DNA from: Phytoactinopolyspora halophila
GTDB taxonomy: Bacteria > Actinomycetota > Actinomycetes > Jiangellales > Jiangellaceae
Assembly (NCBI RefSeq): GCF_003287285.1
Contig: NZ_QMIG01000004.1
Span: 186,001-250,000, forward strand
Direction of reading: 5' to 3'
DNA length: 64,000 bases
The notes under the pieces were generated by a model. The model made no database searches and was not told the DNA's origin. It was given only the letters and a program-made list of their open reading frames with translations. A program made the position numbers and the translations under genes. Below are positions 1-64,000 of the stretch, piece after piece. How positions within the stretch are numbered: the first letter of the stretch is position 1; every line of letters begins with the position of its first letter.

Positions 1-145
1 AGTACCGCAGCGCTCCCGTGGACCACCCCGCTTCGGTAGCGACCGCGCGCACGGACGCGCCGACCACGCTGCGCCGCACGACGACGCGCAGTACCGCCTC
101 GGCGAGCTCCCGGCGCCGGCGATCGTGGTCGACGACCTTGGGCAT
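1..145 (-). CDS. TetR-family transcriptional regulator, N-terminal fragment (cut by window edge)
   Basis: The minus strand reads from ATG at 145 without a stop to the window edge, giving 48 residues. They begin MPKVVDHDRRRRELAEAV and continue through a helix-turn-helix containing VRAVATEAGWSTGALRY. The pattern 'A-E-A-G-W-S-x-G-A-L-R-Y' is the recognition-helix region of TetR repressors. Only the DNA-binding domain is visible; the ligand domain lies outside. It is divergent from the small membrane protein at 214, and an imperfect palindrome lies between them, so it probably represses itself and that gene. The ligand is unknown. Confidence 0.75.
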   Translation of the reverse strand, partial: MPKVVDHDRRRRELAEAVLRVVVRRSVVGASVRAVATEAGWSTGALRY

Positions 146-155
146 ACCTCTTTTC

Positions 156-171
156 TATCACAGATGTGTTA
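156..171. promoter_or_regulatory. Candidate TetR operator
   Basis: The 16-base sequence TATCACAGATGTGTTA is a near-perfect palindrome: 7-base arms, one mismatch, two-base centre. It lies 11 bases upstream of the TetR start codon and 43 bases upstream of the divergent membrane gene. The surrounding stretch is locally AT-rich, unlike the rest of the window. Position and symmetry fit a TetR binding site; the assignment is inference. Confidence 0.45.
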
Positions 172-213
172 AATTAAATCGCACAACCGTGTCACAAAGA
201 GGGGACAGTTCAC

Positions 214-900
214 ATGACCGCCGAGATCCTGCTCACCGTCGCTGGTCTCGCGCTGCTCGACACCCTGAGCCCTGCGACCATCGGCGTCACCATCTACCTC
301 CTGCTCACCGCGGATCGCCGGCTCGCCCCACTGCTGTTCACGTACCTCGGCACGGTCGCCGCCTTCTACTTCACGCTCGGCGTGGCGCTCGTACTCGGCC
401 TCGATGTTTTCCTGGCCGCAGCCGGCGACGCGCTGAACACCCGGACGTCGTTCTGGATCCAGGCAGTCATCGGGGCCGCGATGCTGATCGGCAGCTTCCT
501 GATCCCCACCAAGCGCGCGGCCCCCTCCCCCAGGACGCCGCGCGTGCACACGCTTCCCGCGATGATTGGCTTCGGCCTCACCACCGGATTGCTGGAAGCC
601 GGCATGGCACTGCCCTACCTCGGCGCGATCGGCATTCTGATCAGCGCCGACGTGGGCGCACACCAGTGGTTACCCGTGATCGCCGGCTACAACCTGGTGA
701 TGGTGCTGCCGCCGGTGCTGATGTATCTCGCGTGGAATCTGCTCGGCGCCCGCATCCGCCCGCGGCTGCAACGCTGGCGGGACAAGATCGCCGGCGGGAC
801 CCGCGAAACCATGGCCTGGATCCTCGGCATCGCCGGCTTCCTCGTCCTCCGTGATGCCGTCTTCCGCCTCTCCGGCGACGGCAGCGCCTTCCCCTTCTGA
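214..900 (+). CDS. GAP/LysE-superfamily integral membrane protein
   Basis: This 228-residue protein consists almost entirely of hydrophobic segments, about six helices. The N-terminal stretch LLDTLSPATIGVTIYLLL is typical of the GAP (Sap) family, the actinobacterial relatives of LysE-type exporters linked in mycobacteria to surface glycolipid addressing. A short basic, proline-rich cytoplasmic loop near residues 100-110 separates two three-helix halves. A Shine-Dalgarno-like GAGGGGA precedes the ATG by 7 bases. The gene is divergent from the TetR fragment and probably controlled by it. The substrate cannot be read from the sequence; a small-molecule or lipid exporter is the best guess. Confidence 0.7.
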   Translation: MTAEILLTVAGLALLDTLSPATIGVTIYLLLTADRRLAPLLFTYLGTVAAFYFTLGVALVLGLDVFLAAAGDALNTRTSFWIQAVIGAAMLIGSFLIPTKRAAPSPRTPRVHTLPAMIGFGLTTGLLEAGMALPYLGAIGILISADVGAHQWLPVIAGYNLVMVLPPVLMYLAWNLLGARIRPRLQRWRDKIAGGTRETMAWILGIAGFLVLRDAVFRLSGDGSAFPF

Positions 901-912
901 GCTCGCCCTCGC

Positions 913-960
913 GATCATCGAGGATCGCGCACACCATGGTGTACACGATCCTCGATGATC
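913..960. terminator. Long hairpin, GATCAT family (type C, copy 1), between convergent genes
   Basis: Perfect 15-base arms lie at 913-927 and 946-960, beginning GATCATCGAGG. The loop contains a 12-base perfect palindrome, ACACCATGGTGT (931-942), so a second stem can form inside the first. The element sits between the convergent membrane-protein and MFS genes and could terminate transcription in both directions. There is no T-run, so a Rho-independent mechanism is uncertain. Five GATCAC hexamers follow between 957 and 1040. Confidence 0.5.
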
Positions 961-1036
961 ACCAACGGGAGCGCGGGCGATCACAACGCGCGATCACGGC
1001 ACGCACAATCGCAGCCCGCGATCACGGGGCGGGTGA

Positions 1037-2416
1037 TCACGGGGTGGCGGGCGAGTGCTCCGCGGGCTCGACGGTCCGGCGGGCAGGCTCGTCCGCCGGT
1101 TCCTCAGCGGTCTGTGGCTCCACGAGCCGGCCCGGCCGGACGACAGTGAACACCACGGTCACGGCCACACCGGTGGCGGCCACCATGACGCTGGCCATCG
1201 GCACCGCCGAGTCGGCACCGAACATGCCCACGATCGGCGCGATGGCTCCGCCCACGAGAAAGTTCATCGCCCCGATGAGCGACGCCGCGGTACCGGCCGC
1301 CTCGCCGTGGTTCGCCAGCGCCAACGCCGGCACGTTCGGCAACGTGAAGCCGATCGTCGCCAGCATGAAGAACAGCGGGACCGCGATACCGAGCATGCCG
1401 AACGCGCCTGTCAGCGATATCACGATCAGCACGGCTGAGGCGGTCGCGGCCACCGACACGGCGGTGGCGAGGACCCATTGCGGCCCGAACCGGCGCCCTG
1501 CCCGCGGGTTGATCTGCGTGGCGATGATCAAGCCGGCAGCGTTGACCCCGAACAGCAGCCCGTACTGCTGTTCCGACAGGCCGTAGACGCCCTGGAAGAC
1601 GAACGACGAGCCGGAGATGTACGAGAACAGCGCGCCCATCATCAGCCCGCCCGTGAACATCAGGCCGACGAAGGTGCGATCGCGCAGTACCGGCCGGAAC
1701 GCGCGCGCCGTGTCCCGGAAGCCGCCGCGGCGACGCTGCGGAGGGAGGGTCTCGCGCAGGCCGACGACCACGACGACGACCAGTGCGGCGCCCAGCAGCG
1801 CCAGCAGCCAGAACACGCCCCGCCAGTCGGTGAAGCGCAAGATCTGCCCGCCCAGGGTCGGCGCGAGGACCGGCGCGGCACCCATCACGAGCATCAGGCG
1901 CGAGAGCATGCGCACCGCCGGCAGTCCGGTATACATGTCCCGCACCACGGCCATGGACACCACGGCCCCCGCGGCCGCGGCCATGCCCTGCAGGACACGG
2001 AACATTCCCAAGGTTGCGATGTTCGGTGCGAGGGCGCACAGCACGGAGGCCACGACGTGGACCATGACGGCGGTTATCAGTGGACGCCGGCGCCCGAGCC
2101 GGTCCGAGAGCGGGCCGATGATCAACTGGCCGAGCGCGACCCCGATCAGCGTGCCGGTCAAGGTGAGCTGGACCTGTGACTCGGACGCGCCCAGAGTCTC
2201 CGAGATGGACGGGAACGCGGGAAGGTACAGGTCGATGGTGAGCGGACCCAGGGCGGTGAGGGAACCGAGCACGAGCACCGTTCGCACCATCGCCCACTTC
2301 CGGTCCCGTCGCTGCCGGACGGTATCGGCGTCGTTGACGGGCTCGGTTCGATCAGCTCCGTCGGATCCGTTGGTTCCGGACGCGCCCGGAGACGTCGCGT
2401 GGAACTCTGATGGCAT
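1037..2416 (-). CDS. Bcr/CflA-type multidrug MFS transporter
   Basis: The protein has 459 residues and about 12 membrane helices. After a hydrophilic N-terminus of about 50 residues rich in Ser, Gly and Asp come LGSLTALGPLTIDLYLPAFP and QLTLTGTLIGVALGQLIIGP, hallmarks of the Bcr/CflA drug:proton antiporter subfamily, including the motif 'GPLSDRLGRRRP' between helices 2 and 3. A longer in-frame reading reaches 2743 but is not membrane-like and lacks a good ribosome site. The ATG at 2416 has GAAAGGG 8 bases upstream and was chosen. The stop lies within the last of a run of GATCAC repeats. It probably exports a hydrophobic toxic compound; the substrate is unknown. Confidence 0.85.
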   Translation of the reverse strand: MPSEFHATSPGASGTNGSDGADRTEPVNDADTVRQRRDRKWAMVRTVLVLGSLTALGPLTIDLYLPAFPSISETLGASESQVQLTLTGTLIGVALGQLIIGPLSDRLGRRRPLITAVMVHVVASVLCALAPNIATLGMFRVLQGMAAAAGAVVSMAVVRDMYTGLPAVRMLSRLMLVMGAAPVLAPTLGGQILRFTDWRGVFWLLALLGAALVVVVVVGLRETLPPQRRRGGFRDTARAFRPVLRDRTFVGLMFTGGLMMGALFSYISGSSFVFQGVYGLSEQQYGLLFGVNAAGLIIATQINPRAGRRFGPQWVLATAVSVAATASAVLIVISLTGAFGMLGIAVPLFFMLATIGFTLPNVPALALANHGEAAGTAASLIGAMNFLVGGAIAPIVGMFGADSAVPMASVMVAATGVAVTVVFTVVRPGRLVEPQTAEEPADEPARRTVEPAEHSPATP

Positions 2417-3052
2417 GCGAGAGCCCTTTCCGTGTTTTTTCCGAAGACAGCAAGAATGCGCCGGGGCGGTCTCGTGGCGGCGTCGGCACGGCCCCGCCAG
2501 CAACAACCATGCCAGACGAGCCTGACATTCCCGGCTCGCACGATCGATGTGGAACCCTGGTCCGCGCGGGCTTTCAGCGACCCTGCGAGCCAGCATGTCA
2601 AGTCCAGTCGCGTTTCCCAACCACATTTCCCGGCACGCGAAAGCCGGCCGGCGTGGCGAGCCACTCGGCAAACGTGGGCCACACGCGTCCCGCGGGACAC
2701 ACATGACAGACTTGAACTGACGGCAGATCACTACGGCTAGCAATCTGGCGCGTCATGTGTAGGCGTTGGCCATTTTTCCGCGATAGCCCGGAGATCATCC
2801 GTCGATCGAGTTATGTTACAGAAATATTTCCAGGATCATCTCGATTCGGTATAGACCTCTGCGGTTCCGAGGCACCAAGAGGTCCAGACCATTGACGCAC
2901 CTACACGACGGTGATAGACCAACCGGTCAATAGGTCCACACAATGGACCTTCTACCGGACGCTCCGCCTCCTGCCGTGGAAGGAACCAACTCCCCGCAAG
3001 TGGCGAACACCACATGTGCTCCTCGACTCGATTGCGAGGTACTTCCCGCATC
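2417..3052. other. Gene-free divergent intergenic region (636 bases)
   Basis: This stretch separates the divergent MFS and peptide-importer operons. I see no convincing gene. An in-frame upstream extension of the MFS reading frame exists, but its composition (many Cys, Arg and Pro, no helices) looks non-coding. The segment 2780-2840 is AT-richer than its surroundings and may hold promoters. The inverted repeat at 2932-2950 is listed separately. Confidence 0.6.
2932..2950. promoter_or_regulatory. Inverted repeat upstream of peptide importer, candidate operator
   Basis: The sequence AGGTCCA-CACAA-TGGACCT has perfect 7-base arms with a 5-base spacer, about 100 bases upstream of the binding-protein gene. 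A half-site AGGTCCA also occurs near 2879-2885, and a GACC-AACC-GGTC palindrome lies just upstream. Clustering of related half-sites suggests a regulator binding region. No cognate regulator is identifiable in the window. Confidence 0.35.
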
Positions 3053-4930
3053 ATGGCTACGACACCCATCCGACGCTGGCGGCGGATGACCGCGATAGCG
3101 CTGGCTCCGATGCTCGCCGCTGCGGCTGTCGCTGCATCGCCGGCGTTCGCCGCTGACGACGACACGTCCGACGCCACGCTGGTCGTGGGCAAGGTCGGAC
3201 TGAACGACATCCCCCATCTGAACCCGCTGGACTCCGGCTGGGTCGTCCAGGGTGAGATCAACCACCTGATGTACGACCCGCTGATCCGGTGGAGCCAGGA
3301 AGACTTCACACCCGCACCGGGGCTGGCCGAAGACTGGGAAGTCTCCGACGACGGGCTGACCTGGACTTACCATCTCAACCCCGACGCCACGTGGTCCGAC
3401 GGCGAGCCGGTCACCGCACAGGATGTGGTGTTCACCATCGACCTGATGCAGACCAACGACATCCTCAACTCCCGGCACGGCGGCCTGGTGGACCAGATGA
3501 CGTCGGTCGAAGCGCTCGACGACCACACGGTGGAGATCACCACCGACGAGCCGAGCGCGATCATGAACCACCTGAACGGCTTGATGCCCATGCCGGAACA
3601 CGTCTGGAGCGAGATCGACGACCCGGGCGAGTACACCGGAGAACCGGGCCAGCCCACCTCGGGCGCATTCCAGCTAACCGAGTACAGCCCCGGCGAGCGC
3701 GTCGTGCTGACCGCGAACGAGAACTACTGGGACGAGCCGGTGGCCTATGACGAGCTCGTCTTCCAGAGTTTCGAGACCACCGAGGCTGCCGTTCAGGCCC
3801 TGCAGCAAGGCGAGATCGACTTCCTCGACAACCTGAACCCGGAACAAGCCTCGGCGCTGGAATCCAACGAGGACGTCACGGTCAGCATCCAGCCCAGCCG
3901 CCATCTGGAGAACATCAGCTTCAACACCGGAGCTCGCACCAAGGACGGCGAGGAGTTCGGCGACGGGCACCCGGCGCTCACCGACCCGGTGGTGCGCCAG
4001 GCCATTCACCACGTGATCGACAAGGAACAACTGGTCGACATCATCCTGGACGGCAACGGCACCCCCGGCGTGAGCTGGGTCGCGCCGATCTTCTCCGAGC
4101 ACTTCTGGGACCCGGGCGACGAGAGATTCGAAGTCAGCGCCGAACGCGGCAACGAGCTGCTGGACGAGGCCGGCTACGACGAGCGTACGGACGACGGCAT
4201 CCGTATCGACCCGGAGAGCGGCGAGCCGCTGAACTTCCGGCTGCAATACCACTCGGACCGGCCAGCCTACGCCGACATCGTCGACTTCCTGGTGGATTGG
4301 ATCGGCGAGCTCGACATCGCGGTGGAACCGACTCCGATGGAGACCGTCCCGCTCAACGAGGAGCTGGACGCGGGCAACTACGACATCTCGACAGGCGGCT
4401 GGAACTACGGCCCGGACCCCAGCGAGGACCTCGCCTACCTCACCTGTGATCGGCTGCCCGACGAGCCGGAACCGACCGACCTGACGTTCGACTTCTACTG
4501 CAACGAAGAGGTCGACGCGCTGTGGGAACAGCAACTGCGGGCCACCGATTCCGAGGAGCGGGCCGAGGCGGTCAAGGAACTACAGCAGATCGTCTACCGG
4601 GACAGCCCGCAGATCATTCTCTACTATGATCACGCGATCGAGGCCTACTCCAACGACTGGACCGGCTTCGGCATGTTGCCTGAATCCGGTGGCACGATCG
4701 CCCGGCAGCAGGGCGACTACGGGTACACCCAGGCGGTGCCGGCCGACATGGCCGAGGACGCGGCGGCCGGCGACGGCAGCGCCGACGACGGTGACGACAC
4801 CGCGGCCGCCTCCGACGACGATGGTTCCAACACCGGATTGATCGTCGCGATCGTCGTCGTGGCGTTGATTGTCATCGGTGGGGCCATCTGGCTCGTGCGC
4901 CGCCGCGCGACCGCCCACGAACGGGAGTAA
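3053..4930 (+). CDS. Oligopeptide ABC transporter substrate-binding protein with C-terminal membrane anchor
   Basis: This is a 625-residue extracytoplasmic solute-binding protein of family 5 (peptide/nickel type). An N-terminal signal peptide (MATTPIRRWRR, hydrophobic core, AFA before ADDD) lacks a lipobox cysteine. The ligand domain includes VVGKVGLNDIPHLNPLDSGW and LAEDWEVSDDGLTWTYHL, typical of DppA/OppA. After an acidic Gly/Asp/Ser linker (about 560-590) comes a hydrophobic helix (about 591-612) followed by RRRATAHERE, so the protein is probably held by a C-terminal transmembrane segment instead of a lipid. The start at 3053 gives a proper signal peptide; an in-frame start at 3014 would add 13 residues. 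It begins a five-gene importer operon ending at 9104. The ligand is probably peptides. Confidence 0.85.
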   Translation: MATTPIRRWRRMTAIALAPMLAAAAVAASPAFAADDDTSDATLVVGKVGLNDIPHLNPLDSGWVVQGEINHLMYDPLIRWSQEDFTPAPGLAEDWEVSDDGLTWTYHLNPDATWSDGEPVTAQDVVFTIDLMQTNDILNSRHGGLVDQMTSVEALDDHTVEITTDEPSAIMNHLNGLMPMPEHVWSEIDDPGEYTGEPGQPTSGAFQLTEYSPGERVVLTANENYWDEPVAYDELVFQSFETTEAAVQALQQGEIDFLDNLNPEQASALESNEDVTVSIQPSRHLENISFNTGARTKDGEEFGDGHPALTDPVVRQAIHHVIDKEQLVDIILDGNGTPGVSWVAPIFSEHFWDPGDERFEVSAERGNELLDEAGYDERTDDGIRIDPESGEPLNFRLQYHSDRPAYADIVDFLVDWIGELDIAVEPTPMETVPLNEELDAGNYDISTGGWNYGPDPSEDLAYLTCDRLPDEPEPTDLTFDFYCNEEVDALWEQQLRATDSEERAEAVKELQQIVYRDSPQIILYYDHAIEAYSNDWTGFGMLPESGGTIARQQGDYGYTQAVPADMAEDAAAGDGSADDGDDTAAASDDDGSNTGLIVAIVVVALIVIGGAIWLVRRRATAHERE

Positions 4931-4941
4931 CGGCGACCACG

Positions 4942-6045
4942 ATGGGTAAGCTCTCCACGACGCAGGCGTCGGTGTCACCACCTGGTGGTGGCATCGGCGC
5001 CGGCGACGGAAACGGCAACGATCTCGACGGCGACACCCCACCCCGCCCGGAGCGCTCGGCGGCGCGCCGGGAGCTCTGGCGCTATCTCGCTGGACGGATT
5101 TCCGGTGCCGCCGTATCGATGATCCTGGTGCTGTTCAGCGCCTTCTTCATCTTCCGTATCATCGGCGGCGATCCGGTGCGAGCGATCGGCGGGGACTCCC
5201 CGATGACGCCGGAGCAGCGGGCCGAGATCGAGGAGCGTCTCGGGCTCAACGAGCCGATGGCGGTCCAGTTCTGGGAGTACGTCAAGGACCTCTTCACCCT
5301 GGACTGGGGTGAATCGTACGTTTCCAGTGCGCAGGTCACCGACCTGATGTGGGACCGGCTACCCAACACGCTGCTGCTCACCGGCACTGCCCTGATCCTG
5401 GCCGCCGGGCTGGGGATCTGGATTGGTGCTCGCGCCGGGTGGAAGCAGGGCAGCTTCTTCGAGAAGAGCCAGGTCGGCATTTCGCTGACGCTGTGGTCGG
5501 CGCCCACGTTCTGGCTGGGCATGATCGTGATCATCGTATTCTCGGTAGAGCTGGGGATGTTCCCGGTCAACGGCATGCGCTCCACCCGGGGCGTGGCCGA
5601 CGGTTTCTGGCCGGAAGCGCTCGACGTCGCGCATCACCTGGTGCTGCCCGCCGTCACGATGGCCGCGGTGATCTACGCGCAGTACGTGCTCATCATGCGC
5701 TCGTCCATCCTGGAGGAGCGCAACAACGATTACCTGACCGTCGCCCGAGCCAAGGGACTGCGCGACGCCGTGGTACGCCGCCGGCACGCCGTGCCCAACG
5801 CGATGCTTCCGACCGTCACCCTGATCGCCTTGCAGTTCGGCGCGATCTTCAACGGCGCGTTGCTGACGGAGACCATATTCAGCTGGCCGGGCCTTGGGCT
5901 GCTCTTCTACCAGGCGATCAAGATACCGGACATCCCCCTTCTGCAATTGCTGTTCATCTTCTTCGCCGGTACCACGATCCTGGCCAACCTCCTGGTCGAC
6001 ATCCTGTACCGGTTTCTCGATCCGAGAGTGCGGAGGTCGGCATGA
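4942..6045 (+). CDS. Oligopeptide ABC transporter permease, DppB type
   Basis: The permease has 367 residues and six helices. A 45-residue Gly/Asp/Pro-rich cytoplasmic N-terminal extension precedes the first helix. The family features are visible: an extracytoplasmic segment with PMTPEQRAEIEERLGLNEP after helix 1, and the EAA loop around TVARAKGLRDAVVRRRHAVP that docks the ATPases. It starts 11 bases after the binding protein and overlaps the next permease by 4 bases (ATGA), so the two are translationally coupled. It forms half of the transmembrane channel with the protein at 6042. Confidence 0.88.
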   Translation: MGKLSTTQASVSPPGGGIGAGDGNGNDLDGDTPPRPERSAARRELWRYLAGRISGAAVSMILVLFSAFFIFRIIGGDPVRAIGGDSPMTPEQRAEIEERLGLNEPMAVQFWEYVKDLFTLDWGESYVSSAQVTDLMWDRLPNTLLLTGTALILAAGLGIWIGARAGWKQGSFFEKSQVGISLTLWSAPTFWLGMIVIIVFSVELGMFPVNGMRSTRGVADGFWPEALDVAHHLVLPAVTMAAVIYAQYVLIMRSSILEERNNDYLTVARAKGLRDAVVRRRHAVPNAMLPTVTLIALQFGAIFNGALLTETIFSWPGLGLLFYQAIKIPDIPLLQLLFIFFAGTTILANLLVDILYRFLDPRVRRSA

Positions 6046-6971
6046 GCGAGCAGGGCACGCAGCAGGGCGAGGAGCGTCTGCACTCCGCCCGCGCCATCGT
6101 CTGGGCCCGGCGGCGCGCCGCACTGTCCACGTTCTGGCGGCTGTACCGGACCCAGCGCGCGGGCCTGGTTGGTCTGGCCATCCTGATCGCCATCACCCTG
6201 CTCACCGTGCTGGCCCCGCTGTACACGGACGAGGCCGAGCTGCGGGCGTCGAATGCTCCGGGTGGACGGATGGAGTCTCCGAGCACGGAGTTCTGGTTCG
6301 GCACCGACCAGACCGGACGTTCCATCTTGCTGATGGTGATCTGGGGCGCGCGAGTGTCGCTGCAAGTCGGCGTCGTGGCCGCAGTGCTCGCCGTGACGCT
6401 CGGCACCTTGATCGGCATGGCCGCGGCGCATTTCGGTGGCTGGATCTCGTGGGTGCTGATGCGGCTGACCGACTGGTTCATCGTCCTGCCCAACCTGGTG
6501 CTTGCGATCGCCCTGGTCATCGCCCTGGGGCCGAGCAGGATCACAATCATCGCCGCGATCGCGCTGACGTCGTGGGCGAGCACGGCGCGGGTGGTGCGGG
6601 CGCAAACCATGGCGATCGAGGGCCGCCCGTACATCGAGCGCGCGCAGGCGCTGGGTGCCGGTCACTGGCACCAGATGACGCGGCACGTCCTGCCCAACCT
6701 GATGCCACTGGTACTGGCCAGCGCCACCTTGCAGGTCTCCAGCGCCATCCTGGCCGAAGCATCGCTCTCCTTCCTCGGCCTGGGCGATCCGAGCCAGCCC
6801 TCGTGGGGAACCATCCTGGAACGGGCATTCGACGCGGGCGCCATCTCGGTGGGTGCCTGGTGGTACATGCTGCCACCCGGTATCGCCATCCTTCTGGTGG
6901 TGCTGGCATTCACGCTGTGCGGGCGTGCCATGGAGTCCGTCCTCAACCCGCGGCTTCGTGACAACACATGA
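6042..6971 (+). CDS. Oligopeptide ABC transporter permease, DppC type
   Basis: This 309-residue permease starts at the ATG overlapping the previous stop. It has the DppC-type N-terminal cytoplasmic segment, a first helix at AGLVGLAILIAITLL, the WFGTDQTGR motif of this family, and the EAA loop around YIERAQALGAGHWHQMTRHV. Longer in-frame readings upstream are inside the preceding permease and are not coding. It partners the 4942 permease and feeds into the ATPase genes directly downstream. Confidence 0.88.
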   Translation: MSEQGTQQGEERLHSARAIVWARRRAALSTFWRLYRTQRAGLVGLAILIAITLLTVLAPLYTDEAELRASNAPGGRMESPSTEFWFGTDQTGRSILLMVIWGARVSLQVGVVAAVLAVTLGTLIGMAAAHFGGWISWVLMRLTDWFIVLPNLVLAIALVIALGPSRITIIAAIALTSWASTARVVRAQTMAIEGRPYIERAQALGAGHWHQMTRHVLPNLMPLVLASATLQVSSAILAEASLSFLGLGDPSQPSWGTILERAFDAGAISVGAWWYMLPPGIAILLVVLAFTLCGRAMESVLNPRLRDNT

Positions 6972-6981
6972 GAGGGGTTCC

Positions 6982-8103
6982 GTGACGCCGTTACTGGAGA
7001 TCGACGATCTCACGATCACCTACCGCAGCGCCCGCGGCGAGATTCCCGCCGTGCGTGGTATCTCGTTCGGCCTGCAGCCGGGTGACTCTCTCGGCCTCGC
7101 CGGAGAGTCCGGATGCGGCAAGTCCACGGTCGCGGCTGCCGTGCTCCGGTTGCTGCCTCGGGGCACCCAGGTGTCCGGACGGATCATGCTGGATGGCGAG
7201 GACGTGCTGAAGATGTCCTTCGGCACGTTGCGGGTGGTCCGGTGGGCTGGTGCGTCGATCGTCTTCCAGGGCGCCATGCATTCGCTCAATCCGGTGCAAC
7301 GCGTCGCCCGGCAGATCGCCGAGCCGATCGTGTTGCACGAGCACATCTCGGCCAGCGCCGCCGAGGAACGGGCGGTCGAGCTCATGACGCAAGTGGGCCT
7401 GCCCACCTGGCGCGCACGTAGTTACCCGCATCAGCTCTCGGGTGGGCAGCGGCAACGCGTCATGATCGCGATGGCGCTCGCCTGCTCGCCCCAGCTCATC
7501 ATCGCGGACGAGGCGACAACGGCGCTCGATGTCATGATCCAGGCGCAGGTGCTGGCGCTCATCAAGAGGCTGGTGGCAGAACGGGACATCGCGCTCGTCA
7601 TGATCAGCCATGACCTGTCCGTGCTTGCCGACACCTGTGACCAGCTCGCGGTCATGTATGCGGGCAAGCTCGTGGAGCACGGCCCGTCCCATGAGGTCTT
7701 CGGCAACGCCCAGCACCCCTATGCTCAGGCACTCTCCGCAGCATTCCCGATCGTGGGCGACCCGGACGAACGGCGCAACCCGCAGGGCCTCGCGGGAGAC
7801 CCGCCCGATCCGGCCGCGCTGCCCACCGGGTGCTCATTCCATCCTCGCTGCCCGGTGGCGATGGACGAGTGCACATCTACCACGGTGGAACTTCGCGCGG
7901 TCCGGCACGATTGGCAAGCCGCCTGCCTCCGCGTCGAGGCCGAACCCACGCAACCCCCCGCGGCGACGCCGAGCGCGCTCGGCGTCGCCGCCGGCCCAGA
8001 TGCCCGGGAACGCGATGCCAGGGCCCAGGAACGCGATGCCGGGTCCCAGGAACGCGGCGCCGGCGACCTGCGCGTCCGGGCGACCTCGGAGGACGACACA
8101 TGA
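6982..8103 (+). CDS. Oligopeptide ABC transporter ATP-binding protein, DppD/OppD type
   Basis: The ATPase has 373 residues from a GTG preceded by GAGAGGGG. Walker A GESGCGKST, signature LSGGQRQRV and Walker B LIIADEATTALD are intact. The C-terminal oligopeptide-transporter extension contains the cysteine pattern CSFHPRCPVAMDEC. The last 40 residues are an odd Arg/Asp/Glu tail built from a 21-base repeat (7999-8055) encoding roughly RDAxxQE units, probably dispensable. It overlaps the next gene by 4 bases. It powers import together with the second ATPase. Confidence 0.88.
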   Translation: MTPLLEIDDLTITYRSARGEIPAVRGISFGLQPGDSLGLAGESGCGKSTVAAAVLRLLPRGTQVSGRIMLDGEDVLKMSFGTLRVVRWAGASIVFQGAMHSLNPVQRVARQIAEPIVLHEHISASAAEERAVELMTQVGLPTWRARSYPHQLSGGQRQRVMIAMALACSPQLIIADEATTALDVMIQAQVLALIKRLVAERDIALVMISHDLSVLADTCDQLAVMYAGKLVEHGPSHEVFGNAQHPYAQALSAAFPIVGDPDERRNPQGLAGDPPDPAALPTGCSFHPRCPVAMDECTSTTVELRAVRHDWQAACLRVEAEPTQPPAATPSALGVAAGPDARERDARAQERDAGSQERGAGDLRVRATSEDDT

Positions 8104-9104
8104 CTGACGGGACGACGAAGCCGATCCTGAGCGCCACAGATCTGGCGGTTCGATTCACGGCCCCGGGCGGGCGCATCGCCCGCGCCGTGGACGGTGTGAA
8201 CCTCGACCTCCTGCCTGGCGAGATCCTCGCCCTCGCCGGCGAATCCGGATGCGGCAAGACCACCCTCGCGCGCACGCTGCTCGGCCTGGAACACCCGACG
8301 TCGGGAACGGTGAGCTTTCAGGGCACGCCACTCGCCTACAGCACCAAGACGCTCAAGGCGTACCGCAGCCAGGTGCAGCTGGTCTTGCAAGACCCCACGG
8401 GAGCACTCAACCCTCGGCACACGGTGTATGACGCGGTGGCCGAAGGGCTCAGGATTCACGGCATCGACGACAACGAGCACGATCGGGTGGCCGAGGCGCT
8501 GTCACGTGCCGGGCTGCGCCCGCCGGAGCGATTCTTCCTCTCGTACCCGCACGAGCTCTCGGGTGGGCAGCGCCAGCGCGTGGTCATCGCCGGTGCGCTG
8601 GTCCTGCATCCCCAAGTGATCATCGCCGACGAGCCGGTGGCGTCCCTCGACGCCTCGGTCCGGGGCGAGATCCTGGCCCTGTTGATGCGGCTGCGCGACG
8701 AGCTGGGGCTGGCCGCTGTGGTCGTCACGCACGACTTGGGCTTGGCCTGGAACATCGCCGACCGCATCGCGGTCATGTACCTGGGGCGCATCGTCGAGCA
8801 GGGCTCTGTTGACCACGTGCTTACCGATCCGCAGCACCCCTACACCCGGGCGCTCGTCTCGGTGTTGCCCCACTCGCCCATCCCGGAACCCGTGGTTCTC
8901 GCGGGTGAGCCGCCGGATGCCACGGACGTACCCGCGGGGTGCCGCTTTCACCCGCGGTGCCAGGTGCTGGCGTCAGGCGCGGCCGCGGCCGAAGGCGTCG
9001 ACGGCCACTGCCGCACCGACGACCTGCCGATCCTGACCGGAGGGGAGCAGACCCAGGTCGCCTGCCACTACGCCACCAGTCGCGCGCAGGCTGTCACCTC
9101 GTAG
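8100..9104 (+). CDS. Oligopeptide ABC transporter ATP-binding protein, DppF/OppF type
   Basis: This is the second ATPase of the importer, 334 residues, starting at the ATG that overlaps the preceding stop. Walker A GESGCGKTT, signature LSGGQRQRV and Walker B VIIADEPVASLD are present, and the C-terminal CRFHPRCQV element of the oligopeptide family is retained. It is the last gene of the operon; the long hairpin at 9137-9220 follows 32 bases later. Confidence 0.88.
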   Translation: MTDGTTKPILSATDLAVRFTAPGGRIARAVDGVNLDLLPGEILALAGESGCGKTTLARTLLGLEHPTSGTVSFQGTPLAYSTKTLKAYRSQVQLVLQDPTGALNPRHTVYDAVAEGLRIHGIDDNEHDRVAEALSRAGLRPPERFFLSYPHELSGGQRQRVVIAGALVLHPQVIIADEPVASLDASVRGEILALLMRLRDELGLAAVVVTHDLGLAWNIADRIAVMYLGRIVEQGSVDHVLTDPQHPYTRALVSVLPHSPIPEPVVLAGEPPDATDVPAGCRFHPRCQVLASGAAAAEGVDGHCRTDDLPILTGGEQTQVACHYATSRAQAVTS

Positions 9105-9136
9105 GACCCCGCCGTTCGCCACGACGCGGCCACCCC

Positions 9137-9220
9137 TTCCGAATGATCATGTTTGGTACGTTTTCTTGGGCCGTAACACGGCTGTAGACGTGTCACGGCC
9201 CAAGAAGACGTGTTACGGCG
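9137..9220. repeat. Long intergenic hairpin, GATCAT family (type A, copy 1, asymmetric)
   Basis: The element starts with an outer arm TTCCGAATGATCATG that has no partner here. An inner stem of 16 bases (9165-9180 with 9189-9204, one mismatch) has the loop GCTGTAGA. A third segment CGTGTTACGG (9209-9218) perfectly complements the left inner segment CCGTAACACG (9171-9180), so two mutually exclusive pairings are possible. The same element recurs near 24.7, 60.8 and 61.2 kb. It lies between the convergent importer operon and MMPL gene, a position fit for a bidirectional terminator. Confidence 0.6.
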
Positions 9221-9233
9221 AGCGGCCCTCCAC

Positions 9234-11468
9234 TCAGTGCTCGCGCGAGCCCACTCCGGCGGGTTCGGCCGTCGCCGGTTCCTGCGAATCGCGTGCGGCC
9301 AGATACCGAGCGAGTTTCGTACCCTCGACGTCGACGTTCGGCAATACCCGGTCGAGCCACCTCGGCAACCACCATGCCCGGTCGCCGACGAGCGCCAGCA
9401 CCGCCGGGACGATCGTCATCCGCACCACGAACGCGTCGAACGCGATCGCAGCGGCCAGGGCCAGACCAACCTGCGTAATGATGTCATCGTCGCCGAGCAC
9501 GAACCCGAAGAACACGCTGATCATGATGAGCGCGGCCGCAGCGACCACCCGGGATCCGTGCTGGAATCCGACGGTGATCGCGGCGTTGCGCTGATGTCCA
9601 CGCACGTACTCTTCCCGCATCCGGGTGACGAGGAAGACCTCGTAGTCCATGGCCAGACCGAAGACCACACCGATGATGAAGATCGGCAGCATGCTGATGA
9701 TCGGCCCGGTCTGGTCGATGCCGAACACATCGCTGAGCCAGCCCCACTGGAACACGGCCACGATCGCGCCAAACGTTGCGGCCATGGTCAGCAAGAAGCC
9801 TGCCGCCGCCTTGACGGGCACCACGATCGAGCGGAACACCAGCATCAACAGGATCAGCGAGAGGCCGACCACCACCATGAGGTAGGGCAGCATGGCATCG
9901 CCCATCGTGTCCGAGAAATCGATCATGATGGCGGTGTTGCCGGTCACCGCCACGGATGCACTGTCGTTCTCGACCAGCGTCGTGAGCTCGGACCGCATCG
10001 TCTCTACCAGGTCCTCAGTCTCCTGGCTGGATGGGCCCGTCGTGGGAATGACGTTGATGATGGCCGTGTCGCCAGCCTGGTTGAACTGCGGTGGCGCGGC
10101 CCGGGCGACGCCGTCCATCTCCGCGAGCGATCCGGACACCTGCTCGGCTGTGGCCTGCGGGTCGGAGCTCTGCGCGCCGTCGACGACGACCAGGAGCGGG
10201 CCGTTGAACCCGGGCCCGAAACCTTCGGCGGTCAGATCGTAAGCCTGACGCTGCGTCGTCTCGGGGGGTTGGTCGCCGTCGTCGGGAAGGCCGAGCCGCA
10301 GGTCGAGTGCGGGAAGCGCCAGCGCACCGAGCGCCGCCACGGCAATAACGAGGACGGTGAGCGGTCGGCGAGTGATCATCCCGACGTAACGCTTGCTCAG
10401 GGTTCCCTTGCCGTTGCCGTTGTCGGCCTCGGGATCGCTGATCTTCAGCCCGGGCACGCGCCAGCGCAGTACCCGATTCCCCGCGAAACCGAGCAGGGCC
10501 GGGAGCAAACTCAGCGCGACCAGGACGGCGATCCCCACGGTGACCGCGGCGGCCAGACCCATCTCGGTCAGGATGGGAATGCCGACGACGGACAGGCCGA
10601 CGAGCGCGATCATCACGGTCAGCCCGGCGAACACGACGGCCGAGCCGGCCGTGCCGATGGCCCGGCCGACAGCTTCCTCGACGCGATTGCCGACCGACAG
10701 CTCGTGCCGGTAACGCGACACGATGAACAGCGCATAGTCGATGCCGACGGCCAGACCGAGCATCGTCGCCAGGATCGGTGTGGTCTCTCCGAGCTCCAGA
10801 AATCCGGTGGCTGCGGAGATGCCGGAAATACCGATCATGACCCCGGTGACACCCGTGATCAACGGCATACCGGCGGCAGCGAGCGAGCCGAAGGTGATGA
10901 GAAGCACGACGGCGGCGACGGCGAGACCGATCATCTCGCTTCCGCCTTCGACCTCCTCTTCCATGGTCGCGTCGCCGCCGGCCTCGACGGTCAGTCCGGC
11001 GTCGCGTCCGGTCTCGACCGCGTCAAAGAGCGCTTCGCGTGCCGCGTCCTCCAGCTCGAAGAAGTCGACCTCGTAGCTGACCTGGGCCATCGCGATGGTG
11101 CCGTCCTCGGACACCATGCCGGAGTCGAACGGGCTGTCCACGTTCGCGACCTGGGGCGCGTCCCGCAGCTCCCCGACGACTTCCTCCACCACGGAAGCCG
11201 TCTCCGGGTCTTCCATCGTGCTGCCTTCTGGCGCGGCGAACACGACCCGCGCCTCGGCGCCCTGCATGGACATATCGGGGAATCGCTCTTCGAGCAGGTC
11301 GAACGCTTCCTGGGACTCGGTACCCGGGATGGAGAACGAATCGGAGGTGGGGCCGGACAACGTGGCAGCCGCACCACCGACGGCAATCAGTACCGCCAGC
11401 CAGAGGAGGGCGACGAGCCGTCGGCCGCGGTGACAGAGCCGGCCCAGCCGGTAGAGGAAGGTAGCCAC
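9234..11468 (-). CDS. MMPL/RND-family membrane exporter
   Basis: The protein has 744 residues and two homologous halves, each with a large extracytoplasmic domain and about six helices. The MMPL signature recurs as GIDYALFIVSRYRHEL in the first half and AMDYEVFLVTRMREEY in the second, carrying the conserved Asp-Tyr pair of the proton relay. These transporters export lipids, siderophores or drugs in actinobacteria. The start is taken at GTG 11468, preceded by GGAG and followed directly by the first membrane-proximal basic segment; the 59 residues read upstream do not look coding. It stands alone between two gene-free stretches. Confidence 0.85.
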   Translation of the reverse strand: MATFLYRLGRLCHRGRRLVALLWLAVLIAVGGAAATLSGPTSDSFSIPGTESQEAFDLLEERFPDMSMQGAEARVVFAAPEGSTMEDPETASVVEEVVGELRDAPQVANVDSPFDSGMVSEDGTIAMAQVSYEVDFFELEDAAREALFDAVETGRDAGLTVEAGGDATMEEEVEGGSEMIGLAVAAVVLLITFGSLAAAGMPLITGVTGVMIGISGISAATGFLELGETTPILATMLGLAVGIDYALFIVSRYRHELSVGNRVEEAVGRAIGTAGSAVVFAGLTVMIALVGLSVVGIPILTEMGLAAAVTVGIAVLVALSLLPALLGFAGNRVLRWRVPGLKISDPEADNGNGKGTLSKRYVGMITRRPLTVLVIAVAALGALALPALDLRLGLPDDGDQPPETTQRQAYDLTAEGFGPGFNGPLLVVVDGAQSSDPQATAEQVSGSLAEMDGVARAAPPQFNQAGDTAIINVIPTTGPSSQETEDLVETMRSELTTLVENDSASVAVTGNTAIMIDFSDTMGDAMLPYLMVVVGLSLILLMLVFRSIVVPVKAAAGFLLTMAATFGAIVAVFQWGWLSDVFGIDQTGPIISMLPIFIIGVVFGLAMDYEVFLVTRMREEYVRGHQRNAAITVGFQHGSRVVAAAALIMISVFFGFVLGDDDIITQVGLALAAAIAFDAFVVRMTIVPAVLALVGDRAWWLPRWLDRVLPNVDVEGTKLARYLAARDSQEPATAEPAGVGSREH

Positions 11469-11590
11469 AGATACTCCATGAGACGTGTCAGAAAAACCTG
11501 AACAAGGAGAACATGCAGGAGCTGTGAGCATACTGAGAGGGTCGGGGAATGTGCGCGAAGCCACATTGGTGACGCCGGCCGCAGACGACG

Positions 11591-11647
11591 GCACCGCCCG
11601 CAGACCCCGGCACTGCCCGCAGACCCCGGCACCGCCGGCAGACACCG
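11591..11647. repeat. Tandem repeat, three copies of 19 bases
   Basis: Three adjacent 19-base units of the form GCACYGCCCGCAGACCCCG (third copy diverged at three positions) lie in the spacer between the MBL-fold and MMPL genes. The rest of this 200-base spacer shows no gene. Confidence 0.7.
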
Positions 11648-11669
11648 CCGCCGGCCGACGCCCGGGAGG

Positions 11670-12536
11670 CTACGCGACGGCAGCAGCCAGCCGGGAGGCC
11701 GATCCGGGATCGTGAGCTGGCAGTACGGCCATGTCGGGCCAGGTGTAGCGCAGCGCGTTCACCTTCTCCATCACCGAACGGGTCACTCGCTTGTCACACA
11801 GCCCCGACGGCTGCCCGGCCGCGAGTAGTCTCGCGTCGTAGGTCAGATCCCCTACCAGGAGCAGCGGAGCACGATCGGTACGCCGAACCAGCATCGACAA
11901 CGAGCCCGGGGTGTGTCCGGGGGTCGACAGGAGAACGACACTGCCGTCGTCGAACAGGTCGTAGCCCTCGTGGAACGGCGCGAGATCCGGATCTCCGAGC
12001 GGTTCCGGCGTGATCAGTTTCCAGGTGAGCCCCGGCATGTCGATGTGTGAGCGGTAGATGCCGCGCATCTGTGGACGGGGAACCTGGAGTGTGTCCCACT
12101 CGCTGCGGCTGACCACGATGTTCGCGTGCCGAAGTACCGGGAGTCCCCCCACGTGGTCGGGGTGGAGGTGCGAGAGCACGGCCGTGCCGACATCGGCGAT
12201 CCGGTAACCGAGGCGTGCGAGGTTCGCCTCCACCGTGTCGGACGGATCGAGGTGGATCTTCGCCATCCGGGCGTTCACCAGCTTGTTCGCCCGCCCGGGA
12301 AAGTAGTCCGGATCGGTCACCGATGCGGGATCCTGGCCGGTGTCGAACAGGACGAGGCCGTCTCGATGTTCGACGACGAAGACGTTGATCGGGCGTGGCT
12401 CGGTCCATCGCCGCGAGGTGAGCAGCCAGACGGGCGTCGGCTTTCGTGTTGGCCCCACGTGTTCGGGATGCATACGGACCGTACCCGTGCTGAACACGGC
12501 CACCCGTGCGATCGGATCTGTCGGCGTGCCACCCAT
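11670..12536 (-). CDS. Metallo-beta-lactamase-fold hydrolase, AHL-lactonase-like
   Basis: This 288-residue enzyme contains the zinc motif HLHPDH in SHLHPDHVGG, a later STPGHTPGS histidine, an Asp in LLVGDLTYD and a final His in LPAHDPG. Together these form the dinuclear metal site of the superfamily. The spacing and sequence resemble the N-acyl homoserine lactonase branch, but substrate cannot be deduced. The ATG at 12536 was chosen; two GTG codons 6 and 12 bases upstream are alternatives, with a G-rich run just before them. It is divergent from the alpha/beta hydrolase, with hairpin B1 between them. Confidence 0.75.
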   Translation of the reverse strand: MGGTPTDPIARVAVFSTGTVRMHPEHVGPTRKPTPVWLLTSRRWTEPRPINVFVVEHRDGLVLFDTGQDPASVTDPDYFPGRANKLVNARMAKIHLDPSDTVEANLARLGYRIADVGTAVLSHLHPDHVGGLPVLRHANIVVSRSEWDTLQVPRPQMRGIYRSHIDMPGLTWKLITPEPLGDPDLAPFHEGYDLFDDGSVVLLSTPGHTPGSLSMLVRRTDRAPLLLVGDLTYDARLLAAGQPSGLCDKRVTRSVMEKVNALRYTWPDMAVLPAHDPGSASRLAAAVA

Positions 12537-12569
12537 CGTCACCGTCACCCCCAAACCCCCAACCCCCTT

Positions 12570-12628
12570 CCCGCTGATCATGAACACTTTGCGGCTACAT
12601 AGCACGACTAGTGTTCATGATCAGCGGG
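12570..12628. repeat. Long intergenic hairpin, GATCAT family (type B, copy 1), between divergent genes
   Basis: Perfect 19-base arms (12570-12588 and 12610-12628) contain TGATCATGAACACT; the loop is 21 bases. It is the same arm sequence as the copies at 48992 and 52009. This is the only copy located between two gene starts, 33 bases before the MBL gene and 48 before the hydrolase gene, so a plain terminator role does not fit well here. Confidence 0.6.
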
Positions 12629-12676
12629 TAAAGAGGTGCTCTTTCGATCATCCCAAGGTCCCGTAAGATCGACAAG

Positions 12677-13504
12677 ATGGCGGGGCGGGCAATCGAGCGC
12701 ACCGAGGGTTACCTTCGCACCTCCGACGGTGACACCCTCTGGTACGAGACGGCCGGCACCGGTACACCGCTCGTTCTCGCGCACGGCCTCGGCGGCAACG
12801 CCGTCGTCTGGTTCCAGCAGCTCCCCCACTTCGCCGGCCGCTACCGGGTCATCACCTGGGATCAGCGCGGGTTCGGGCGCTCGTCCAACGACAACGGGCG
12901 AGCCGGACCGCAGACGTCGGTCCACGACCAGCTCGCGCTGCTGGACCATCTCGACGTCGACACCGCGCATCTCGTTGGCCAGTCGCTCGGCGGGTGGGCC
13001 GTGCTCGGTGCGGCCCTCGCTGCCCCAGAGCGGGTCCGTTCCCTGGTTCTCAGCAGCAGCACCGCCGGCATTCCGGCGCTCCACCTGCCGCCGTTCGACG
13101 CCGGTCCGGTCCAGGCCACGTACGGCACCAAGCCGCTCTCGCGCCATCCCGCGATCGGCGATCGCCTGCCCGAAAGCGACCCGCCGCGCGCCTACCTGTA
13201 CCAGGCACTGAGCTCGTTCGGCCGGCGACCACCGGACGCGGACTTCGCGACGATGCTCGCCGAGACCGTGCACGACGCCGACGCGCTCGGCGAGCTCACC
13301 ATCCCCACGCTGCTCATCTGCGGATCACGAGATCCCGTGATGACACCCGGCCACGTCCGCGACGCCGCCCAGCGCCTGCCTGACGCCCGAGTGGTGGAGC
13401 TGGATCTGAGCCACTCGACGTACTTCGAGGATCCGCAGACCTGGAACGGCGTCGTCGACGACTTCCTCCACTCCGTCGACACGCCGGGAGATGGTGCCCG
13501 ATGA
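12677..13504 (+). CDS. Alpha/beta-fold hydrolase
   Basis: The protein has 275 residues with a full canonical core. An oxyanion-hole strand LAHGLGGNAVVW is followed by the nucleophile elbow GQSLGG (Ser103), the acid Asp219 in CGSRDPVMTP and the base His246 in LSHSTYF. A cap segment of variable sequence spans about residues 125-195. No obvious Shine-Dalgarno precedes the ATG. The gene overlaps the next by 4 bases (ATGA), indicating co-expression with the cyclodeaminase-like gene. Esterase, lactonase or C-C hydrolase activity are all possible. Confidence 0.82.
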   Translation: MAGRAIERTEGYLRTSDGDTLWYETAGTGTPLVLAHGLGGNAVVWFQQLPHFAGRYRVITWDQRGFGRSSNDNGRAGPQTSVHDQLALLDHLDVDTAHLVGQSLGGWAVLGAALAAPERVRSLVLSSSTAGIPALHLPPFDAGPVQATYGTKPLSRHPAIGDRLPESDPPRAYLYQALSSFGRRPPDADFATMLAETVHDADALGELTIPTLLICGSRDPVMTPGHVRDAAQRLPDARVVELDLSHSTYFEDPQTWNGVVDDFLHSVDTPGDGAR

Positions 13505-14469
13505 GCCGCATCCTCCTGCTGGACCACGCCGCCACCGGCGCAGCGCTAGACACCGACCGCCTGCTGGGTGCGCTGCGCACGGCGCTGATCGCGACGAGCC
13601 GTGGCGATACGTCGACACCTCCGCGTGTCGCCGCCTACGCCCCGGCCGGCATCCTCGGTGCGATGCCCGGCTACGTTCCCGGTCTCGGGCTCGCGGGCAA
13701 GTTCGTCTCCATCTTCTCGGGTCTCGGCCCCGGCGGGCGCAGCGCTCACCAGGGCCTCGTCGCGCTGTTCGACGAGAACGACGGCCACCTGCTGGCGATC
13801 ATGAACGGCGAGGCCATCACGGCCAGGCGGACCACGGGCAGTGCCACCGTGGCCTTTCAGGCACTGGCCCCACCCCAGGTTGAGCGCATCGCCGTCGTCG
13901 GCGCCGGAACGCAGGCGCGGGCCCAGCTCGCCCTGCTGCAGCACCTGGAAGCCGACGCCGAGATCGTCGTGTCCCGCACACCCGCGTCGGCCGCCGAGGT
14001 GGCCGACGAGTACGGCGTGCAGGCCAGCACGAGCGTCGAGGAGGCGGTGTCCGGGGCCGACGTCGTGTTCTGCTGCACGCATGCCGGGCAGCCCGTCGTG
14101 CGACATGCCTGGCTGCGCCCGCACGCGCATGTAAGCTCCGTTGGTGGCTCCCTCGGGCCCGAGCTCGAACACGCGACCGTCACCGGGGGATCCCTGTTCG
14201 TCGAGTGGCCCGGCGCCAGCACCTGCGCCCCACCTGCCGGTGCGCACGAGCTGCAGGACGTTCCCGACGGACACGCCCGCCTCGTGGGTGAGGTGCTCGC
14301 CCGCGACGTACTCGCCCGCGACGTACTCGCCGGCGACGTCCCGGCCCGCACCGCGGACGAGCTGACCGTGTTCAAGTCGACCGGATACGCCGCGCTCGAC
14401 GTCGCCGCGGCCGCGGCAACCTACGAAGCCGCCACCGCTGCCGGCCTTGGCACGGAGGTGACCATCTAG
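13501..14469 (+). CDS. Ornithine cyclodeaminase / mu-crystallin family protein
   Basis: This 322-residue protein has the Rossmann motif AVVGAGTQARAQLAL about residue 130 and the C-terminal FKSTGYAALDVAAAA typical of the family. Family members include ornithine cyclodeaminase, alanine dehydrogenase of archaeal type and ketimine reductases; the residues visible do not decide among them. A low-complexity insertion at residues 265-279, encoded by three 15-base repeats (14293-14337), gives V-L-A-(R/G)-D repeats ahead of the last core segment. It is translationally coupled to the upstream hydrolase, and a strong hairpin follows the stop. Confidence 0.75.
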   Translation: MSRILLLDHAATGAALDTDRLLGALRTALIATSRGDTSTPPRVAAYAPAGILGAMPGYVPGLGLAGKFVSIFSGLGPGGRSAHQGLVALFDENDGHLLAIMNGEAITARRTTGSATVAFQALAPPQVERIAVVGAGTQARAQLALLQHLEADAEIVVSRTPASAAEVADEYGVQASTSVEEAVSGADVVFCCTHAGQPVVRHAWLRPHAHVSSVGGSLGPELEHATVTGGSLFVEWPGASTCAPPAGAHELQDVPDGHARLVGEVLARDVLARDVLAGDVPARTADELTVFKSTGYAALDVAAAAATYEAATAAGLGTEVTI

Positions 14470-14491
14470 GCGCTGCGCTCGCCACAGGATC

Positions 14492-14541
14492 GAAGGAACC
14501 GACATTATCCAGGCCATGACCTCGACGATGTCGGTTCCTTC
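14492..14541 (+). terminator. Terminator-like hairpin after cyclodeaminase-like gene
   Basis: A perfect 14-base stem GAAGGAACCGACAT pairs with 14528-14541 across a 22-base loop, starting 22 bases after the stop codon. No T-run follows, as is common in high-GC genomes. Confidence 0.55.
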
Positions 14542-14595
14542 CGTGCACGCCTGCATCCCGCACCCGTGGCCAACAGGTCGTCATAGGGTGGACGC

Positions 14596-16266
14596 ATGAC
14601 TCCTGCGCCTCTCGTTCTCGAGCTCGACCTGCACACACCACTGATCACCGCTCCCCCGCAGGACCCGCTGAACGCCATCCGAGCGCGCCAACGTACGCAG
14701 CTGACCGACGTCCTCGAAGGGCTGCGCCGGGCCGCCAACGATCCCAAGGTCGCCGGTTTGATCGCGCGATGCGACTCAGGAGCGCAGCCGACGTCGGTGG
14801 TCCAGGAGATCCGCGCCGCCGTACGGGAGTTCGCCCAGTCCGGCAAACCCACCGTGGCCTGGGCACAGACCTTCGGTGAGATGGCACCGGGAACCATCGG
14901 CTACTACACCGCCACCGCTTTCGACGAGATCTGGCTACAGCCGTCGGGAGACGTCGTCCTTCCCGGGCTGAACGCTCCCGCCCTCTTCCTGCGCGGCGCG
15001 CTGGATCGTCTCGGCCTGCAGCCGGAGCTCGCACAGCGCTACGAGTACAAGAACGCCGCCGACATGTTCACGCAGCCCGGTTTCACCGACGCGCATCGGG
15101 AGGCGCTCGGGCGGATCGTGGAGTCCACCGCAGACCAGATCATCTCCGAGGTGGCGACGGCACGCGGGATCGACCGGGCACGCCTGCGCGAGCTCGTGGA
15201 CAGCAGCATGATCCCGGCCGACGACGCGCGATCCGCCGGCCTGGTGGACCGCATCGGATATCGCGACGACGCGTACACCGAGCTGGCCAAGCGCCTCGGT
15301 GGCAGGATGCGGTTGCGATACGTCGGGCGGTACAACCACGCGCAGAACAAGAACCAGGCCGTCGCATCGTACCTGCAACGCAAGCCGGCACGCGTCGCCG
15401 TGATCCACGGACGCGGCCCGGTCACGACGGGCCGCAGTTCCACGAACCCGCTGGGTTCCGCAACGCTCGGCGCCGACACAATCGGTTCCGCGCTGCGGGC
15501 CGCGGTGAAGGACGAGTCGGTCCGCGCGATCGTGTTCCGGGTGGACAGCCCGGGCGGCTCCTACGTCGGCTCGGACACGATCCGCAACGATGTGCGCATC
15601 GCTCGCCGGAGCAAGCCGGTCATCGCGTCGTTGGGCTCGGTCGCCGGCTCTGGTGGCTATTTCGTGACGATGTGTTCCGACGCCGTCGTCGCATCTCCGG
15701 CCACCATCACCGGCTCGATCGGTGTACTGGCCGGCAAGTTCGCGTCCCAGAACCTCCTGGATCGGCTGGGCGTCGCCATCGAACGGGTCAGCGTCGGCGC
15801 GCAGGCCGATATGTTCGAAGCCGAGCAGTCGTACTCCGAGGAGCAATGGGAGATCCTCAACCGCTGGCTCGATCGGGTCTACGAGGATTTCACCGCCAAG
15901 GTGGCCGTTGACAGGGGCCTGAGCCGCGAGCACGTCGAGGGCGTCGCGCGCGGGCGGATCTGGACGGGAGCCGACGCCTACGAGCGCGGGCTCGTGGACG
16001 AGCTAGGTGGCCTGGCGACGGCGATACAGATCGCCCGGGATCGTGCCGGGTTGCCGCGCCGCGACGATCTCGCCGACGTCCAGATGTTCCCGCGCGTGCC
16101 GTTCGTGGAGCGGCTCAAACCACCGGAGAACAGCCAGTCACCAGCGAACGCCGGGGTGTCGATACGGCCATGGGGTTCGTTGACGCACCTGGCCACGGCT
16201 CTGGGCCTGCCCGCAGCCGGGCCGTTGACCATGCCGTTCTGGACCGGAGGTACTTTCCAGGGCTAA
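14596..16266 (+). CDS. sppA: Signal peptide peptidase SppA-type serine protease (S49), cytosolic form
   Basis: The protein has 556 residues in the two-repeat 67K arrangement. The catalytic lysine is Lys152 in YEYKNAADMF and the nucleophile Ser352 in GSVAGSGGYF. The 200-residue spacing equals that of E. coli SppA (Lys209/Ser409). RVDSPGGSYVGSD is the glycine-rich oxyanion segment. Unlike the E. coli enzyme, no N-terminal membrane helix or signal peptide is present, so it may act in the cytosol or associate loosely with the membrane, as in mycobacterial relatives. It stands alone between hairpin and DUF1989 gene. Role: cleavage of remnant signal peptides or other short peptides. Confidence 0.85.
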   Translation: MTPAPLVLELDLHTPLITAPPQDPLNAIRARQRTQLTDVLEGLRRAANDPKVAGLIARCDSGAQPTSVVQEIRAAVREFAQSGKPTVAWAQTFGEMAPGTIGYYTATAFDEIWLQPSGDVVLPGLNAPALFLRGALDRLGLQPELAQRYEYKNAADMFTQPGFTDAHREALGRIVESTADQIISEVATARGIDRARLRELVDSSMIPADDARSAGLVDRIGYRDDAYTELAKRLGGRMRLRYVGRYNHAQNKNQAVASYLQRKPARVAVIHGRGPVTTGRSSTNPLGSATLGADTIGSALRAAVKDESVRAIVFRVDSPGGSYVGSDTIRNDVRIARRSKPVIASLGSVAGSGGYFVTMCSDAVVASPATITGSIGVLAGKFASQNLLDRLGVAIERVSVGAQADMFEAEQSYSEEQWEILNRWLDRVYEDFTAKVAVDRGLSREHVEGVARGRIWTGADAYERGLVDELGGLATAIQIARDRAGLPRRDDLADVQMFPRVPFVERLKPPENSQSPANAGVSIRPWGSLTHLATALGLPAAGPLTMPFWTGGTFQG

Positions 16267-16422
16267 GTGGCGGGATCTCCGCCGTGTTGCCGGCCGTGTG
16301 GCGAGAGGCACGCTGGCGGGCACATGTCTCACCCGCACGTTGGGTGATCGACCAGTGATACCGCCATCGCGATGGAGATTTATCCATCTCGTTTGGGCGC
16401 GCCCGGGTGTTCTACTGGCAGC

Positions 16423-17079
16423 ATGGCCAACAACGCGCCCCTCCACGTTCCCGTGCCCGCCAGCACCGCCCGGGCCGTCCACGTACAGCCCGGGCAGCAC
16501 GTGCGGGTAACCGACACCCACGGCGGGCAGGTCGGCGACGTGTTCGTCGTTGTCGCGGACAACCCCGGCGAACACCTCAGCGCGGCCCACACCCGCCTGC
16601 ACGTCAACCGGCTCTTCCCCCGACCGGGAGAGCAGTTCGTCACCACGGCACGCCGGCCGATCTTGCGGCTGGTCGAGGACACCTCGCCCGGGTACCACGA
16701 CATGCTCGTCCCGGCGTGTGACCCCGCCCGCTACCGCCAGCTCGGCGCGCCCGAGGGACACCCATCGTGCGCGATGAACCTCCGCGACGCGCTGGAAGCA
16801 TACGACGCGCACGGTTCGACAGGCGCCGGCTTACCGGCGGGTGCCGGGCGAGACGCCGTACCCGCAGTCCCGCAGCCGGTGAACGTCTTCATGCGGGTAC
16901 CCGTCGCCGACGACGGCACGATCAGCCTGCTGTCCGCGATGTCCGGGCCAGGCGATGCCATCACGTTCGAGGCGGAGCTCGACTGCCTCGTCGTCGTTTC
17001 CGCGTGCCCGCAAGATCTCTCCGACATCAATCAGAAGCAGCCGACATCACTGGCGATCGACGTGCTCGACTCCCGCTGA
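16423..17079 (+). CDS. DUF1989 (urea carboxylase-associated family) protein
   Basis: This 218-residue protein begins with a beta-rich domain (HVRVTDTHGGQVGDVFVV), then FVTTARRPILRLVEDT and the family motif around GHPSCAMNLRDAL. Family members are encoded next to urea carboxylase or glycine-degradation genes and several bind metal, but no enzymatic activity is firmly assigned for this branch. The ATG at 16423 fits the family N-terminus; an in-frame ATG at 16372 would add 17 residues. No urea carboxylase is in the window; the next gene is an old-yellow-enzyme homologue. Confidence 0.7.
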   Translation: MANNAPLHVPVPASTARAVHVQPGQHVRVTDTHGGQVGDVFVVVADNPGEHLSAAHTRLHVNRLFPRPGEQFVTTARRPILRLVEDTSPGYHDMLVPACDPARYRQLGAPEGHPSCAMNLRDALEAYDAHGSTGAGLPAGAGRDAVPAVPQPVNVFMRVPVADDGTISLLSAMSGPGDAITFEAELDCLVVVSACPQDLSDINQKQPTSLAIDVLDSR

Positions 17080-17208
17080 TTCGACTGACTCGATTCCCGC
17101 CGGCTCGACTTCCCACGTACTCGATTCACACCTGCGTGACTCGCGCGACCTCGATCCACACCGAACTCGATCCGATCACTAAACCATCCTGCGTACAGGA
17201 GTCGCACC

Positions 17209-18357
17209 ATGACCAGCATCAGCAGCCCAGCCACCCCGAGTCCACTGCATCCCGCCCTCTCCCCCGCGTACCTGGGCAGCATCAAGCTGCCCAACCGGTT
17301 CGCGGTGGCGCCCATGACCCGCGTCTCCGCGACCAGCGATGGCGTCCCCACGCGCCAGATGGCCGACTACTACGCCGGGTTCGCACGCGGAGGGTTCGGT
17401 CTCGTCATCACGGAGGGCACCTATACCGATCAGCTCTACAGCCAGGGATATGCCAACCAGCCCGGCGCCGTCACCGACGCGCACATGCAGGGGTGGCGCC
17501 ACGTCGTCGACGCCGTACGCTCCGCCGGCGGGCACATCATCATGCAGCTCATGCACGCCGGCGCGCTGTCTCAGGGAAATCCCCATGTCTCCGGGACGGC
17601 GGGGCCCTCTGCCGTGCAGCCTCGCGGCGCGATGTTGCCCGAATACGGCGGTGACGGCCCCTGGCCCGTGCCCGCGGAGATGGATCGGGATGACATCGAC
17701 GCCGTGCTGGACGGGTTCGTCGGGGCGGCGGAGCGAGCGCTCGCGACCGGGTTCGACGGTGTCGAGATCCACGCGGCCAACGGGTATCTTCTCGATCAGT
17801 TCCTCACCGACTACACGAACCTGCGTGCCGATCGATACGGCGGGGACCTCGACCGCCGTGTACGCCTGCTGGCGGAGGTCGCTGCCGGGATCCGGGCAGC
17901 GACCAGCCCCGGGTTCGTCGTCGGCATGCGACTCTCGCAAACGAAGGTGAACGACGTCGAATACCGCTGGCCCGGTGGCGCCCGTGACGCCGAGCGGATC
18001 GTGGCAGCCGTGACCCGTGCGCACCTGGACTACCTGCACATCGCCAGCGAGGGGCGCGATTGGCTGGAGACGGCGCGGCTGGACAACGGCGACACGGTCA
18101 CCGCGCTGGCCCGGCGAACCGGCAGGCTTCCGGTGATCGCCAACGGAGGCATGCACGATCCGGATCAGGCCGGCCGTGTTCTCGACGGCGAGCACGCCGA
18201 CGTCGTCGCCGTCGCCCGCGGTGCGCTGCGCCATCCGGATCTGCCGCAGCGGATCGCACGCGGGCAGGAGCCGGAACGGTTCGATCCCGCCATGCTGAGC
18301 CCGATGGCCACTCTAGACAACGCCGAACGGTGGTGGGCCGGGCGCGCGCCGGCGTGA
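17209..18357 (+). CDS. NADH:flavin oxidoreductase, old yellow enzyme family
   Basis: The protein has 382 residues in a TIM-barrel fold. The opening LPNRFAVAPMTRVSATSDG binds FMN phosphate and flavin. Later segments GFDGVEIHAANGYLLDQFL, TDYTNLRADRYGG and IANGGMHDPDQA are diagnostic of the 2,4-dienoyl-CoA reductase/OYE group. No iron-sulfur or C-terminal FAD domain is present, so it is the short OYE form that reduces activated alkenes. AGGAG lies 7 bases before the ATG. A strong bidirectional hairpin ends the unit. Confidence 0.85.
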   Translation: MTSISSPATPSPLHPALSPAYLGSIKLPNRFAVAPMTRVSATSDGVPTRQMADYYAGFARGGFGLVITEGTYTDQLYSQGYANQPGAVTDAHMQGWRHVVDAVRSAGGHIIMQLMHAGALSQGNPHVSGTAGPSAVQPRGAMLPEYGGDGPWPVPAEMDRDDIDAVLDGFVGAAERALATGFDGVEIHAANGYLLDQFLTDYTNLRADRYGGDLDRRVRLLAEVAAGIRAATSPGFVVGMRLSQTKVNDVEYRWPGGARDAERIVAAVTRAHLDYLHIASEGRDWLETARLDNGDTVTALARRTGRLPVIANGGMHDPDQAGRVLDGEHADVVAVARGALRHPDLPQRIARGQEPERFDPAMLSPMATLDNAERWWAGRAPA

Positions 18358-18377
18358 TGCCTCGACCAGAACGTCAA

Positions 18378-18421
18378 CGTCCCCTCGGGGATGCCAGCGA
18401 CAGGGCATTCCCGAGGGGACG
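18378..18421. terminator. Bidirectional terminator hairpin between convergent genes
   Basis: An 18-base stem (18378-18395 with 18404-18421, one G-T pair) has an 8-base loop. The arm begins CGTCCCCTCGGGGATGCC. It starts 20 bases after the oxidoreductase stop and ends 5 bases before the deacetylase stop on the other strand, so it can serve both genes. Confidence 0.75.
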
Positions 18422-18426
18422 CGATA

Positions 18427-19317
18427 TCACCGCGGCGGGGTACTCGTGCCGCTGCGGGCTCGGAAGTCAGCGGCGATCTCATCGAACGTGGCCCATCGCA
18501 CGCCGTCGTGACCGTTGATGTGCTCGATCAGCCGTTCCAGCATCAGCAGCACCTGGGGGCGTCCCGACACGTCCGGATGGATCGTGAACGTCACCACCGC
18601 GTAGTCCATCTCGCGGTACACCCAGTCGAACTGATCCCGCCACAGCTCCTCGAGGTGGCGGGGGTTCACGAACCCGTGGCTGTTCGGGGCGCCCTTGATG
18701 AACAACATGGGCGGGAGGTCGTCCAGGTACCAGTTGGCCGGGATCTCCACCAGCTCGGTCCGCTCGCCCCGCACTAGCGGGCGCATCCACTCCTCAGCCG
18801 GCCGCGAATAATCGATCTTCGTCCACTGATCACCGACACGCACGTAGTAGGGCGTGAAGTCGTCGTGCATCAGCGAGTGATCGTAGGTGATCCCGTGATC
18901 CAGCAGTAGCTGCGCCGTCTGCCGGGAGAACTCCCACCACGGCGCGACATAGCCGGTTGGCCGCCGCCCGGCGAGCCCTTCCAGGAGCTCGATCGAGCGC
19001 TCCAGCACAACTCGCTCCTGCGTATCGCTCATGGCCAGCGGATTCTCGTGGGAATAGCCGTGCAGGCCGATCTCGTGCCCGGCATCGACGACGGCCTTCA
19101 TCTGCTCGGGAAACGTCTCCGCTGAGTGCCCGGGAACGAACCAGGTGGTTCGCAACCCGTAGCGCTGGAACAGCGTCAGCAGCCGCGGCGTGCCCACCTC
19201 ACCCGCGAACATCCCGCGCGATATGTCGTCCGGCGAGTCCTGACCGCCGTATGAACCGAGCCAGCCGGCGACGGCGTCGACGTCGACACCGAACGCACAC
19301 ATGATCTCCTTGGCCAT
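18427..19317 (-). CDS. Polysaccharide deacetylase (NodB-fold) family protein
   Basis: This 296-residue protein has the NodB catalytic features: an Asp pair in FGVDVDA near the N-terminus and a His-x3-His metal motif in LHGYSHENP. It resembles the Helicobacter HP0310-type deacetylase group more than secreted chitin deacetylases. No signal peptide is present, so it is probably cytosolic. Substrate could be an N-acetyl sugar or another amide. GAGGAGG sits 6 bases before the ATG. The gene lies downstream of the asparaginase on the same strand with a 119-base gap and may be co-transcribed. Confidence 0.78.
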
Positions 19318-19436
19318 CCGAGCCTCCTCGAGTTCGCTCGTTCCGTGACTCCCCGTTGGGTGAGTCCTCGCATCGTCATGTCGTTGGTGGGGTCGCCTGG
19401 CTGGTGGTTCGGCTGGTCAGCGCCGTACATGCGTCC

Positions 19437-20441
19437 TCACATGTGCCGGGCGAGGATCTCCGCGACACGCTCCATCATCGACGCCGTCGACGCCGTCGAC
19501 AGCGCCAGCGCCAGCAGAAGCCGGGCGTGGGCGGGCCGCACCGTGCCGGCGAAGATCAGTCCCGAGCGCGCGAGATCACGCCCGCCACCCGGCCCCCCGT
19601 ACAGCGGGATCACCGGACCCGCCCCGCAGCGCGATGCCACCACGACGGGGACACCCGCCGTGATCGCACCCGCGATCTCCTCCGCAAGCGCTGGCGGCAG
19701 ATTTCCGGCTCCCAGCCCTGCGACGACGATCCCGCGGGCTCCCGCCTGCACAGCTGCGCGCAGCAAGGCGCCATCCGCTCCGGCGTAGGCGGTGACGATG
19801 TCCACGCGCGGCAACGGTTCACCGAGCACGACGGGATCGAACGTGTCGCCCCGCGCCGGCCGCGCCAGCACCCGCACGGCCGTGCTGTCCACCGTCGCCA
19901 GCGGCCCCGCCGACGGCGCCGAGTACGCGTCGAGGGCCGTGGTGTGCGTCTTCGCCGCGAATCGCGCGGGCCACGCCGTGCCCGCCATACAGACCACCGT
20001 GCCGATACCTCGAGCGTGCTCGTTCGCCGCCAGCCGTACCGCGTTCTCCAGGTTGCGCGGGCCGTCGGTGTCCGGCTCGTCGGCGTGGCGTTGGGCACCG
20101 CAGAACACGATGGGTGTCTCGCCGCTATGGACAAGATCGGTGAGAAAGGCGCTCTCCTCCATCGTGTCCGTGCCGTGGGTGACCACAACGCCGTCGGCTT
20201 CGTGCGCCGCCTCGTGGGCCGCGCGAGCGATCTGTCGCAGTTCCGGGTCACCTACCCGGTAGCTGCCGATGCGCAACACTTCCTGCCCCTCGAGACCGAT
20301 TCCGGGAAGATCCAGGTGGGCGAGCAGGTCGTCGGGCCCATCGGTTGCCACGACACTCGCGCCACGCCAGCGCGAGGCGATGGTGCCGCCCGTGGTGAGG
20401 ACCCGGACGTGCGGGCGCGGACGGGACATCTCGGTGCTCAC
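19437..20441 (-). CDS. L-asparaginase (type I/II amidohydrolase family)
   Basis: The enzyme has 334 residues. The first active-site motif TTGGTIAS (nucleophile Thr) and the second VVTHGTDTMEESAF (Thr-Asp pair) are both intact. It converts asparagine to aspartate and ammonia; no signal peptide is visible, so it probably acts in the cytosol. The GTG at 20441 has GGAGG 6 bases upstream and was preferred over the ATG four codons later. The gene diverges from the LacI regulator and a LacI-type operator lies between them, so induction by the LacI ligand is likely. The C-terminus contains a short GTCGACGCC repeat. Confidence 0.85.
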   Translation of the reverse strand: MSTEMSRPRPHVRVLTTGGTIASRWRGASVVATDGPDDLLAHLDLPGIGLEGQEVLRIGSYRVGDPELRQIARAAHEAAHEADGVVVTHGTDTMEESAFLTDLVHSGETPIVFCGAQRHADEPDTDGPRNLENAVRLAANEHARGIGTVVCMAGTAWPARFAAKTHTTALDAYSAPSAGPLATVDSTAVRVLARPARGDTFDPVVLGEPLPRVDIVTAYAGADGALLRAAVQAGARGIVVAGLGAGNLPPALAEEIAGAITAGVPVVVASRCGAGPVIPLYGGPGGGRDLARSGLIFAGTVRPAHARLLLALALSTASTASMMERVAEILARHM

Positions 20442-20503
20442 ACCAGACCTCCGAAGGCATGTCGAGTGGACGGTCGCCGGTGGTAGCCGACCAGCCAACG
20501 TAT

Positions 20504-20519
20504 GCGCAATCGTTTGCGC
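20504..20519. promoter_or_regulatory. Candidate LacI-family operator
   Basis: GCGCAATCGTTTGCGC is a CG-centred near-palindrome (one mismatched pair) matching the usual LacI-family pattern of AA-N-CG-N-TT at the centre. It is 63 bases upstream of the asparaginase start and 69 bases upstream of the LacI gene start, suited to control both. Confidence 0.6.
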
Positions 20520-20587
20520 GATCGTTGTTACGGTAGCCTATGGACGGTTCGATTCCGCCGTCAAGAGCTCATGGAGGACACGCCGGA

Positions 20588-21661
20588 GTGACCGACCAAG
20601 GCGACGACGACCCGGCCGCCACGCGCGCGCAGGATGATCCGGCCGCCACGCGCGGTCTACCGGTCACGCTGCGCACCATCGCCGAGCACGCAGGGGTACA
20701 CACCTCCACCGTCTCCCGCGCACTGCGCCAGCCCGACCGCGCCGATCCCACGGCCCGGCGAATCCAGAGCATCGCCGCCGAGCTCGGCTACCGTCCCGAT
20801 CTCGCCGCAGCCAGCCTGCGCACCCGCCGTTCCGGAACCATCGGGATGCTGGTCCACCGGCTCACCGACGTCGTCCAAGCGATCTTGTTCGAGGCAGTCG
20901 AGCACACCGCACTGGAACTCGGCTATCAGGCGATCGTGGCGAACACCTACGACGCCGTGGCCGAGCAATACCGTCGCGCCGAACTCATGCTCGCACGACG
21001 GGTCGACGGGCTCGTGCTCGCCGACGCGCATCTCACCCCCGGCTACATCGCCTGGGTCCACGAGCGGGGCGTGCCGTTCGTCCTGGTCAACCGGCGTACC
21101 GGCGACTACCCGTCGGTCACACTCGACGATTACCTGGCGGGCCAGCTCGCCGGGTCCCATCTCGCCGGCCTCGATCACACCGTCGTCGCCGTGCTCGCCG
21201 GTCTGGCGCACTCGAGCGCATCGTCGGAGCGCGCGAGCGGCTGTCTCGACGCGTCGCGTGAGCGCGGCGTGCAGATCGAGGACGATCTCGTGGAGGGCAC
21301 CCGGCTCGACGCATCGAGCGGGCGCGCAGCGATGCGGCGTATCCTCGCCCGCCGCCCGGATGTCACCGCCGTGTTCGCGGTCAACGACTTCGACGCGCTC
21401 GGTGCCGTGATCGCACTCCGCGAGGCCGGACGCGAGCCCGGACGCGACGTCGCCGTCGTCGGGTGCAACGACGTCCCCGTGGCCGAAGCTGCCCAGCTCA
21501 CGACCATCCGCAGCCCGCACACCACCATGGGCGCAACGGCCACTCGCCTGCTCATGGACGTGATCGACCAGGGCCGCGTCGAAAGCGTGCGGCTGTCTCC
21601 GGAACTCGTCGTTCGCGCCACCAGTTGCCCACCACCGGAACGGCACGAACATCGCACCTAG
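20588..21661 (+). CDS. LacI-family transcriptional regulator
   Basis: This 357-residue regulator has an N-terminal LacI helix-turn-helix (TLRTIAEHAGVHTSTVSRAL) and hinge (PDLAAASLRTRRSGTIGML), followed by a periplasmic-binding-protein-like sensor domain ending DVAVVGCNDVPVAEAAQLTT. The GTG at 20588 was chosen because GGAGG lies 11 bases upstream; an upstream ATG at 20540 would add 16 residues. The roughly 20-residue N-terminal tail before the HTH is low-complexity. It probably represses the divergent asparaginase-deacetylase unit and itself; the inducer is unknown. Confidence 0.85.
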   Translation: MTDQGDDDPAATRAQDDPAATRGLPVTLRTIAEHAGVHTSTVSRALRQPDRADPTARRIQSIAAELGYRPDLAAASLRTRRSGTIGMLVHRLTDVVQAILFEAVEHTALELGYQAIVANTYDAVAEQYRRAELMLARRVDGLVLADAHLTPGYIAWVHERGVPFVLVNRRTGDYPSVTLDDYLAGQLAGSHLAGLDHTVVAVLAGLAHSSASSERASGCLDASRERGVQIEDDLVEGTRLDASSGRAAMRRILARRPDVTAVFAVNDFDALGAVIALREAGREPGRDVAVVGCNDVPVAEAAQLTTIRSPHTTMGATATRLLMDVIDQGRVESVRLSPELVVRATSCPPPERHEHRT

Positions 21662-21741
21662 GTAGTCGGCTCGGCGACGTCGCCCGGCGTGGGCGGCATT
21701 CGGCGTGGACGGCACTCGACGTGGGCCGCAAGACGTCGACG

Positions 21742-23331
21742 TCACTCCGCCGGGACGGCATCGAGCGCTCGCACGGCCAAGAAGAGATCGACGCGATCTT
21801 CCGTGCGGCTCACGTCCCGGCCAGTCAGCTCAGTGACCCTGGACAGCCGGTTACGCAAGGTGTTCACGTGGATGTGCAAGGCCGTGGCGGTGGCCGACCA
21901 CTGTCCGTCGTGGTCGAGAAAGGAGCGAACGGTCCGCTCCAGCTCGCTGCCGCGCGCACGGTCGTGCTCGCGGATCGGATCGAGCACCGCCTTCGCGAAC
22001 CGTCGCAACGTCGCCGGCTCGTTCAGGCCGAGAAGCAAATGGTGCGTCCCGAGCGCGGCGAAACGCACCACCGGTGCCCCAGCCGCGCGCCGGCGTAGCA
22101 CCCGGCACGCCTCACGCGCTTCGAACAGCGACGATCGCAGGCACCCGATACCGCTCCCGACGGTGCCCAGACCGGCCACGACGCGTTCGCGCCTGGGCAC
22201 TGTACGAGCGGATTCCACGAACCGCGTGGCAAGCGGTTCCTGCTCGGCGTCGGCACGACGCCACGGAAAGATCACGACGACGTCGTTCGAGCCACTCGCA
22301 ACCACCGCCGGAATGCCCTCATCGACGAAGAACCGCCGGATCGACTCGGCGAGATCCACCGGAGCACCGGAAGACATCCCCTCGTATTCGTCACCGCTCG
22401 CCACCGACCAGACAGCCAGCCGATCCCCGGCGCCGATCCCGAACCCTTCGAGCCGTTCCGCGACGAGGTCCGTGTCCGGCGTACCGGAACTGATCATCTC
22501 GATGAGCTCACCCGCGAACCTCATCTCGATCGCCTGGGTGAGCTCGATCCGGGCCAGCTCGAGACTGACGAACCGGGCCACCTGATCGAGCGCGTCCCGA
22601 TGCGCGTTGCCGAGCTCACTCGACGGGGACAGGCAGGCAAGCGCGGCATCGGCGCCACCCAGGGCCCCGCACAGGAACAGCGACGCCCTCCTCCCCTCCC
22701 GGAGCTCGACGTCGAGCGGAGGTGGGTGCCGGGCCAGAGCAGCGGCGATGGCTTCCAGATCGCCCTCCTCCAGCCACGTGCCGGCAAGTCGACGTGCCAT
22801 GCGGTCGACGACGGCGACGTCGAGTTCGGGATGGTCGCGTTCCAGAACGTCCAGGACGCCGGCAAGGCCGGCGCCACGGGAGATCGTCTCGGCGAGGGCA
22901 TCGCCCCGCCGCACCAATCCCGCCAGCTCGTGCTGCCGATGCTCGGCGTATTCGGCTGCCACGGCCCGGGAGAGCTCCGTGAACGGCACCTCGATCGCCA
23001 ATTCCACGAGCGGGAGGTCCACGCGACGGCATGCTTCGATCAACTCGGGCGGAATCCGTGGGGTCTGCTCCGTCAATCCGAAGACGATGCCAGCCGCCCC
23101 ACACGCCACCACGTTCTCCACGAACCTCGCGGCCGATCCGTCGTCGTGCCGCCACAACCCGTTGGTCATGACGAGCTCGCGCTCCCGCAAGTACGGCGAG
23201 GGGTCAAGCAGTTCCGTGTTGTGCACCCAGCGCACCGGAGCTTCCAGCGCACCCGTGGCTCCGTCGACGACGGCCCGGAGGTGAAGGGCGGGATCGGCGA
23301 GCAGGGAAGCGATCGTGGGCACGGTGGGCAT
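21742..23331 (-). CDS. PucR-family transcriptional regulator
   Basis: The protein has 529 residues. An N-terminal purine-catabolism-regulator-like domain begins VPTIASLLADPALHLRAVV, a GGDEF-like middle domain follows, and a C-terminal HTH of the PucR type ends it (ALHIHVNTLRNRLSRVTELT). Such regulators respond to nitrogen compounds, often as activators. The ATG at 23331 matches the family N-terminus; the reading frame extends to 23610 but that part is repeat-derived. The gene is convergent with the LacI gene. An inverted repeat lies about 20 bases upstream. Target genes may include the peptidase block upstream. Confidence 0.82.
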   Translation of the reverse strand: MPTVPTIASLLADPALHLRAVVDGATGALEAPVRWVHNTELLDPSPYLRERELVMTNGLWRHDDGSAARFVENVVACGAAGIVFGLTEQTPRIPPELIEACRRVDLPLVELAIEVPFTELSRAVAAEYAEHRQHELAGLVRRGDALAETISRGAGLAGVLDVLERDHPELDVAVVDRMARRLAGTWLEEGDLEAIAAALARHPPPLDVELREGRRASLFLCGALGGADAALACLSPSSELGNAHRDALDQVARFVSLELARIELTQAIEMRFAGELIEMISSGTPDTDLVAERLEGFGIGAGDRLAVWSVASGDEYEGMSSGAPVDLAESIRRFFVDEGIPAVVASGSNDVVVIFPWRRADAEQEPLATRFVESARTVPRRERVVAGLGTVGSGIGCLRSSLFEAREACRVLRRRAAGAPVVRFAALGTHHLLLGLNEPATLRRFAKAVLDPIREHDRARGSELERTVRSFLDHDGQWSATATALHIHVNTLRNRLSRVTELTGRDVSRTEDRVDLFLAVRALDAVPAE

Positions 23332-23352
23332 TCTAAGAAAGTTTCCCGCACA

Positions 23353-23368
23353 AGGGACTTTCGTCCCT
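23353..23368. promoter_or_regulatory. Inverted repeat upstream of pucR-type gene
   Basis: AGGGACTTTCGTCCCT has perfect 6-base arms and a 4-base centre, 21 bases before the regulator start. It may be an autoregulatory site; function is inferred from position only. Confidence 0.3.
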
Positions 23369-23510
23369 ACCCTCGCGAGGGGCCGGACCCGTACACAAGG
23401 AAGAGCGCTCGTTGGCTGTCCATGCCGAGCAGCGCGCACTCCAGTAAGACGCGAGGACCGGCCCCAGGGGGATGGGCCGGTCCCACGTACGGTGACTCTG
23501 CCCCGCTGTG

Positions 23511-23576
23511 CCTCGTCCCCCGGGCCGCTGTGCTTCGTCCCCCGGGCCGCTGTGCCTCGTCCCCCGGGCCGCTGTG
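23511..23576. repeat. Tandem repeat, three copies of 22 bases
   Basis: Three near-identical 22-base units, each containing CCCCCGGGCCGCTGTG, fill the 294-base spacer between the LD-carboxypeptidase and PucR genes, with a degenerate half unit just before. Each unit carries a CCCGGG palindrome. I see no gene in this spacer. Confidence 0.75.
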
Positions 23577-23625
23577 CCGCGTCGCGGCGCCCCGTGGTCC
23601 GCATGGCCACCTGTCGCGGGCGGGA

Positions 23626-24579
23626 CTACGCCAGCGCCGGGGTGTCGAGCGTCAACGTCGACGTCTTGGTGTCCAGTGTGGCGGGGATGCCCAGCGGCAC
23701 GGTCAACGTCCCCTCGCCGTGGCCGAATCCGAGCTCGCTGACGACCGGCACGCCAAGATCACCGAAGCGATCGAGGACCACCTCATCCAGCGCCCCACAG
23801 TTGTGCCACGAGCCGAGCACGACGGCGGCGACGCCGTCCAGCCAGCCGGTCCGCAGCATGTGGGTGATATAGCGGTCCAAGCGGTAGGTGTCCTCGTCGA
23901 CGTCCTCCAGAAGCAGAATCCCGCCGCTGATGTTGGGCCGCCCGGTGGGTGTGGCCAGCTCCGCGGCAAGCATGCTGATACACCCGCCGATGGTCACGCC
24001 GGACACCGTGCCGTCCTCGCTGACCATCGACGGATCCCCCCGTGCGATGGTCTGGGCCGTCGGCGACGTGAGCGTCATGACCGACTCGGGCTCGAACAGC
24101 GTCTGGCGGAAATGCTCGGCGGTGCCGGCGACGTCGTCGATGAACGCGGTGCTCGCCACCATCGGCCCGTGCAGGGTGGCGACGCCCAGGCAGTTGGCGA
24201 AGGCCTCGTGCAGCGCCGTGATGTCACTGAAACCGGCAAACACCTTCGGTTCGGCTGCAGCCATCGCCGACCAATCGAGCAGGTCCATCATGCGCTGGGC
24301 ACCGTAGCCGCCCCGGGCGCAGAGCACGGCGGCGACAGATGGGTCACACCAGGCCTCTTGCAGGTCCGCGGCGCGATGCTCGTCGGCGCCGGCGAGATAG
24401 TCGAATTTCTCGTGCTGGTCCGTGACGTGTGAAGCCACCACGACGTCGAGACCCCAATCACGCAAGATCTCGCATCCGGCGTCGAGCCGATCTTTGGGCA
24501 TCGGTCCGCTGGGTGCGACAACGACCACCCGGTCACCCGCGGTCAACCTTCGTGGCCGGGTCAGCGGTTGCAAGTACAT
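23626..24579 (-). CDS. LD-carboxypeptidase (S66 family), muropeptide recycling type
   Basis: This 317-residue protein has the S66 layout: an N-terminal segment VVVVAPSGPMPKDRLD, the RGGYGAQRMMDLLDW region and FAGFSDITALHEA, plus a C-terminal domain. The family trims the terminal D-amino acid from tetrapeptides during peptidoglycan recycling, or cleaves microcin-type adducts. GGAGAG lies 8 bases before the ATG. No signal peptide is seen, consistent with cytosolic recycling. The large hairpin A2 separates it from the S9 peptidase upstream, so it may have its own transcript. Confidence 0.82.
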   Translation of the reverse strand: MYLQPLTRPRRLTAGDRVVVVAPSGPMPKDRLDAGCEILRDWGLDVVVASHVTDQHEKFDYLAGADEHRAADLQEAWCDPSVAAVLCARGGYGAQRMMDLLDWSAMAAAEPKVFAGFSDITALHEAFANCLGVATLHGPMVASTAFIDDVAGTAEHFRQTLFEPESVMTLTSPTAQTIARGDPSMVSEDGTVSGVTIGGCISMLAAELATPTGRPNISGGILLLEDVDEDTYRLDRYITHMLRTGWLDGVAAVVLGSWHNCGALDEVVLDRFGDLGVPVVSELGFGHGEGTLTVPLGIPATLDTKTSTLTLDTPALA

Positions 24580-24723
24580 CGGCACTTCTCTCCGGGATCT
24601 GTCGTCAGGTTCACCGTGGGCCGCCACGGCTCGTCAGCGGCAGGCACGACACCGTATCATCCCCGGACACACGACAGCACGCGACACCACCGGTTCGTGC
24701 CACCCTCCCAGCTCCCCTCATTT

Positions 24724-24815
24724 CCGAATGATCATGTTTGGTACGTTTTCTCGGGCCATAAGACGTCTGCAGTCGTGTTATGGCCCGAGAAAACGTACCA
24801 AACATGATCATTCGG
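24724..24815. repeat. Long intergenic hairpin, GATCAT family (type A, copy 2, fully symmetric)
   Basis: This 92-base element has perfect 38-base arms (24724-24761 and 24778-24815), beginning CCGAATGATCATGTTTGG, and a tip with three further pairs. It is the only copy of this type in which both outer arms are kept. It follows the S9 peptidase stop (minus strand) by 26 bases and precedes the LD-carboxypeptidase start by 144 bases. The extreme pairing exceeds that of ordinary terminators. Confidence 0.8.
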
Positions 24816-24841
24816 CGCAGGTCAGATTCGTTTGGGGCAGG

Positions 24842-26842
24842 TCAGGTGTGGAGGGATAGAGGCGGGAGATCGTCAGCGGGCTCGAAACCGAAGACTCGCG
24901 CATACAGGGACAGTTCGGCCTCCAGCGCTGCGACGATCGTCTCTGCCTTCCGGAATCCGTGCTGCTCACCGTCGAACGTGAGGTACGCGTGCGGCACACC
25001 GCGCCCCGCGACCGCCGCCACGAACCGTTCCGCCTGCACCGGCGGGCAGATCTCGTCCTCCAGTCCCTGCATGAGCAAGAACGGCGCCGATACGCGCTCC
25101 GGGAACGTCATCGGTGACCGCTCCCGGTAGCGTTGCTCCACCGCCGGCCACGGCCCTACCAGGCTCTCCAGGTACTGCGACTCGAAATCGTGAGTCTCTC
25201 CGGTACGCCAGCCCACGAGGTCGAGGATGGGGTACTGGATGACCCCGCACGCGAACACGTCGGTGAACGTCAGCGCGGCTGCCGCCGTCCAGCCACCGGC
25301 GCTGCCGCCCCGGATGGCCAGCCTCTGCGGGTCGGCCGTGCCCTCGTCGGCCAGCGCCCGTGCCACCGCCACGCAGTCCTCGACGTCGACGACTCCCCAG
25401 TTCTCGCGCAGCCGTTCCCGGTACTCCCGGCCGTGCCCGGTTGAGCCGCCGTAGTTGACTTCGACGACGCCGATGCCCCGGCTGGTGAAGTAGGCCACTT
25501 CGAGGTCGGCGACCATCGGTACCCGGCTCGTCGGCCCGCCGTGCGCGAAGACGACGTACGGCGCGAGCTCCCCGGAGGGACCGGTGAATTCGTCGTTGCG
25601 CGGCGGGGAGACGATGGCGTGGATGTCCCGGCCACCCGGACCAGAGAAGGTCCGTGCTTGCGCCCGCGGCAGGTGCCCGTCCGCGACGCCCGGCGGTGTC
25701 CGCGGCCGGGTGACGTCGGTGGCCACCAGCGTGTCCGGATCCACCGCCACCACCCGGTACGGTTCTTCGTCGCTGCCCGCCACGCCGGCGATCGACGGCG
25801 CCAGGGTCGGTGCCCACTCGGTGAATCCCACCCCGCTTTCCGGCTCGACAGCCGCGAGCTCACCTCGCGAGCCTGCCGTGTCCAGGATGCTCAACCGGGT
25901 CGCGGCGCGGCCGTGGATGACGGCAACCCGCCCGCCGCCCAGCGGCGTGAACCACTGCATACCCAGCTGCCACAGCGGCCCGCCGAACTCTTCCTCCCGT
26001 GGACACAGATTCACCGGTGCGCCCGCCGGGTGCCCGTCGGCGTCGAGCTCGACGCGGTGCAGGTTCCACCACCCCACCGGGTCGGCGGCATACAGCAGGG
26101 CTCCGTCGGATTCCCATTCCGCCTGCACGATGGCCTGTCCGGCACCACCGGCGACGGTGACGGGCTCGCCGACGCTGCCGTCAGCACGCACCCGCGCCAC
26201 CCGCAGCAGGGTCGAATCCCACGGCATCGCCGGATGGTTCCAGCCGATCCACGACAGCCAGCTACCGTCCGGCGAGGGACGCGGGCAGCTCAGGAAGTGC
26301 GTGTCCGCCACGAGCTCGCGCACGGCCTCCGGCTTGGTGGCCCCGGAGCCGTCCAGTGGCACGGCGACGACGCACCGCCGCACGTCCGTGGGTTCGGGCC
26401 CGGTGAGCTCCTCTCGGATGCACCAGATCTCGTGACCGTCCGGCGCTGTCACCGGTTCGACGTAGCGCAGCCCCGCCGGCCGGTCCGGTTCGGGCGTCAG
26501 CGGTTCCGGTCGCTCACCCGCCTCGGGCTCGTATCGGTACAGGCGCTGGTCGGAGAACTCCGAGAACACCACGGCGGGACCGGCTCCGCCTGGCGCCGGC
26601 GCGATGACGTAGGCGCGCCCTCCGTACTCGTGTACCCGGCTGCGCACGTTCCACGGCGGCGGAAGCACGACGTCGCCGGTGCCGCGCAGCAGTGCCAGCC
26701 TGCCGCCTTCGGTGGGCCGGGGCTCGGTCCACCACAGCTCGCCGCCGTACTGGCTCACCCAGCCCGGCCGGCCGTCCACCTCCGCCACGGACCGGGCGTC
26801 GATCGACGACTGCCAGGTGCCATGTGGTGCCGTTCGTGTCAT
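24842..26842 (-). CDS. S9-family serine peptidase (acylaminoacyl/prolyl oligopeptidase type)
   Basis: The enzyme has 666 residues. An N-terminal beta-propeller (about 1-400) precedes the alpha/beta-hydrolase catalytic domain with Ser514 in GGSAGG, Asp596 in QGLEDEICPP and His628 in GEQHGF. It cleaves short peptides in the cytosol. GGAGGG lies 8 bases before the ATG at 26842; the frame is open further upstream but that is a shadow of the M20 gene. Only 14 bases separate it from the M20 peptidase, so M55, M20 and S9 form one operon. Confidence 0.87.
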   Translation of the reverse strand: MTRTAPHGTWQSSIDARSVAEVDGRPGWVSQYGGELWWTEPRPTEGGRLALLRGTGDVVLPPPWNVRSRVHEYGGRAYVIAPAPGGAGPAVVFSEFSDQRLYRYEPEAGERPEPLTPEPDRPAGLRYVEPVTAPDGHEIWCIREELTGPEPTDVRRCVVAVPLDGSGATKPEAVRELVADTHFLSCPRPSPDGSWLSWIGWNHPAMPWDSTLLRVARVRADGSVGEPVTVAGGAGQAIVQAEWESDGALLYAADPVGWWNLHRVELDADGHPAGAPVNLCPREEEFGGPLWQLGMQWFTPLGGGRVAVIHGRAATRLSILDTAGSRGELAAVEPESGVGFTEWAPTLAPSIAGVAGSDEEPYRVVAVDPDTLVATDVTRPRTPPGVADGHLPRAQARTFSGPGGRDIHAIVSPPRNDEFTGPSGELAPYVVFAHGGPTSRVPMVADLEVAYFTSRGIGVVEVNYGGSTGHGREYRERLRENWGVVDVEDCVAVARALADEGTADPQRLAIRGGSAGGWTAAAALTFTDVFACGVIQYPILDLVGWRTGETHDFESQYLESLVGPWPAVEQRYRERSPMTFPERVSAPFLLMQGLEDEICPPVQAERFVAAVAGRGVPHAYLTFDGEQHGFRKAETIVAALEAELSLYARVFGFEPADDLPPLSLHT

Positions 26843-26856
26843 CACGGGCCCTCCGG

Positions 26857-28200
26857 TCAGCCCACGCTGCTGAGGAACCGGTCCAGGACCCGTGCCCCGG
26901 ACTCCAGCGCTTGCGCGGGAACCCGCTCGTCCACGCCGTGCACGAGCGGTGCGAGTTCGATGTCGGGCGCCAGTGTCATCGGCGTGAAGCCGTAGCCGGC
27001 GATGCCCAGCCGGGAGAATTGCTTGGCGTCGGTGCCGCCACCCATGCAGTACGGCACGACGTGCCCATCCGGATCTTCGGCGTGGATGGCCTCGGCCATC
27101 GCCGCGAACGTCGGCGAGTCCACTGGCGCCGTCAGCGGGATCTCGCGGTGGTAGTAGTCCCACTCGACACGCGGACCGGTGAGCTCGTCCATGGTCGCCT
27201 CGAACTCCGCTTCGGCGCCGGGAACCATCCGGCCGTCGACGTGTGCCGTGGCCTCCCCCGGTATGACGTTGACTTTGTAGCCAGCCGAGAGCATCGTCGG
27301 GTTCGCGCTGTTGCGCACCGTGCTCTCCACGAGCCTGCCGGCCCGGCCGAGCTGGTGGAGCGCGGCGTCGACGTCGAAGTCCGGCGCATCCGGGTCGATC
27401 TTCACGCCCATCGCCTGGCCGAGCCGCACCAGCGCGGCGTGCACCGTCGGGCTGAGCCGCATCGGCCACCGGTACTCGTCGATGCGCGTGATGGCGGCGG
27501 CCAGCGCCGCGACGGCGTTGTCGTCGTTCCTCTTGGAGCCATGTCCGGCCGTGCCGTGGGAGGTGAGTTTCATCCAGGCGGTGCCGCGTTCGCCGGCGCC
27601 GATCGGGTAGATCCGGCGGCCGTCGGCATGGTACGTGTAGCCGCCAGACTCGCTGATTCCTTCCGTGCAGTCCTCGAACAGCTCTGGGTGCTCGCGGACC
27701 AGCCACGACGCACCGTAGGCCGCGGTGTCTTCCTCGTCGGCGGTGAAGGCGAACACGATGTCACGACGGGGGCCGCGTCCCTCGCGCGCCCAGGCCCGGG
27801 CGACGCTGATCATCATCGCGACCATGTTCTTCATGTCCACCGCGCCGCGGCCCCACACCATGCCGTCGCGCACCTCACCCGAGAACGGATGCACGGTCCA
27901 GTCGGCAGCGTCCGCCGGGACGACGTCGAGGTGGCCGTGCACGAGCAGTGCCGGGCGCTCGCGCTCGGCCGCGGGAATCCGCGCCACCAGGTTGGCGCGG
28001 CCAGGTGCCGATTCGAGCAGCTTCGACTCGATTCCCACCTCGTCGAGGCGACGTGCGACGTACTCGGCGGCCGGGCGCTCCCGGCAGTCGCCTCCGCCCC
28101 GGTTGGTGGTATCGATGCGGATGAGCTCGGACGCGAGGGTGACGACGTCCGGATCGGTCATGGTGCCCCCAGGTCTCGTTGCGACATCGGACTCAGCCAT
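26857..28200 (-). CDS. M20-family metallopeptidase
   Basis: This 447-residue protein has the dinuclear zinc site of the family: HGHLDVVP, GRGAVDMKN, TADEED and a late GGTDAK segment. The dimerisation domain sits between about residues 200 and 330. Family activities include dipeptidase, carboxypeptidase and acetylornithine deacetylase; an amino-peptide hydrolase is most consistent with its neighbours. It overlaps the M55 gene by 8 bases, with GGAGGAGAG just upstream of its ATG inside that gene. Confidence 0.85.
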   Translation of the reverse strand: MAESDVATRPGGTMTDPDVVTLASELIRIDTTNRGGGDCRERPAAEYVARRLDEVGIESKLLESAPGRANLVARIPAAERERPALLVHGHLDVVPADAADWTVHPFSGEVRDGMVWGRGAVDMKNMVAMMISVARAWAREGRGPRRDIVFAFTADEEDTAAYGASWLVREHPELFEDCTEGISESGGYTYHADGRRIYPIGAGERGTAWMKLTSHGTAGHGSKRNDDNAVAALAAAITRIDEYRWPMRLSPTVHAALVRLGQAMGVKIDPDAPDFDVDAALHQLGRAGRLVESTVRNSANPTMLSAGYKVNVIPGEATAHVDGRMVPGAEAEFEATMDELTGPRVEWDYYHREIPLTAPVDSPTFAAMAEAIHAEDPDGHVVPYCMGGGTDAKQFSRLGIAGYGFTPMTLAPDIELAPLVHGVDERVPAQALESGARVLDRFLSSVG

Positions 28201-29029
28201 ATCTCTCCTCCATGGCGTTGGAGATGAGCGTCGTGACGGCTTTGAAGCAGCGGATCATGTCGTAGGCGGTGGGAGCGAGAAAGCGCACCCGCCGTGGCCG
28301 TATCCATTCCACGGTCGGCACCATCGCCGCGAATCCCGCCAGCTGGGTGGCGTCGACCTCGATGTCCACGGTGAACGGTTCCTCGCGGGTGACGGGAGGA
28401 TGACGAGTGGCCAGCGACGCCGCGGCGGTGGCGCCCGCACGGATGTCGGAGAAGCTCTGGGCGGGAGTCCGGCACCGCGCAGCGTAGCGCGACACGTAGT
28501 CTTTCACCGCGACCGTCTGGGCGTCAGGCGCGTAGGTCGAGGCGTCGGCGCATGCCCGGTCGTCGCCGGTGACCAGGATGACGGGCGTGCCGTATTCGGC
28601 GGCCACGTGGGCATTGAGCCGCCCCTCGCTGGCCGGTTCGCCATCGACCCAGACGCCGGTGATGGAGTTCGGGAGGTAGGTGTGCGCCAGCACACCTTCC
28701 ATGCCGGCGCCCGCGTGGTAGCCGAGGAACACCACGCCGTCGACGTCGCCAGCCTGGATGCCTTCGACCATCGTCAAGTCCTTGTGCCGGCCGGTGATCA
28801 TCTCCGCGCGCCGGTCGAGCTCTTCGAGGAGAAGGTTGCGCATGGTCGCGTGGGCCTCGTTGACGAGCACCTCGCTGGCGCCGCCGTCGAACAGGCCGGC
28901 GATGGCGGCGTTCACGTCAGAGGTGAACATGCCGCGGCATCGCTGCCACGGCTCGGTGCCCGGTTCGACATCGGCCGGCCACGTCGCGCCCGTGGCGCCC
29001 TCCATGTCGGCCGATATCAAAATCTTCAT
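28193..29029 (-). CDS. M55-family D-aminopeptidase (DppA-like)
   Basis: This 278-residue protein starts MKILISADMEGATG, whose DMEG is the zinc-binding signature of the DppA D-aminopeptidase family. It also has a FLGYHAGAGMEGVLAHT segment with family histidines. In Bacillus the homologue releases D-Ala from D-Ala-containing peptides. It is the first gene of the M55-M20-S9 operon and, with the LD-carboxypeptidase, points to use of peptides from cell walls. No strong ribosome site is visible. Confidence 0.85.
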   Translation of the reverse strand: MKILISADMEGATGATWPADVEPGTEPWQRCRGMFTSDVNAAIAGLFDGGASEVLVNEAHATMRNLLLEELDRRAEMITGRHKDLTMVEGIQAGDVDGVVFLGYHAGAGMEGVLAHTYLPNSITGVWVDGEPASEGRLNAHVAAEYGTPVILVTGDDRACADASTYAPDAQTVAVKDYVSRYAARCRTPAQSFSDIRAGATAAASLATRHPPVTREEPFTVDIEVDATQLAGFAAMVPTVEWIRPRRVRFLAPTAYDMIRCFKAVTTLISNAMEERYG

Positions 29030-29116
29030 GTGGCGCTACGATACGCGAAACGAAGTCATGCCCTCATGGGGGCTACCCGGAAATCTTCCCGAATGTCGAG
29101 TTCATGCCGAGAATAT

Positions 29117-30217
29117 TCAGGGAGTTGCCACCTCGACCTCGAAGCCTTCCTCGTTCTCGAAGTAGGCGGCGTAATGGTGCGGACCCCCGGCATACGGGTG
29201 ACGGTCGCTGAACATCAGCCGCCATCCGTAGGTCGGCGCCTCGGAGACAATCCGGTCCACCATCCACCGCTCCGGAACGGCCAGCGCGAGATGGTTGAGC
29301 CCCGGTGCCTTGCGATCATACGGCGCCCACGACATGTCCGGCGACTGCTCGATCACCACGTATGGGCCGCCGCCCGGCGACTGCCACGACCGGCCGGTGT
29401 CCCATACCTGGAACAGCGTCCAGCCCAATCGCTCGAACAGCCATCCGAACGAGCGGGTCGCAGCCTCGATATCGCGCGTCCAGATCTCGACGTGATGCAG
29501 GCCGGTGGACGGCGTGCGGACATCGGACAGCGACGGGTCATCTGCGGGCTCGTACGCGTTCACCGCCGGCTGCTGGTGTGTCCGCTGCGCCGGCGCCGAG
29601 TATCCCGTCTCGAGAGCCCGCAGGGCGGGGTCGAGCTCGTTGACCGCCGAATCGGTCAACGGCTCGTCCATACGTTGTGGCTCGTTGTATCCCGGATACG
29701 TAGGCTGCGGGGATCCAGGGGGGTATCCCGATGGCGCGGCCGGCGGAGCAGGGGCAGCCGGTGGTCCGCCTGGTGGTGGCCCGCCCGCCGGCGGGCCACC
29801 AGCGGGTGGTCCGCCGGCCGGCGGAGCAGCGGGCGGCATCCCGCCTGCTGGATAGCCCATCGGATCGCTGCCGGGCCAACCGTGCTCGGGGCCACGCGGC
29901 ATGTTCTGGGTGTGTTGCGCGGGAGCGGCATACTGATGCTGCTGCGAGGGCTGCGACTTGCGCTCGGCATCGCGACGCTGACGAAGCTCGGCCGCTGCGG
30001 CGTCGAGCCAGTCGTCAACGTCATCCATCGAGTAGCCTTCGCGCATCCGCACGACCTTGAACTCCTCGGCTTCGATCCGCTCGGGCGTGATCCCCCTTCC
30101 CCCCGGGCGGCCGTCGAGCGCTTCGATGACCTGATCGACAAAGTCATCCACGGCGTCGAGGTCGTAGCCCTCGCGCATCCGTACCGTACGAAACTCGGGT
30201 TCGCGACTCACAGCCAC
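29117..30217 (-). CDS. Fusion of two DivIVA-type modules, a Pro/Gly linker and a VOC domain
   Basis: The protein has 366 residues. Near the N-terminus are two copies of a short motif, FRTVRMREGYDLDAVDDF and FKVVRMREGYSMDDVDDW, which match the membrane-binding DivIVA-domain repeat of actinobacteria. A low-complexity linker of Pro, Gly, Ala and Gln (about 90-210) follows. The last 130 residues are a glyoxalase/VOC-type domain (LHHVEIWTRDIEAATRSF, LNHLALAVPERW, HHYAAYFENEEGFEVEV) with candidate metal His and Glu residues. The GTG at 30217 has GAGGAG 12 bases upstream. It lies next to rlmN. The role is unknown: perhaps a polar- or septum-located VOC protein. Confidence 0.75.
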   Translation of the reverse strand: MAVSREPEFRTVRMREGYDLDAVDDFVDQVIEALDGRPGGRGITPERIEAEEFKVVRMREGYSMDDVDDWLDAAAAELRQRRDAERKSQPSQQHQYAAPAQHTQNMPRGPEHGWPGSDPMGYPAGGMPPAAPPAGGPPAGGPPAGGPPPGGPPAAPAPPAAPSGYPPGSPQPTYPGYNEPQRMDEPLTDSAVNELDPALRALETGYSAPAQRTHQQPAVNAYEPADDPSLSDVRTPSTGLHHVEIWTRDIEAATRSFGWLFERLGWTLFQVWDTGRSWQSPGGGPYVVIEQSPDMSWAPYDRKAPGLNHLALAVPERWMVDRIVSEAPTYGWRLMFSDRHPYAGGPHHYAAYFENEEGFEVEVATP

Positions 30218-30373
30218 GGTGTCGTCACACTCCTCAGGAACGAGAACGACCGACCTCGGACACGTCCACAGCCCGCGGCAGACACCGCGCACCATCCGAG
30301 CCGTCGAATCCCCCGAGATCGGCCACTCCAAGCAGAACGTAGTCTAAACGCTCCACGACGCGCGAGGGACAAC

Positions 30374-31495
30374 TCAGGTCGGTGACGTAGCCAACTGGCC
30401 ACACGCCCCGTCTATATCACGCCCGCGAGTGTCACGCACGGTGACCGAAATACCGTGCCGCTCCAGGGCGGCGACGAACGCGCGCTCCACCTCGGGGTCC
30501 GACGCCGTCCAGCGCGAACCTGGTGTGGGGTTCAGCGGGATCGGGTTGACGTGCACCCAGCCGCGCCCGCGCTCGGTGAGCAGCTCGCCCAGGAGATCCG
30601 CCCGCCACTCGTGATCGTTGATGTCTCTGATCAGCGCGTACTCGATGGACACGCGGCGGCCGGTGCGGTCGAAGTACCGCCGCGCCGCGTCCAGCGCTTC
30701 GCCGACCTTCCATCGCGTGTTCACGGGGACCAGCTCGTCGCGCAAGCCGTCGTCGGGTGCGTGCAGCGAAAGCGCGAGAGTCACCGAGAGATCCTCCTCA
30801 GCCAGCCGATCGATCGCCGGAGCCAGGCCGACCGTGGAGACGGTGACGCTACGCTGGCTGATCCCGAGACCGGCGGGAACGGGATCGATGAACCTGCGCA
30901 CGGCGGAGAGCACGGCGTTGTAGTTGGCCAGCGGCTCGCCCATCCCCATGAACACCACGTTGGTGATCCGTCCCGGCCCGCCGGCGAGCTCGCCAGCGCC
31001 AGCCATCCGTGCGGAGGCCACCACCTGTTCGACGATCTCCGCTGCGGACATGTTGCGCGTCAGGCCCTGCTGGCCGGTGGCGCAGAAGGGGCAGTTCATT
31101 CCGCATCCGGCCTGGCTGGACACGCAGACGGTGATCCGGTCCCGGCTGGCCGTGTAGCGCATCATCACGCTCTCCACGAACGAGCCGTCGAACAGCTGCC
31201 ACAGCGTCTTGCGCGTGTAACCGCCATCGGTGTCCTGGTGCCGCACCGGCGAGACCAGCGGCGGCAGGAGCTCACCGACCAGCCCGGAACGGGCGGACGC
31301 GGGAATGTCCGTCATCGCCTCGGGATCCGCGAGGAACCGGGCGAAATAGTGGCGCGAGAGCTGATCGGCCCGGAACGGCCGCTCACCGAGCTCGGACACC
31401 GCCTCGCGCCGGGCATCCACGTCCAGATCTGCCAGGTGTCGCGGAGGCTTACCCCGGCGCGCCGGCGTGAGCTGAAGCTCTCCTGGTCTGGGCAT
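30374..31495 (-). CDS. rlmN: Dual-specificity 23S rRNA/tRNA adenine C2-methyltransferase RlmN
   Basis: This 373-residue radical SAM enzyme has the CxxxCxxC cluster at Cys131, Cys135 and Cys138 (CGMNCPFC). [13 protein letters not shown], the SAM-binding GEP region, and the C-terminal segment with [15 protein letters not shown] containing the methyl-carrier cysteine are intact. It methylates A2503 of 23S rRNA and A37 of some tRNAs. GAAGGA precedes the ATG at 31495; the open frame continues to 31540. Its place beside cdsA, frr and pyrH is the usual actinobacterial one. Confidence 0.93.
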
Positions 31496-31630
31496 GGTGC
31501 ATCCTTCCGGCTCGGGTGTTGACGGTATCGATTCTCCCACGCTGCCGGAGCGACAACTCTGCGTTGCCTCGTTTGGCTCTCGTTATGTCACCTGGCGTGT
31601 CCCAACATATGGACACTAATGATCACCTCA

Positions 31631-32524
31631 TCAGTTCGCCGTGACCACGAAAGCGAGCACGAGCCACACCAGCGGGGCGGTGGGCAGCAGCGAATCCAGC
31701 CGGTCCATGATCCCGCCGTGGCCCGGAAGCAGCGAACTCATGTCCTTGATGTTCAGATCACGCTTGATCATCGACTCGCCCAGATCCCCCAGCGTCGCCC
31801 CGAGGACGCCGACGGCGCCCAGCAGCACGCCACTCCACCACGGTGCCTCGAACGCGAGTACGGCGATCGCCATACCTGCGGGAACTCCCAGCAGCAGCGA
31901 GCCGGCGAATCCCTCCCACGTCTTCTTCGGGCTCGCACTCGGCGCCATCGGATGCCTGCCGATCAGCACGCCGGTGAAGTATCCGCCCACGTCCGAGGCC
32001 ACGACCACGGCCAGCAGCGCGAAGACCTGCCAGTGCCCGTCGTCAGCGCGAACCATCAAGACCGCGAAACCGGCCAGGAACGGCACGTAGACAACCGTGA
32101 AGATGCCGGACGCGACGTCGCGAAGGTATCCGGCCATCGGGCTGCCCAGCCGCCACACCACGATCGCCAGGACTGTCAGCGCCAACCCCACGACCAGCGC
32201 CGAATCCCCGGCGACAAAGCCACCCACGAGCATCAGCACCGTACCGAGTACGGCCGGCACGACGGGTACGTGCACCTCACGGGAGGCGAACGCGTGCGCC
32301 AGCTCCCATACCGCGACCACCATCACGACGACGACGAGCCCGACGAAGGCCGGCGCGTACAGGAACAACGTTCCCACGGCAAGGCCCGCCAGCAGGAAGC
32401 CCACTGCCGTCGCCGCGCGCAAATCCCGCCCGGGACGCCGTTTCGCTCGGCCCGGCGGTCGCCGCGACGGCTCCGAGTTGTCATCAGAGTCCGCCGGCTG
32501 GTCTGCCATCACCGAGCCCGACAC
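31631..32524 (-). CDS. cdsA: Phosphatidate cytidylyltransferase
   Basis: This 297-residue integral membrane protein has about eight helices. The C-terminal signature SDVGGYFTG ... SPKKTWEG ... LGDLGESMIKRDLNIKD ... LLPGHGGIMDRLDSL is that of CdsA, which makes CDP-diacylglycerol from phosphatidic acid and CTP. The N-terminal 35 residues are hydrophilic and Arg/Pro-rich. The GTG start is 8 bases after the frr stop, so the two are co-transcribed. Confidence 0.93.
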   Translation of the reverse strand: MSGSVMADQPADSDDNSEPSRRPPGRAKRRPGRDLRAATAVGFLLAGLAVGTLFLYAPAFVGLVVVVMVVAVWELAHAFASREVHVPVVPAVLGTVLMLVGGFVAGDSALVVGLALTVLAIVVWRLGSPMAGYLRDVASGIFTVVYVPFLAGFAVLMVRADDGHWQVFALLAVVVASDVGGYFTGVLIGRHPMAPSASPKKTWEGFAGSLLLGVPAGMAIAVLAFEAPWWSGVLLGAVGVLGATLGDLGESMIKRDLNIKDMSSLLPGHGGIMDRLDSLLPTAPLVWLVLAFVVTAN

Positions 32525-32532
32525 CGGCTCTC

Positions 32533-33090
32533 TCAGACCTCGAGAAGCTCGGACTCTTTGTGCTTGAGCAGCTCGTCGACTTGGTCGACGTGATTCTTCG
32601 TCATCGTCTCCAGCTGCTTCTCCGCACGGGCGGCCTCGTCTTCACCCACCTCGCTGTCCTGGACCAGCTTCTCCAGCGCGTCCTTGGCATGCCTGCGGAC
32701 ACTCCGGATCGAAACCCGGATGTTCTCGGCCTTCTCCCGGGCCAGCTTGATGTACTGCCGCCGGCGCTCCTCGGTCAGCTCTGGCAACACGACCCGGATG
32801 ACCTGCCCGTCGTTCGACGGGTTGACTCCCAAGTCGGAGTCCCGGATGGCCCGTTCGATCACACCCATCGAGGACTTGTCATACGGCTGAACCGTGATCA
32901 TCCGGGCGTCGGCGACGTGAAACGAGGCCAGCTGGTTGATAGGTGTCTGTGAGCCGTAATAGTCGACCATGATCTTGTTGAACATGGACGGATGAGCCCG
33001 TCCCGTCCGGATCGCCGCGAAGTCTTCCTTGCCGACCGATACCGCCTTGTCCATCTTCTCTTCGGCCTCGAAGAGTGTTTCCTCGATCAC
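32533..33090 (-). CDS. frr: Ribosome recycling factor
   Basis: The protein has 185 residues, exactly the usual length. [19 protein letters not shown] and [20 protein letters not shown] are diagnostic. It splits post-termination ribosomes with EF-G. The GTG at 33090 follows AAAGGAG by 6 bases; the upstream in-frame extension to 33201 is not part of the family. Confidence 0.95.
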
Positions 33091-33235
33091 CGCTGCTCCT
33101 TTGCCTCGTGTGCGCCCTGACTCTGACATGCGGGTGACGCCAATCAGCAGCTCTCGGCGATCTGCCCGTTCAAGCCGCCGAGAAAACGCAGTGTCCCGCA
33201 TCGGGCTTCAAGTTGTCGATGACAGTATCGGGACC

Positions 33236-34114
33236 TCATTCCTCAGTCACGACCGTATCCACCCCAGCGGCGACGATGGTACCGATCGGATCGCCACGGA
33301 TCGCACGGGCGATGCCGTGGTCCTCGTCCAGCCCGAAGACCACGATGGGAAGCTTGTTGTCCGCGCAGAGACTGAACGCCGCCGGATCGGCGACCTCCAG
33401 CCGGCGCCGGATCACGTCGCGATAGGTGATGCTCACGTACTTGCGGGCCGAGGTGTCCTCGCGAGGGTCGGCCTCGTATACGCCGTCGACCCCGCTCTTG
33501 GCCATCAGGAGCCGGTCACATCCGATCTCCAGTGCGCGCTGGGCCGCCACCGTGTCCGTGGTGAAGTAGGGCATTCCCGCCCCGGCCCCGAAGATCACGA
33601 CACGGCCTTTCTCCAGGTGGCGCGCGGCACGCCGGGGAATGTACGGCTCGGCCACCTGGCCCATCGTGATGGCCGTCTGTACGCGGGTGTCGACCCCCCG
33701 TTGCTCCAGGAAGTCCTGCAGCGCCAGGCAGTTCATCACCGTCCCGAGCATGCCCATGTAATCGCCGCGAGCCCGGTCCATGCCGTTGTTCTGCAACTCC
33801 GCGCCGCGGAAGAAGTTCCCGCCGCCAACGACGATGGCGACCTGCACGCCCTCGCTGACCGCTCCGGCGATCTGCTCAGCAATGGACTTGACCACTTGCG
33901 GATCCACGCCCACCTTGCCACCGCCGAAGACCTCACCGGAGAGCTTGAGCAGCACCCGTCGCCGTTCGGCCGCCTGTTGCGGGGAGACGTCGGGCGCCGG
34001 AGACGTGTCCGCCGCATCCGGATCGCCACTGTGCCGCGACATCTCGCCGTCCTGTTTCGGCACGCCATCGCTCAACGCCACGGCTGGCACCCCTCCCGCT
34101 GTTGTCTCCGCCAT
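33236..34114 (-). CDS. pyrH: Uridylate kinase
   Basis: The kinase has 292 residues. The core has [31 protein letters not shown] and [14 protein letters not shown], typical of bacterial UMP kinase, which forms UDP and is regulated by GTP and UTP. An N-terminal tail of about 50 residues (Asp/Ser/Pro-rich) precedes the core and is longer than usual. GGAGG is 7 bases before ATG 34114. Hairpin C2 separates it from tsf, which suggests partial transcriptional uncoupling. Confidence 0.92.
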
Positions 34115-34150
34115 GGTGCCGGCCTCCTCGCATGCTCGGCTGCTCCCCTC

Positions 34151-34202
34151 GTGATCATCAACGATCTGACGCGTCACCACGCCCACGATCGTTGATGATC
34201 AC
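34151..34202 (-). terminator. Long hairpin, GATCAT family (type C, copy 2), between tsf and pyrH
   Basis: Perfect 16-base arms (34151-34166 and 34187-34202), sequence GTGATCATCAACGATC, flank a 20-base loop. The hairpin lies 18 bases after the tsf stop and 36 bases before the pyrH start. A terminator or attenuator inside an otherwise co-transcribed translation operon fits the position. Confidence 0.6.
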
Positions 34203-34220
34203 GAATTCGGTCATATTCGC

Positions 34221-35039
34221 TCAGGCACCCACCTCGAACCGGGCAAAACGCGTCACGGTCACGCCCGCCTCCTCGAGAATCGCACTGACCGTCTTCTTCG
34301 AGTCTTTCACCGACGGCTGGTCCACGAGAACACTGTCCTTGTAGAAACCGTTAACCCGGCCTTCAATGATCTTCGGCAGCGCCTGCTCGGGCTTGCCTTC
34401 CTCGCGCGCCGTCGCCTCGGCGATCCGGCGCTCGTTCTCCACAACCTCGGCCGGCACGTCGTCGCGGGTGACGTACTGCGGGCGCATGGCAGCGACCTGC
34501 ATGGCAATATCGCGCGCCACCGCCTCGTCGTCGCCCTCGTACTCGACAATCACGCCGACCTGGGCGGGAAGGTCGGCCGAACGCCGGTGAAGGTAGGTCA
34601 CGACATTGCCGTCGAAGCTGGCCACCTGGCGCACCTCGACCTTTTCGCCGATGACCGCGTTCGCGTTCTCGACCGCGTCGGCCACCGTGCGTCCATCCGG
34701 CAAGGTCGCCGCGTTCAACGCCGCCGCGTCGGCCGGCATCGTCACGGCTGCGGCCGAGGCAATGTCGGATGCCAGCTTCTGGAAATCGGCGTTCTTCGCC
34801 ACGAAATCCGTCTCGCAGGCTAGCTCGATCATCGCGCCGCCCTCGGCGGCGACCAACCCGTTCGCCGTCGTACGCTCGGCGGCGCGCTTGGCGGCCTTCG
34901 CCGCGCCCTTGATCCGCAGCGCTTCGACGGCACCGTCGAAGTCGCCGTCGCTCTCCTCGAGCGCCTTCTTGGCGTCCATCATCCCGGCGCCGGTCGTGTC
35001 GCGGAGCTTCTTCACATCCGCGGCAGTGAAGTTCGGCAT
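34221..35039 (-). CDS. tsf: Elongation factor Ts
   Basis: This 272-residue factor starts [20 protein letters not shown], followed by [20 protein letters not shown], the conserved N-terminal module. The core region [20 protein letters not shown] and a C-terminal segment complete it. It exchanges nucleotides on EF-Tu. It sits downstream of rpsB, separated by a hairpin-containing spacer. Confidence 0.95.
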
Positions 35040-35073
35040 CGTGTGCTTCTCTCTCCTCGTTGTCCACATACGA

Positions 35074-35113
35074 CGGCAGCGGCGCTCCCCGGCCTCCCGG
35101 GAGCACCACTGCC
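35074..35113 (-). terminator. Hairpin between rpsB and tsf (attenuator or partial terminator)
   Basis: The 40-base segment folds as GGCAGCGGCGCTCCC against its complement, with two C-A mismatches and a short loop. It lies 60 bases after the rpsB stop. Such a structure in the rpsB-tsf spacer can lower read-through or mark an RNA processing point. Confidence 0.45.
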
Positions 35114-35171
35114 GTTGTCCGTCAGGTTGCGAGACGCTACCCGTGCGTGCCGTCCCGCCGTCCTACCTGGC

Positions 35172-36101
35172 TCAGGCCTGCGATGTCGCAGTCTGCGCGA
35201 GATCGGACTCCGATTGCGCAGCCTCCGGCTGCGCAGCGCCGGACTCGGAGGCCGAATCGGAGGTGGAATCGGTACCGGCCGGCGTCTCATCGCTGGCCTG
35301 GCCCGTGCCCTCCGCCTCGGCATCGGATCCGACCAGTAGTTCCTTCTCCCATTCGGCCAAGGGCTCGTCAGCCGCGACCTCCGCGGTGCCCTCGTCGCCG
35401 CCGCGCTGCCCGTGCCGGGCGATCAACCCGTCCGCAACGGCATCGGCAACCACCCGAGTCAGCAATGTGACCGCGCGGATCGCGTCGTCGTTGCCGGGAA
35501 TGGGGAACTGCACCTCGTCGGGATCGCAGTTGGTATCAAGGATTCCCACGACCGGGATGCCCAGCTTCCGGGCTTCGTCGACGGCCAGGTGTTCCTTCTT
35601 GGTGTCGACGATCCAGATCGCGCTGGGAACCTTGGTCATGTTGCGCACGCCGCCCAGGGTGCGCTCCAGCTTGTCCTTCTCACGCCTGCGCATGAGAAGT
35701 TCCTTCTTGGTCAGCCCGGATGCCGCGACGTCGTCGAAGTCGATCTCTTCAAGCTCCTTGAGCCGCTGCAGCCGCTTGTTGACCGTCTGGAAGTTCGTCA
35801 GCATCCCACCGAGCCACCGCTCGGTGACGTACGGCATGTTGACCCGGGTAGCTTGTTCCCGCACTGCCTCTTGGGCCTGCTTCTTGGTCCCGACGAACAG
35901 CACCGTGCCGCCGTGCGCGACCGTTTCCTTGACGAACTCGTAGGCGCCATCGATGTAGCTCAGCGACTGCTGAAGATCGATGATGTAAATGCCGTTACGT
36001 TCCGTGAAAATGTACCGCTTCATCTTCGGGTTCCAGCGCCGAGTCTGGTGCCCGAAGTGCACTCCGCTTTCGAGGAGCTGCTTCATTGTGACGACGGCCA
36101 T
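35172..36101 (-). CDS. rpsB: 30S ribosomal protein S2
   Basis: This 309-residue protein opens with [20 protein letters not shown] and contains [12 protein letters not shown] and [20 protein letters not shown]. The last 60 residues are an acidic Asp/Glu/Ser/Thr/Ala tail, longer than in E. coli but common in actinobacteria. AGAAGGAGG lies upstream of the ATG at 36101. It begins the rpsB-tsf-pyrH-frr-cdsA-rlmN run. Confidence 0.95.
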
Positions 36102-36287
36102 GGCCGCGCCCGCCTCCTTCTACGCCCACCCACGGGGCGTTTCGTCGTGGTTTCAGCGGTCAGCGGTCTTGCTGCCGCTCCTGGTGTCCTCGGCATAACC
36201 GCCGCCCCGATGGAAACCACCGGGGACCACAGGGGAATGCCGTGTCGAGAACACGCGTAGTCGATCTAGTCATGCCAGATCACCGCC

Positions 36288-36316
36288 AGTGTACGGCACA
36301 ATGGCGCGTCTCTCCA
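36288..36316 (-). promoter_or_regulatory. Candidate rpsB promoter region with motif shared with rplS
   Basis: The 21 bases at 36288-36308 match 18 of 21 bases at 57848-57868 upstream of rplS, in the same orientation to the gene. On the minus strand it contains a possible -10 TACACT, with a weak -35 TGGAGA 17 bases upstream. It is 187 bases from the rpsB start. The promoter role is inferred. Confidence 0.35.
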
Positions 36317-36362
36317 CACCGGCGCGCGTGCTGGCGAGTCAGCACGCGGGCCAGGCATCGCC

Positions 36363-36390
36363 GGCCTGGAGTGGTCGGCCTGGAGTGGTC
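36363..36390. repeat. Tandem repeat, two copies of 14 bases
   Basis: GGCCTGGAGTGGTC is repeated exactly twice just downstream of the OppF-type gene stop, in the 292-base spacer before rpsB. No gene is visible in this spacer. Confidence 0.7.
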
Positions 36391-36393
36391 GGC

Positions 36394-37455
36394 TCAACCT
36401 CGCACGCCATGCAGATGGCACGCAGCCTGGTGCCCCTGCGCTGCATCCGCGTCGCCCGTGTCGCCACCGACAGCGTCGTCGCCACCGAGAGCGTCGTCGC
36501 CGCCGACGGGCTGGAGCACCGGATCGTAGTGCGGACAGGGATCGAAGACCTTCGGACACCGGGTCCGGAACCGGCATCCCGACGGAGGAGCGGCCGGGCT
36601 GGGAATGTCGCCACCGAGCACGATCCGGTCACGGGCGCGTTCCTTGCGAGGTGACGGCGCCGGCACCGCCGACACGAGCGCCTCGGTGTACGGATGTTGC
36701 GGATCGTCGACGACTGACGGTGCCGCTCCGATCTCCACGATCCGGCCCAGGTACATCACCGCAACCCGATCCGCCACCTGCCGTACGGCTGCGAGATCGT
36801 GCGACACGAACAGATACGTCAGGCCGAAATCACGCTGCAATCGCACGAGCAGGTTCATGACCTGCGCCTGCACCGAGACGTCGAGCGAGGCGATCGGCTC
36901 GTCGCAGACCACGAACTCCGGTTCACCCGCGAGCGCGCGGGCGATCCCCACCCGCTGGCGCTGGCCACCGGAGAACTCGTGCGGGTACCGGCCACGGTGA
37001 TCAGGGTCCAGCCCGACAACCTCCATCAACTCACCGATCCGGGCCCGGCGCCGCCTCCGGCCCCGGTGCAGCCCGTGGATGGCCAGCGGTTCACCGATAG
37101 TGTCGCCGACGGTGCGCCGGGGATCCAGCGAGGCGAACGGATCCTGAAAGATCACCGCCATGCGCCGGCGCAACGACCGCAGAGCCGACGCGGACAACGT
37201 GGCGGTGTCCACACCGTCGAACTCGACCGTGCCGGCGCTGGGGTCGATGAGGCGCACGAGCGCCTGACCGAGCGTCGACTTCCCACATCCCGACTCCCCT
37301 ACCAGGCCCAGCGTCTCTCCCCTACGCACGTGCAGGTCAACGCCGTCGACCGCGCGCACGACCTCCGTGACGGAGCGGCGGAAGGGCATCTGCGAGCGCA
37401 TCGGGAAATGCACGTGCAATCCCGACGCACGCACCAGGGGCGGCTCGCCAGCCAT
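36394..37455 (-). CDS. Oligopeptide ABC transporter ATP-binding protein, OppF type (second system)
   Basis: This ATPase has 353 residues with Walker A GESGCGKST, signature FSGGQRQRV and Walker B FVVCDEPIASLD. The C-terminal CRFRTRCPKVFDPC is the oligopeptide-family extension. A Gly/Asp repeat near the end comes from an 18-base repeat. The ATG at 37455 is 4 bases after the preceding stop. It is the last gene of a five-gene importer (42235 to 36394) inserted between the M23 gene and rpsB. Confidence 0.88.
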   Translation of the reverse strand: MAGEPPLVRASGLHVHFPMRSQMPFRRSVTEVVRAVDGVDLHVRRGETLGLVGESGCGKSTLGQALVRLIDPSAGTVEFDGVDTATLSASALRSLRRRMAVIFQDPFASLDPRRTVGDTIGEPLAIHGLHRGRRRRRARIGELMEVVGLDPDHRGRYPHEFSGGQRQRVGIARALAGEPEFVVCDEPIASLDVSVQAQVMNLLVRLQRDFGLTYLFVSHDLAAVRQVADRVAVMYLGRIVEIGAAPSVVDDPQHPYTEALVSAVPAPSPRKERARDRIVLGGDIPSPAAPPSGCRFRTRCPKVFDPCPHYDPVLQPVGGDDALGGDDAVGGDTGDADAAQGHQAACHLHGVRG

Positions 37456-37459
37456 GGCG

Positions 37460-38470
37460 TCACACCCCCTCGGGCGTGTAAAACGTGGCGGCACGGTGAC
37501 CCGGGTCCCCGGCCACGGAAGCCAGCGGTGGCTCCTCGGTCCGGCACCGCACATCGGCGCGCACCGGACAACGCGGATAGAACGCGCATCCCTCCGGCAG
37601 CTCGACCGGATCGGGTGGCAGACCCGGCATGGTGACCAGCAGATCCCGCTCCCGTGCCGGGCGCGGATCGTCGACCACGGGCGTGGCACCGAGGAGCCCC
37701 CGCGTGTACGGGTGAACCGGACGCTCGAACAGCGCGTCCACGCTGCCTTCTTCAACACAACGCCCCGCGTACATGACGAGTACGTGATCGGCGATCCCCG
37801 CCACCACACCCAGATCGTGGGTGATCCAGATGACGCCCGTCGAGTGCTCTTTCTGCAATCGCATCAGCAGGTCGAGAATCTGCGCCTGCACCGTGACGTC
37901 GAGAGCCGTCGTCGCCTCGTCGGCGATCAGCACGCGCGGCTGCCCGGCCAGCGCGATCGCGATCATCACCCGCTGGCGCATCCCCCCGGAAAGCTGGTGC
38001 GGATACGCTTCGAGACGCGACCGCGGATCCGGAATTCCGACCTCCGCCAGCAGCTCCTCCGCCCGCGCCCGGGCCACATCCTTCGGCATCGACGCATGCG
38101 CCCGCAGCGCCTCCACGAGCTGCCGCCCCACCGTCAGCACCGGATTCAACGACGTCGCCGGGTCCTGGAACACCATGCCGACGCCGGCACCCCGTACCGC
38201 ACGCATCTCCTCCTCGTCGCGGCCGATCAGCTCGTATCCATCGAATACCGCGCTACCGCTGATTCGAGCCACGTCGCCTGGCAACAGGCCCAGCAGCGCG
38301 AGCGCCCCGACGCTCTTTCCCGAACCGGACTCCCCGACGATCGCCAGCGTGCGGCCCGGCTCGACGTCGTAGGACAGCCCGTTCACCACCCTCGCCAGCC
38401 CTCGTGGCGTGCGAAACGCGACCCGCAAGTCGCGCACCGACAGGACCGGGCCGCCCTGCTCATCCCTCAC
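37460..38470 (-). CDS. Oligopeptide ABC transporter ATP-binding protein, OppD type (second system)
   Basis: This 336-residue ATPase starts at GTG 38470, overlapping the permease stop as GTGA. Walker A GESGSGKSV, signature LSGGMRQRV and Walker B VLIADEATTALD are intact, with the C-terminal CAFYPRCPVRADVRC element. Its first bases GTGAGGGATGAGCAGGGCGG closely resemble a segment of the 92-base repeat at 39367-39594, which contains GTGAGGGACGAGCGGGGCGG. Confidence 0.88.
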   Translation of the reverse strand: MRDEQGGPVLSVRDLRVAFRTPRGLARVVNGLSYDVEPGRTLAIVGESGSGKSVGALALLGLLPGDVARISGSAVFDGYELIGRDEEEMRAVRGAGVGMVFQDPATSLNPVLTVGRQLVEALRAHASMPKDVARARAEELLAEVGIPDPRSRLEAYPHQLSGGMRQRVMIAIALAGQPRVLIADEATTALDVTVQAQILDLLMRLQKEHSTGVIWITHDLGVVAGIADHVLVMYAGRCVEEGSVDALFERPVHPYTRGLLGATPVVDDPRPARERDLLVTMPGLPPDPVELPEGCAFYPRCPVRADVRCRTEEPPLASVAGDPGHRAATFYTPEGV

Positions 38471-39402
38471 GCGCCACCACCTTTACCCGAGAGCGCCGAC
38501 CTTTGCCGCGGATCCAGCACATCGCGGAGCGCGTCACCCAAGACGTTGAACGCCAAGACCGTGACGAAAATCGCCAGGCCCGGGAACAGGGCCATCCACC
38601 ACGCCTGCTCGATGAAGCCGCGACCTTCGGACAGCATGCGGCCCCACGACGGATCCGGGGGTTGCGTTCCCAGCCCGACGAAACTCAACGCGGCCTCCGA
38701 CAAGATCGCAAAGGCCAAGCTCACCGTCGTCTGAACGATGATCGGAGCCGAGACATTGGGTAACACGTGCCGCGCGAGCACCCGCGTGTTGCCCGCTCCG
38801 CTCGCCCTCGACGCCCGTATGTAGATCTCCTCACGCACGCTCAACACGCTCGCACGCGTCACCCGCGCGAAAATCGGCGTGTATACGATACCGATCGCGA
38901 TCATCGCGTTGTTCTCACCAGGCCCCAAGATGGCAAGGATGGCGATCGCCATCAGCATCGCCGGAAACGCGAACAGCATGTCGGAGAAACGCATCAGCAC
39001 GTCATCCAGCCACCGGCCGAAATAGCCGGCCAGCAGGCCCATGAGCACCCCGGCGACAAGGGAGATCCCCACCGCCACCAGCCCGACGCGCAACGACACC
39101 TCCGCGCCGAAAAGCACCCGGGAGAAGACATCGCGGCCGAACTCGTCCGTGCCGAACCAGTGCTGGCCCGACGGCGCCTCCAACTGGCCCCCCGCGAACT
39201 GCTCGTTGTATCCATACGGAGCGACAGCGGCACCAAACACCGCCACCACCACGAGAGCGAACAAGACCGCGCCAGACACGAGCGCCATCGGATTCCGGCC
39301 GAGAAGCAACAACGTCTCCACCCAGCGCGACCGATGCTTCCCCTCGACCGGCAAAGCATCGAGCGCCTCGTCCCTCACGCGCCAGCTCCGCTCGCTCGTC
39401 AC
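38467..39402 (-). CDS. Oligopeptide ABC transporter permease, DppC type (second system)
   Basis: This 311-residue permease has the WFGTDEFGRDVFSR motif, six helices and the EAA loop around YIRASRASGAGNTRVLARHV. The GTG start at 39402 overlaps the stop of minicistron 2 (GTGA). Its first 36 bases are identical to the tandem repeat units upstream, showing that the 92-base duplication copied the 5' end of this gene. The upstream Shine-Dalgarno is weak (GGTGGGG), so translation probably depends on coupling. Confidence 0.87.
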   Translation of the reverse strand: MTSERSWRVRDEALDALPVEGKHRSRWVETLLLLGRNPMALVSGAVLFALVVVAVFGAAVAPYGYNEQFAGGQLEAPSGQHWFGTDEFGRDVFSRVLFGAEVSLRVGLVAVGISLVAGVLMGLLAGYFGRWLDDVLMRFSDMLFAFPAMLMAIAILAILGPGENNAMIAIGIVYTPIFARVTRASVLSVREEIYIRASRASGAGNTRVLARHVLPNVSAPIIVQTTVSLAFAILSEAALSFVGLGTQPPDPSWGRMLSEGRGFIEQAWWMALFPGLAIFVTVLAFNVLGDALRDVLDPRQRSALSGKGGGA

Positions 39403-39494
39403 TTCGCCGCACCAACCCCACCAGTCACGCTCAGCTCCTCACTCACTCCGCCGCCCCGCTCGTCCCTCACGCGCCAGCTCCGCTCGCTCGTCAC
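39399..39494 (-). CDS. Minicistron 2 of the duplicated junction (31 codons)
   Basis: GTG at 39494 overlaps the stop of minicistron 1 by 4 bases, and its own TGA overlaps the DppC-type GTG at 39402. The predicted peptide starts VTSERSWRVRDERGGG and ends GGVGAAK. An internal GTG with GAGGAG upstream could also initiate. It may be only a translational relay between the two permeases; a function for the peptide is not implied. Confidence 0.5.
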   Translation of the reverse strand: MTSERSWRVRDERGGGVSEELSVTGGVGAAK

Positions 39495-39586
39495 TTCGCC
39501 GCACCAACCCCACCAGTCACGCTCAGCTCCTCACTCACTCCGCCGCCCCGCTCGTCCCTCACGCGCCAGCTCCGCTCGCTCGTCAC
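39491..39586 (-). CDS. Minicistron 1 of the duplicated junction (31 codons)
   Basis: GTG at 39586 overlaps the stop of the DppB-type permease (GTGA), and its TGA overlaps the start of minicistron 2. It encodes the same 31 residues as minicistron 2. Because 92 is not a multiple of 3, the duplicate would break the frame, yet each unit happens to close its own small cistron with a 4-base overlap, keeping an unbroken chain of stop-start couplings. Confidence 0.5.
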   Translation of the reverse strand: MTSERSWRVRDERGGGVSEELSVTGGVGAAK

Positions 39587-40539
39587 TTCGCCGCTCCGAC
39601 ATACGAGATTCGGGGATCAAGCCTCGCGTACAACAAATCGACCAGGAGATTGACAAGCAAGAAGATCACCGCGAATAGCAAGACAGACCCTTGCAGCAAC
39701 GGATAGTCCCGGGACTCGACAGCCTGCAAGGCCATCTGACCCAGCCCTGGCCAGGCGAAGACGATCTCGACGATCACCACGCCCGACAACAGATACGCGA
39801 GCTGCACCCCGCCGACGGTGACCAGCGGAATCAACGCGTTGCGCAACACGTGCCAGCCGAGAACGTCCCGCCGGCGCATGCCCTTCGCCCGCGCGGTACG
39901 GACATGGTCCTGGCCCAGGGCCTCCAAAACCGACGAACGGACGAATCTGGTCAGGATCGAACCGCTGGCCACGCCAGCGGTGACCGCGGGCATCACGAGA
40001 TGGTGCGCCCACCCCACGGGATCGCTGGTCAGCCCCACGTAGCCGCCGGAGGGAAACCACCCCAACGTCCCGGCGAACAGCAGGATGAGCATGATCCCCA
40101 TCCAGAAGTCGGGAATACTCAGACCGGCCTGGCTGCTCGCCGTCGCGAACCAATCGACCGGTGACCGGGGTTTCAGTGCGGCGATAGTTCCCAGAGGTAT
40201 GGCGATGAGCAACGCCACGACGATCGCTGCCGCGGCGAGGGAAACCGTAGCCGGCACCCGCTCCAGGATCATCTCCATGACCGGCCGGCCCGTGCGAAAG
40301 CTCACGCCGAGATCACCGGTGAACGCCGAGCCGATCCAGTCGAGGTACTGGGTGAGCAGCGGCTCGTCCAAGCCAGCTCGCTCGCGCATCGCCTGATAGG
40401 CCGCCTCCGTGGCGCGCGTACCCAGTGCCTGGCGCACCGGATCGCCGGGCACGAGATGCATGATCGCGAAGACCAGGATGCTGACACCGATCAGCACGAC
40501 GGCTGACTGCCACAACCGTCGCAGCACATAACCGGTCAC
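39583..40539 (-). CDS. Oligopeptide ABC transporter permease, DppB type (second system)
   Basis: This 318-residue permease has six helices, the extracytoplasmic VPGDPVRQALGTRATE segment and the EAA loop HVRTARAKGMRRRDVLGWHV. The GTG start at 40539 places helix 1 at residues 9-28. It ends GAAK just before the duplicated junction. It forms the channel with the 38467 permease. Confidence 0.88.
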   Translation of the reverse strand: MTGYVLRRLWQSAVVLIGVSILVFAIMHLVPGDPVRQALGTRATEAAYQAMRERAGLDEPLLTQYLDWIGSAFTGDLGVSFRTGRPVMEMILERVPATVSLAAAAIVVALLIAIPLGTIAALKPRSPVDWFATASSQAGLSIPDFWMGIMLILLFAGTLGWFPSGGYVGLTSDPVGWAHHLVMPAVTAGVASGSILTRFVRSSVLEALGQDHVRTARAKGMRRRDVLGWHVLRNALIPLVTVGGVQLAYLLSGVVIVEIVFAWPGLGQMALQAVESRDYPLLQGSVLLFAVIFLLVNLLVDLLYARLDPRISYVGAAK

Positions 40540-40639
40540 CGATCGCTCTCCCTACGGACGGTGTCCACCTGCCGTGCCGGGTGCCGGTCTCGGGACATCG
40601 ACGCTGCCGACGGGCACCCGGGCGTCGACGCCATCGTGC

Positions 40640-42235
40640 TCACTCGGGCAACGTCACGTTCTCGAACTCGGTTGCACGGTCCGGCCGGACCTCGTAGCCG
40701 TCCAAGCCCGGAACCCACGCCTGGACGACGTCGGGGTTGTACAAGTACAGGTAGCTGACGTCGTCGACGATCATCTCCGCGGCCTGGTCGTACAACTCCT
40801 TGCGAGCATCCTGGTCGGTCTCGCCCGCCGCCTCGTTGAGGAGCTCATCGACGTCGGGATTGCAGTAACCCTGGAAGTTGAGGCCACCGTCGCAGACGTG
40901 CTGTGCATGGTAGAAGCCGAACGGATCGAGGTTGCCGACCCAGCTCCACATGAAGGCGTCGAAATCGCCCTCGCTCTGCCGGTCGAGCCAGGTACTCTCC
41001 GGTTCCTGCTCGATCGTGACCTCGATACCGATGTCCGCCAGCTGCGACTCCAGTGCCTGAGCGATCTGGACACCCTCGGTCTCCTGCACCACCATCACGT
41101 CAAGCTGCTGCCCCTCGTCGACACCCGCCGATTCGAGCAGTGACGCGGCTTCGTCGGGGTTGTGCTCGTAGGGCGCGTATTCGTGGTGCCAGAGATTGTG
41201 TTCGGGAATGGCCGTCTGGTTGATCGTCGCCGCGCCGAACTGGGCGGCCTCGACGATCTGCTCGCGATCGATGCCGTAGGCGATGGCTTGCCGTGCCTCG
41301 ACCTCATCCCAGGGTTCTCGCTCCTGGTTGAGGGCCAGGTACCAGTAGTCGACGCTGGGAGACATGCCGAGCTCGACCTCCTCATCCCCCTGAAGATCCT
41401 CGACCGCCTGCGGCGCGATGTTGTCGGTCCAGTGGATGTCGCCGGCCCGCAGCGACGTCAACGCCGTCGTGGCCTCAGAGATGTAGCGGAACTCCACGGC
41501 GTCGAGTGTGGGTGAGCCATTCCAATGATTCTCGTACGCCGTGATCGTCACCCCGCTGGCCTCGGGTGAACCGAGCTCGAACGGCCCGGTCCCGACGGCC
41601 TCGGTCACGAGGTCGAGGTCCTCGTCGGCACCTTCCGGGATGATCGCCAGACCCTTGTGACTGCCCAGATTGTCCAGGAGGGCCGGCGTCGGCTGGTTCA
41701 GCGTGATCTCTACCGTGTGCTCGGCCACCGCCTCGATATCGTCGACCTCGGAGAACTTGTAGGCGTTGGCCAGCTCATCCTCGATGATCCGGTTGTAGGA
41801 ATAGACGACGTCGTCAGCGGTGAGGTCACTGCCGTCGTGGAACGTGACGTCGTCCCGCAGTTCGAATGTCCAGGTGAGCTCGTCGTCGCTGGTGCTCCAG
41901 TCGCGTGCGAGGCTGGGCTGGTATTCGCCTTCGGCATCTGGTGCCACCAGCGTGTCGTAGACGTTCTCCAGGACCTGAAAGCTCACATGGGCGGTGGTGA
42001 CATGCGGGTCGAACTGGTCGGGCTCACCACCGATCGCCGCGATCAAGGTGCCGCCTTCAGGTGCGTCACCTGCCGTCCCCTCCTCGTCACCATCCACGTC
42101 GACACCCTCGCCCGTGTCGCATGCGGCGAGAGCGAGGGACGCGGCAAGAACCGCGGCACCCCATCGCCAGGCTCGGAACCTGAGTATCGTCGGGAATCGC
42201 CGATTCCGCGGCGTCACCGTCATCACTCTCGTCAT
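40640..42235 (-). CDS. Peptide ABC transporter substrate-binding lipoprotein (second system)
   Basis: The protein has 531 residues. The lipobox LALAAC puts the lipidated cysteine at residue 39, followed by an acidic Gly/Asp/Glu linker, then the family-5 binding domain (GGEPDQFDPHVTTAHVSFQV, LARDWSTSDDELTWTFEL). It is a lipid-anchored receptor, unlike the C-terminally anchored one at 3053. GTG 42241 is an alternative start. It leads the importer operon, divergent from the M23 gene across a 227-base spacer. Confidence 0.88.
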   Translation of the reverse strand: MTRVMTVTPRNRRFPTILRFRAWRWGAAVLAASLALAACDTGEGVDVDGDEEGTAGDAPEGGTLIAAIGGEPDQFDPHVTTAHVSFQVLENVYDTLVAPDAEGEYQPSLARDWSTSDDELTWTFELRDDVTFHDGSDLTADDVVYSYNRIIEDELANAYKFSEVDDIEAVAEHTVEITLNQPTPALLDNLGSHKGLAIIPEGADEDLDLVTEAVGTGPFELGSPEASGVTITAYENHWNGSPTLDAVEFRYISEATTALTSLRAGDIHWTDNIAPQAVEDLQGDEEVELGMSPSVDYWYLALNQEREPWDEVEARQAIAYGIDREQIVEAAQFGAATINQTAIPEHNLWHHEYAPYEHNPDEAASLLESAGVDEGQQLDVMVVQETEGVQIAQALESQLADIGIEVTIEQEPESTWLDRQSEGDFDAFMWSWVGNLDPFGFYHAQHVCDGGLNFQGYCNPDVDELLNEAAGETDQDARKELYDQAAEMIVDDVSYLYLYNPDVVQAWVPGLDGYEVRPDRATEFENVTLPE

Positions 42236-42462
42236 GCCCACTCACCCATCTGCCAGGCCATTCCGCTGGGTATGGCCCGATCGTCGCGTGCTGACTCGTG
42301 CCGTTCCAGGTCAGCCCGTTTCCTGGCTCACTGACGTGGCACCCACGCTATCGGTGCACCTCGGTGTGACGTTATCCACAGGCCGAAATCGAGGGCTCCA
42401 CTCATCCACATTCTGTCGTGACCGGAGTGACCTCGACACACCGAACGACCAGGCTCGGGCGC

Positions 42463-43527
42463 ATGAACCGAGCTCGCATCTCTCATGCCGTCGCCGGACT
42501 CCTGCGCAGGTCCGTGAGCGCGGTCCGAAACGTGGCCACGCTTCTCCTGATCGCGTTGCCGCTCGCCTCCACGGCCGCTGCGGCAGCCCCGGATGAGGGT
42601 TGGGTCTACCCGGTGGGACCCCCGGCTGGCCCGGTCGACGTCGTCCGCGGATTCGAGCCACCAGAGCAGGCCTGGCTGGCGGGTAACCGGGGCGTGGAGC
42701 TGCGCGCACCCGTCGGATCGGAGGTGCGCGCTGCCAACGCCGGAGAAGTTACCTACGCCGGGCCCCTGGCCGGACGCGGTGTGGTCGTCGTCCAGCACGA
42801 CGAGCTTCGCACCACATACGAGCCGGTCGACGCCACGGTCTCGGCTGGCGCCCTGGTATCGGCCGGGGAACCGATCGGCACCGTGGCCGCGCACGGCAAC
42901 CACTGCGCCCCCGAGTCGTGCGTGCACTGGGGTGCGATCGAGGCGAACACCTACATCGATCCGCTCACCCTCGTCGACACCTTGGCCGTGCGCCTGCTTC
43001 CGCTGGGCAATCGCGCCCTCACCGAAGAACCTCCACCCGATGAACCAGGCGAACCCGACAAACCCGACGATTTCGAGGACGGCTCGCCGGATCCACCGGA
43101 TGACACCGATCGCACCGCCGAGCGGCTGCACTGGCCGGTCACCAATCCCTACGTGACCTCGCCTTACGGCATGCGCATCCACCCCGTGACCGGAGAACGC
43201 CGATTACACGACGGTACTGATTTCCGCGCTCGCTGCGGTACACCCATCCGGGCCGCCGCACCTGGCCGGGTGCGCGCCACCGGCCATTACGGCCCATACG
43301 GGTTACAGGTCACCATCCACCACGGCTCGCTGTCCGGAGTATCGATCACCACCTCGTACAGCCATCTGTCACATGTCGGCGTGCACGAGGGCCAGAGGGT
43401 CGCCAGCCAAGAGGTGATCGGCCGGGCCGGCACCACGGGCCGATCCACGGGCTGTCACCTGCACTTCATGACCTATATCGATGGTTCTCTGAAAAATCCC
43501 ATGCCGTGGTTGCCATCAGGACAGTAG
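42463..43527 (+). CDS. M23-family peptidoglycan peptidase with two LytM domains, the first degenerate
   Basis: This 354-residue protein has a signal peptide ending at ASTAAAAAP. The second domain (about 220-350) is a complete LytM domain with His249 and Asp253 in RLHDGTDF and His332/His334 in HLHF. The first domain (about 45-180) resembles the single-domain M23 protein normally found beside rpsB, but Asn75 and Glu79 replace the first His and Asp of the metal site, while His155 in CVHWG remains. An acidic Pro-rich linker joins them. It probably cleaves peptidoglycan cross-links, with domain 1 as a regulator or binder. GTG 42418 is an alternative start. Confidence 0.85.
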   Translation: MNRARISHAVAGLLRRSVSAVRNVATLLLIALPLASTAAAAAPDEGWVYPVGPPAGPVDVVRGFEPPEQAWLAGNRGVELRAPVGSEVRAANAGEVTYAGPLAGRGVVVVQHDELRTTYEPVDATVSAGALVSAGEPIGTVAAHGNHCAPESCVHWGAIEANTYIDPLTLVDTLAVRLLPLGNRALTEEPPPDEPGEPDKPDDFEDGSPDPPDDTDRTAERLHWPVTNPYVTSPYGMRIHPVTGERRLHDGTDFRARCGTPIRAAAPGRVRATGHYGPYGLQVTIHHGSLSGVSITTSYSHLSHVGVHEGQRVASQEVIGRAGTTGRSTGCHLHFMTYIDGSLKNPMPWLPSGQ

Positions 43528-43684
43528 CGCCGGATAGGTCCTATTCCTGACGTGAATGACCACAGCGCCCCACCGTCCCGGCACGTCAGAATGTGGTTGT
43601 GCCGATCGCCAACGATCTGCTGCACGCCGCGCCGAGGTCACTGCCCACGGACGCTCGACGTGTCCATACCCAGAAGGGAACGCC

Positions 43685-44428
43685 GTGCCGGACGACCACC
43701 CTGGAAACCGCGGACAGGCCGAAGCTCCGAAACGGCGCGTTCTCGTGGTCGGAGGTACCAGCGGTATCGGGGCAGCGATCGCTCGCCGATTCGCCAGCTC
43801 GGGTGCCGAGGTCACGGCTGCGGGCCTCGGAGCCGACGGTGCGGCCGAGACACTCACCGAGTGCGCCTCCGTGGTCGAGGTCGATCTTCGCCGTGTTGCG
43901 CAGATCGAAGAACTCATCACACGAATGCCCGGGCTCGATGTCCTCGTGAACGCCGCGGGGGTCATCCAGCGGGACGACGAGTTCCAGCCCGACGTCTTCG
44001 ACGACGTACTCACCGTCAACCTGATCGGAACCATGCGGGCGTGTGTCGCGGCCCGGGAGATTCTCGCCGGATCCGGCGGATGCATCGTCAACATGGCATC
44101 AATGCTGAGCTTCTTCGGCGGCGCACGGGTGCCCGGCTACGCCGCCAGCAAGGGCGGCGTCGTCCAGTTGACCAAGTCCCTGGCCGTCGCCTGGGCAGCC
44201 GACGGTATCCGCGTCAATGCTATCGCGCCGGGCTGGATCCGCACCGACCTGACACACGGCTTGCGCCAGGAGCCGGAAGCCGACCGGAAGATCATCGAAC
44301 GCACGCCCATGCGACGGTGGGGCGAGGCCTCCGATGTGGCCGGCGCGGTGGAGTTCCTCGCTGGCCCGGATGCGGCGTTCATCACCGGTGTCGTCCTGCC
44401 GGTCGACGGCGGTTACCTGGCCACGTGA
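43685..44428 (+). CDS. Short-chain dehydrogenase/reductase
   Basis: This 247-residue classical SDR has the cofactor motif GGTSGIG near the N-terminus, LVNAAGV, a Ser in NMASMLSFFGG and the catalytic GYAASKGG (Tyr-x3-Lys). The C-terminal ITGVVLPVDGGYLAT is typical. AGAAGGGAA lies 6 bases before the GTG at 43685; the longer frame upstream is not SDR-like. It opens a cassette with a cupin gene and, on the other strand, an IlvD/Edd-type dehydratase, so oxidation of a sugar or sugar acid is plausible. Confidence 0.85.
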   Translation: MPDDHPGNRGQAEAPKRRVLVVGGTSGIGAAIARRFASSGAEVTAAGLGADGAAETLTECASVVEVDLRRVAQIEELITRMPGLDVLVNAAGVIQRDDEFQPDVFDDVLTVNLIGTMRACVAAREILAGSGGCIVNMASMLSFFGGARVPGYAASKGGVVQLTKSLAVAWAADGIRVNAIAPGWIRTDLTHGLRQEPEADRKIIERTPMRRWGEASDVAGAVEFLAGPDAAFITGVVLPVDGGYLAT

Positions 44429-44466
44429 GCGGCACGAGCAGCCTGAACATCGAGAAGGAGGAGCCC

Positions 44467-44964
44467 ATGACTATCGCACCATTGATCGCCGAATCCGGTG
44501 ACTTTCCCGACGAGATCGCCGTCGCTGCCGAGCCGGACGATCCCAGGGTGTGGGTGCCGCAGGCACCAGACGTGTGGTTTCGCCCGCTGATGTTCAACAC
44601 CGTGATCGGCCAGTGGTGCAACCTGCTCAAGGTCACCGCTGCCGGGATCGTCTCCCGGCACCGCCATCCTGGCGCCGTGTTCGGCTACGTCATTTCCGGG
44701 CGGTGGCATTATTACGAGCACGAGTGGGTCGCCGAGACCGGCCACTTCGTGTACGAGCCGCCGGGTGAGATCCACACGCTCGCGGTGCCCGAGGACTGCA
44801 CTGAGATGATCACGCTGTTCAACATCACCGGAGCCATGGTGTACGTCGACGAGGAGGGCCGCCAGATCGGCTACGAGGACACCTTCACCAAGATCGATCG
44901 TTGCCGCGCCCACTATGCCAGCGTGGGGCTCGGATCGGACTACGTCGATCAGTTCATCCGCTAG
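44467..44964 (+). CDS. Cupin protein, 2,4'-dihydroxyacetophenone dioxygenase-like
   Basis: This 165-residue single-cupin protein has metal-binding histidines in SRHRHPGAVFGYVISG and a late His in PPGEIHTL. Such proteins include a C-C-cleaving dioxygenase and ChrR-like anti-sigma sensors; the former group resembles it more. AAGGAGGAG lies just before the ATG, 38 bases after the SDR stop. A 31-base duplication copies its last codons (QFIR and stop). Confidence 0.75.
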   Translation: MTIAPLIAESGDFPDEIAVAAEPDDPRVWVPQAPDVWFRPLMFNTVIGQWCNLLKVTAAGIVSRHRHPGAVFGYVISGRWHYYEHEWVAETGHFVYEPPGEIHTLAVPEDCTEMITLFNITGAMVYVDEEGRQIGYEDTFTKIDRCRAHYASVGLGSDYVDQFIR

Positions 44965-45013
44965 TCTCGGCAGCGCACTCAGGTTCATCCGCTAGTCTCG
45001 GCAACGTACTCAG
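44952..45013. repeat. 31-base tandem duplication covering the cupin gene 3' end
   Basis: Two units (44952-44982, 44983-45013) differ at two positions. Each contains the codons for FIR and the stop, so the second is a non-coding copy. Confidence 0.85.
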
Positions 45014-45071
45014 CCCAGCCGGGCCGCACGGACGATCGTGCGGCACGCATGAGAGCAGCCGGGAGGCCGGA

Positions 45072-46022
45072 GTGGATTTCTCCAGTGCCTACAACTACCG
45101 GATGGACTGGATCGTCAGCTTCGTCGCCGTTGCGCGGGAGGGTGGATTCTCGGCCGCTGCCAAGGCCCAATACCGGTCACAGCCCCGGATCAGCAGCCAT
45201 GTCAGCGAGTTCGAGCGCACACTCGGTTTCAAGCTGTTCGACCGTTCGATCCACCCTCCCGCGCTCACCCCTGAGGGACGCGCCCTGCTTCCGCATGCTG
45301 AGGAGATCCTCTCCCGGCTGGACATCCTCACCGACGTCGCCGCCGAGGCGGGCGGTGAGCTGCGCGGTGAGGTCCACATCGGCATGTATCCGAGCGCAGC
45401 GGCCTTCCTGTATCCGTCCGTCGTACACCGGCTCCGCCGGGAGTCTCCCGGCGTCACAACCGTGCTGCGCGAGAACGACACGCTCGCCCTGGAACGCATG
45501 ATGATCGCCGGAGACGTCGACCTCGCCGTCCGGCCGGTGCTGCCACCCGTACGCGGCGACGCCCTGGCGCACACCGAGCTGTGGCACGAGCCCCTCGTCG
45601 CCGTGGTGCCGCACGAGCACGCGCTGGCCGGTGAGGCATCCCTGCCGCTCGAGCGGGTAGCCAGCTACCCGCTCGTCACCATCGGTGAATCCACGGACGG
45701 CGTGCGACAGTTCGAGACCAATCTGGCATTCACCGAGGCCGGCCTCCACCCGACCATCGCGTTCCAGACGAACCAGCCGCAGACACTCGCCGCCGTGGTC
45801 CGATCGGGTCTCGGGGTCGGCATCACCAACGCGCTCGCGATGAGCACGGCGAACTGCACCGGTCTGCGGCTCGTCCGGGTGACCGCCGGACACGTCGCCC
45901 GGCAGGTTGCCGTGTGGTGGCGGCGAGACCGCCTGGCGTCACCCGCCACCACACGGGTACGCGACGTGATCGCCAGTATTCCGCCTCCCCAGCTGCACCA
46001 GGTCGGAGTGGCCCAGCGCTAG
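45072..46022 (+). CDS. LysR-family transcriptional regulator
   Basis: This 316-residue regulator has the N-terminal winged HTH (WIVSFVAVAREGGFSAAAKA, SQPRISSHVSEFERTLGFKL), a linker helix and a two-lobed sensor domain (GEVHIGMYPSAAAFLYPSVV). GGGAGG lies 5 bases before GTG 45072. It is convergent with the dehydratase gene and follows the SDR-cupin pair, so it probably controls this cassette; the coinducer is unknown. Confidence 0.85.
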   Translation: MDFSSAYNYRMDWIVSFVAVAREGGFSAAAKAQYRSQPRISSHVSEFERTLGFKLFDRSIHPPALTPEGRALLPHAEEILSRLDILTDVAAEAGGELRGEVHIGMYPSAAAFLYPSVVHRLRRESPGVTTVLRENDTLALERMMIAGDVDLAVRPVLPPVRGDALAHTELWHEPLVAVVPHEHALAGEASLPLERVASYPLVTIGESTDGVRQFETNLAFTEAGLHPTIAFQTNQPQTLAAVVRSGLGVGITNALAMSTANCTGLRLVRVTAGHVARQVAVWWRRDRLASPATTRVRDVIASIPPPQLHQVGVAQR

Positions 46023-46035
46023 GTGACGGCGCAGG

Positions 46036-47781
46036 TCAGTGCGAGTGCCGGGGCACCGCGTCGCCGCTGCTGCCGATCAGGAAATCCAGGTCCGCTCCCC
46101 GGTCGGCCTGCAGCACGTGCTCGGTGTACAGCTTCGCCCAACCACGCACGGGCGACTCGACCGGTGAGACATGCTCCGCCTCGCGCTTCGACAGTTCCGC
46201 ATCGTCCACGAGCACGTCGAGGCGGCGGGCGCTGGTGTCGAGCTCGATCCAATCGCCCGTGCGCACGAGCGCAAGTGGACCACCGGCCGCGGCCTCGGGC
46301 GCCACGTGCAGCACGCACGTGCCGTATCCGGTACCACTCATGCGCGCGTCGCTGATCCGCACGACGTCGTCGACTCCCGCCTCCAGAAGCACCTTCGGCA
46401 CCGGAACGTTGCCGACCTCGGGAAAGCCCGGATAGCCACGGGGACCGGCGTTGCGCACCACGATCACCGTGGACGGGGTAACCGGCAGATCGAGATCGTC
46501 CGCGGCTGCCACGTAGTCCTCGATCCGGTCGAACACGAGCGCTTGACCACGATGTTTCAGCAGGTGAGGGGACGCAGCCGACACCTTGAGCACGGCACCG
46601 TCAGGGCACAGATTGCCACGCAGCACCGCCGTGGCTGACCCCGGCGGCCGGAACGGCTCGTCCCTGGTGGTGATGACGTCGCGATTCCAGCATGGCGCGT
46701 CCGCGATCTCCTCGCCGACCGTCCGTCCACTGACCGTCGGTGCGTCGCCGTGGATGAGCTCGCCCAGCTCCGACATGACCGCCGGCAGCCCGCCGGCGTA
46801 GTAGAAATCCTCCATGAGGAACCGCCCGGACGGCATCAGATCCACGAGCACCGGCACGTCGGCACCGAGGCGGTCGAAATCGTCGAGATCGAGCGTGACA
46901 CCGACCCGGCCGGCCAGCGCGAGGAGGTGCACGACGGCGTTGGTCGAGCCGCCGAGCGCCGCGTTGACGCGTACGGCGTTCTCGAACGCCTGCCGGGTCA
47001 GCAGCGCACTCGGACGCGTCCCCTCCGCGGCCAGTGCCACCGCCCGGCGGCCGGAGGCCTGCGCCAGCGCGTATCGCCGGGAATCGACGGCAGGAATCGC
47101 GGCTCCCCCGGCAAGCTGCACGCCCAGCGCCTCCGCCACGCACGCCATGGTGGACGCCGTGCCCATCGTCATGCAGTGCCCGCGGCTGCGGGACATACAT
47201 CCTTCGGCCTCGGCGAGATCAGCGGAACTCATCCGCCCGGAACGGGCCTCCTCGGTGAACCTCCACACATCAGTGCCGGATCCGATGTCCCGTCCGCGGA
47301 ACTTGCCGTTCAGCATCGGCCCACCCGTGACCGAGATGGCCGGGACGTCCACGCTGGCCGCTCCCATCAGATGTGCCGGCGTGGTCTTGTCACAGCCCGA
47401 CAGCAGCACCACCGAGTCGACCGGATTCGCCCGGATCGATTCCTCCACCTCCATCGCCATGAGGTTGCGATACAGCATGGTGGTGGGCCGCATCAGCGGT
47501 TCGCCGAGGGACATCGTGGGGAACTCGAGGGGAAATCCGCCTGCTTCCCAGACACCACGTTTGACGGCGTCGGCAATGTCACGCAGATGGGCGTTGCAGG
47601 GCGTGAGCTCCGACCAGCTGTTGGCGATGCCGACCACCGGCCGGCCATCGAATACTTCCGGGCCGAATCCCTGGTTACGCATCCACGACCGGTGAATGAA
47701 CCCGTTGCGGCCCTCCGCCGAGAACCAGAACTCACTACGCCGCCGCGACGCCTCAGGGGCGTCGTACTCTCCGGCCTCCAT
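46036..47781 (-). CDS. IlvD/Edd-family dehydratase, probably a sugar-acid dehydratase
   Basis: This 581-residue enzyme has iron-sulfur ligand cysteines in ELTPCNAHL, LLSGCDKTTPAHLMGAAS and SRGHCMTMGTASTM. The N-terminal EFWFSAEGRNGFIHRSWMRN and the length match L-arabonate/D-xylonate-type dehydratases rather than the leucine-valine pathway IlvD. It would turn an aldonic acid into a 2-keto-3-deoxy acid. AGGAGG lies 7 bases before the ATG. It sits opposite the LysR gene with 13 bases between stops. Confidence 0.82.
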   Translation of the reverse strand: MEAGEYDAPEASRRRSEFWFSAEGRNGFIHRSWMRNQGFGPEVFDGRPVVGIANSWSELTPCNAHLRDIADAVKRGVWEAGGFPLEFPTMSLGEPLMRPTTMLYRNLMAMEVEESIRANPVDSVVLLSGCDKTTPAHLMGAASVDVPAISVTGGPMLNGKFRGRDIGSGTDVWRFTEEARSGRMSSADLAEAEGCMSRSRGHCMTMGTASTMACVAEALGVQLAGGAAIPAVDSRRYALAQASGRRAVALAAEGTRPSALLTRQAFENAVRVNAALGGSTNAVVHLLALAGRVGVTLDLDDFDRLGADVPVLVDLMPSGRFLMEDFYYAGGLPAVMSELGELIHGDAPTVSGRTVGEEIADAPCWNRDVITTRDEPFRPPGSATAVLRGNLCPDGAVLKVSAASPHLLKHRGQALVFDRIEDYVAAADDLDLPVTPSTVIVVRNAGPRGYPGFPEVGNVPVPKVLLEAGVDDVVRISDARMSGTGYGTCVLHVAPEAAAGGPLALVRTGDWIELDTSARRLDVLVDDAELSKREAEHVSPVESPVRGWAKLYTEHVLQADRGADLDFLIGSSGDAVPRHSH

Positions 47782-47917
47782 ACGCTGGCCTCCTGACCCG
47801 CTTCGCATCGTGTCCCGATGGTGACTCCACCGACATCACATCGGAGATCGTGTCAGAAGTCGAGCGGACAATCGCCCGGAAAGCAACACCGGTCCGCGCT
47901 TCGTCGCCACCACCTCC

Positions 47918-48976
47918 TCAGGCGCGCGGATGCGCCTGCTGGTACGCCCGCCGCAACCGATCAATCGAGACGTGCGTGTAGATCTGCGTGGTTCCCAGCG
48001 AGGAATGTCCGAGCAGTTCTTGCACCGACCGCAGGTCAGCACCACCTTCGAGCACGTGTGTTGCCGCGCTGTGCCGCAACCCGTGCGGGCTCAGGTCCGG
48101 CGCCTCGGGGACGGCCCGAAGTCGCGCGTGCACCATCGAGCGGACGGCACGTGCGCCGATGCGTGCGCCGCGTACGCCGACGAACAGCGCCGCCCCCGCC
48201 TTCGGCCCGGCCAGTTCGGGCCGCCCTCGCGCGAGCCACGCTCGCAGCGCTTGCTCGGCGGGCACCCCGTACGGGACCGTCCGCTCGCGGCGCCCCTTAC
48301 CCAGTACCCGAACCACCCGGCGCTCGTCGTCGACGTCGTCGACGTCCAGCCCGACGAGCTCGCTCACCCGGACACCCGTGGCGTACAGGGTCTCCAGCAA
48401 GGCGTGATCACGCAGGGCCACGGGATCGCCCGTGCCAGCCTCCACGGCCACCGCTTCGAGCACGGAGGTGGCCTCGGCAGGCTGCAGCACCTCTGGAAGC
48501 TCGCGCTGCACCCGGGGCGAGGCGAGCCGGTCCGCCACATCGGATTCGAGCAGACCGATCCGATGGGCCCACGCGGTGAAGACGCGTGCCGCCGACGCGC
48601 GACGGGCCAGCGTCGCCCGCGACCGCCCTCGCGTGTGCAGCGCCGCGAGCCAACTGCGCAGCACCGAGATGTCGATCTCGCTGGGCTGCCCGCGGCGCAT
48701 CCGGCTCGCGTGCCGCATCAGGTCCATGATGTCGCTGACGTAGGCACGTACGGTGTGTCCGGAGCGATCGCACTCGGTTGCGAGATACTGAGCGAACTCG
48801 TCCAGCGCCGCGCTCATCGGTGGGGGCAGCGCGGCAGGGGAGCCGTCGCCGTCGCCGTGCCCGTCGTCGAGCCCATCCTCCGAGCCGTCGTCGAGCCGCG
48901 GCAGGTGCCCGTCCGCACGCTCGTCGTCTGTGTCCACGTAGTTACCGTCGCCCCAGTCGGCACGGAGGTCAAGCAC
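47918..48976 (-). CDS. xerC: Tyrosine recombinase XerC
   Basis: The protein has 352 residues. Catalytic residues are visible: Arg in [10 protein letters not shown], Lys in LGKGRRER, His-x2-Arg in [13 protein letters not shown], His in [11 protein letters not shown] and Tyr in IYTHVS. It resolves chromosome dimers at dif with XerD. The N-terminus carries an extra acidic Gly/Asp-rich tail of about 50 residues when started at GTG 48976 (GGAG 10 bases upstream). ATG 48817 would give about 299 residues, the usual size, but has no ribosome site. The frame extends into hairpin B2, which is not coding. Confidence 0.88.
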
Positions 48977-48991
48977 CCCACGCCCGCTCCC

Positions 48992-49050
48992 TCCGGTGAT
49001 CATGAACACGTGTCGACCTCGGACGTGGGCTAGTGTTCATGATCACCGGA
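48992..49050 (-). terminator. Long intergenic hairpin, GATCAT family (type B, copy 2)
   Basis: Perfect 18-base arms TCCGGTGATCATGAACAC (48992-49009, 49033-49050) flank a 23-base loop. It begins 15 bases after the FAD/Fe-S enzyme stop and ends 15 bases before the xerC start, so it may terminate the upstream gene. Confidence 0.6.
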
Positions 49051-49065
49051 AGAGCGGGCGTGGGC

Positions 49066-51951
49066 TCAGGTGGGGAGAGTTCGAGCAAGGACCTGCGCGA
49101 GATGCACCGGCTCCTGGCCGGTCAACTCGGAAATCTGCGTCCGGCAGCTGAATCCGTCCGCCACGATCAGCGTGTCCGGCGCGGCCGCCTCGATGGCCGG
49201 GACCAGGACCCGGTTGGCCAGCGCCACCGACACGCCGTAATGACCTTTCTCCATGCCGAAGTTACCAGCCAGCCCGCAGCAACCCGAGTCCGGCGTCTCG
49301 TTCTGCACACCGGCCCTTGCCAGCAATCGCTCCTCTGCCTCGTAGCCGAACACGGCATGCTGGTGACAGTGCTGCTGGCTGATCGACCGAGCCTCCAGCC
49401 CGGGAAATTCCACGTCCGGCGCGTACCGATCCAGCACGCCGGCCAGTGTGTGCACGCGTTCTGGCAGCCCGTTCAACTCGGCATCGCCGAGAATCTCGCG
49501 GGCGTCGTATCGCAACGCTGCCAGACAGCTGGGCTCCAGCCCGACGATCGGGATGCCCGCCCGCAGCTCGGGCTCCAGCGCCCGCACCGTCCGCCGCAGC
49601 ACGCGGCGCGCGATACCCAACTGGCCAGTCGAGATCCACGTCAGGCCACAACACACCGACGAACGTGGCAACCGGACGTCGAAACCCGCGTGCTCGAGCA
49701 CGCGAACCGCGTCCACGCCGATCTCGGGAGCGAAGAAGTTGGTGAAGGTGTCAGGCCACAACAGCACACTCGGCCGATGACCTTTGTGAGACCGGAGCCG
49801 ATGTGACCGCCGTCGCCCGGATCGTAGCGAGCCGCGCAGGCTCCGGCGGGCAAACCGGGGCAGGGATCGCTCCGGCGCGATGCCGCCAAGCCGCTTGACC
49901 AGCGACGCCGGACCTGATCGGCGGATCACCGCATTCACCACGCCTGGCGCGACCGAGGCCACGCGGGCAGCGACCGGCAAGAATCCCAGGGAGTAATGAC
50001 TGGCCGGGCGCAGCCGCCGGGCGTAGTGGTGATGGAGAAACTCCGCCTTGTACGAGGCCATGTCCACATTCACCGGGCAATCCGACAGGCATCCCTTGCA
50101 CGCCAGGCAGAGGTCGAGGGCATCGCGCACCTCCGTGGATCGCCACCCGTCGGTGATGGTCTCACCACGCATCATCTCGAACAGCATCCGCGCCCGTCCG
50201 CGCGTGGAGTGTTCCTCCGCACCGGTGACCATGTAGCTCGGGCACATCACGCCACTGCCGTCCAGACACGCCCCGACACCGACGCATCGCCGCGTGGCCG
50301 CCGCGAAGCTCCCGTCGTCGCCGGGGTAGCGCAAGGTAACCGGAAGCTCGCGCGTCGGCCCGTCGAACCGGAGATCCGAGTCGAGCGGACGCGGGCGGAC
50401 GAGCACGCCCGGGTTCAGCAAATCATCGGGGTCCCAGATCGCTTTGAACTGTTCGAACAAGTTGATCATCGCCGCGGAGTACATCCGCGGCAGCAGCTCG
50501 GAGCGGGCCTGGCCATCACCGTGCTCACCGGAGAGCGATCCTCCGTGCGCGACGACGAGATCGGCCGCCTCGTTCAGGAACGCTCGAAACTGCCTGCGGC
50601 CTTCGGCCGTGGTGAGACCGAAATCGATCCGGATGTGGACGCACCCCTCCCCGAAGTGCCCGTACGGGCGGCCGTGTAGCCCGTGCGAGCGCAACAGCTC
50701 GCGCAGCTCCCGCAGGTACGAGCCCAGCTGCTGGGGCGGCACCGCCGCGTCTTCCCACCCAGGCCAGGCCTCGGAACCATCGGCCATCCGGGTGACAATG
50801 CCCGCCGCGGCCTCCCGAATCGACCAGAGCGCACGTTGATCATCCGGGTCGGCAGCGATCACGGTGGCCGCTCCCGTGGACATCTCCAGCTCGGCGGCTA
50901 CGTCCCTCCCTCGCCGTTCCGCCTCGGCCGCACTGGGGCCACCGACCTCGACGAAGAGCCAACCGCCACCCGCTGGCAAGTGGTCGAGCGCGGCGGGCCG
51001 CCGGCCCAGGGTGAGCAACGCATCGACGAGGTCGGCACCCATGCCCTCGATGGTCAGCGGTTCCAGAGGAAGAACGGCGGGTGCCGCGTCTGCCGCCGCG
51101 ACGTCGTCGGCGTAGCCCGCCACGACCAGCACGCGCGCCGACGGCGCCGGAACCAGCCGCACCGTCGCCTCGGTGACCAGCACACAGGTTCCTTCCGTGC
51201 CGACGAGTGCCCGGGCGACGTTGCCGCCGTTCTCCGGCAGCAACTGGTCGACCGCGTAGCCCGACACCCGGCGCGGCAAGGCAGGGAATCCCTGCCGGAG
51301 CAACGCGAGGTTCTCCGTGGCCAGCTGCTGCAACTGCCGATGGATCTCCCCTGCACGACCCGGCAATTCCGCGTGCCGTCGCTCGTCCGGCCCCGTGGAG
51401 CCGACCGACATGCGCACCCCGTCGGCCGTGAGCACGTCGAGCGACACGACGTTGTCGGAGGTTCGGCCCCAGGCGACAGAATGTGAGCCGCAGGCGTCGT
51501 TGCCGATCATCCCGCCGATGGTGCACCGGCTGTGCGTCGACGGATCCGGACCGAAGGTGAGCCCGTACTCGGCGGCTGCCGCGCGCAGATCGTCGAGGAC
51601 GACACCGGGCTGCACCCGGGCGGTCCGCGCCTCCGGGTCGATCTCGACGATGGCGTTCAAGTATCGCGTGCAGTCGACGACGACACCACGGCCCAGTGCC
51701 TGCCCGCCGATGCTGGTAGCGGCGCCACGGGTGGTGATGGGAGTCCGGTGTTCGCGGCACAGTCGCACCGTGCTCGCCACATCGTCCGGAGTGCGCGGGA
51801 AGACGACAGCAACCGGCACATGCCGGTAGTTCGACGCGTCCATGCTGTAGGTGGCACGGGCGGTGATGCCGTCCTCGACTTCTCCGGACAACGCCGAGCG
51901 CAACTCGTCGACGAGATGCCGCGCGTCGTGATCGGAAGCGGGCTCGCTCAT
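49066..51951 (-). CDS. FAD-linked oxidase / iron-sulfur oxidoreductase fusion (YdiJ/GlcD-GlcF type)
   Basis: This 961-residue three-part protein has an N-terminal PCMH FAD-binding domain (GAATSIGGQALGRGVVVD, FGPDPSTHSRCTIGGMIGND), then a GlcD-like cap and C-terminal FAD domain (GEHGDGQARSELLPRMYS). A ferredoxin-like cluster motif CLACKGCLSDCP follows, and two CCG domains (SVCCGLTW, SGCCGLAG) of GlcF/LldE type end it. Such fusions oxidise 2-hydroxy acids, for example D-2-hydroxyglutarate or D-lactate, passing electrons to quinone. GGAG precedes ATG 51951. It interrupts the usual dprA-xerC neighbourhood and is flanked by hairpins B2 and B3. Confidence 0.85.
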   Translation of the reverse strand: MSEPASDHDARHLVDELRSALSGEVEDGITARATYSMDASNYRHVPVAVVFPRTPDDVASTVRLCREHRTPITTRGAATSIGGQALGRGVVVDCTRYLNAIVEIDPEARTARVQPGVVLDDLRAAAAEYGLTFGPDPSTHSRCTIGGMIGNDACGSHSVAWGRTSDNVVSLDVLTADGVRMSVGSTGPDERRHAELPGRAGEIHRQLQQLATENLALLRQGFPALPRRVSGYAVDQLLPENGGNVARALVGTEGTCVLVTEATVRLVPAPSARVLVVAGYADDVAAADAAPAVLPLEPLTIEGMGADLVDALLTLGRRPAALDHLPAGGGWLFVEVGGPSAAEAERRGRDVAAELEMSTGAATVIAADPDDQRALWSIREAAAGIVTRMADGSEAWPGWEDAAVPPQQLGSYLRELRELLRSHGLHGRPYGHFGEGCVHIRIDFGLTTAEGRRQFRAFLNEAADLVVAHGGSLSGEHGDGQARSELLPRMYSAAMINLFEQFKAIWDPDDLLNPGVLVRPRPLDSDLRFDGPTRELPVTLRYPGDDGSFAAATRRCVGVGACLDGSGVMCPSYMVTGAEEHSTRGRARMLFEMMRGETITDGWRSTEVRDALDLCLACKGCLSDCPVNVDMASYKAEFLHHHYARRLRPASHYSLGFLPVAARVASVAPGVVNAVIRRSGPASLVKRLGGIAPERSLPRFARRSLRGSLRSGRRRSHRLRSHKGHRPSVLLWPDTFTNFFAPEIGVDAVRVLEHAGFDVRLPRSSVCCGLTWISTGQLGIARRVLRRTVRALEPELRAGIPIVGLEPSCLAALRYDAREILGDAELNGLPERVHTLAGVLDRYAPDVEFPGLEARSISQQHCHQHAVFGYEAEERLLARAGVQNETPDSGCCGLAGNFGMEKGHYGVSVALANRVLVPAIEAAAPDTLIVADGFSCRTQISELTGQEPVHLAQVLARTLPT

Positions 51952-52008
51952 CTGGTCGATTCTCCAGTTCCTTGTCTCACCGCCTGCAACACCCCCTCGC
52001 CATTCCCG

Positions 52009-52077
52009 CTGTCTCCGCTGATCATGAACACTAAGCGACCGCATTGGTCGTTTAGTGTTCATGATCAGCGGAGACAG
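52009..52077 (-). terminator. Long hairpin, GATCAT family (type B, copy 3), overlapping the dprA stop
   Basis: The 32-base arms (52009-52040 and 52046-52077) match at 31 positions, with a 5-base loop. The core is TGATCATGAACACTAA. The TAA in the right arm, read on the minus strand, is the dprA stop (52052-52054), and the last six dprA codons lie in the arm. Confidence 0.7.
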
Positions 52078-53221
52078 GGAGGGGCGGGTGGGCCAGGAGC
52101 ATCCGGCTCCACCCGTCAACACCGTCGGCGACCATTCCCCCGGCCGCGAGCTGCTGCAGGGACGACTCGACGAAGGCCGCCCCGTATCCCGTGGTACGCG
52201 TCAGCTCCGCCACGGTGACTGGTGCGCGGGTCGGCAGGCACTCGTAGACATGGCGCACGTCCGGCGGGTAGGCGTCCAGCGGGCGGTCCGGCCCCGCAGT
52301 GCGCGGCGCCGCGTCGGCACCGAGAACTCCCACGGCGTCGACCACCTCGCGCGCGTCAGTCACGAGTGTCGCGCCCCGATCCCGGATCCACTCGTGGCAC
52401 CCGGCCGAGAGCTCCGAGGTGACCGGACCGGGAACGGCAAGCACCTCGCGTCCCAGCGACGCCGACCAGCGAGCCGTGTTCAGCGCCCCAGATCTGCGTG
52501 CTGCCTCAACCACGACGGTACCGGCCGTGAGCGCCGCGATGATGCGGTTGCGGGCGAGAAACCGTGATCGCATGGGCGCCATGCCCGGTGCGAGCTCGCT
52601 GATCACCAGCCCGCTGGTGGCGATCCGTTCCAGCAGCTCGCCGTGGCCACGCGGATAGGCCGTATCCAGCCCACAGGCCAGGACCGCGGCCGTCGCTCCG
52701 CCCATGGCCAGCGCACCGTGATGTGCCGCCGCATCGACCCCGTAGGCAGCGCCCGAGATGACGGTCCACTGCAGGGCCGTGAGATCGGCGGCGAGATCGG
52801 CAGCGACCCGAGTCCCGTACGGCGAAGCCGCCCGGGCGCCGACGACGGCGATCGCCCGTTCGCACCACTCCGCCAGGGACACCTCTCCCCGCACCCAGAG
52901 GCCGAACGGCGGCGCGACCGCATCATCGCCCGCCGTCAGCGTGGCCGGCATGTCGTCGAGCGAAGCGGGCCACTCGTCGTCACCTGGACAGACGAAGCGC
53001 AGTCCCAGATCACGCGCACGGGCCAAGACCGCCGTACCGTCGACGCCGTGCGCTCGCCGCCGCAGGGCAGCGTCGCGGTCCAGACGGCGATCACCGCTGA
53101 CGATCGAGCGCCACGTCGCCTCCGGCCCCGCGGAGATGACACGCCGGGCGATGCTCTCCGTTGCGGGCTCGACGACCGCGGCCAGCGCCGCCCGGGCAGC
53201 CCGGCCCGCCGACGGTGTCAT
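52052..53221 (-). CDS. dprA: DNA-processing protein DprA
   Basis: This 389-residue protein has the Rossmann-like core AIAVVGARAASPYG, SGAAYGVDAAAHHGAL, ACGLDTAYPRGH and FLARNRIIAAL, conserved in DprA/Smf, which loads RecA on incoming single strands. A C-terminal winged-helix segment follows (LTRTTGYGAAFVESSLQQL). Its last residues SADHEH are encoded by a hairpin arm and are probably an acquired tail. The ATG overlaps the yifB stop (ATGA). Confidence 0.9.
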   Translation of the reverse strand: MTPSAGRAARAALAAVVEPATESIARRVISAGPEATWRSIVSGDRRLDRDAALRRRAHGVDGTAVLARARDLGLRFVCPGDDEWPASLDDMPATLTAGDDAVAPPFGLWVRGEVSLAEWCERAIAVVGARAASPYGTRVAADLAADLTALQWTVISGAAYGVDAAAHHGALAMGGATAAVLACGLDTAYPRGHGELLERIATSGLVISELAPGMAPMRSRFLARNRIIAALTAGTVVVEAARRSGALNTARWSASLGREVLAVPGPVTSELSAGCHEWIRDRGATLVTDAREVVDAVGVLGADAAPRTAGPDRPLDAYPPDVRHVYECLPTRAPVTVAELTRTTGYGAAFVESSLQQLAAGGMVADGVDGWSRMLLAHPPLPVSADHEH

Positions 53222-54765
53222 GACGACTCCCCCGTCCGCAGTTCGATCGCCTGGAGCACGTCGTCACGGGTCGGCCGGTCATGACCGGCGACATCGGCGA
53301 CCGTCCAGGCCAGCCGCAGGATACGGTCCGCACCGCGAGCCGTGACCGTGCCCGCACGTAGCTGCTTGTAGACCGGACCGGCGACATCTGCCGGAAGCGG
53401 AAACTCCCGCCGCAGGTGCATCACTGGTACTTCGCCGTTGACCCGCCACGGCGTGCCGGCCAGCCTCCTCGCCTGGCGCTCGCGGGCGCTCGCGACGCGC
53501 TCGGCCACGGCCGCGCTCCGCTCGTTTCCGTTCACGGCCGCTCCCAGATCCGCGATGGACGGCGCGGGTACCTGCTTGTTGACATCGATCCGGTCGCGGA
53601 CCGGCCCGGAGATGCGCTGCCGATAGCGCCGGACCGCATGCGGTGTGCATTCGCACTGCCGCTGGCGCTCACCGTGGTTGCCACACATGCACGGGTTCTG
53701 CGCCAACACGAGCAGGAACGACGCCGGGAACACCGCCGTGGCCTTCGCCCGCGACACCACGATCCGCCCGTTCTCCAACGGCTCGCGAAGGCCGTCGAGC
53801 ACGTGCCGGGAGAACTCGGGTGCTTCGTCGAGAAAGAGCACGCCACGGTGGGCGAGGCTGGCCGCGCCCGGACGCACCGTCTGCCCGCCACCGCCGATGA
53901 TGGAAACCGCCGACGCCGAGTGGTGCGGATCCGCGAAGGGCGGGCGCTCGATGAGGGGACGGTCAGCTGGCAGGACGGCCGCCACCGAATGGATGGCGGT
54001 GACATCGAGCGACTCTTCCGTCGACAGATCGGGCAGCAGCCCCGGCAGGCGCCGCGCCAACATGGTCTTGCCGGCGCCTGGTGGACCCTCCAGCTTGACG
54101 TGGTGGTGGCCGGCGGCTGCCATCTCCACCGCCACCTTGGCCGCCTCCTGCCCAGCTACGTCGGCGAGATCGAGACCGGGATCGCGAGGTGGTTCGGACG
54201 GCCCGAGCTCCGCACATCCCGCTGGCGGTTCGGGCTCGTCGTCGGGAATCTCGACCCCGCGCAAGAACGCCAGCACGTGCCGCAGCGACCAAGCTCCCAC
54301 GACCGTGACGTCGGGGATCTGCCGCGCCTCTTCCGCGTTCTGCTCAGCCACGACGATGCGTCGCATTCCAGCCCGCCACGCGGCCAGCACCGCAGGCAGC
54401 ACTCCCGGCACGGCCCGCAGCCGCCCGTCCAGGGCCAGCTCACCGAGGAACACCACGCCATCCGTGGCCGACGCCGGTACGTCGCCCGCGGCGCCGAGGA
54501 TGCCAACCGCGACGCCGAGATCGAAATGGCTACCCCGTTTGGGAAGCGACGCCGGAGACAGGCTCACCGTGATCTTTTGCAACGGCCACGACTCCCCGCT
54601 CGACAGCACGGCCGCCCGTACTCGGTCCCGAGCCTCGTTCAACGCCGTGTCCGGGAGGCCGACCAGCGAGAATCCTGGCATCCCGCCGATGTGCACATCG
54701 ATGTCGACGACCGTTCCCTGGACCCCCACCAGCGCCACACTGCGGCAACGCCCCAGCCGGATCAC
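53218..54765 (-). CDS. YifB/ComM family magnesium-chelatase-like AAA+ ATPase
   Basis: This 515-residue protein has an N-terminal Lon-like domain (SVALVGVQGTVVDIDVHIGG, PGFSLVGLPDTALNEARDRV), Walker A GPPGAGKTM, Walker B LFLDEAPEF and a C-terminal segment ending WTVADVAGHDRPTRDDVLQA. Homologues act as branch-migration helicases in natural transformation. The GTG at 54765 has AGGTGA upstream; ATG 54822 is an alternative. It is coupled to dprA. Confidence 0.9.
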   Translation of the reverse strand: MIRLGRCRSVALVGVQGTVVDIDVHIGGMPGFSLVGLPDTALNEARDRVRAAVLSSGESWPLQKITVSLSPASLPKRGSHFDLGVAVGILGAAGDVPASATDGVVFLGELALDGRLRAVPGVLPAVLAAWRAGMRRIVVAEQNAEEARQIPDVTVVGAWSLRHVLAFLRGVEIPDDEPEPPAGCAELGPSEPPRDPGLDLADVAGQEAAKVAVEMAAAGHHHVKLEGPPGAGKTMLARRLPGLLPDLSTEESLDVTAIHSVAAVLPADRPLIERPPFADPHHSASAVSIIGGGGQTVRPGAASLAHRGVLFLDEAPEFSRHVLDGLREPLENGRIVVSRAKATAVFPASFLLVLAQNPCMCGNHGERQRQCECTPHAVRRYRQRISGPVRDRIDVNKQVPAPSIADLGAAVNGNERSAAVAERVASARERQARRLAGTPWRVNGEVPVMHLRREFPLPADVAGPVYKQLRAGTVTARGADRILRLAWTVADVAGHDRPTRDDVLQAIELRTGESS

Positions 54766-54836
54766 GCGATCACCTGCCCCATCCGAGCACCCGCAGGCTG
54801 CCGTGGACCGGCCAACGACCATGTCCGGCCCACCAT

Positions 54837-55193
54837 CTAGAACGCACCCCGCACGTGTTCGACGTGGGGCGGCGCCAGGCGGCGGCGCTGTACCGCGATC
54901 ACGTCCACCCGCACCGGAGATCCGTACCGGCCAGTGGCATCCAGCCACGCCAGCGCGAGCCGGCGCAACCTCGCGCCTTTCTCCCCGGTCACGGCTTCGA
55001 GCCCGGAACCGTATCCCAGACCACTGCGCGTCTTGACCTCGCAGACGACGACCGTGGCGTCCTCCAGCGCCACGATGTCGATCTCACCCACGGAGCATCG
55101 CCAATTCCGGGCGACGACGATTAGACCATTTCGTTCCAGATGCCGCGCCGCGACCTGCTCGCCGTAGGCACCCACACCATCTTTGACCCGCAC
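54837..55193 (-). CDS. YraN family endonuclease-like protein (UPF0102)
   Basis: This 118-residue protein has the restriction-endonuclease-like core GEIDIVALEDATVVVCEVKTR, carrying the Asp...Glu-x-Lys pattern, after the start GAYGEQVAARHLERNGL. Function is unknown; it is normally found between rnhB and yifB. GTG 55193 has GGAGG 8 bases upstream; GTG 55202 is an alternative. Confidence 0.88.
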   Translation of the reverse strand: MRVKDGVGAYGEQVAARHLERNGLIVVARNWRCSVGEIDIVALEDATVVVCEVKTRSGLGYGSGLEAVTGEKGARLRRLALAWLDATGRYGSPVRVDVIAVQRRRLAPPHVEHVRGAF

Positions 55194-55303
55194 GGGCCTC
55201 ACCTCCGCCTTGAGCTTGCCGCGCGCGGAGGCACCATCAGAAGGGACTCAAAGCAAGATGTGGATAGCTAGGCGACTGAGTTCGAGCTTGTGGACAAAAA
55301 TGC

Positions 55304-55325
55304 GCTCACGAGATCTCCCGTGAGC
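55304..55325 (-). terminator. Small hairpin in the DUF2469-yraN spacer
   Basis: GCTCACG pairs with CGTGAGC across an 8-base loop. It sits in the 258-base spacer downstream of the DUF2469 gene. A weak terminator is possible. Confidence 0.35.
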
Positions 55326-55340
55326 GAGCGAGGCAACGTG

Positions 55341-55420
55341 GCCCGGCCACGCCGAACGAGGGATGCCCGGCGGCCCAGCCACGCCGGACGAGGGATGCGC
55401 CGCGGCCCAGCCGCGCCGAA
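55341..55420. repeat. Tandem repeat, 2.5 copies of 32 bases
   Basis: Units starting at 55341, 55373 and 55405 share GCCCAGCCACGCCGGACGAG with small differences. They fill part of the DUF2469-yraN spacer, where no gene is visible. Confidence 0.7.
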
Positions 55421-55451
55421 TCAACGGCGAACGTAGCTGGGCCTCTCCCGA

Positions 55452-55760
55452 TCAGGTCTTCGGAATCTCCAAATCGCTCTTGGCGAGCTCCTCGACGTTG
55501 ACATCCTTGAAGGTCACGACCTTCACGTTCTTCACGAAGCGCGCCGGTCGATACATGTCCCAGACCCAGGCGTCGCTCATCGTCACTTCGAAGTACACGT
55601 CCGCGCCCTCGCCTCGCACCTGGAGATCAACGTTGTTCGTGAGGTAGAAACGCCGCTCGGTTTCCACCACGTACGAGAACAACCCCACAACATCGCGGTA
55701 CTCACGATAGAGCGAAAGCTCCATGTCCGACTCGTACTTCTCGAGCTCCTCAGCGCTCAT
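55452..55760 (-). CDS. DUF2469 family protein
   Basis: This 102-residue soluble protein starts MSAEELEKYESDMELSLYRE and contains SYVVETERRFYLTNNVDLQV and DAWVWDMYRPARFVKNVKVV, the conserved actinobacterial family of unknown function always found next to rnhB. It overlaps the rnhB end by 11 bases. AAGGAGAG lies 9 bases before ATG 55760. Confidence 0.9.
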   Translation of the reverse strand: MSAEELEKYESDMELSLYREYRDVVGLFSYVVETERRFYLTNNVDLQVRGEGADVYFEVTMSDAWVWDMYRPARFVKNVKVVTFKDVNVEELAKSDLEIPKT

Positions 55761-56505
55761 CGCCACGCTCTCCTTCCCGCTGCGCACCGTCGATCAAGGA
55801 TGGCTCACCGTCGTCATCCGCGTGGTGGGCTACCGTGTCTCCCCCGACAACGGATATCACGCGAGCGACGTTCGCGTACGACTGACGGTGAATCGGGCTG
55901 GCGCCGAGACGTTCCAGGGCAGCCTGGTGATCACTCGTCACGTAACCCTTGTGTTCGTTGAACCCGTAGCCAGGCCACCGTTCGTGCAGCTCGCACATCA
56001 AACGGTCACGCGTGACCTTCGCGATCACCGACGCGGCAGCGATGCACGCGGCCACCTGATCTCCCTTCCACATCGCCAATCCCGGAACACCGAGACCGGC
56101 GACGGGAAACCCATCCGTCAGGACATACCGCGGCGTCACATCGAGCCGCGCCAGCGCGCGGCGCATGGCCTCCACGTTGCACCGGTGCACGCCGGCACGA
56201 TCGATCTCTGACGGCTCGACGACCACCACCGACCACGCCGCGGCACGCCGCACCACTTCGTCGTAGGCGCGTTCCCTGGATGCCGGTGTCAGCAGCTTGG
56301 AGTCGGCCAGTCCGGGCACGCGTCCCCGCTTTCCATCGGCCAGCACCGCAGCCGCGACGACCAGCGGTCCGGCGCACGCTCCCCGGCCGGCCTCGTCGGC
56401 ACCCGCCACGGGAGCGAAACCGGCGCGCGCGAGGACGCGTTCATAGGCATAGATTCCGGCATCGCGCCGTACCAGGACTCGAGGACGGTCGACTAACACG
56501 GTCAT
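55750..56505 (-). CDS. rnhB: Ribonuclease HII
   Basis: This 251-residue enzyme has the catalytic Asp-Glu in GADEAGRGACAGPL, DSKLLTPASRE, LTDGFPVAGL and AASVIAKVTRDRLM, which define RNase HII, the enzyme that removes ribonucleotides from DNA. The C-terminal 25 residues are hydrophilic and overlap the next gene. Confidence 0.93.
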   Translation of the reverse strand: MTVLVDRPRVLVRRDAGIYAYERVLARAGFAPVAGADEAGRGACAGPLVVAAAVLADGKRGRVPGLADSKLLTPASRERAYDEVVRRAAAWSVVVVEPSEIDRAGVHRCNVEAMRRALARLDVTPRYVLTDGFPVAGLGVPGLAMWKGDQVAACIAAASVIAKVTRDRLMCELHERWPGYGFNEHKGYVTSDHQAALERLGASPIHRQSYANVARVISVVGGDTVAHHADDDGEPSLIDGAQREGERGDER

Positions 56506-56630
56506 GATGCTGCCCTAGCTTAGACGCCGTCGAGCGGGTAGTCCCTACCCGACTACCTCATTTCGGTTATCGTCCTTCGGTTCGACCCGCCACTGTCCCG
56601 CAGGGTGGCGGTATGCCCGGTTCCGCCGCA

Positions 56631-57353
56631 TCATTCCGACGGTGGCGAATCGGGAACGTGCTCGAACGTATCTTCATCGGAGATCGAGGACCAGCGAGAG
56701 AACGGCCAGACGATCGCGAACGCGCGGCCCACCACCAGGTCTTCGGAGAACGTCCCGTGCGCCCGCGAGTCGCCGGAGTTCGATCGGTGATCACCCATGA
56801 CGAACAGCTCCCCTTCGGGGACCTCCTCGCTGAACTCCTGATTGGACGCTTCATCGCTGGGAAAAAGGTACTCCGACTCGTCGATGGCCACGCCATTGAC
56901 GAGCAACCGCCCGTCGTCGTCGCAGCACTCGACGGTGTCGCCGCCGACGCCGATCACGCGCTTGATCACATGACCCGTCGAATCGTCCGGCAGCACCCCG
57001 ACGAACTGGAAAAAATCTTGCAACCCCCCGGCGACACCGCCCGGACCCTCCGGTTGCGGTCCGAGCCAGCCGTTGGGATCGGTGAAGACCACGACGTCAC
57101 CACGCTCGACGTCGCCGAAATGCAATGTAATCTTCGATACCATCACCCGATCGCCGACCCGCAACGTGTCTTCCATCGACTCGGACGGGATGAGGAAGGC
57201 CTGGACGAGGAAGATGCGCACGACCGTTGCGATGATCAAGGAGAGCACCACGACGATGGCGGTCTCTTTCAGGACAGCGAAGCCACGCCGCCGCTTCGGT
57301 CCCGGATCCTGGGATTCGTCATCGCCACCCGGTGGCACGTCCTGCCCGATCAC
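56631..57353 (-). CDS. lepB: Type I signal peptidase
   Basis: This 240-residue protein has one N-terminal membrane helix (AIVVVLSLIIATVVRIFLV). The catalytic Ser in IPSESMEDTL and Lys in IKRVIGVGGD, followed by FVMGDHRSNSGDSRAHG, are all intact. It removes signal peptides from exported proteins. The GTG start lies 20 bases after the rplS stop. Confidence 0.93.
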   Translation of the reverse strand: MIGQDVPPGGDDESQDPGPKRRRGFAVLKETAIVVVLSLIIATVVRIFLVQAFLIPSESMEDTLRVGDRVMVSKITLHFGDVERGDVVVFTDPNGWLGPQPEGPGGVAGGLQDFFQFVGVLPDDSTGHVIKRVIGVGGDTVECCDDDGRLLVNGVAIDESEYLFPSDEASNQEFSEEVPEGELFVMGDHRSNSGDSRAHGTFSEDLVVGRAFAIVWPFSRWSSISDEDTFEHVPDSPPSE

Positions 57354-57373
57354 GCCTGGCCTTCGCCGGCTGG

Positions 57374-57718
57374 TCAGTTGCGCTTCTCGGGAATCCTCGC
57401 CGCCTTACCGCGCCGGTTACGCAGGTAATACAGCTTCGCGCGCCGGACATGTCCGCGCGTGACCACCTCGATCTTGTTGATGATCGGAGTGTGCACCGGG
57501 AAGGTCCGTTCGACACCCACGCCGAAGCTGATCTTACGCACCGTGAAGGTCTCGCGAATCCCGGAGCCTTGCCGGCGGATCACCACACCCTGGAAGACCT
57601 GGATACGGGAACGGTTTCCCTCGACCACGCGGACGTGGACCTTCACCGTGTCGCCAGCCTTGAAGGCGGGAATGTCGTCGCGCAGTTGAGCGGCATCGAC
57701 TACATCGAGCGTGTGCAT
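57374..57718 (-). CDS. rplS: 50S ribosomal protein L19
   Basis: This 114-residue protein contains [52 protein letters not shown] and the terminal [15 protein letters not shown]. The ATG at 57718 gives the standard length. Its own promoter probably lies in the 204-base spacer upstream. Confidence 0.95.
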
Positions 57719-57847
57719 CGTTGACGTTCGCTTCCTCGCAGGCGCCACGGGTCACCTGCAGTGTCTCTGGGATGACTTCGATCCCGGCGTTCGCTGCGGC
57801 GCTCCCCCCGTGGCAGGGGCGACGGCGAGCCGGGGCACGGACGCTCT

Positions 57848-57868
57848 AGTGTGCCACACAATGGCGCG
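57848..57868 (-). promoter_or_regulatory. Motif shared by the rplS and rpsB upstream regions
   Basis: These 21 bases agree at 18 positions with 36288-36308, in the same orientation to the downstream gene and 130 bases from the rplS start. On the minus strand it contains GCGCCATTGTG and a CACACT that could be a -10. The spacer shows no gene. Confidence 0.35.
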
Positions 57869-57922
57869 GAAGCGGTAACCAGCCACGGGCTTGTCGTACG
57901 GCCAGTACGGGCCAGTCACGGG

Positions 57923-58726
57923 CTACATGCCGGGCTCGTCGTCTGACGTCTCCCCGCATTCATCGGGTTCCCGCGTATCCACGCTCGTCTCGAGCACTTC
58001 GCGGTCTCGCCCGTCGAGCGCGTCCGGATCGAGTCTGGCGACCAGATCGGGGCGCCGCTCGGCCGTGAGACGCAACGCCTGATCACGCCGCCAGCGCGCG
58101 ACCCGCGCGTGATGGCCCGAGAGCAGCACCTCTGGCACGTCCAGGCCGCGCCACGACGGTGGCTTGGTATACACCGGATATTCGAGCAAGCCGTCGGTCC
58201 CGTGCGACTCCTCGACCAGCGAGTCGGGATTGCCGACGACGCCCGGCAACAGCCTGGTGACCGCCTCGATGATGACCAGAGCCGCGGCCTCTCCACCTCC
58301 CAGGACGTAGTCGCCGATCGAGACCTCACTCACCCGAACACGTCGGCGCGCATCGGCCATCACCCGCGCGTCGATCCCCTCATACCGGCCGCAGGCGAAC
58401 ACCAGCCACGGGTCATCAGCCAAGCGCGCCGCCATTCGCTGATCGAACAGGTGGCCCGCGGGAGACGGGACGACCAGGTGCGCCGGCCGCTCCACCTCCG
58501 ACCCGGTGATGTCGTCCAGCGCCGCACCCCAGACGTCCGGCTTCATCACCATGCCCGCGCCACCCCCGTACGGGGTGTCGTCAACCGTGCGATGCCGATC
58601 GGTGGTCCAGTCACGCAGATCGTGCACACGGAGGTCGAGCAGGCCGGAGTCGCGCGCCTTTCCGACGAGTGACAGGTCCAAGGGCGCCAGGTAATCCGGA
58701 AAGATCGTGACGACGTCGATTCTCAT
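57923..58726 (-). CDS. trmD: tRNA (guanine-N1)-methyltransferase
   Basis: This 267-residue enzyme has the trefoil-knot signatures [31 protein letters not shown] and [17 protein letters not shown]. It methylates G37 of tRNA. The C-terminus has an additional acidic tail of about 30 residues. The start overlaps the rimM stop by 4 bases. Confidence 0.95.
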
Positions 58727-59370
58727 CTGTCCGGCCCTTCGCCACCGCCCAGCTCCGCCGTGTCCGGCTCGTCGTCCCCGTGCCCGGCTGTCTCGACATC
58801 GGGCAAGTCGACCAGGCCGGGCGGGGGCGACACGACGAGCTTTCCGGCTGCGACGTCGACATCCGTGACGATCTCACTCACGAACGGCACGAGCACCTCA
58901 CCGCCGCCGCGTGGACGTACCGCGAGCAGCTCCTGCGCCGGGCCGTGGATCACCTCGGTGACTTCGCCTATCTCCGCGTCCTCGGCCGTCACCACCTGTA
59001 GCCCGACAAGCTGATGATCGAAGAACTCCTCCGGATCCTCCGGAGTCTCGTTGTCGCCGATCTCCACCTGCAACTCGACGCCGCGCAGCGCCTCGGCCGC
59101 GTCGCGGCCCTCGACGCCTTCGAACAGCACGAGCAACCGGCCCTGATGCCAGCGCGAGTCGCGCACCGTCAACGACGACGGCGGGCTGCCCGGAGCAGAC
59201 TCGCCGTGAGCACGCACCCCGCGTCGCGACGACATGGTGCTTCGCGGCGACGCGGTCCGTAACACCGTGCCGGCAGCGAACCGCTCGTCCGGGGTGTCGG
59301 TGCGAATCTCCACCGACACCTCTCCGCGGACACCATGGGCCTTGGCAACTCTGCCCACCGTGACGATCAC
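58723..59370 (-). CDS. rimM: Ribosome maturation factor RimM
   Basis: This 215-residue protein starts [20 protein letters not shown]. The second half has the PRC-barrel domain ([40 protein letters not shown]). A Ser/Arg/Pro-rich insertion of roughly 25 residues after residue 40 and an acidic tail make it longer than usual. It helps 16S rRNA processing with S19. GTG 59370 fits the family start. Confidence 0.92.
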
Positions 59371-59508
59371 GGCACGTTCCTTCCGCTCGCCCCTCATCGA
59401 CGTGTAGACCGGCGTGGAGATGGCGGGGAGCCTACGCCAGTGTCTCCCCAGACTGGCGCAGACTCCCCGGCTCGGCGCCGGCGTCGCGAGCCCGCTCGAC
59501 CATGGGCT

Positions 59509-59745
59509 CTATCGTTCGTCGACGTCGACGAAGTCGATGCGAACATTGTCATCAGCCAGTGCGCTGACAACCGTCCGGAACGCGGTAGCCGTCCGGCCGC
59601 CGCGACCTATGACCTTACCAAGATCGTCGGGATGAACGTGCACCTGGAGCAACTGACCACGGCGCTGCTGCCGGGTCCGGACAGTCACGTCGTCAGGATG
59701 CTCGACGATGCCCGCAACCAGATGCTCGAGCGCCTGGGCGAGCAT
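59509..59745 (-). CDS. khpA: KH-domain RNA-binding protein KhpA
   Basis: This 78-residue single KH domain has the GxxG loop GKVIGRGGRTATAFRT. It binds RNA, usually with KhpB. The ATG lies 2 bases after the rpsP stop, with GAGG in the rpsP end as ribosome site. This is the standard rpsP-khpA-rimM order. Confidence 0.92.
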   Translation of the reverse strand: MLAQALEHLVAGIVEHPDDVTVRTRQQRRGQLLQVHVHPDDLGKVIGRGGRTATAFRTVVSALADDNVRIDFVDVDER

Positions 59746-59747
59746 GA

Positions 59748-60344
59748 CTAGGCCTCGTCGGCAGAGTCACCAGCCGCGGCCTGCGTGGCCTCCGGCTTGG
59801 CCTCCGACGCGGCATCGCCAGGCTGCTCCGCAGCTTCGCTCTCGGACTCCGACGCACTGGCCGCCGGGGATTCCTCCTCGGACTTGCCCTCGTCCTCGGA
59901 CTTGGCATCATCCTTGGCCTTGGACTTCGCGTCGTCCTTCTTGGCGGAACTCTTCTTCGTCGACTTCTTCTTGGCAGTGGTCGCCTCGTCCTTCGGTTCG
60001 TTGTAAACCTCGGCGAGAGCGGCGTCGTAGACGGACCGCTTGTCCGCCTTCGTGGGCGGCTCCTGCAACGTGCCCTCGGCCCCCGGCAAACCCTTGAACT
60101 TCTGCCAGTCGCCGGTGACCTTGAGGATCGACCGGACCGGCTCGGTCGGCTGTGCACCAACGCCGAGCCAATACTGGGCACGTTCCGAGTTGACCTTGAT
60201 AAAACTCGGCTTGGTCATCGGGTTGTAGAGGCCGATCTCCTCGATCGCCCGGCCGTCACGCCGGTTACGAGCATCCGCAACGATGATTCGGTAATGGGGG
60301 GAGCGGATCTTTCCCATCCGCTTCAGCTTGATCTTGACAGCCAC
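59748..60344 (-). CDS. rpsP: 30S ribosomal protein S16 with long charged C-terminal tail
   Basis: This 198-residue protein has the S16 core in residues 1-90 ([40 protein letters not shown]). The rest is a tail, first Lys/Ser/Ala-rich, then Glu/Ser/Ala-rich, far longer than the 80-90 residues of E. coli. AAGGAG lies upstream of GTG 60344. Confidence 0.94.
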
Positions 60345-60476
60345 GGGTGTGGAGTCTCCTTGTATTGTCGCGCAACGGATGAACCGCCACCATCCGGGTG
60401 GGGAGCCGGCGACGACGGTTCGGCTGGACTCGACGACCGCGGTGAGAGGGTACGCGGAACGTCGGCTCAGCAGGTC

Positions 60477-60506
60477 ATTGTGCCAGATCCGAGCGCCGAC
60501 ACCCAA
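60477..60506 (-). promoter_or_regulatory. Candidate rpsP promoter
   Basis: On the minus strand, TTGGGT (60501-60506) and CACAAT (60477-60482) are separated by 18 bases, about 130 bases upstream of the rpsP start. Fit to the housekeeping consensus is moderate. Confidence 0.35.
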
Positions 60507-60558
60507 ACCTGCGCCGGTTCCGTGTCACATTCCCGTGTCAGATCCACGCGTCAGAACG

Positions 60559-60783
60559 TCACCCCGACACGTCCAGACCGTGCCGTCGCACCGGCGACGG
60601 CTCCGACACCGCGTCACGGCCTGGACGGCCTGGACGGCCTGGACGGCCTGGACGGCCTGAACGTTCTGGACGTCGCACCGGCATCGGCGCCGCACCCATA
60701 GCTTCGGCGAGCCGCTCCAGCCACCCGGCAAGGCGGCGTATCCGCTGTGCCCAGACCAGACGTGCCACGGCCTGGTCATGCAC
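60559..60783 (-). CDS. Possible small hypothetical protein with Arg-Pro-Gly repeat
   Basis: This 74-residue frame starts MHDQAVARLVWAQRIRRLAG with GGAGG 10 bases upstream. Its second half is a repeat of G-R-P encoded by 9-base units. I do not recognise it. The start signal is good, but the repeat and high GC make a chance frame quite possible. Confidence 0.3.
   Translation of the reverse strand: MHDQAVARLVWAQRIRRLAGWLERLAEAMGAAPMPVRRPERSGRPGRPGRPGRPGRDAVSEPSPVRRHGLDVSG
60618..60671. repeat. 9-base tandem repeat (about six copies)
   Basis: GGCCTGGAC is repeated four times exactly, then twice with changes. It lies in the 950-base region between rpsP and the amidohydrolase gene. Confidence 0.85.
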
Positions 60784-60812
60784 GGTCTCCCTCCGCAGCA
60801 GTTCACAGGGGC

Positions 60813-60897
60813 TTCCGAATGATCATGTTTGGTACGTTTCCTCGAGCCGTGACACGGCTGTAGACGTGTCACGGCCCGAGGAATCCCGGTACGGCGA
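60813..60897. repeat. Long intergenic hairpin, GATCAT family (type A, copy 3)
   Basis: It has the same outer arm TTCCGAATGATCATG as the 9137 copy. An inner 19-base stem (60838-60856 with 60865-60883, one mismatch) carries the same loop GCTGTAGA. The right outer arm is replaced by a segment ending TACGGCGA, as at 9137. It forms an inverted pair with the copy at 61203. Confidence 0.65.
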
Positions 60898-61202
60898 ACT
60901 CTCCCGCCTCGTCGCCGGACGCTCAGCCGTCACCAGAAGCCATGCCGTCGCCGGGCAACTGCGTTGCCACCGACAGTCACGTCGCCGCCGGAAGCTGCGT
61001 CGTCGTCGGGCATGGTGAAGCTGATCCCGTTAACTCCCCTCCGTTGATTCCCCGAGTCCGCGGATCCCCAGCCCGCTCCCGAACACAGCTCCCGAATGCG
61101 GCACAGGCCTTTTCACGCTCGCCGCTACTCTCGATTCGAGGCTGATCTCAATAACAGACAGTGACTGGCCGCCGACACAGGAATGACGCTGTACGAGGCG
61201 TT
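60898..61202. other. Gene-free segment between two inverted type A elements
   Basis: The roughly 305 bases between the oppositely oriented copies show no convincing gene, ribosome site or RNA structure. Composition is like the surrounding DNA. Confidence 0.5.
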
Positions 61203-61287
61203 GCCGTAACAGGACTTCTCGGGCGGTGACACGTCTACAGCCGTGTCACGGCTCGAGGAAACGTACCAAACATGATCATTCGGAAGC
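61203..61287. repeat. Long intergenic hairpin, GATCAT family (type A, copy 4, inverted)
   Basis: Its reverse complement aligns with the 60813 copy over nearly the whole length, including the outer arm and the loop GCTGTAGA. The inner stem is 16 bases (61218-61233 with 61242-61257) with two mismatches. It ends 9 bases before the amidohydrolase stop codon region, at that gene's 3' end. Confidence 0.65.
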
Positions 61288-61296
61288 GGCGGAGAG

Positions 61297-62385
61297 CTAG
61301 CGGATGACGCGGCCGCCGAGGAGGACTCGCACCGGGTCCAACAATGTGCCCGGATCGGTGCGTGGGTCCGCAGCATAGACGCACAGGTCAGCGGCCGACC
61401 CTTCCTCGAGTTTGCCCTGCCCGCCCAGCAGGTAGGCGCGCGCACCCCACGACGCGGCGGCAACGGCGTCGGCCGTAGGAATCCCGGCCTCGACGAACTC
61501 CAGAACCTCGCGGGCGATCAATCCATGCGGCATGTAGCCACCGGCGTCGGTGCCCGCGAAGACCGGCACCCCGGCCTCGAACGCGGTGCGCACGGTCTCG
61601 TACCGGCGCTCGTACAGTGCCCGCATGTGCGCCGCGTACGCCGGGAATTTGCTGCTGCCCTGTTCGGCAAAGCTCGGGAAGTTCGCGATGTTGACCAGCG
61701 TCGGCACCATCGACACTCCACGCTCGGCCATGACGGCGATCAGATCGTCGGACAGGCCAGTACCGTGCTCGATGCCGTCGATTCCCGCCCCCAGCAGGTC
61801 GGGTAGCGCCTCCCCGCCGAACACGTGCGCCGTGACCCGGGCGCCCATTTCGTGTGCGCGGGCGATCGCGGCGTCCAGCGCTTCCCGTGGCCAGCACGGC
61901 CCGAGGTCGCCTCGTTCCCGGTCGATCCAGTCGCCGACCAGCTTCACCCACCCGTCGCCACGCCTGGCCTCCTGCTCCACGTAGGGGACCAGCTCCTCCG
62001 GCTCGATCTCCCACCCGTAGTTGCGCAGGTAGCGCTTGGTCCGCGCGATGTGCCGACCGGCCCGGATGATCCGCGGCAGCTCCTCGCGTTCGTCCATCCA
62101 GCGGGTGTCGGCGGGCGAGCCGGCGTCGCGAAGCAGCAGGGTTCCGGCGTCGCGGTCGGCGAGTGCCTGCTCCTCGGCGACGTCGTCCGGCACGGCGCCT
62201 TGCGACGAGAGGCCGACGTGACAGTGCAGGTCGACCAATCCCGGCAGGATCCAGCCGGTTCCGACGGTGTGCGCACCGGGAATCGGCTCGAAGGTGAGCT
62301 GGCCGTCACGAATCCAGATGTCGCGATGCTCGGCCTCGGGCAGGACCACTCCCCGTACGTGCAGTGGCTCGCCGGGCCGTGTCAT
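61297..62385 (-). CDS. Amidohydrolase family protein
   Basis: This 362-residue TIM-barrel hydrolase has the metal motif HxH in LVDLHCHVGLS, His in VTAHVFGG and GIEHGTG, and Asp in FAGTDAGG. It resembles imidazolonepropionase/prolidase-type members of the superfamily; the substrate is unknown. The ATG is 1 base after the ffh stop, so it is co-transcribed with ffh. Confidence 0.85.
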   Translation of the reverse strand: MTRPGEPLHVRGVVLPEAEHRDIWIRDGQLTFEPIPGAHTVGTGWILPGLVDLHCHVGLSSQGAVPDDVAEEQALADRDAGTLLLRDAGSPADTRWMDEREELPRIIRAGRHIARTKRYLRNYGWEIEPEELVPYVEQEARRGDGWVKLVGDWIDRERGDLGPCWPREALDAAIARAHEMGARVTAHVFGGEALPDLLGAGIDGIEHGTGLSDDLIAVMAERGVSMVPTLVNIANFPSFAEQGSSKFPAYAAHMRALYERRYETVRTAFEAGVPVFAGTDAGGYMPHGLIAREVLEFVEAGIPTADAVAAASWGARAYLLGGQGKLEEGSAADLCVYAADPRTDPGTLLDPVRVLLGGRVIR

Positions 62386-62386
62386 G

Positions 62387-64000
62387 TCAGCGGTTCTTGT
62401 TGAGGAACTCGGCGATGTCTCCGGGGATCTCGACGTCGCCGTTGTCAGATCCACCGGATCCGCCGCCGTCTGTGCCGCCTTGACCGCCGAACGCCGACGG
62501 GAGCTGGCCCGCGCCGGTGCCTTGCGAGCGCCGTTCCTCGGCAGCGGCGATCTGCTCGGCACGCTTGGCGGGGTTACCCGAACGCGCGCCCCGCTGCTTC
62601 TTGCCCTTCTTGGACTGCTTTGGCTGCTTGCCCTTGCTCTTCTTGCCACCGCCGGGCATGCCGCCACCGGGCATTCCGGGCATGCCTCCGCCCATACCGG
62701 GCAGGCCGCCCATCTTGCCCTGTGCCGCCTGGCTCATCATGTCCCGGGCCATGAAGAACCGCTCGACGAGCTGGTTTACCTCGCTGACCTGCGTACCCGA
62801 ACCACGAGCGATCCGGGCGCGGCGGGACCCGTTGATAATCTTGGGGTTCTCACGCTCGGCCGGCGTCATCGAGAAGATCATCGCCTGGACGCGATCGAGC
62901 TCCTTGTCGTCGAAATCCTCGAGCGCATCGCGCATCTGGCCGGCGCCAGGCAGCATCCCGAGCAGGCTCTTCAGCGAGCCCATCTTCTTGACCGCCTGCA
63001 TCTGTTCCAGGAAATCGTCGAAGGTGAACTGCTTGCCGCCCTTGTCGGAGAGCTTGCGGGCGAACTTCTCCGCCTGCGACGCGTCGAACGCCTTCTCGGC
63101 CTGCTCGATCAGGGTGAGCATGTCGCCCATGTCGAGGATGCGCGAGGCCATCCGCTCCGGGTGGAAGACGTCGAAGTCGCCGATCTTCTCCCCGGCCGAG
63201 GCGAACATCACCGGGCGGCCCGTGACCGACGCGACGGACAGCGCGGCACCGCCGCGGGCGTCGCCGTCGAGTTTGGTCAGCACCACGCCGTCGAATCCGA
63301 CCCCGTCGAGGAAGGAGTTCGCCGTGCTCAACGCGTCCTGTCCGGTCATCGCGTCCACGACGAAGAGCGTCTCGTCGGGATTCACGGCGGCACGGATGTC
63401 CGCGGCCTGCTGCATCATCTCCTCGTCGACGCCGAGCCGGCCCGCGGTATCGACGACGACGACGTCGTGCAGCTTGGTGCGCGCGTGGTCGATACTGGAC
63501 CGCGCCACCTCTACCGGATCCCCGACGCCGTTGCCCGGCTCTGGTGCGTAAACCGCGACGCCAGCCTGCTCGCCCACAACTTGCAGCTGGTTGACCGCGT
63601 TGGGCCGCTGCAAGTCGGCAGCCACGAGCAACGGCTGCTTGCCCTGCTCCTTCAGCCAGCGGGCCAGCTTCCCGGCGAGGGATGTCTTCCCCGTGCCTTG
63701 CAGTCCGGCCAGCATGATGACGGTCGGTGGCTGCTTGGCGAAGCGGATCCGGCGGGTCTCGCCCCCGAGGATCTCGACGAGCTCCTCGTTGACGATCTTG
63801 ACAACCTGCTGGGCAGGGTTGAGCGCCTGGGACACCTCGGCGCCACGCGCACGTTCCTTGACCGCCGCGATGAAGTCCTTCACGACGGGCAGGGCCACGT
63901 CGGCCTCGAGCAGGGCGACGCGAATCTCGCGCGCGGTGGCGTCGATGTCCTCCTCGGACAGGCGACCCTTTCCGCGCAGCGTCTTGAAAGTCGCAGCTAG
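62387..64000 (-). CDS. ffh: Signal recognition particle protein Ffh (5' end cut by window edge)
   Basis: The frame is open to the window edge, giving 537 residues and lacking roughly the first 8. The N domain reads LAATFKTLRGKGRLSEEDID. The GTPase has GLQGTGKTSLAGKLA, DTAGRLGVDEEMM and TKLDGDARGG. The M domain is followed by a Gly/Met-rich stretch and a Lys-rich tail. It targets membrane proteins with SRP RNA. Confidence 0.95.
   Translation of the reverse strand, partial: LAATFKTLRGKGRLSEEDIDATAREIRVALLEADVALPVVKDFIAAVKERARGAEVSQALNPAQQVVKIVNEELVEILGGETRRIRFAKQPPTVIMLAGLQGTGKTSLAGKLARWLKEQGKQPLLVAADLQRPNAVNQLQVVGEQAGVAVYAPEPGNGVGDPVEVARSSIDHARTKLHDVVVVDTAGRLGVDEEMMQQAADIRAAVNPDETLFVVDAMTGQDALSTANSFLDGVGFDGVVLTKLDGDARGGAALSVASVTGRPVMFASAGEKIGDFDVFHPERMASRILDMGDMLTLIEQAEKAFDASQAEKFARKLSDKGGKQFTFDDFLEQMQAVKKMGSLKSLLGMLPGAGQMRDALEDFDDKELDRVQAMIFSMTPAERENPKIINGSRRARIARGSGTQVSEVNQLVERFFMARDMMSQAAQGKMGGLPGMGGGMPGMPGGGMPGGGKKSKGKQPKQSKKGKKQRGARSGNPAKRAEQIAAAEERRSQGTGAGQLPSAFGGQGGTDGGGSGGSDNGDVEIPGDIAEFLNKNR

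Follow-up and report, generated by a model that had tools for sequence, protein, structure and literature searches.

In the dppB/dppC operon of Phytoactinopolyspora halophila, a 92-bp tandem repeat is likely to be a 2.5-unit array of a short element, interspersed in the chromosome, which has colonised NTGA start/stop overlaps inside operons. The best reading of the evidence is that the element is mobile in the manner of the mycobacterial interspersed repetitive unit (MIRU), targeting NTGA overlaps and surviving because of its own re-initiation relay, in which minicistrons apparently let ribosomes keep passing from gene to gene. It would work like a MIRU, but as far as sequence comparison can tell its membership of the MIRU family by descent is not supported.

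The repeat lies in the window, the 64,000-nucleotide stretch of the 5.04-Mb host genome that was analysed (contig NZ_QMIG01000004.1, positions 186,001 to 250,000), within a minus-strand operon encoding, according to Pfam, SBP_bac_5, DppB, DppC and two ABC/oligo_HPY ATPases; the nearest named relatives by transporter are Phytoactinopolyspora, Haloactinopolyspora and Jiangella. Tandem Repeats Finder (TRF) places it at 39367-39594 with a period of 92, 2.5 copies (2.48), 100% matches and a score of 456, values that exclude chance. The first-pass annotation had described a 92-bp tandem duplication in which DppB, two 31-codon frames and DppC are joined by overlaps of exactly 4 bases, and TRF and the ORF coordinates bear this out to the base, with GTGA at all three overlaps (Table 1). 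The two minicistrons are identical, each encoding VTSERSWRVRDERGGGVSEELSVTGGVGAAK and a stop, and the repeat extends over the final four codons of DppB (GAAK) and the initial 12 codons of DppC. That a unit not divisible by 3 should nevertheless preserve coupling is no paradox, since the relay requires a period of 3n-1, the class to which 92 belongs and the only one in which a GTG reads in frame to the TGA of the following copy. The inner links are preceded by GGTG only, not by GGAG. The copy number given here is that of the assembly.

Table 1. Features of the dppB/dppC junction and its surroundings (window coordinates)
Feature	Position	Strand	Basis
DppB/OppB-type permease, upstream gene (BPD_transp_1 + BPD_transp_1_N)	39583..40539	-	translation, Pfam
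Element unit 1, full	39516..39594	-	model R1, 62.1 bits, E 3.6e-18
Element unit 2, full, identical to unit 1	39424..39502	-	model R1, 62.1 bits
Element unit 3, 5' half only; gives DppC start and first 12 codons	39364..39410	-	model R1, 28.7 bits, positions 1-48
Link 1, GTGA: DppB stop / minicistron 1 start	39583..39586	-	
Minicistron 1, 31 codons	39491..39586	-	
Link 2, GTGA: minicistron 1 / minicistron 2	39491..39494	-	
Minicistron 2, 31 codons	39399..39494	-	
Link 3, GTGA: minicistron 2 stop / DppC start	39399..39402	-	
DppC/OppC-type permease, downstream gene (OppC_N, BPD_transp_1)	38467..39402	-	translation, Pfam
DppD-type ATPase (ABC_tran + oligo_HPY), GTGA-coupled to DppC	37460..38470	-	Pfam
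27-bp fragment, 93% like element middle, at dppC/dppD GTGA overlap (38467-38470)	38450..38476	-	
Predicted GGA (GNA) triloop, hairpin apex of unit 1	39555..39557 (unit 2: 39463-39465)	-	inferred structure

The unit is not confined to this junction. A sequence-only model (R1), built from 28 unit sequences (alignment A1), finds 11 units in the host genome. Within the family, the counts are highest in four Phytoactinopolyspora-type genomes (21, 32, 30 and 21 units), and the others have 0 to 8. The element, about 80-100 bp long, is present in about 5-30 copies per genome in Phytoactinopolyspora and relatives, and it is sparser in other actinobacterial families. Beyond the window, the host carries copies on contigs C14 (at the end of recO), C2 (tal/pgi, period 95), C12, C29 and C74. 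At the tal/pgi junction on C2, the 95-bp units encode the minicistron VTSERSGHRDGGAMPAQRVRTEAPTIEQEAAK, and the contig ends inside this array (L003/L181, G000:C2:11278-11462), which indicates that such arrays break short-read assemblies and that drafts may understate their copy numbers. At the recO end (L182, G000:C14, about 29867-29950), GTGA is changed to GCGA and the element is read through in a stop-free frame, so that the C-terminal extension of RecO consists of element sequence; the recO/uppS ATGA overlap is retained. In-frame insertions of the element, with a stop-free sense frame, are also seen inside MurE (L173, G012:C1:700021) and inside another long ORF (L178, G007:C34:419677). Arrays of four to five near-identical units occur at G014:C12:639664-640095 (L274, 94 bp) and G007:C27:14797-15153 (L282, 92 bp). 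Across 394 genomes of the class, R1 also matches families f17, f18 and a few others, and the readable copies there often stand at NTGA relays too; reading of context at class level extended to L310, the last locus being left unclassified. Viral contigs contained no exact match to the element, phages and plasmids gave none by blastn, and no such element is described for Jiangellaceae in the open literature, subscription papers having been outside the search.

The placement of the element with respect to genes was read by codon-position GC in about 90 fetched loci, in which 145 units were located. Among the 72 arrays with a clear coding signal on both sides, 69 have the same orientation as both neighbours, and these comprise 67 gene junctions and the two in-frame insertions within genes (L173, L178). 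At 57 of the 67 junctions the relay of -4 overlaps is unbroken, by direct in-frame fusion to the downstream gene in 31 cases and through 2 to 5 links in 26; a complete relay is missing at the other 10 by the crude rule applied. The genes in these counts were called by GC-frame rather than from annotation, and orthologues and tandem copies among them are not independent. When random indels of 1 or 2 nt were placed in the element as a control, 39-60% of the relays were left intact. The upstream stop lies within NTGA at 62 of the 67 element junctions. In the window, the same crude caller finds this at 5 of 19 close gene pairs. The units are either 3n-1 in length, forming a minicistron, or 3n, forming an N-terminal extension of the downstream protein. 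The antisense frames of the unit are nearly stop-free (stops in 1-2 of 59 units), and the bias towards the sense orientation is therefore not a matter of avoiding stops.

Translational coupling has been described as lost once the gap between start and stop exceeds about 30-40 nt (PMC12548453, section 6), and an inert insert of 92 bp should therefore uncouple DppC. The element would instead hand ribosomes on, either through its minicistron or through a fused start. We propose that it inserts at stop/start overlaps, or spreads into them by recombination. With a 3n-1 unit, a ribosome ending the upstream gene would re-initiate twice, first within the element and then on the downstream gene; with a 3n unit, it would start directly on the fused downstream protein, and coupling would survive in both cases. 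Copies that break the relay would be removed by selection, and tandem copies, like those in the window, would arise later through slippage or unequal recombination. The first-pass annotation had suggested a neutral slippage event tolerated because re-initiation passes along the chain. The tolerance it invoked fits the data, as relays are kept far above the level of the frame-shifted controls; the notion of a one-off local slippage does not hold, the unit being dispersed and orthologous junctions being found without it.

For alignment A1, RNAalifold proposed one long hairpin on the sense strand, in which 94% of the cells pair and 10 of the 18 pairs show changes on both sides. Its covariation score is 0.363, against 0.217 +/- 0.012 in shuffled alignments, which leave the relatedness among units in place, and at most 0.10 in slid controls. 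Among 81 units that had no part in deriving the structure, 92% of the cells pair and double-change cells number 113, where shuffling gives 35 (at most 49 in 300 shuffles). Between the helices, the columns are almost invariably tandem G.A/A.G; the apex reads C-GA-G[GNA]C-GA-G, with a closing pair that switches from G-C to C-G. Minimum free energy folding of single units with ViennaRNA DNA parameters gave values not above shuffled sequences (z +1.0 to +2.6), and the case for a hairpin is for that reason made by covariation and by a stem scorer in which G.A pairs are permitted. With this scorer, the window unit reaches 30.0 against a shuffled maximum of 28.0; 0-1 of 300 shuffles score as well for the window, f17 and f18 units, and 181 of 300 for the J. 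gansuensis-type unit. We regard a long hairpin of short helices, with tandem G.A pairs and a GNA triloop, as well supported but not proven. DNA hairpins are known to contain both tandem G.A pairs and GNA loops. Stable mini-hairpins of the GCGAAGC type have been discussed elsewhere (PMC10527192). The hairpin may be a feature needed for mobility, or it may act in the mRNA; the frequent G-U pairs of the sense-strand form would suit RNA.

This last property is one of the points in favour of a different reading, namely that the element is a domesticated, cis-acting structured mRNA element concerned with stability or processing, spread mainly by recombination and limited by coupling only in its placement. 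The covarying sense-strand hairpin is what such an element would offer, as is the sense orientation of nearly all arrays despite the nearly stop-free antisense frames. We nevertheless consider this reading unlikely: even within one family, orthologous junctions carry the element only sporadically, its copies share no gene function, and a search of Rfam gave no match above the gathering score in the region of the window that contains dppBC (36000-42000).

The preferred reading of a mobile element draws support from the comparison of filled and empty orthologous sites. Between dppB and dppC, a plain ATGA overlap without the element is found in Haloactinopolyspora alba, MAG DX1, P. limicola and J. 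aurantiaca, whereas the site is filled by one 92-bp unit in P. alkaliphila, one 116-bp unit in P. endophytica and two 92-bp units in the window; P. halotolerans has one 99-bp unit (3n), in which the first GTG reads straight into DppC. These orthologues carry 0, 1 or 2 units, in a survey whose search motif was too strict to take in several other Jiangella loci, and no trend with copy number could be assessed. Between tal and pgi, the Jiangella genomes and genome G003 are empty, with a plain GTGA and a distance from stop to motif of 140 nt, or 134 nt in one of them, whereas filled sites are longer by 92, 95, 119 or 47 nt (3n-1) or by 27 nt (3n, in frame); in genome G007, 95 nt are combined with an in-frame extension. 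The chain of -4 overlaps is unbroken at tal-pgi in every parsed genome, and none of the lengths given here belongs to the 3n+1 class. Since the empty sites lack the entire unit, the filled sites gained it and did not merely multiply it.

The same comparison bears on the view that the repeat is a plain minisatellite, in which a local 92 bp was duplicated by slippage, the frame happened to allow re-initiation and nothing was mobile. Two tandem units that are 100% identical, a copy number at dppBC that differs between species, and units that are more alike within one array than between sites are all what slippage would leave behind. The host genome and its relatives, however, carry the unit at numerous unrelated junctions as well as within genes, and the empty sites speak against local duplication as the origin of the unit. 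We therefore hold this view to be improbable and largely refuted; it remains tenable only for the increase from one unit to two in the host genome, behind which slippage or unequal recombination may lie. Least probable, and very unlikely in our estimation, is regulatory tuning, in which the number of relay links would set the ratio of DppB to DppC and would have been selected for that effect. In its favour, some ribosomes could be lost at each extra link, the geometry of stop and start has a strong influence on coupling (reviewed in PMC12548453), and copy number varies between species. Against it, the junctions that carry the element have no function in common (among them tal-pgi, recO-uppS and sugar permeases), and the element is often a fused N-terminal extension without any minicistron.

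Among known systems, the closest in its way of life is the MIRU, reportedly introduced by Supply and colleagues in 1997. MIRUs tend to be regarded as a curiosity of mycobacteria and as a tool for typing. To our knowledge, the way in which they move is unsettled. The MIRU has been described as mobile, as inserting at start codons and as carrying an ORF coupled at -4 nt (PMC12548453), and it is also described in PMC12065434. Like the element, MIRUs are short (40-100 bp) dispersed units, often in tandem and with a variable number per array, which are located at NTGA/DTGA stop/start overlaps of co-directional genes and contain an internal ORF coupled at -4 to its neighbours; unlike them, the element is longer (80-120 bp), is often fused in frame to the downstream gene and has a hairpin supported by covariation. 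MIRU-like copies were recovered with a MIRU motif, which matches almost only one genus (f4/g9), presumed from its 53-bp periods to be Mycobacterium, with relays at most sites. A GNA loop with a variable N is present in 31 of 31 distinct MIRU rows, which hints at a fold shared with the element. These rows vary too little for a covariation test, and in stem scoring 30 of 300 shuffles do as well, so that the MIRU hairpin is indicated by its loop pattern only. No sequence homology between the two was detected, as R1 and the corresponding MIRU model (R2) fail to recognise each other's sites: R2 had no match among the element loci, nor R1 among the MIRU loci.

Other classes of repeats resemble the element in part. 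REP/BIME sequences, which RAYT (Y1) transposases mobilise, are likewise short, dispersed chromosomal units, often clustered and with an imperfect palindrome, but the element sits at translational overlaps and is read as coding. Identity with the REP/RAYT system was rejected, as the Y1 transposase domain (Y1_Tnp, PF01797) is found in 0 of 22 family genomes and was detected in five control genomes. Rickettsia palindromic elements lie in frame within protein genes, as the element does in MurE, in the L178 ORF and at the RecO end, whereas most copies of the element are at gene junctions with a stop/start relay. VNTRs or minisatellites share the tandem, identical units in variable number, but the units of the element are dispersed and were gained at empty sites. 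MITEs are marked by a short target-site duplication and terminal inverted repeats; the palindrome of the element is imperfect and internal. A general target-site duplication was not found: only the dppBC and tal-pgi arrays are flanked by long direct repeats, with an identity of 27-29 of 32 positions, as against 9-23 of 32 at most other sites.

A second family with the lifestyle of the MIRU, unrelated to it by sequence and with a covarying hairpin, would make stop/start overlaps a recurrent niche for mobile DNA, and it gives comparative leverage on the movement of such elements. The junctions described here also provide series, formed in nature, in which one gene pair is joined by 0, 1, 2 or more relay links, and on which the passage of ribosomes along successive overlaps can be measured. 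More tentatively, and with the balance of our judgement still on the side of doubt, one could imagine a broad actinobacterial class of NTGA-targeting single-strand hairpins, made of short Watson-Crick helices, tandem sheared G.A pairs and a GNA triloop, of which MIRUs would be one branch; the hairpin would be the substrate for mobility, and the relay would permit life in operons.

Several minor observations can be added. In some of the class-level copies, a four-codon ORF, GTG AGC GAC CAA TGA, precedes the ATGA of the next gene and forms an ultra-short relay step; at three f17 loci (L299, L300, L307), related elements end in GTGAGCGACCNATGA, the stop of a four-codon ORF (VSD-) overlapping the ATG of the next gene. 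Three genomes of the presumed Mycobacterium (G413, G416, G419) contain 73 to 99 MIRU-type matches each, far above most of the genus as sampled. Elsewhere in the window, TRF reports two other tandem repeats, at 23503-23583 (22 bp, 3.7 copies) and at 55340-55420 (32 bp, 2.5 copies).
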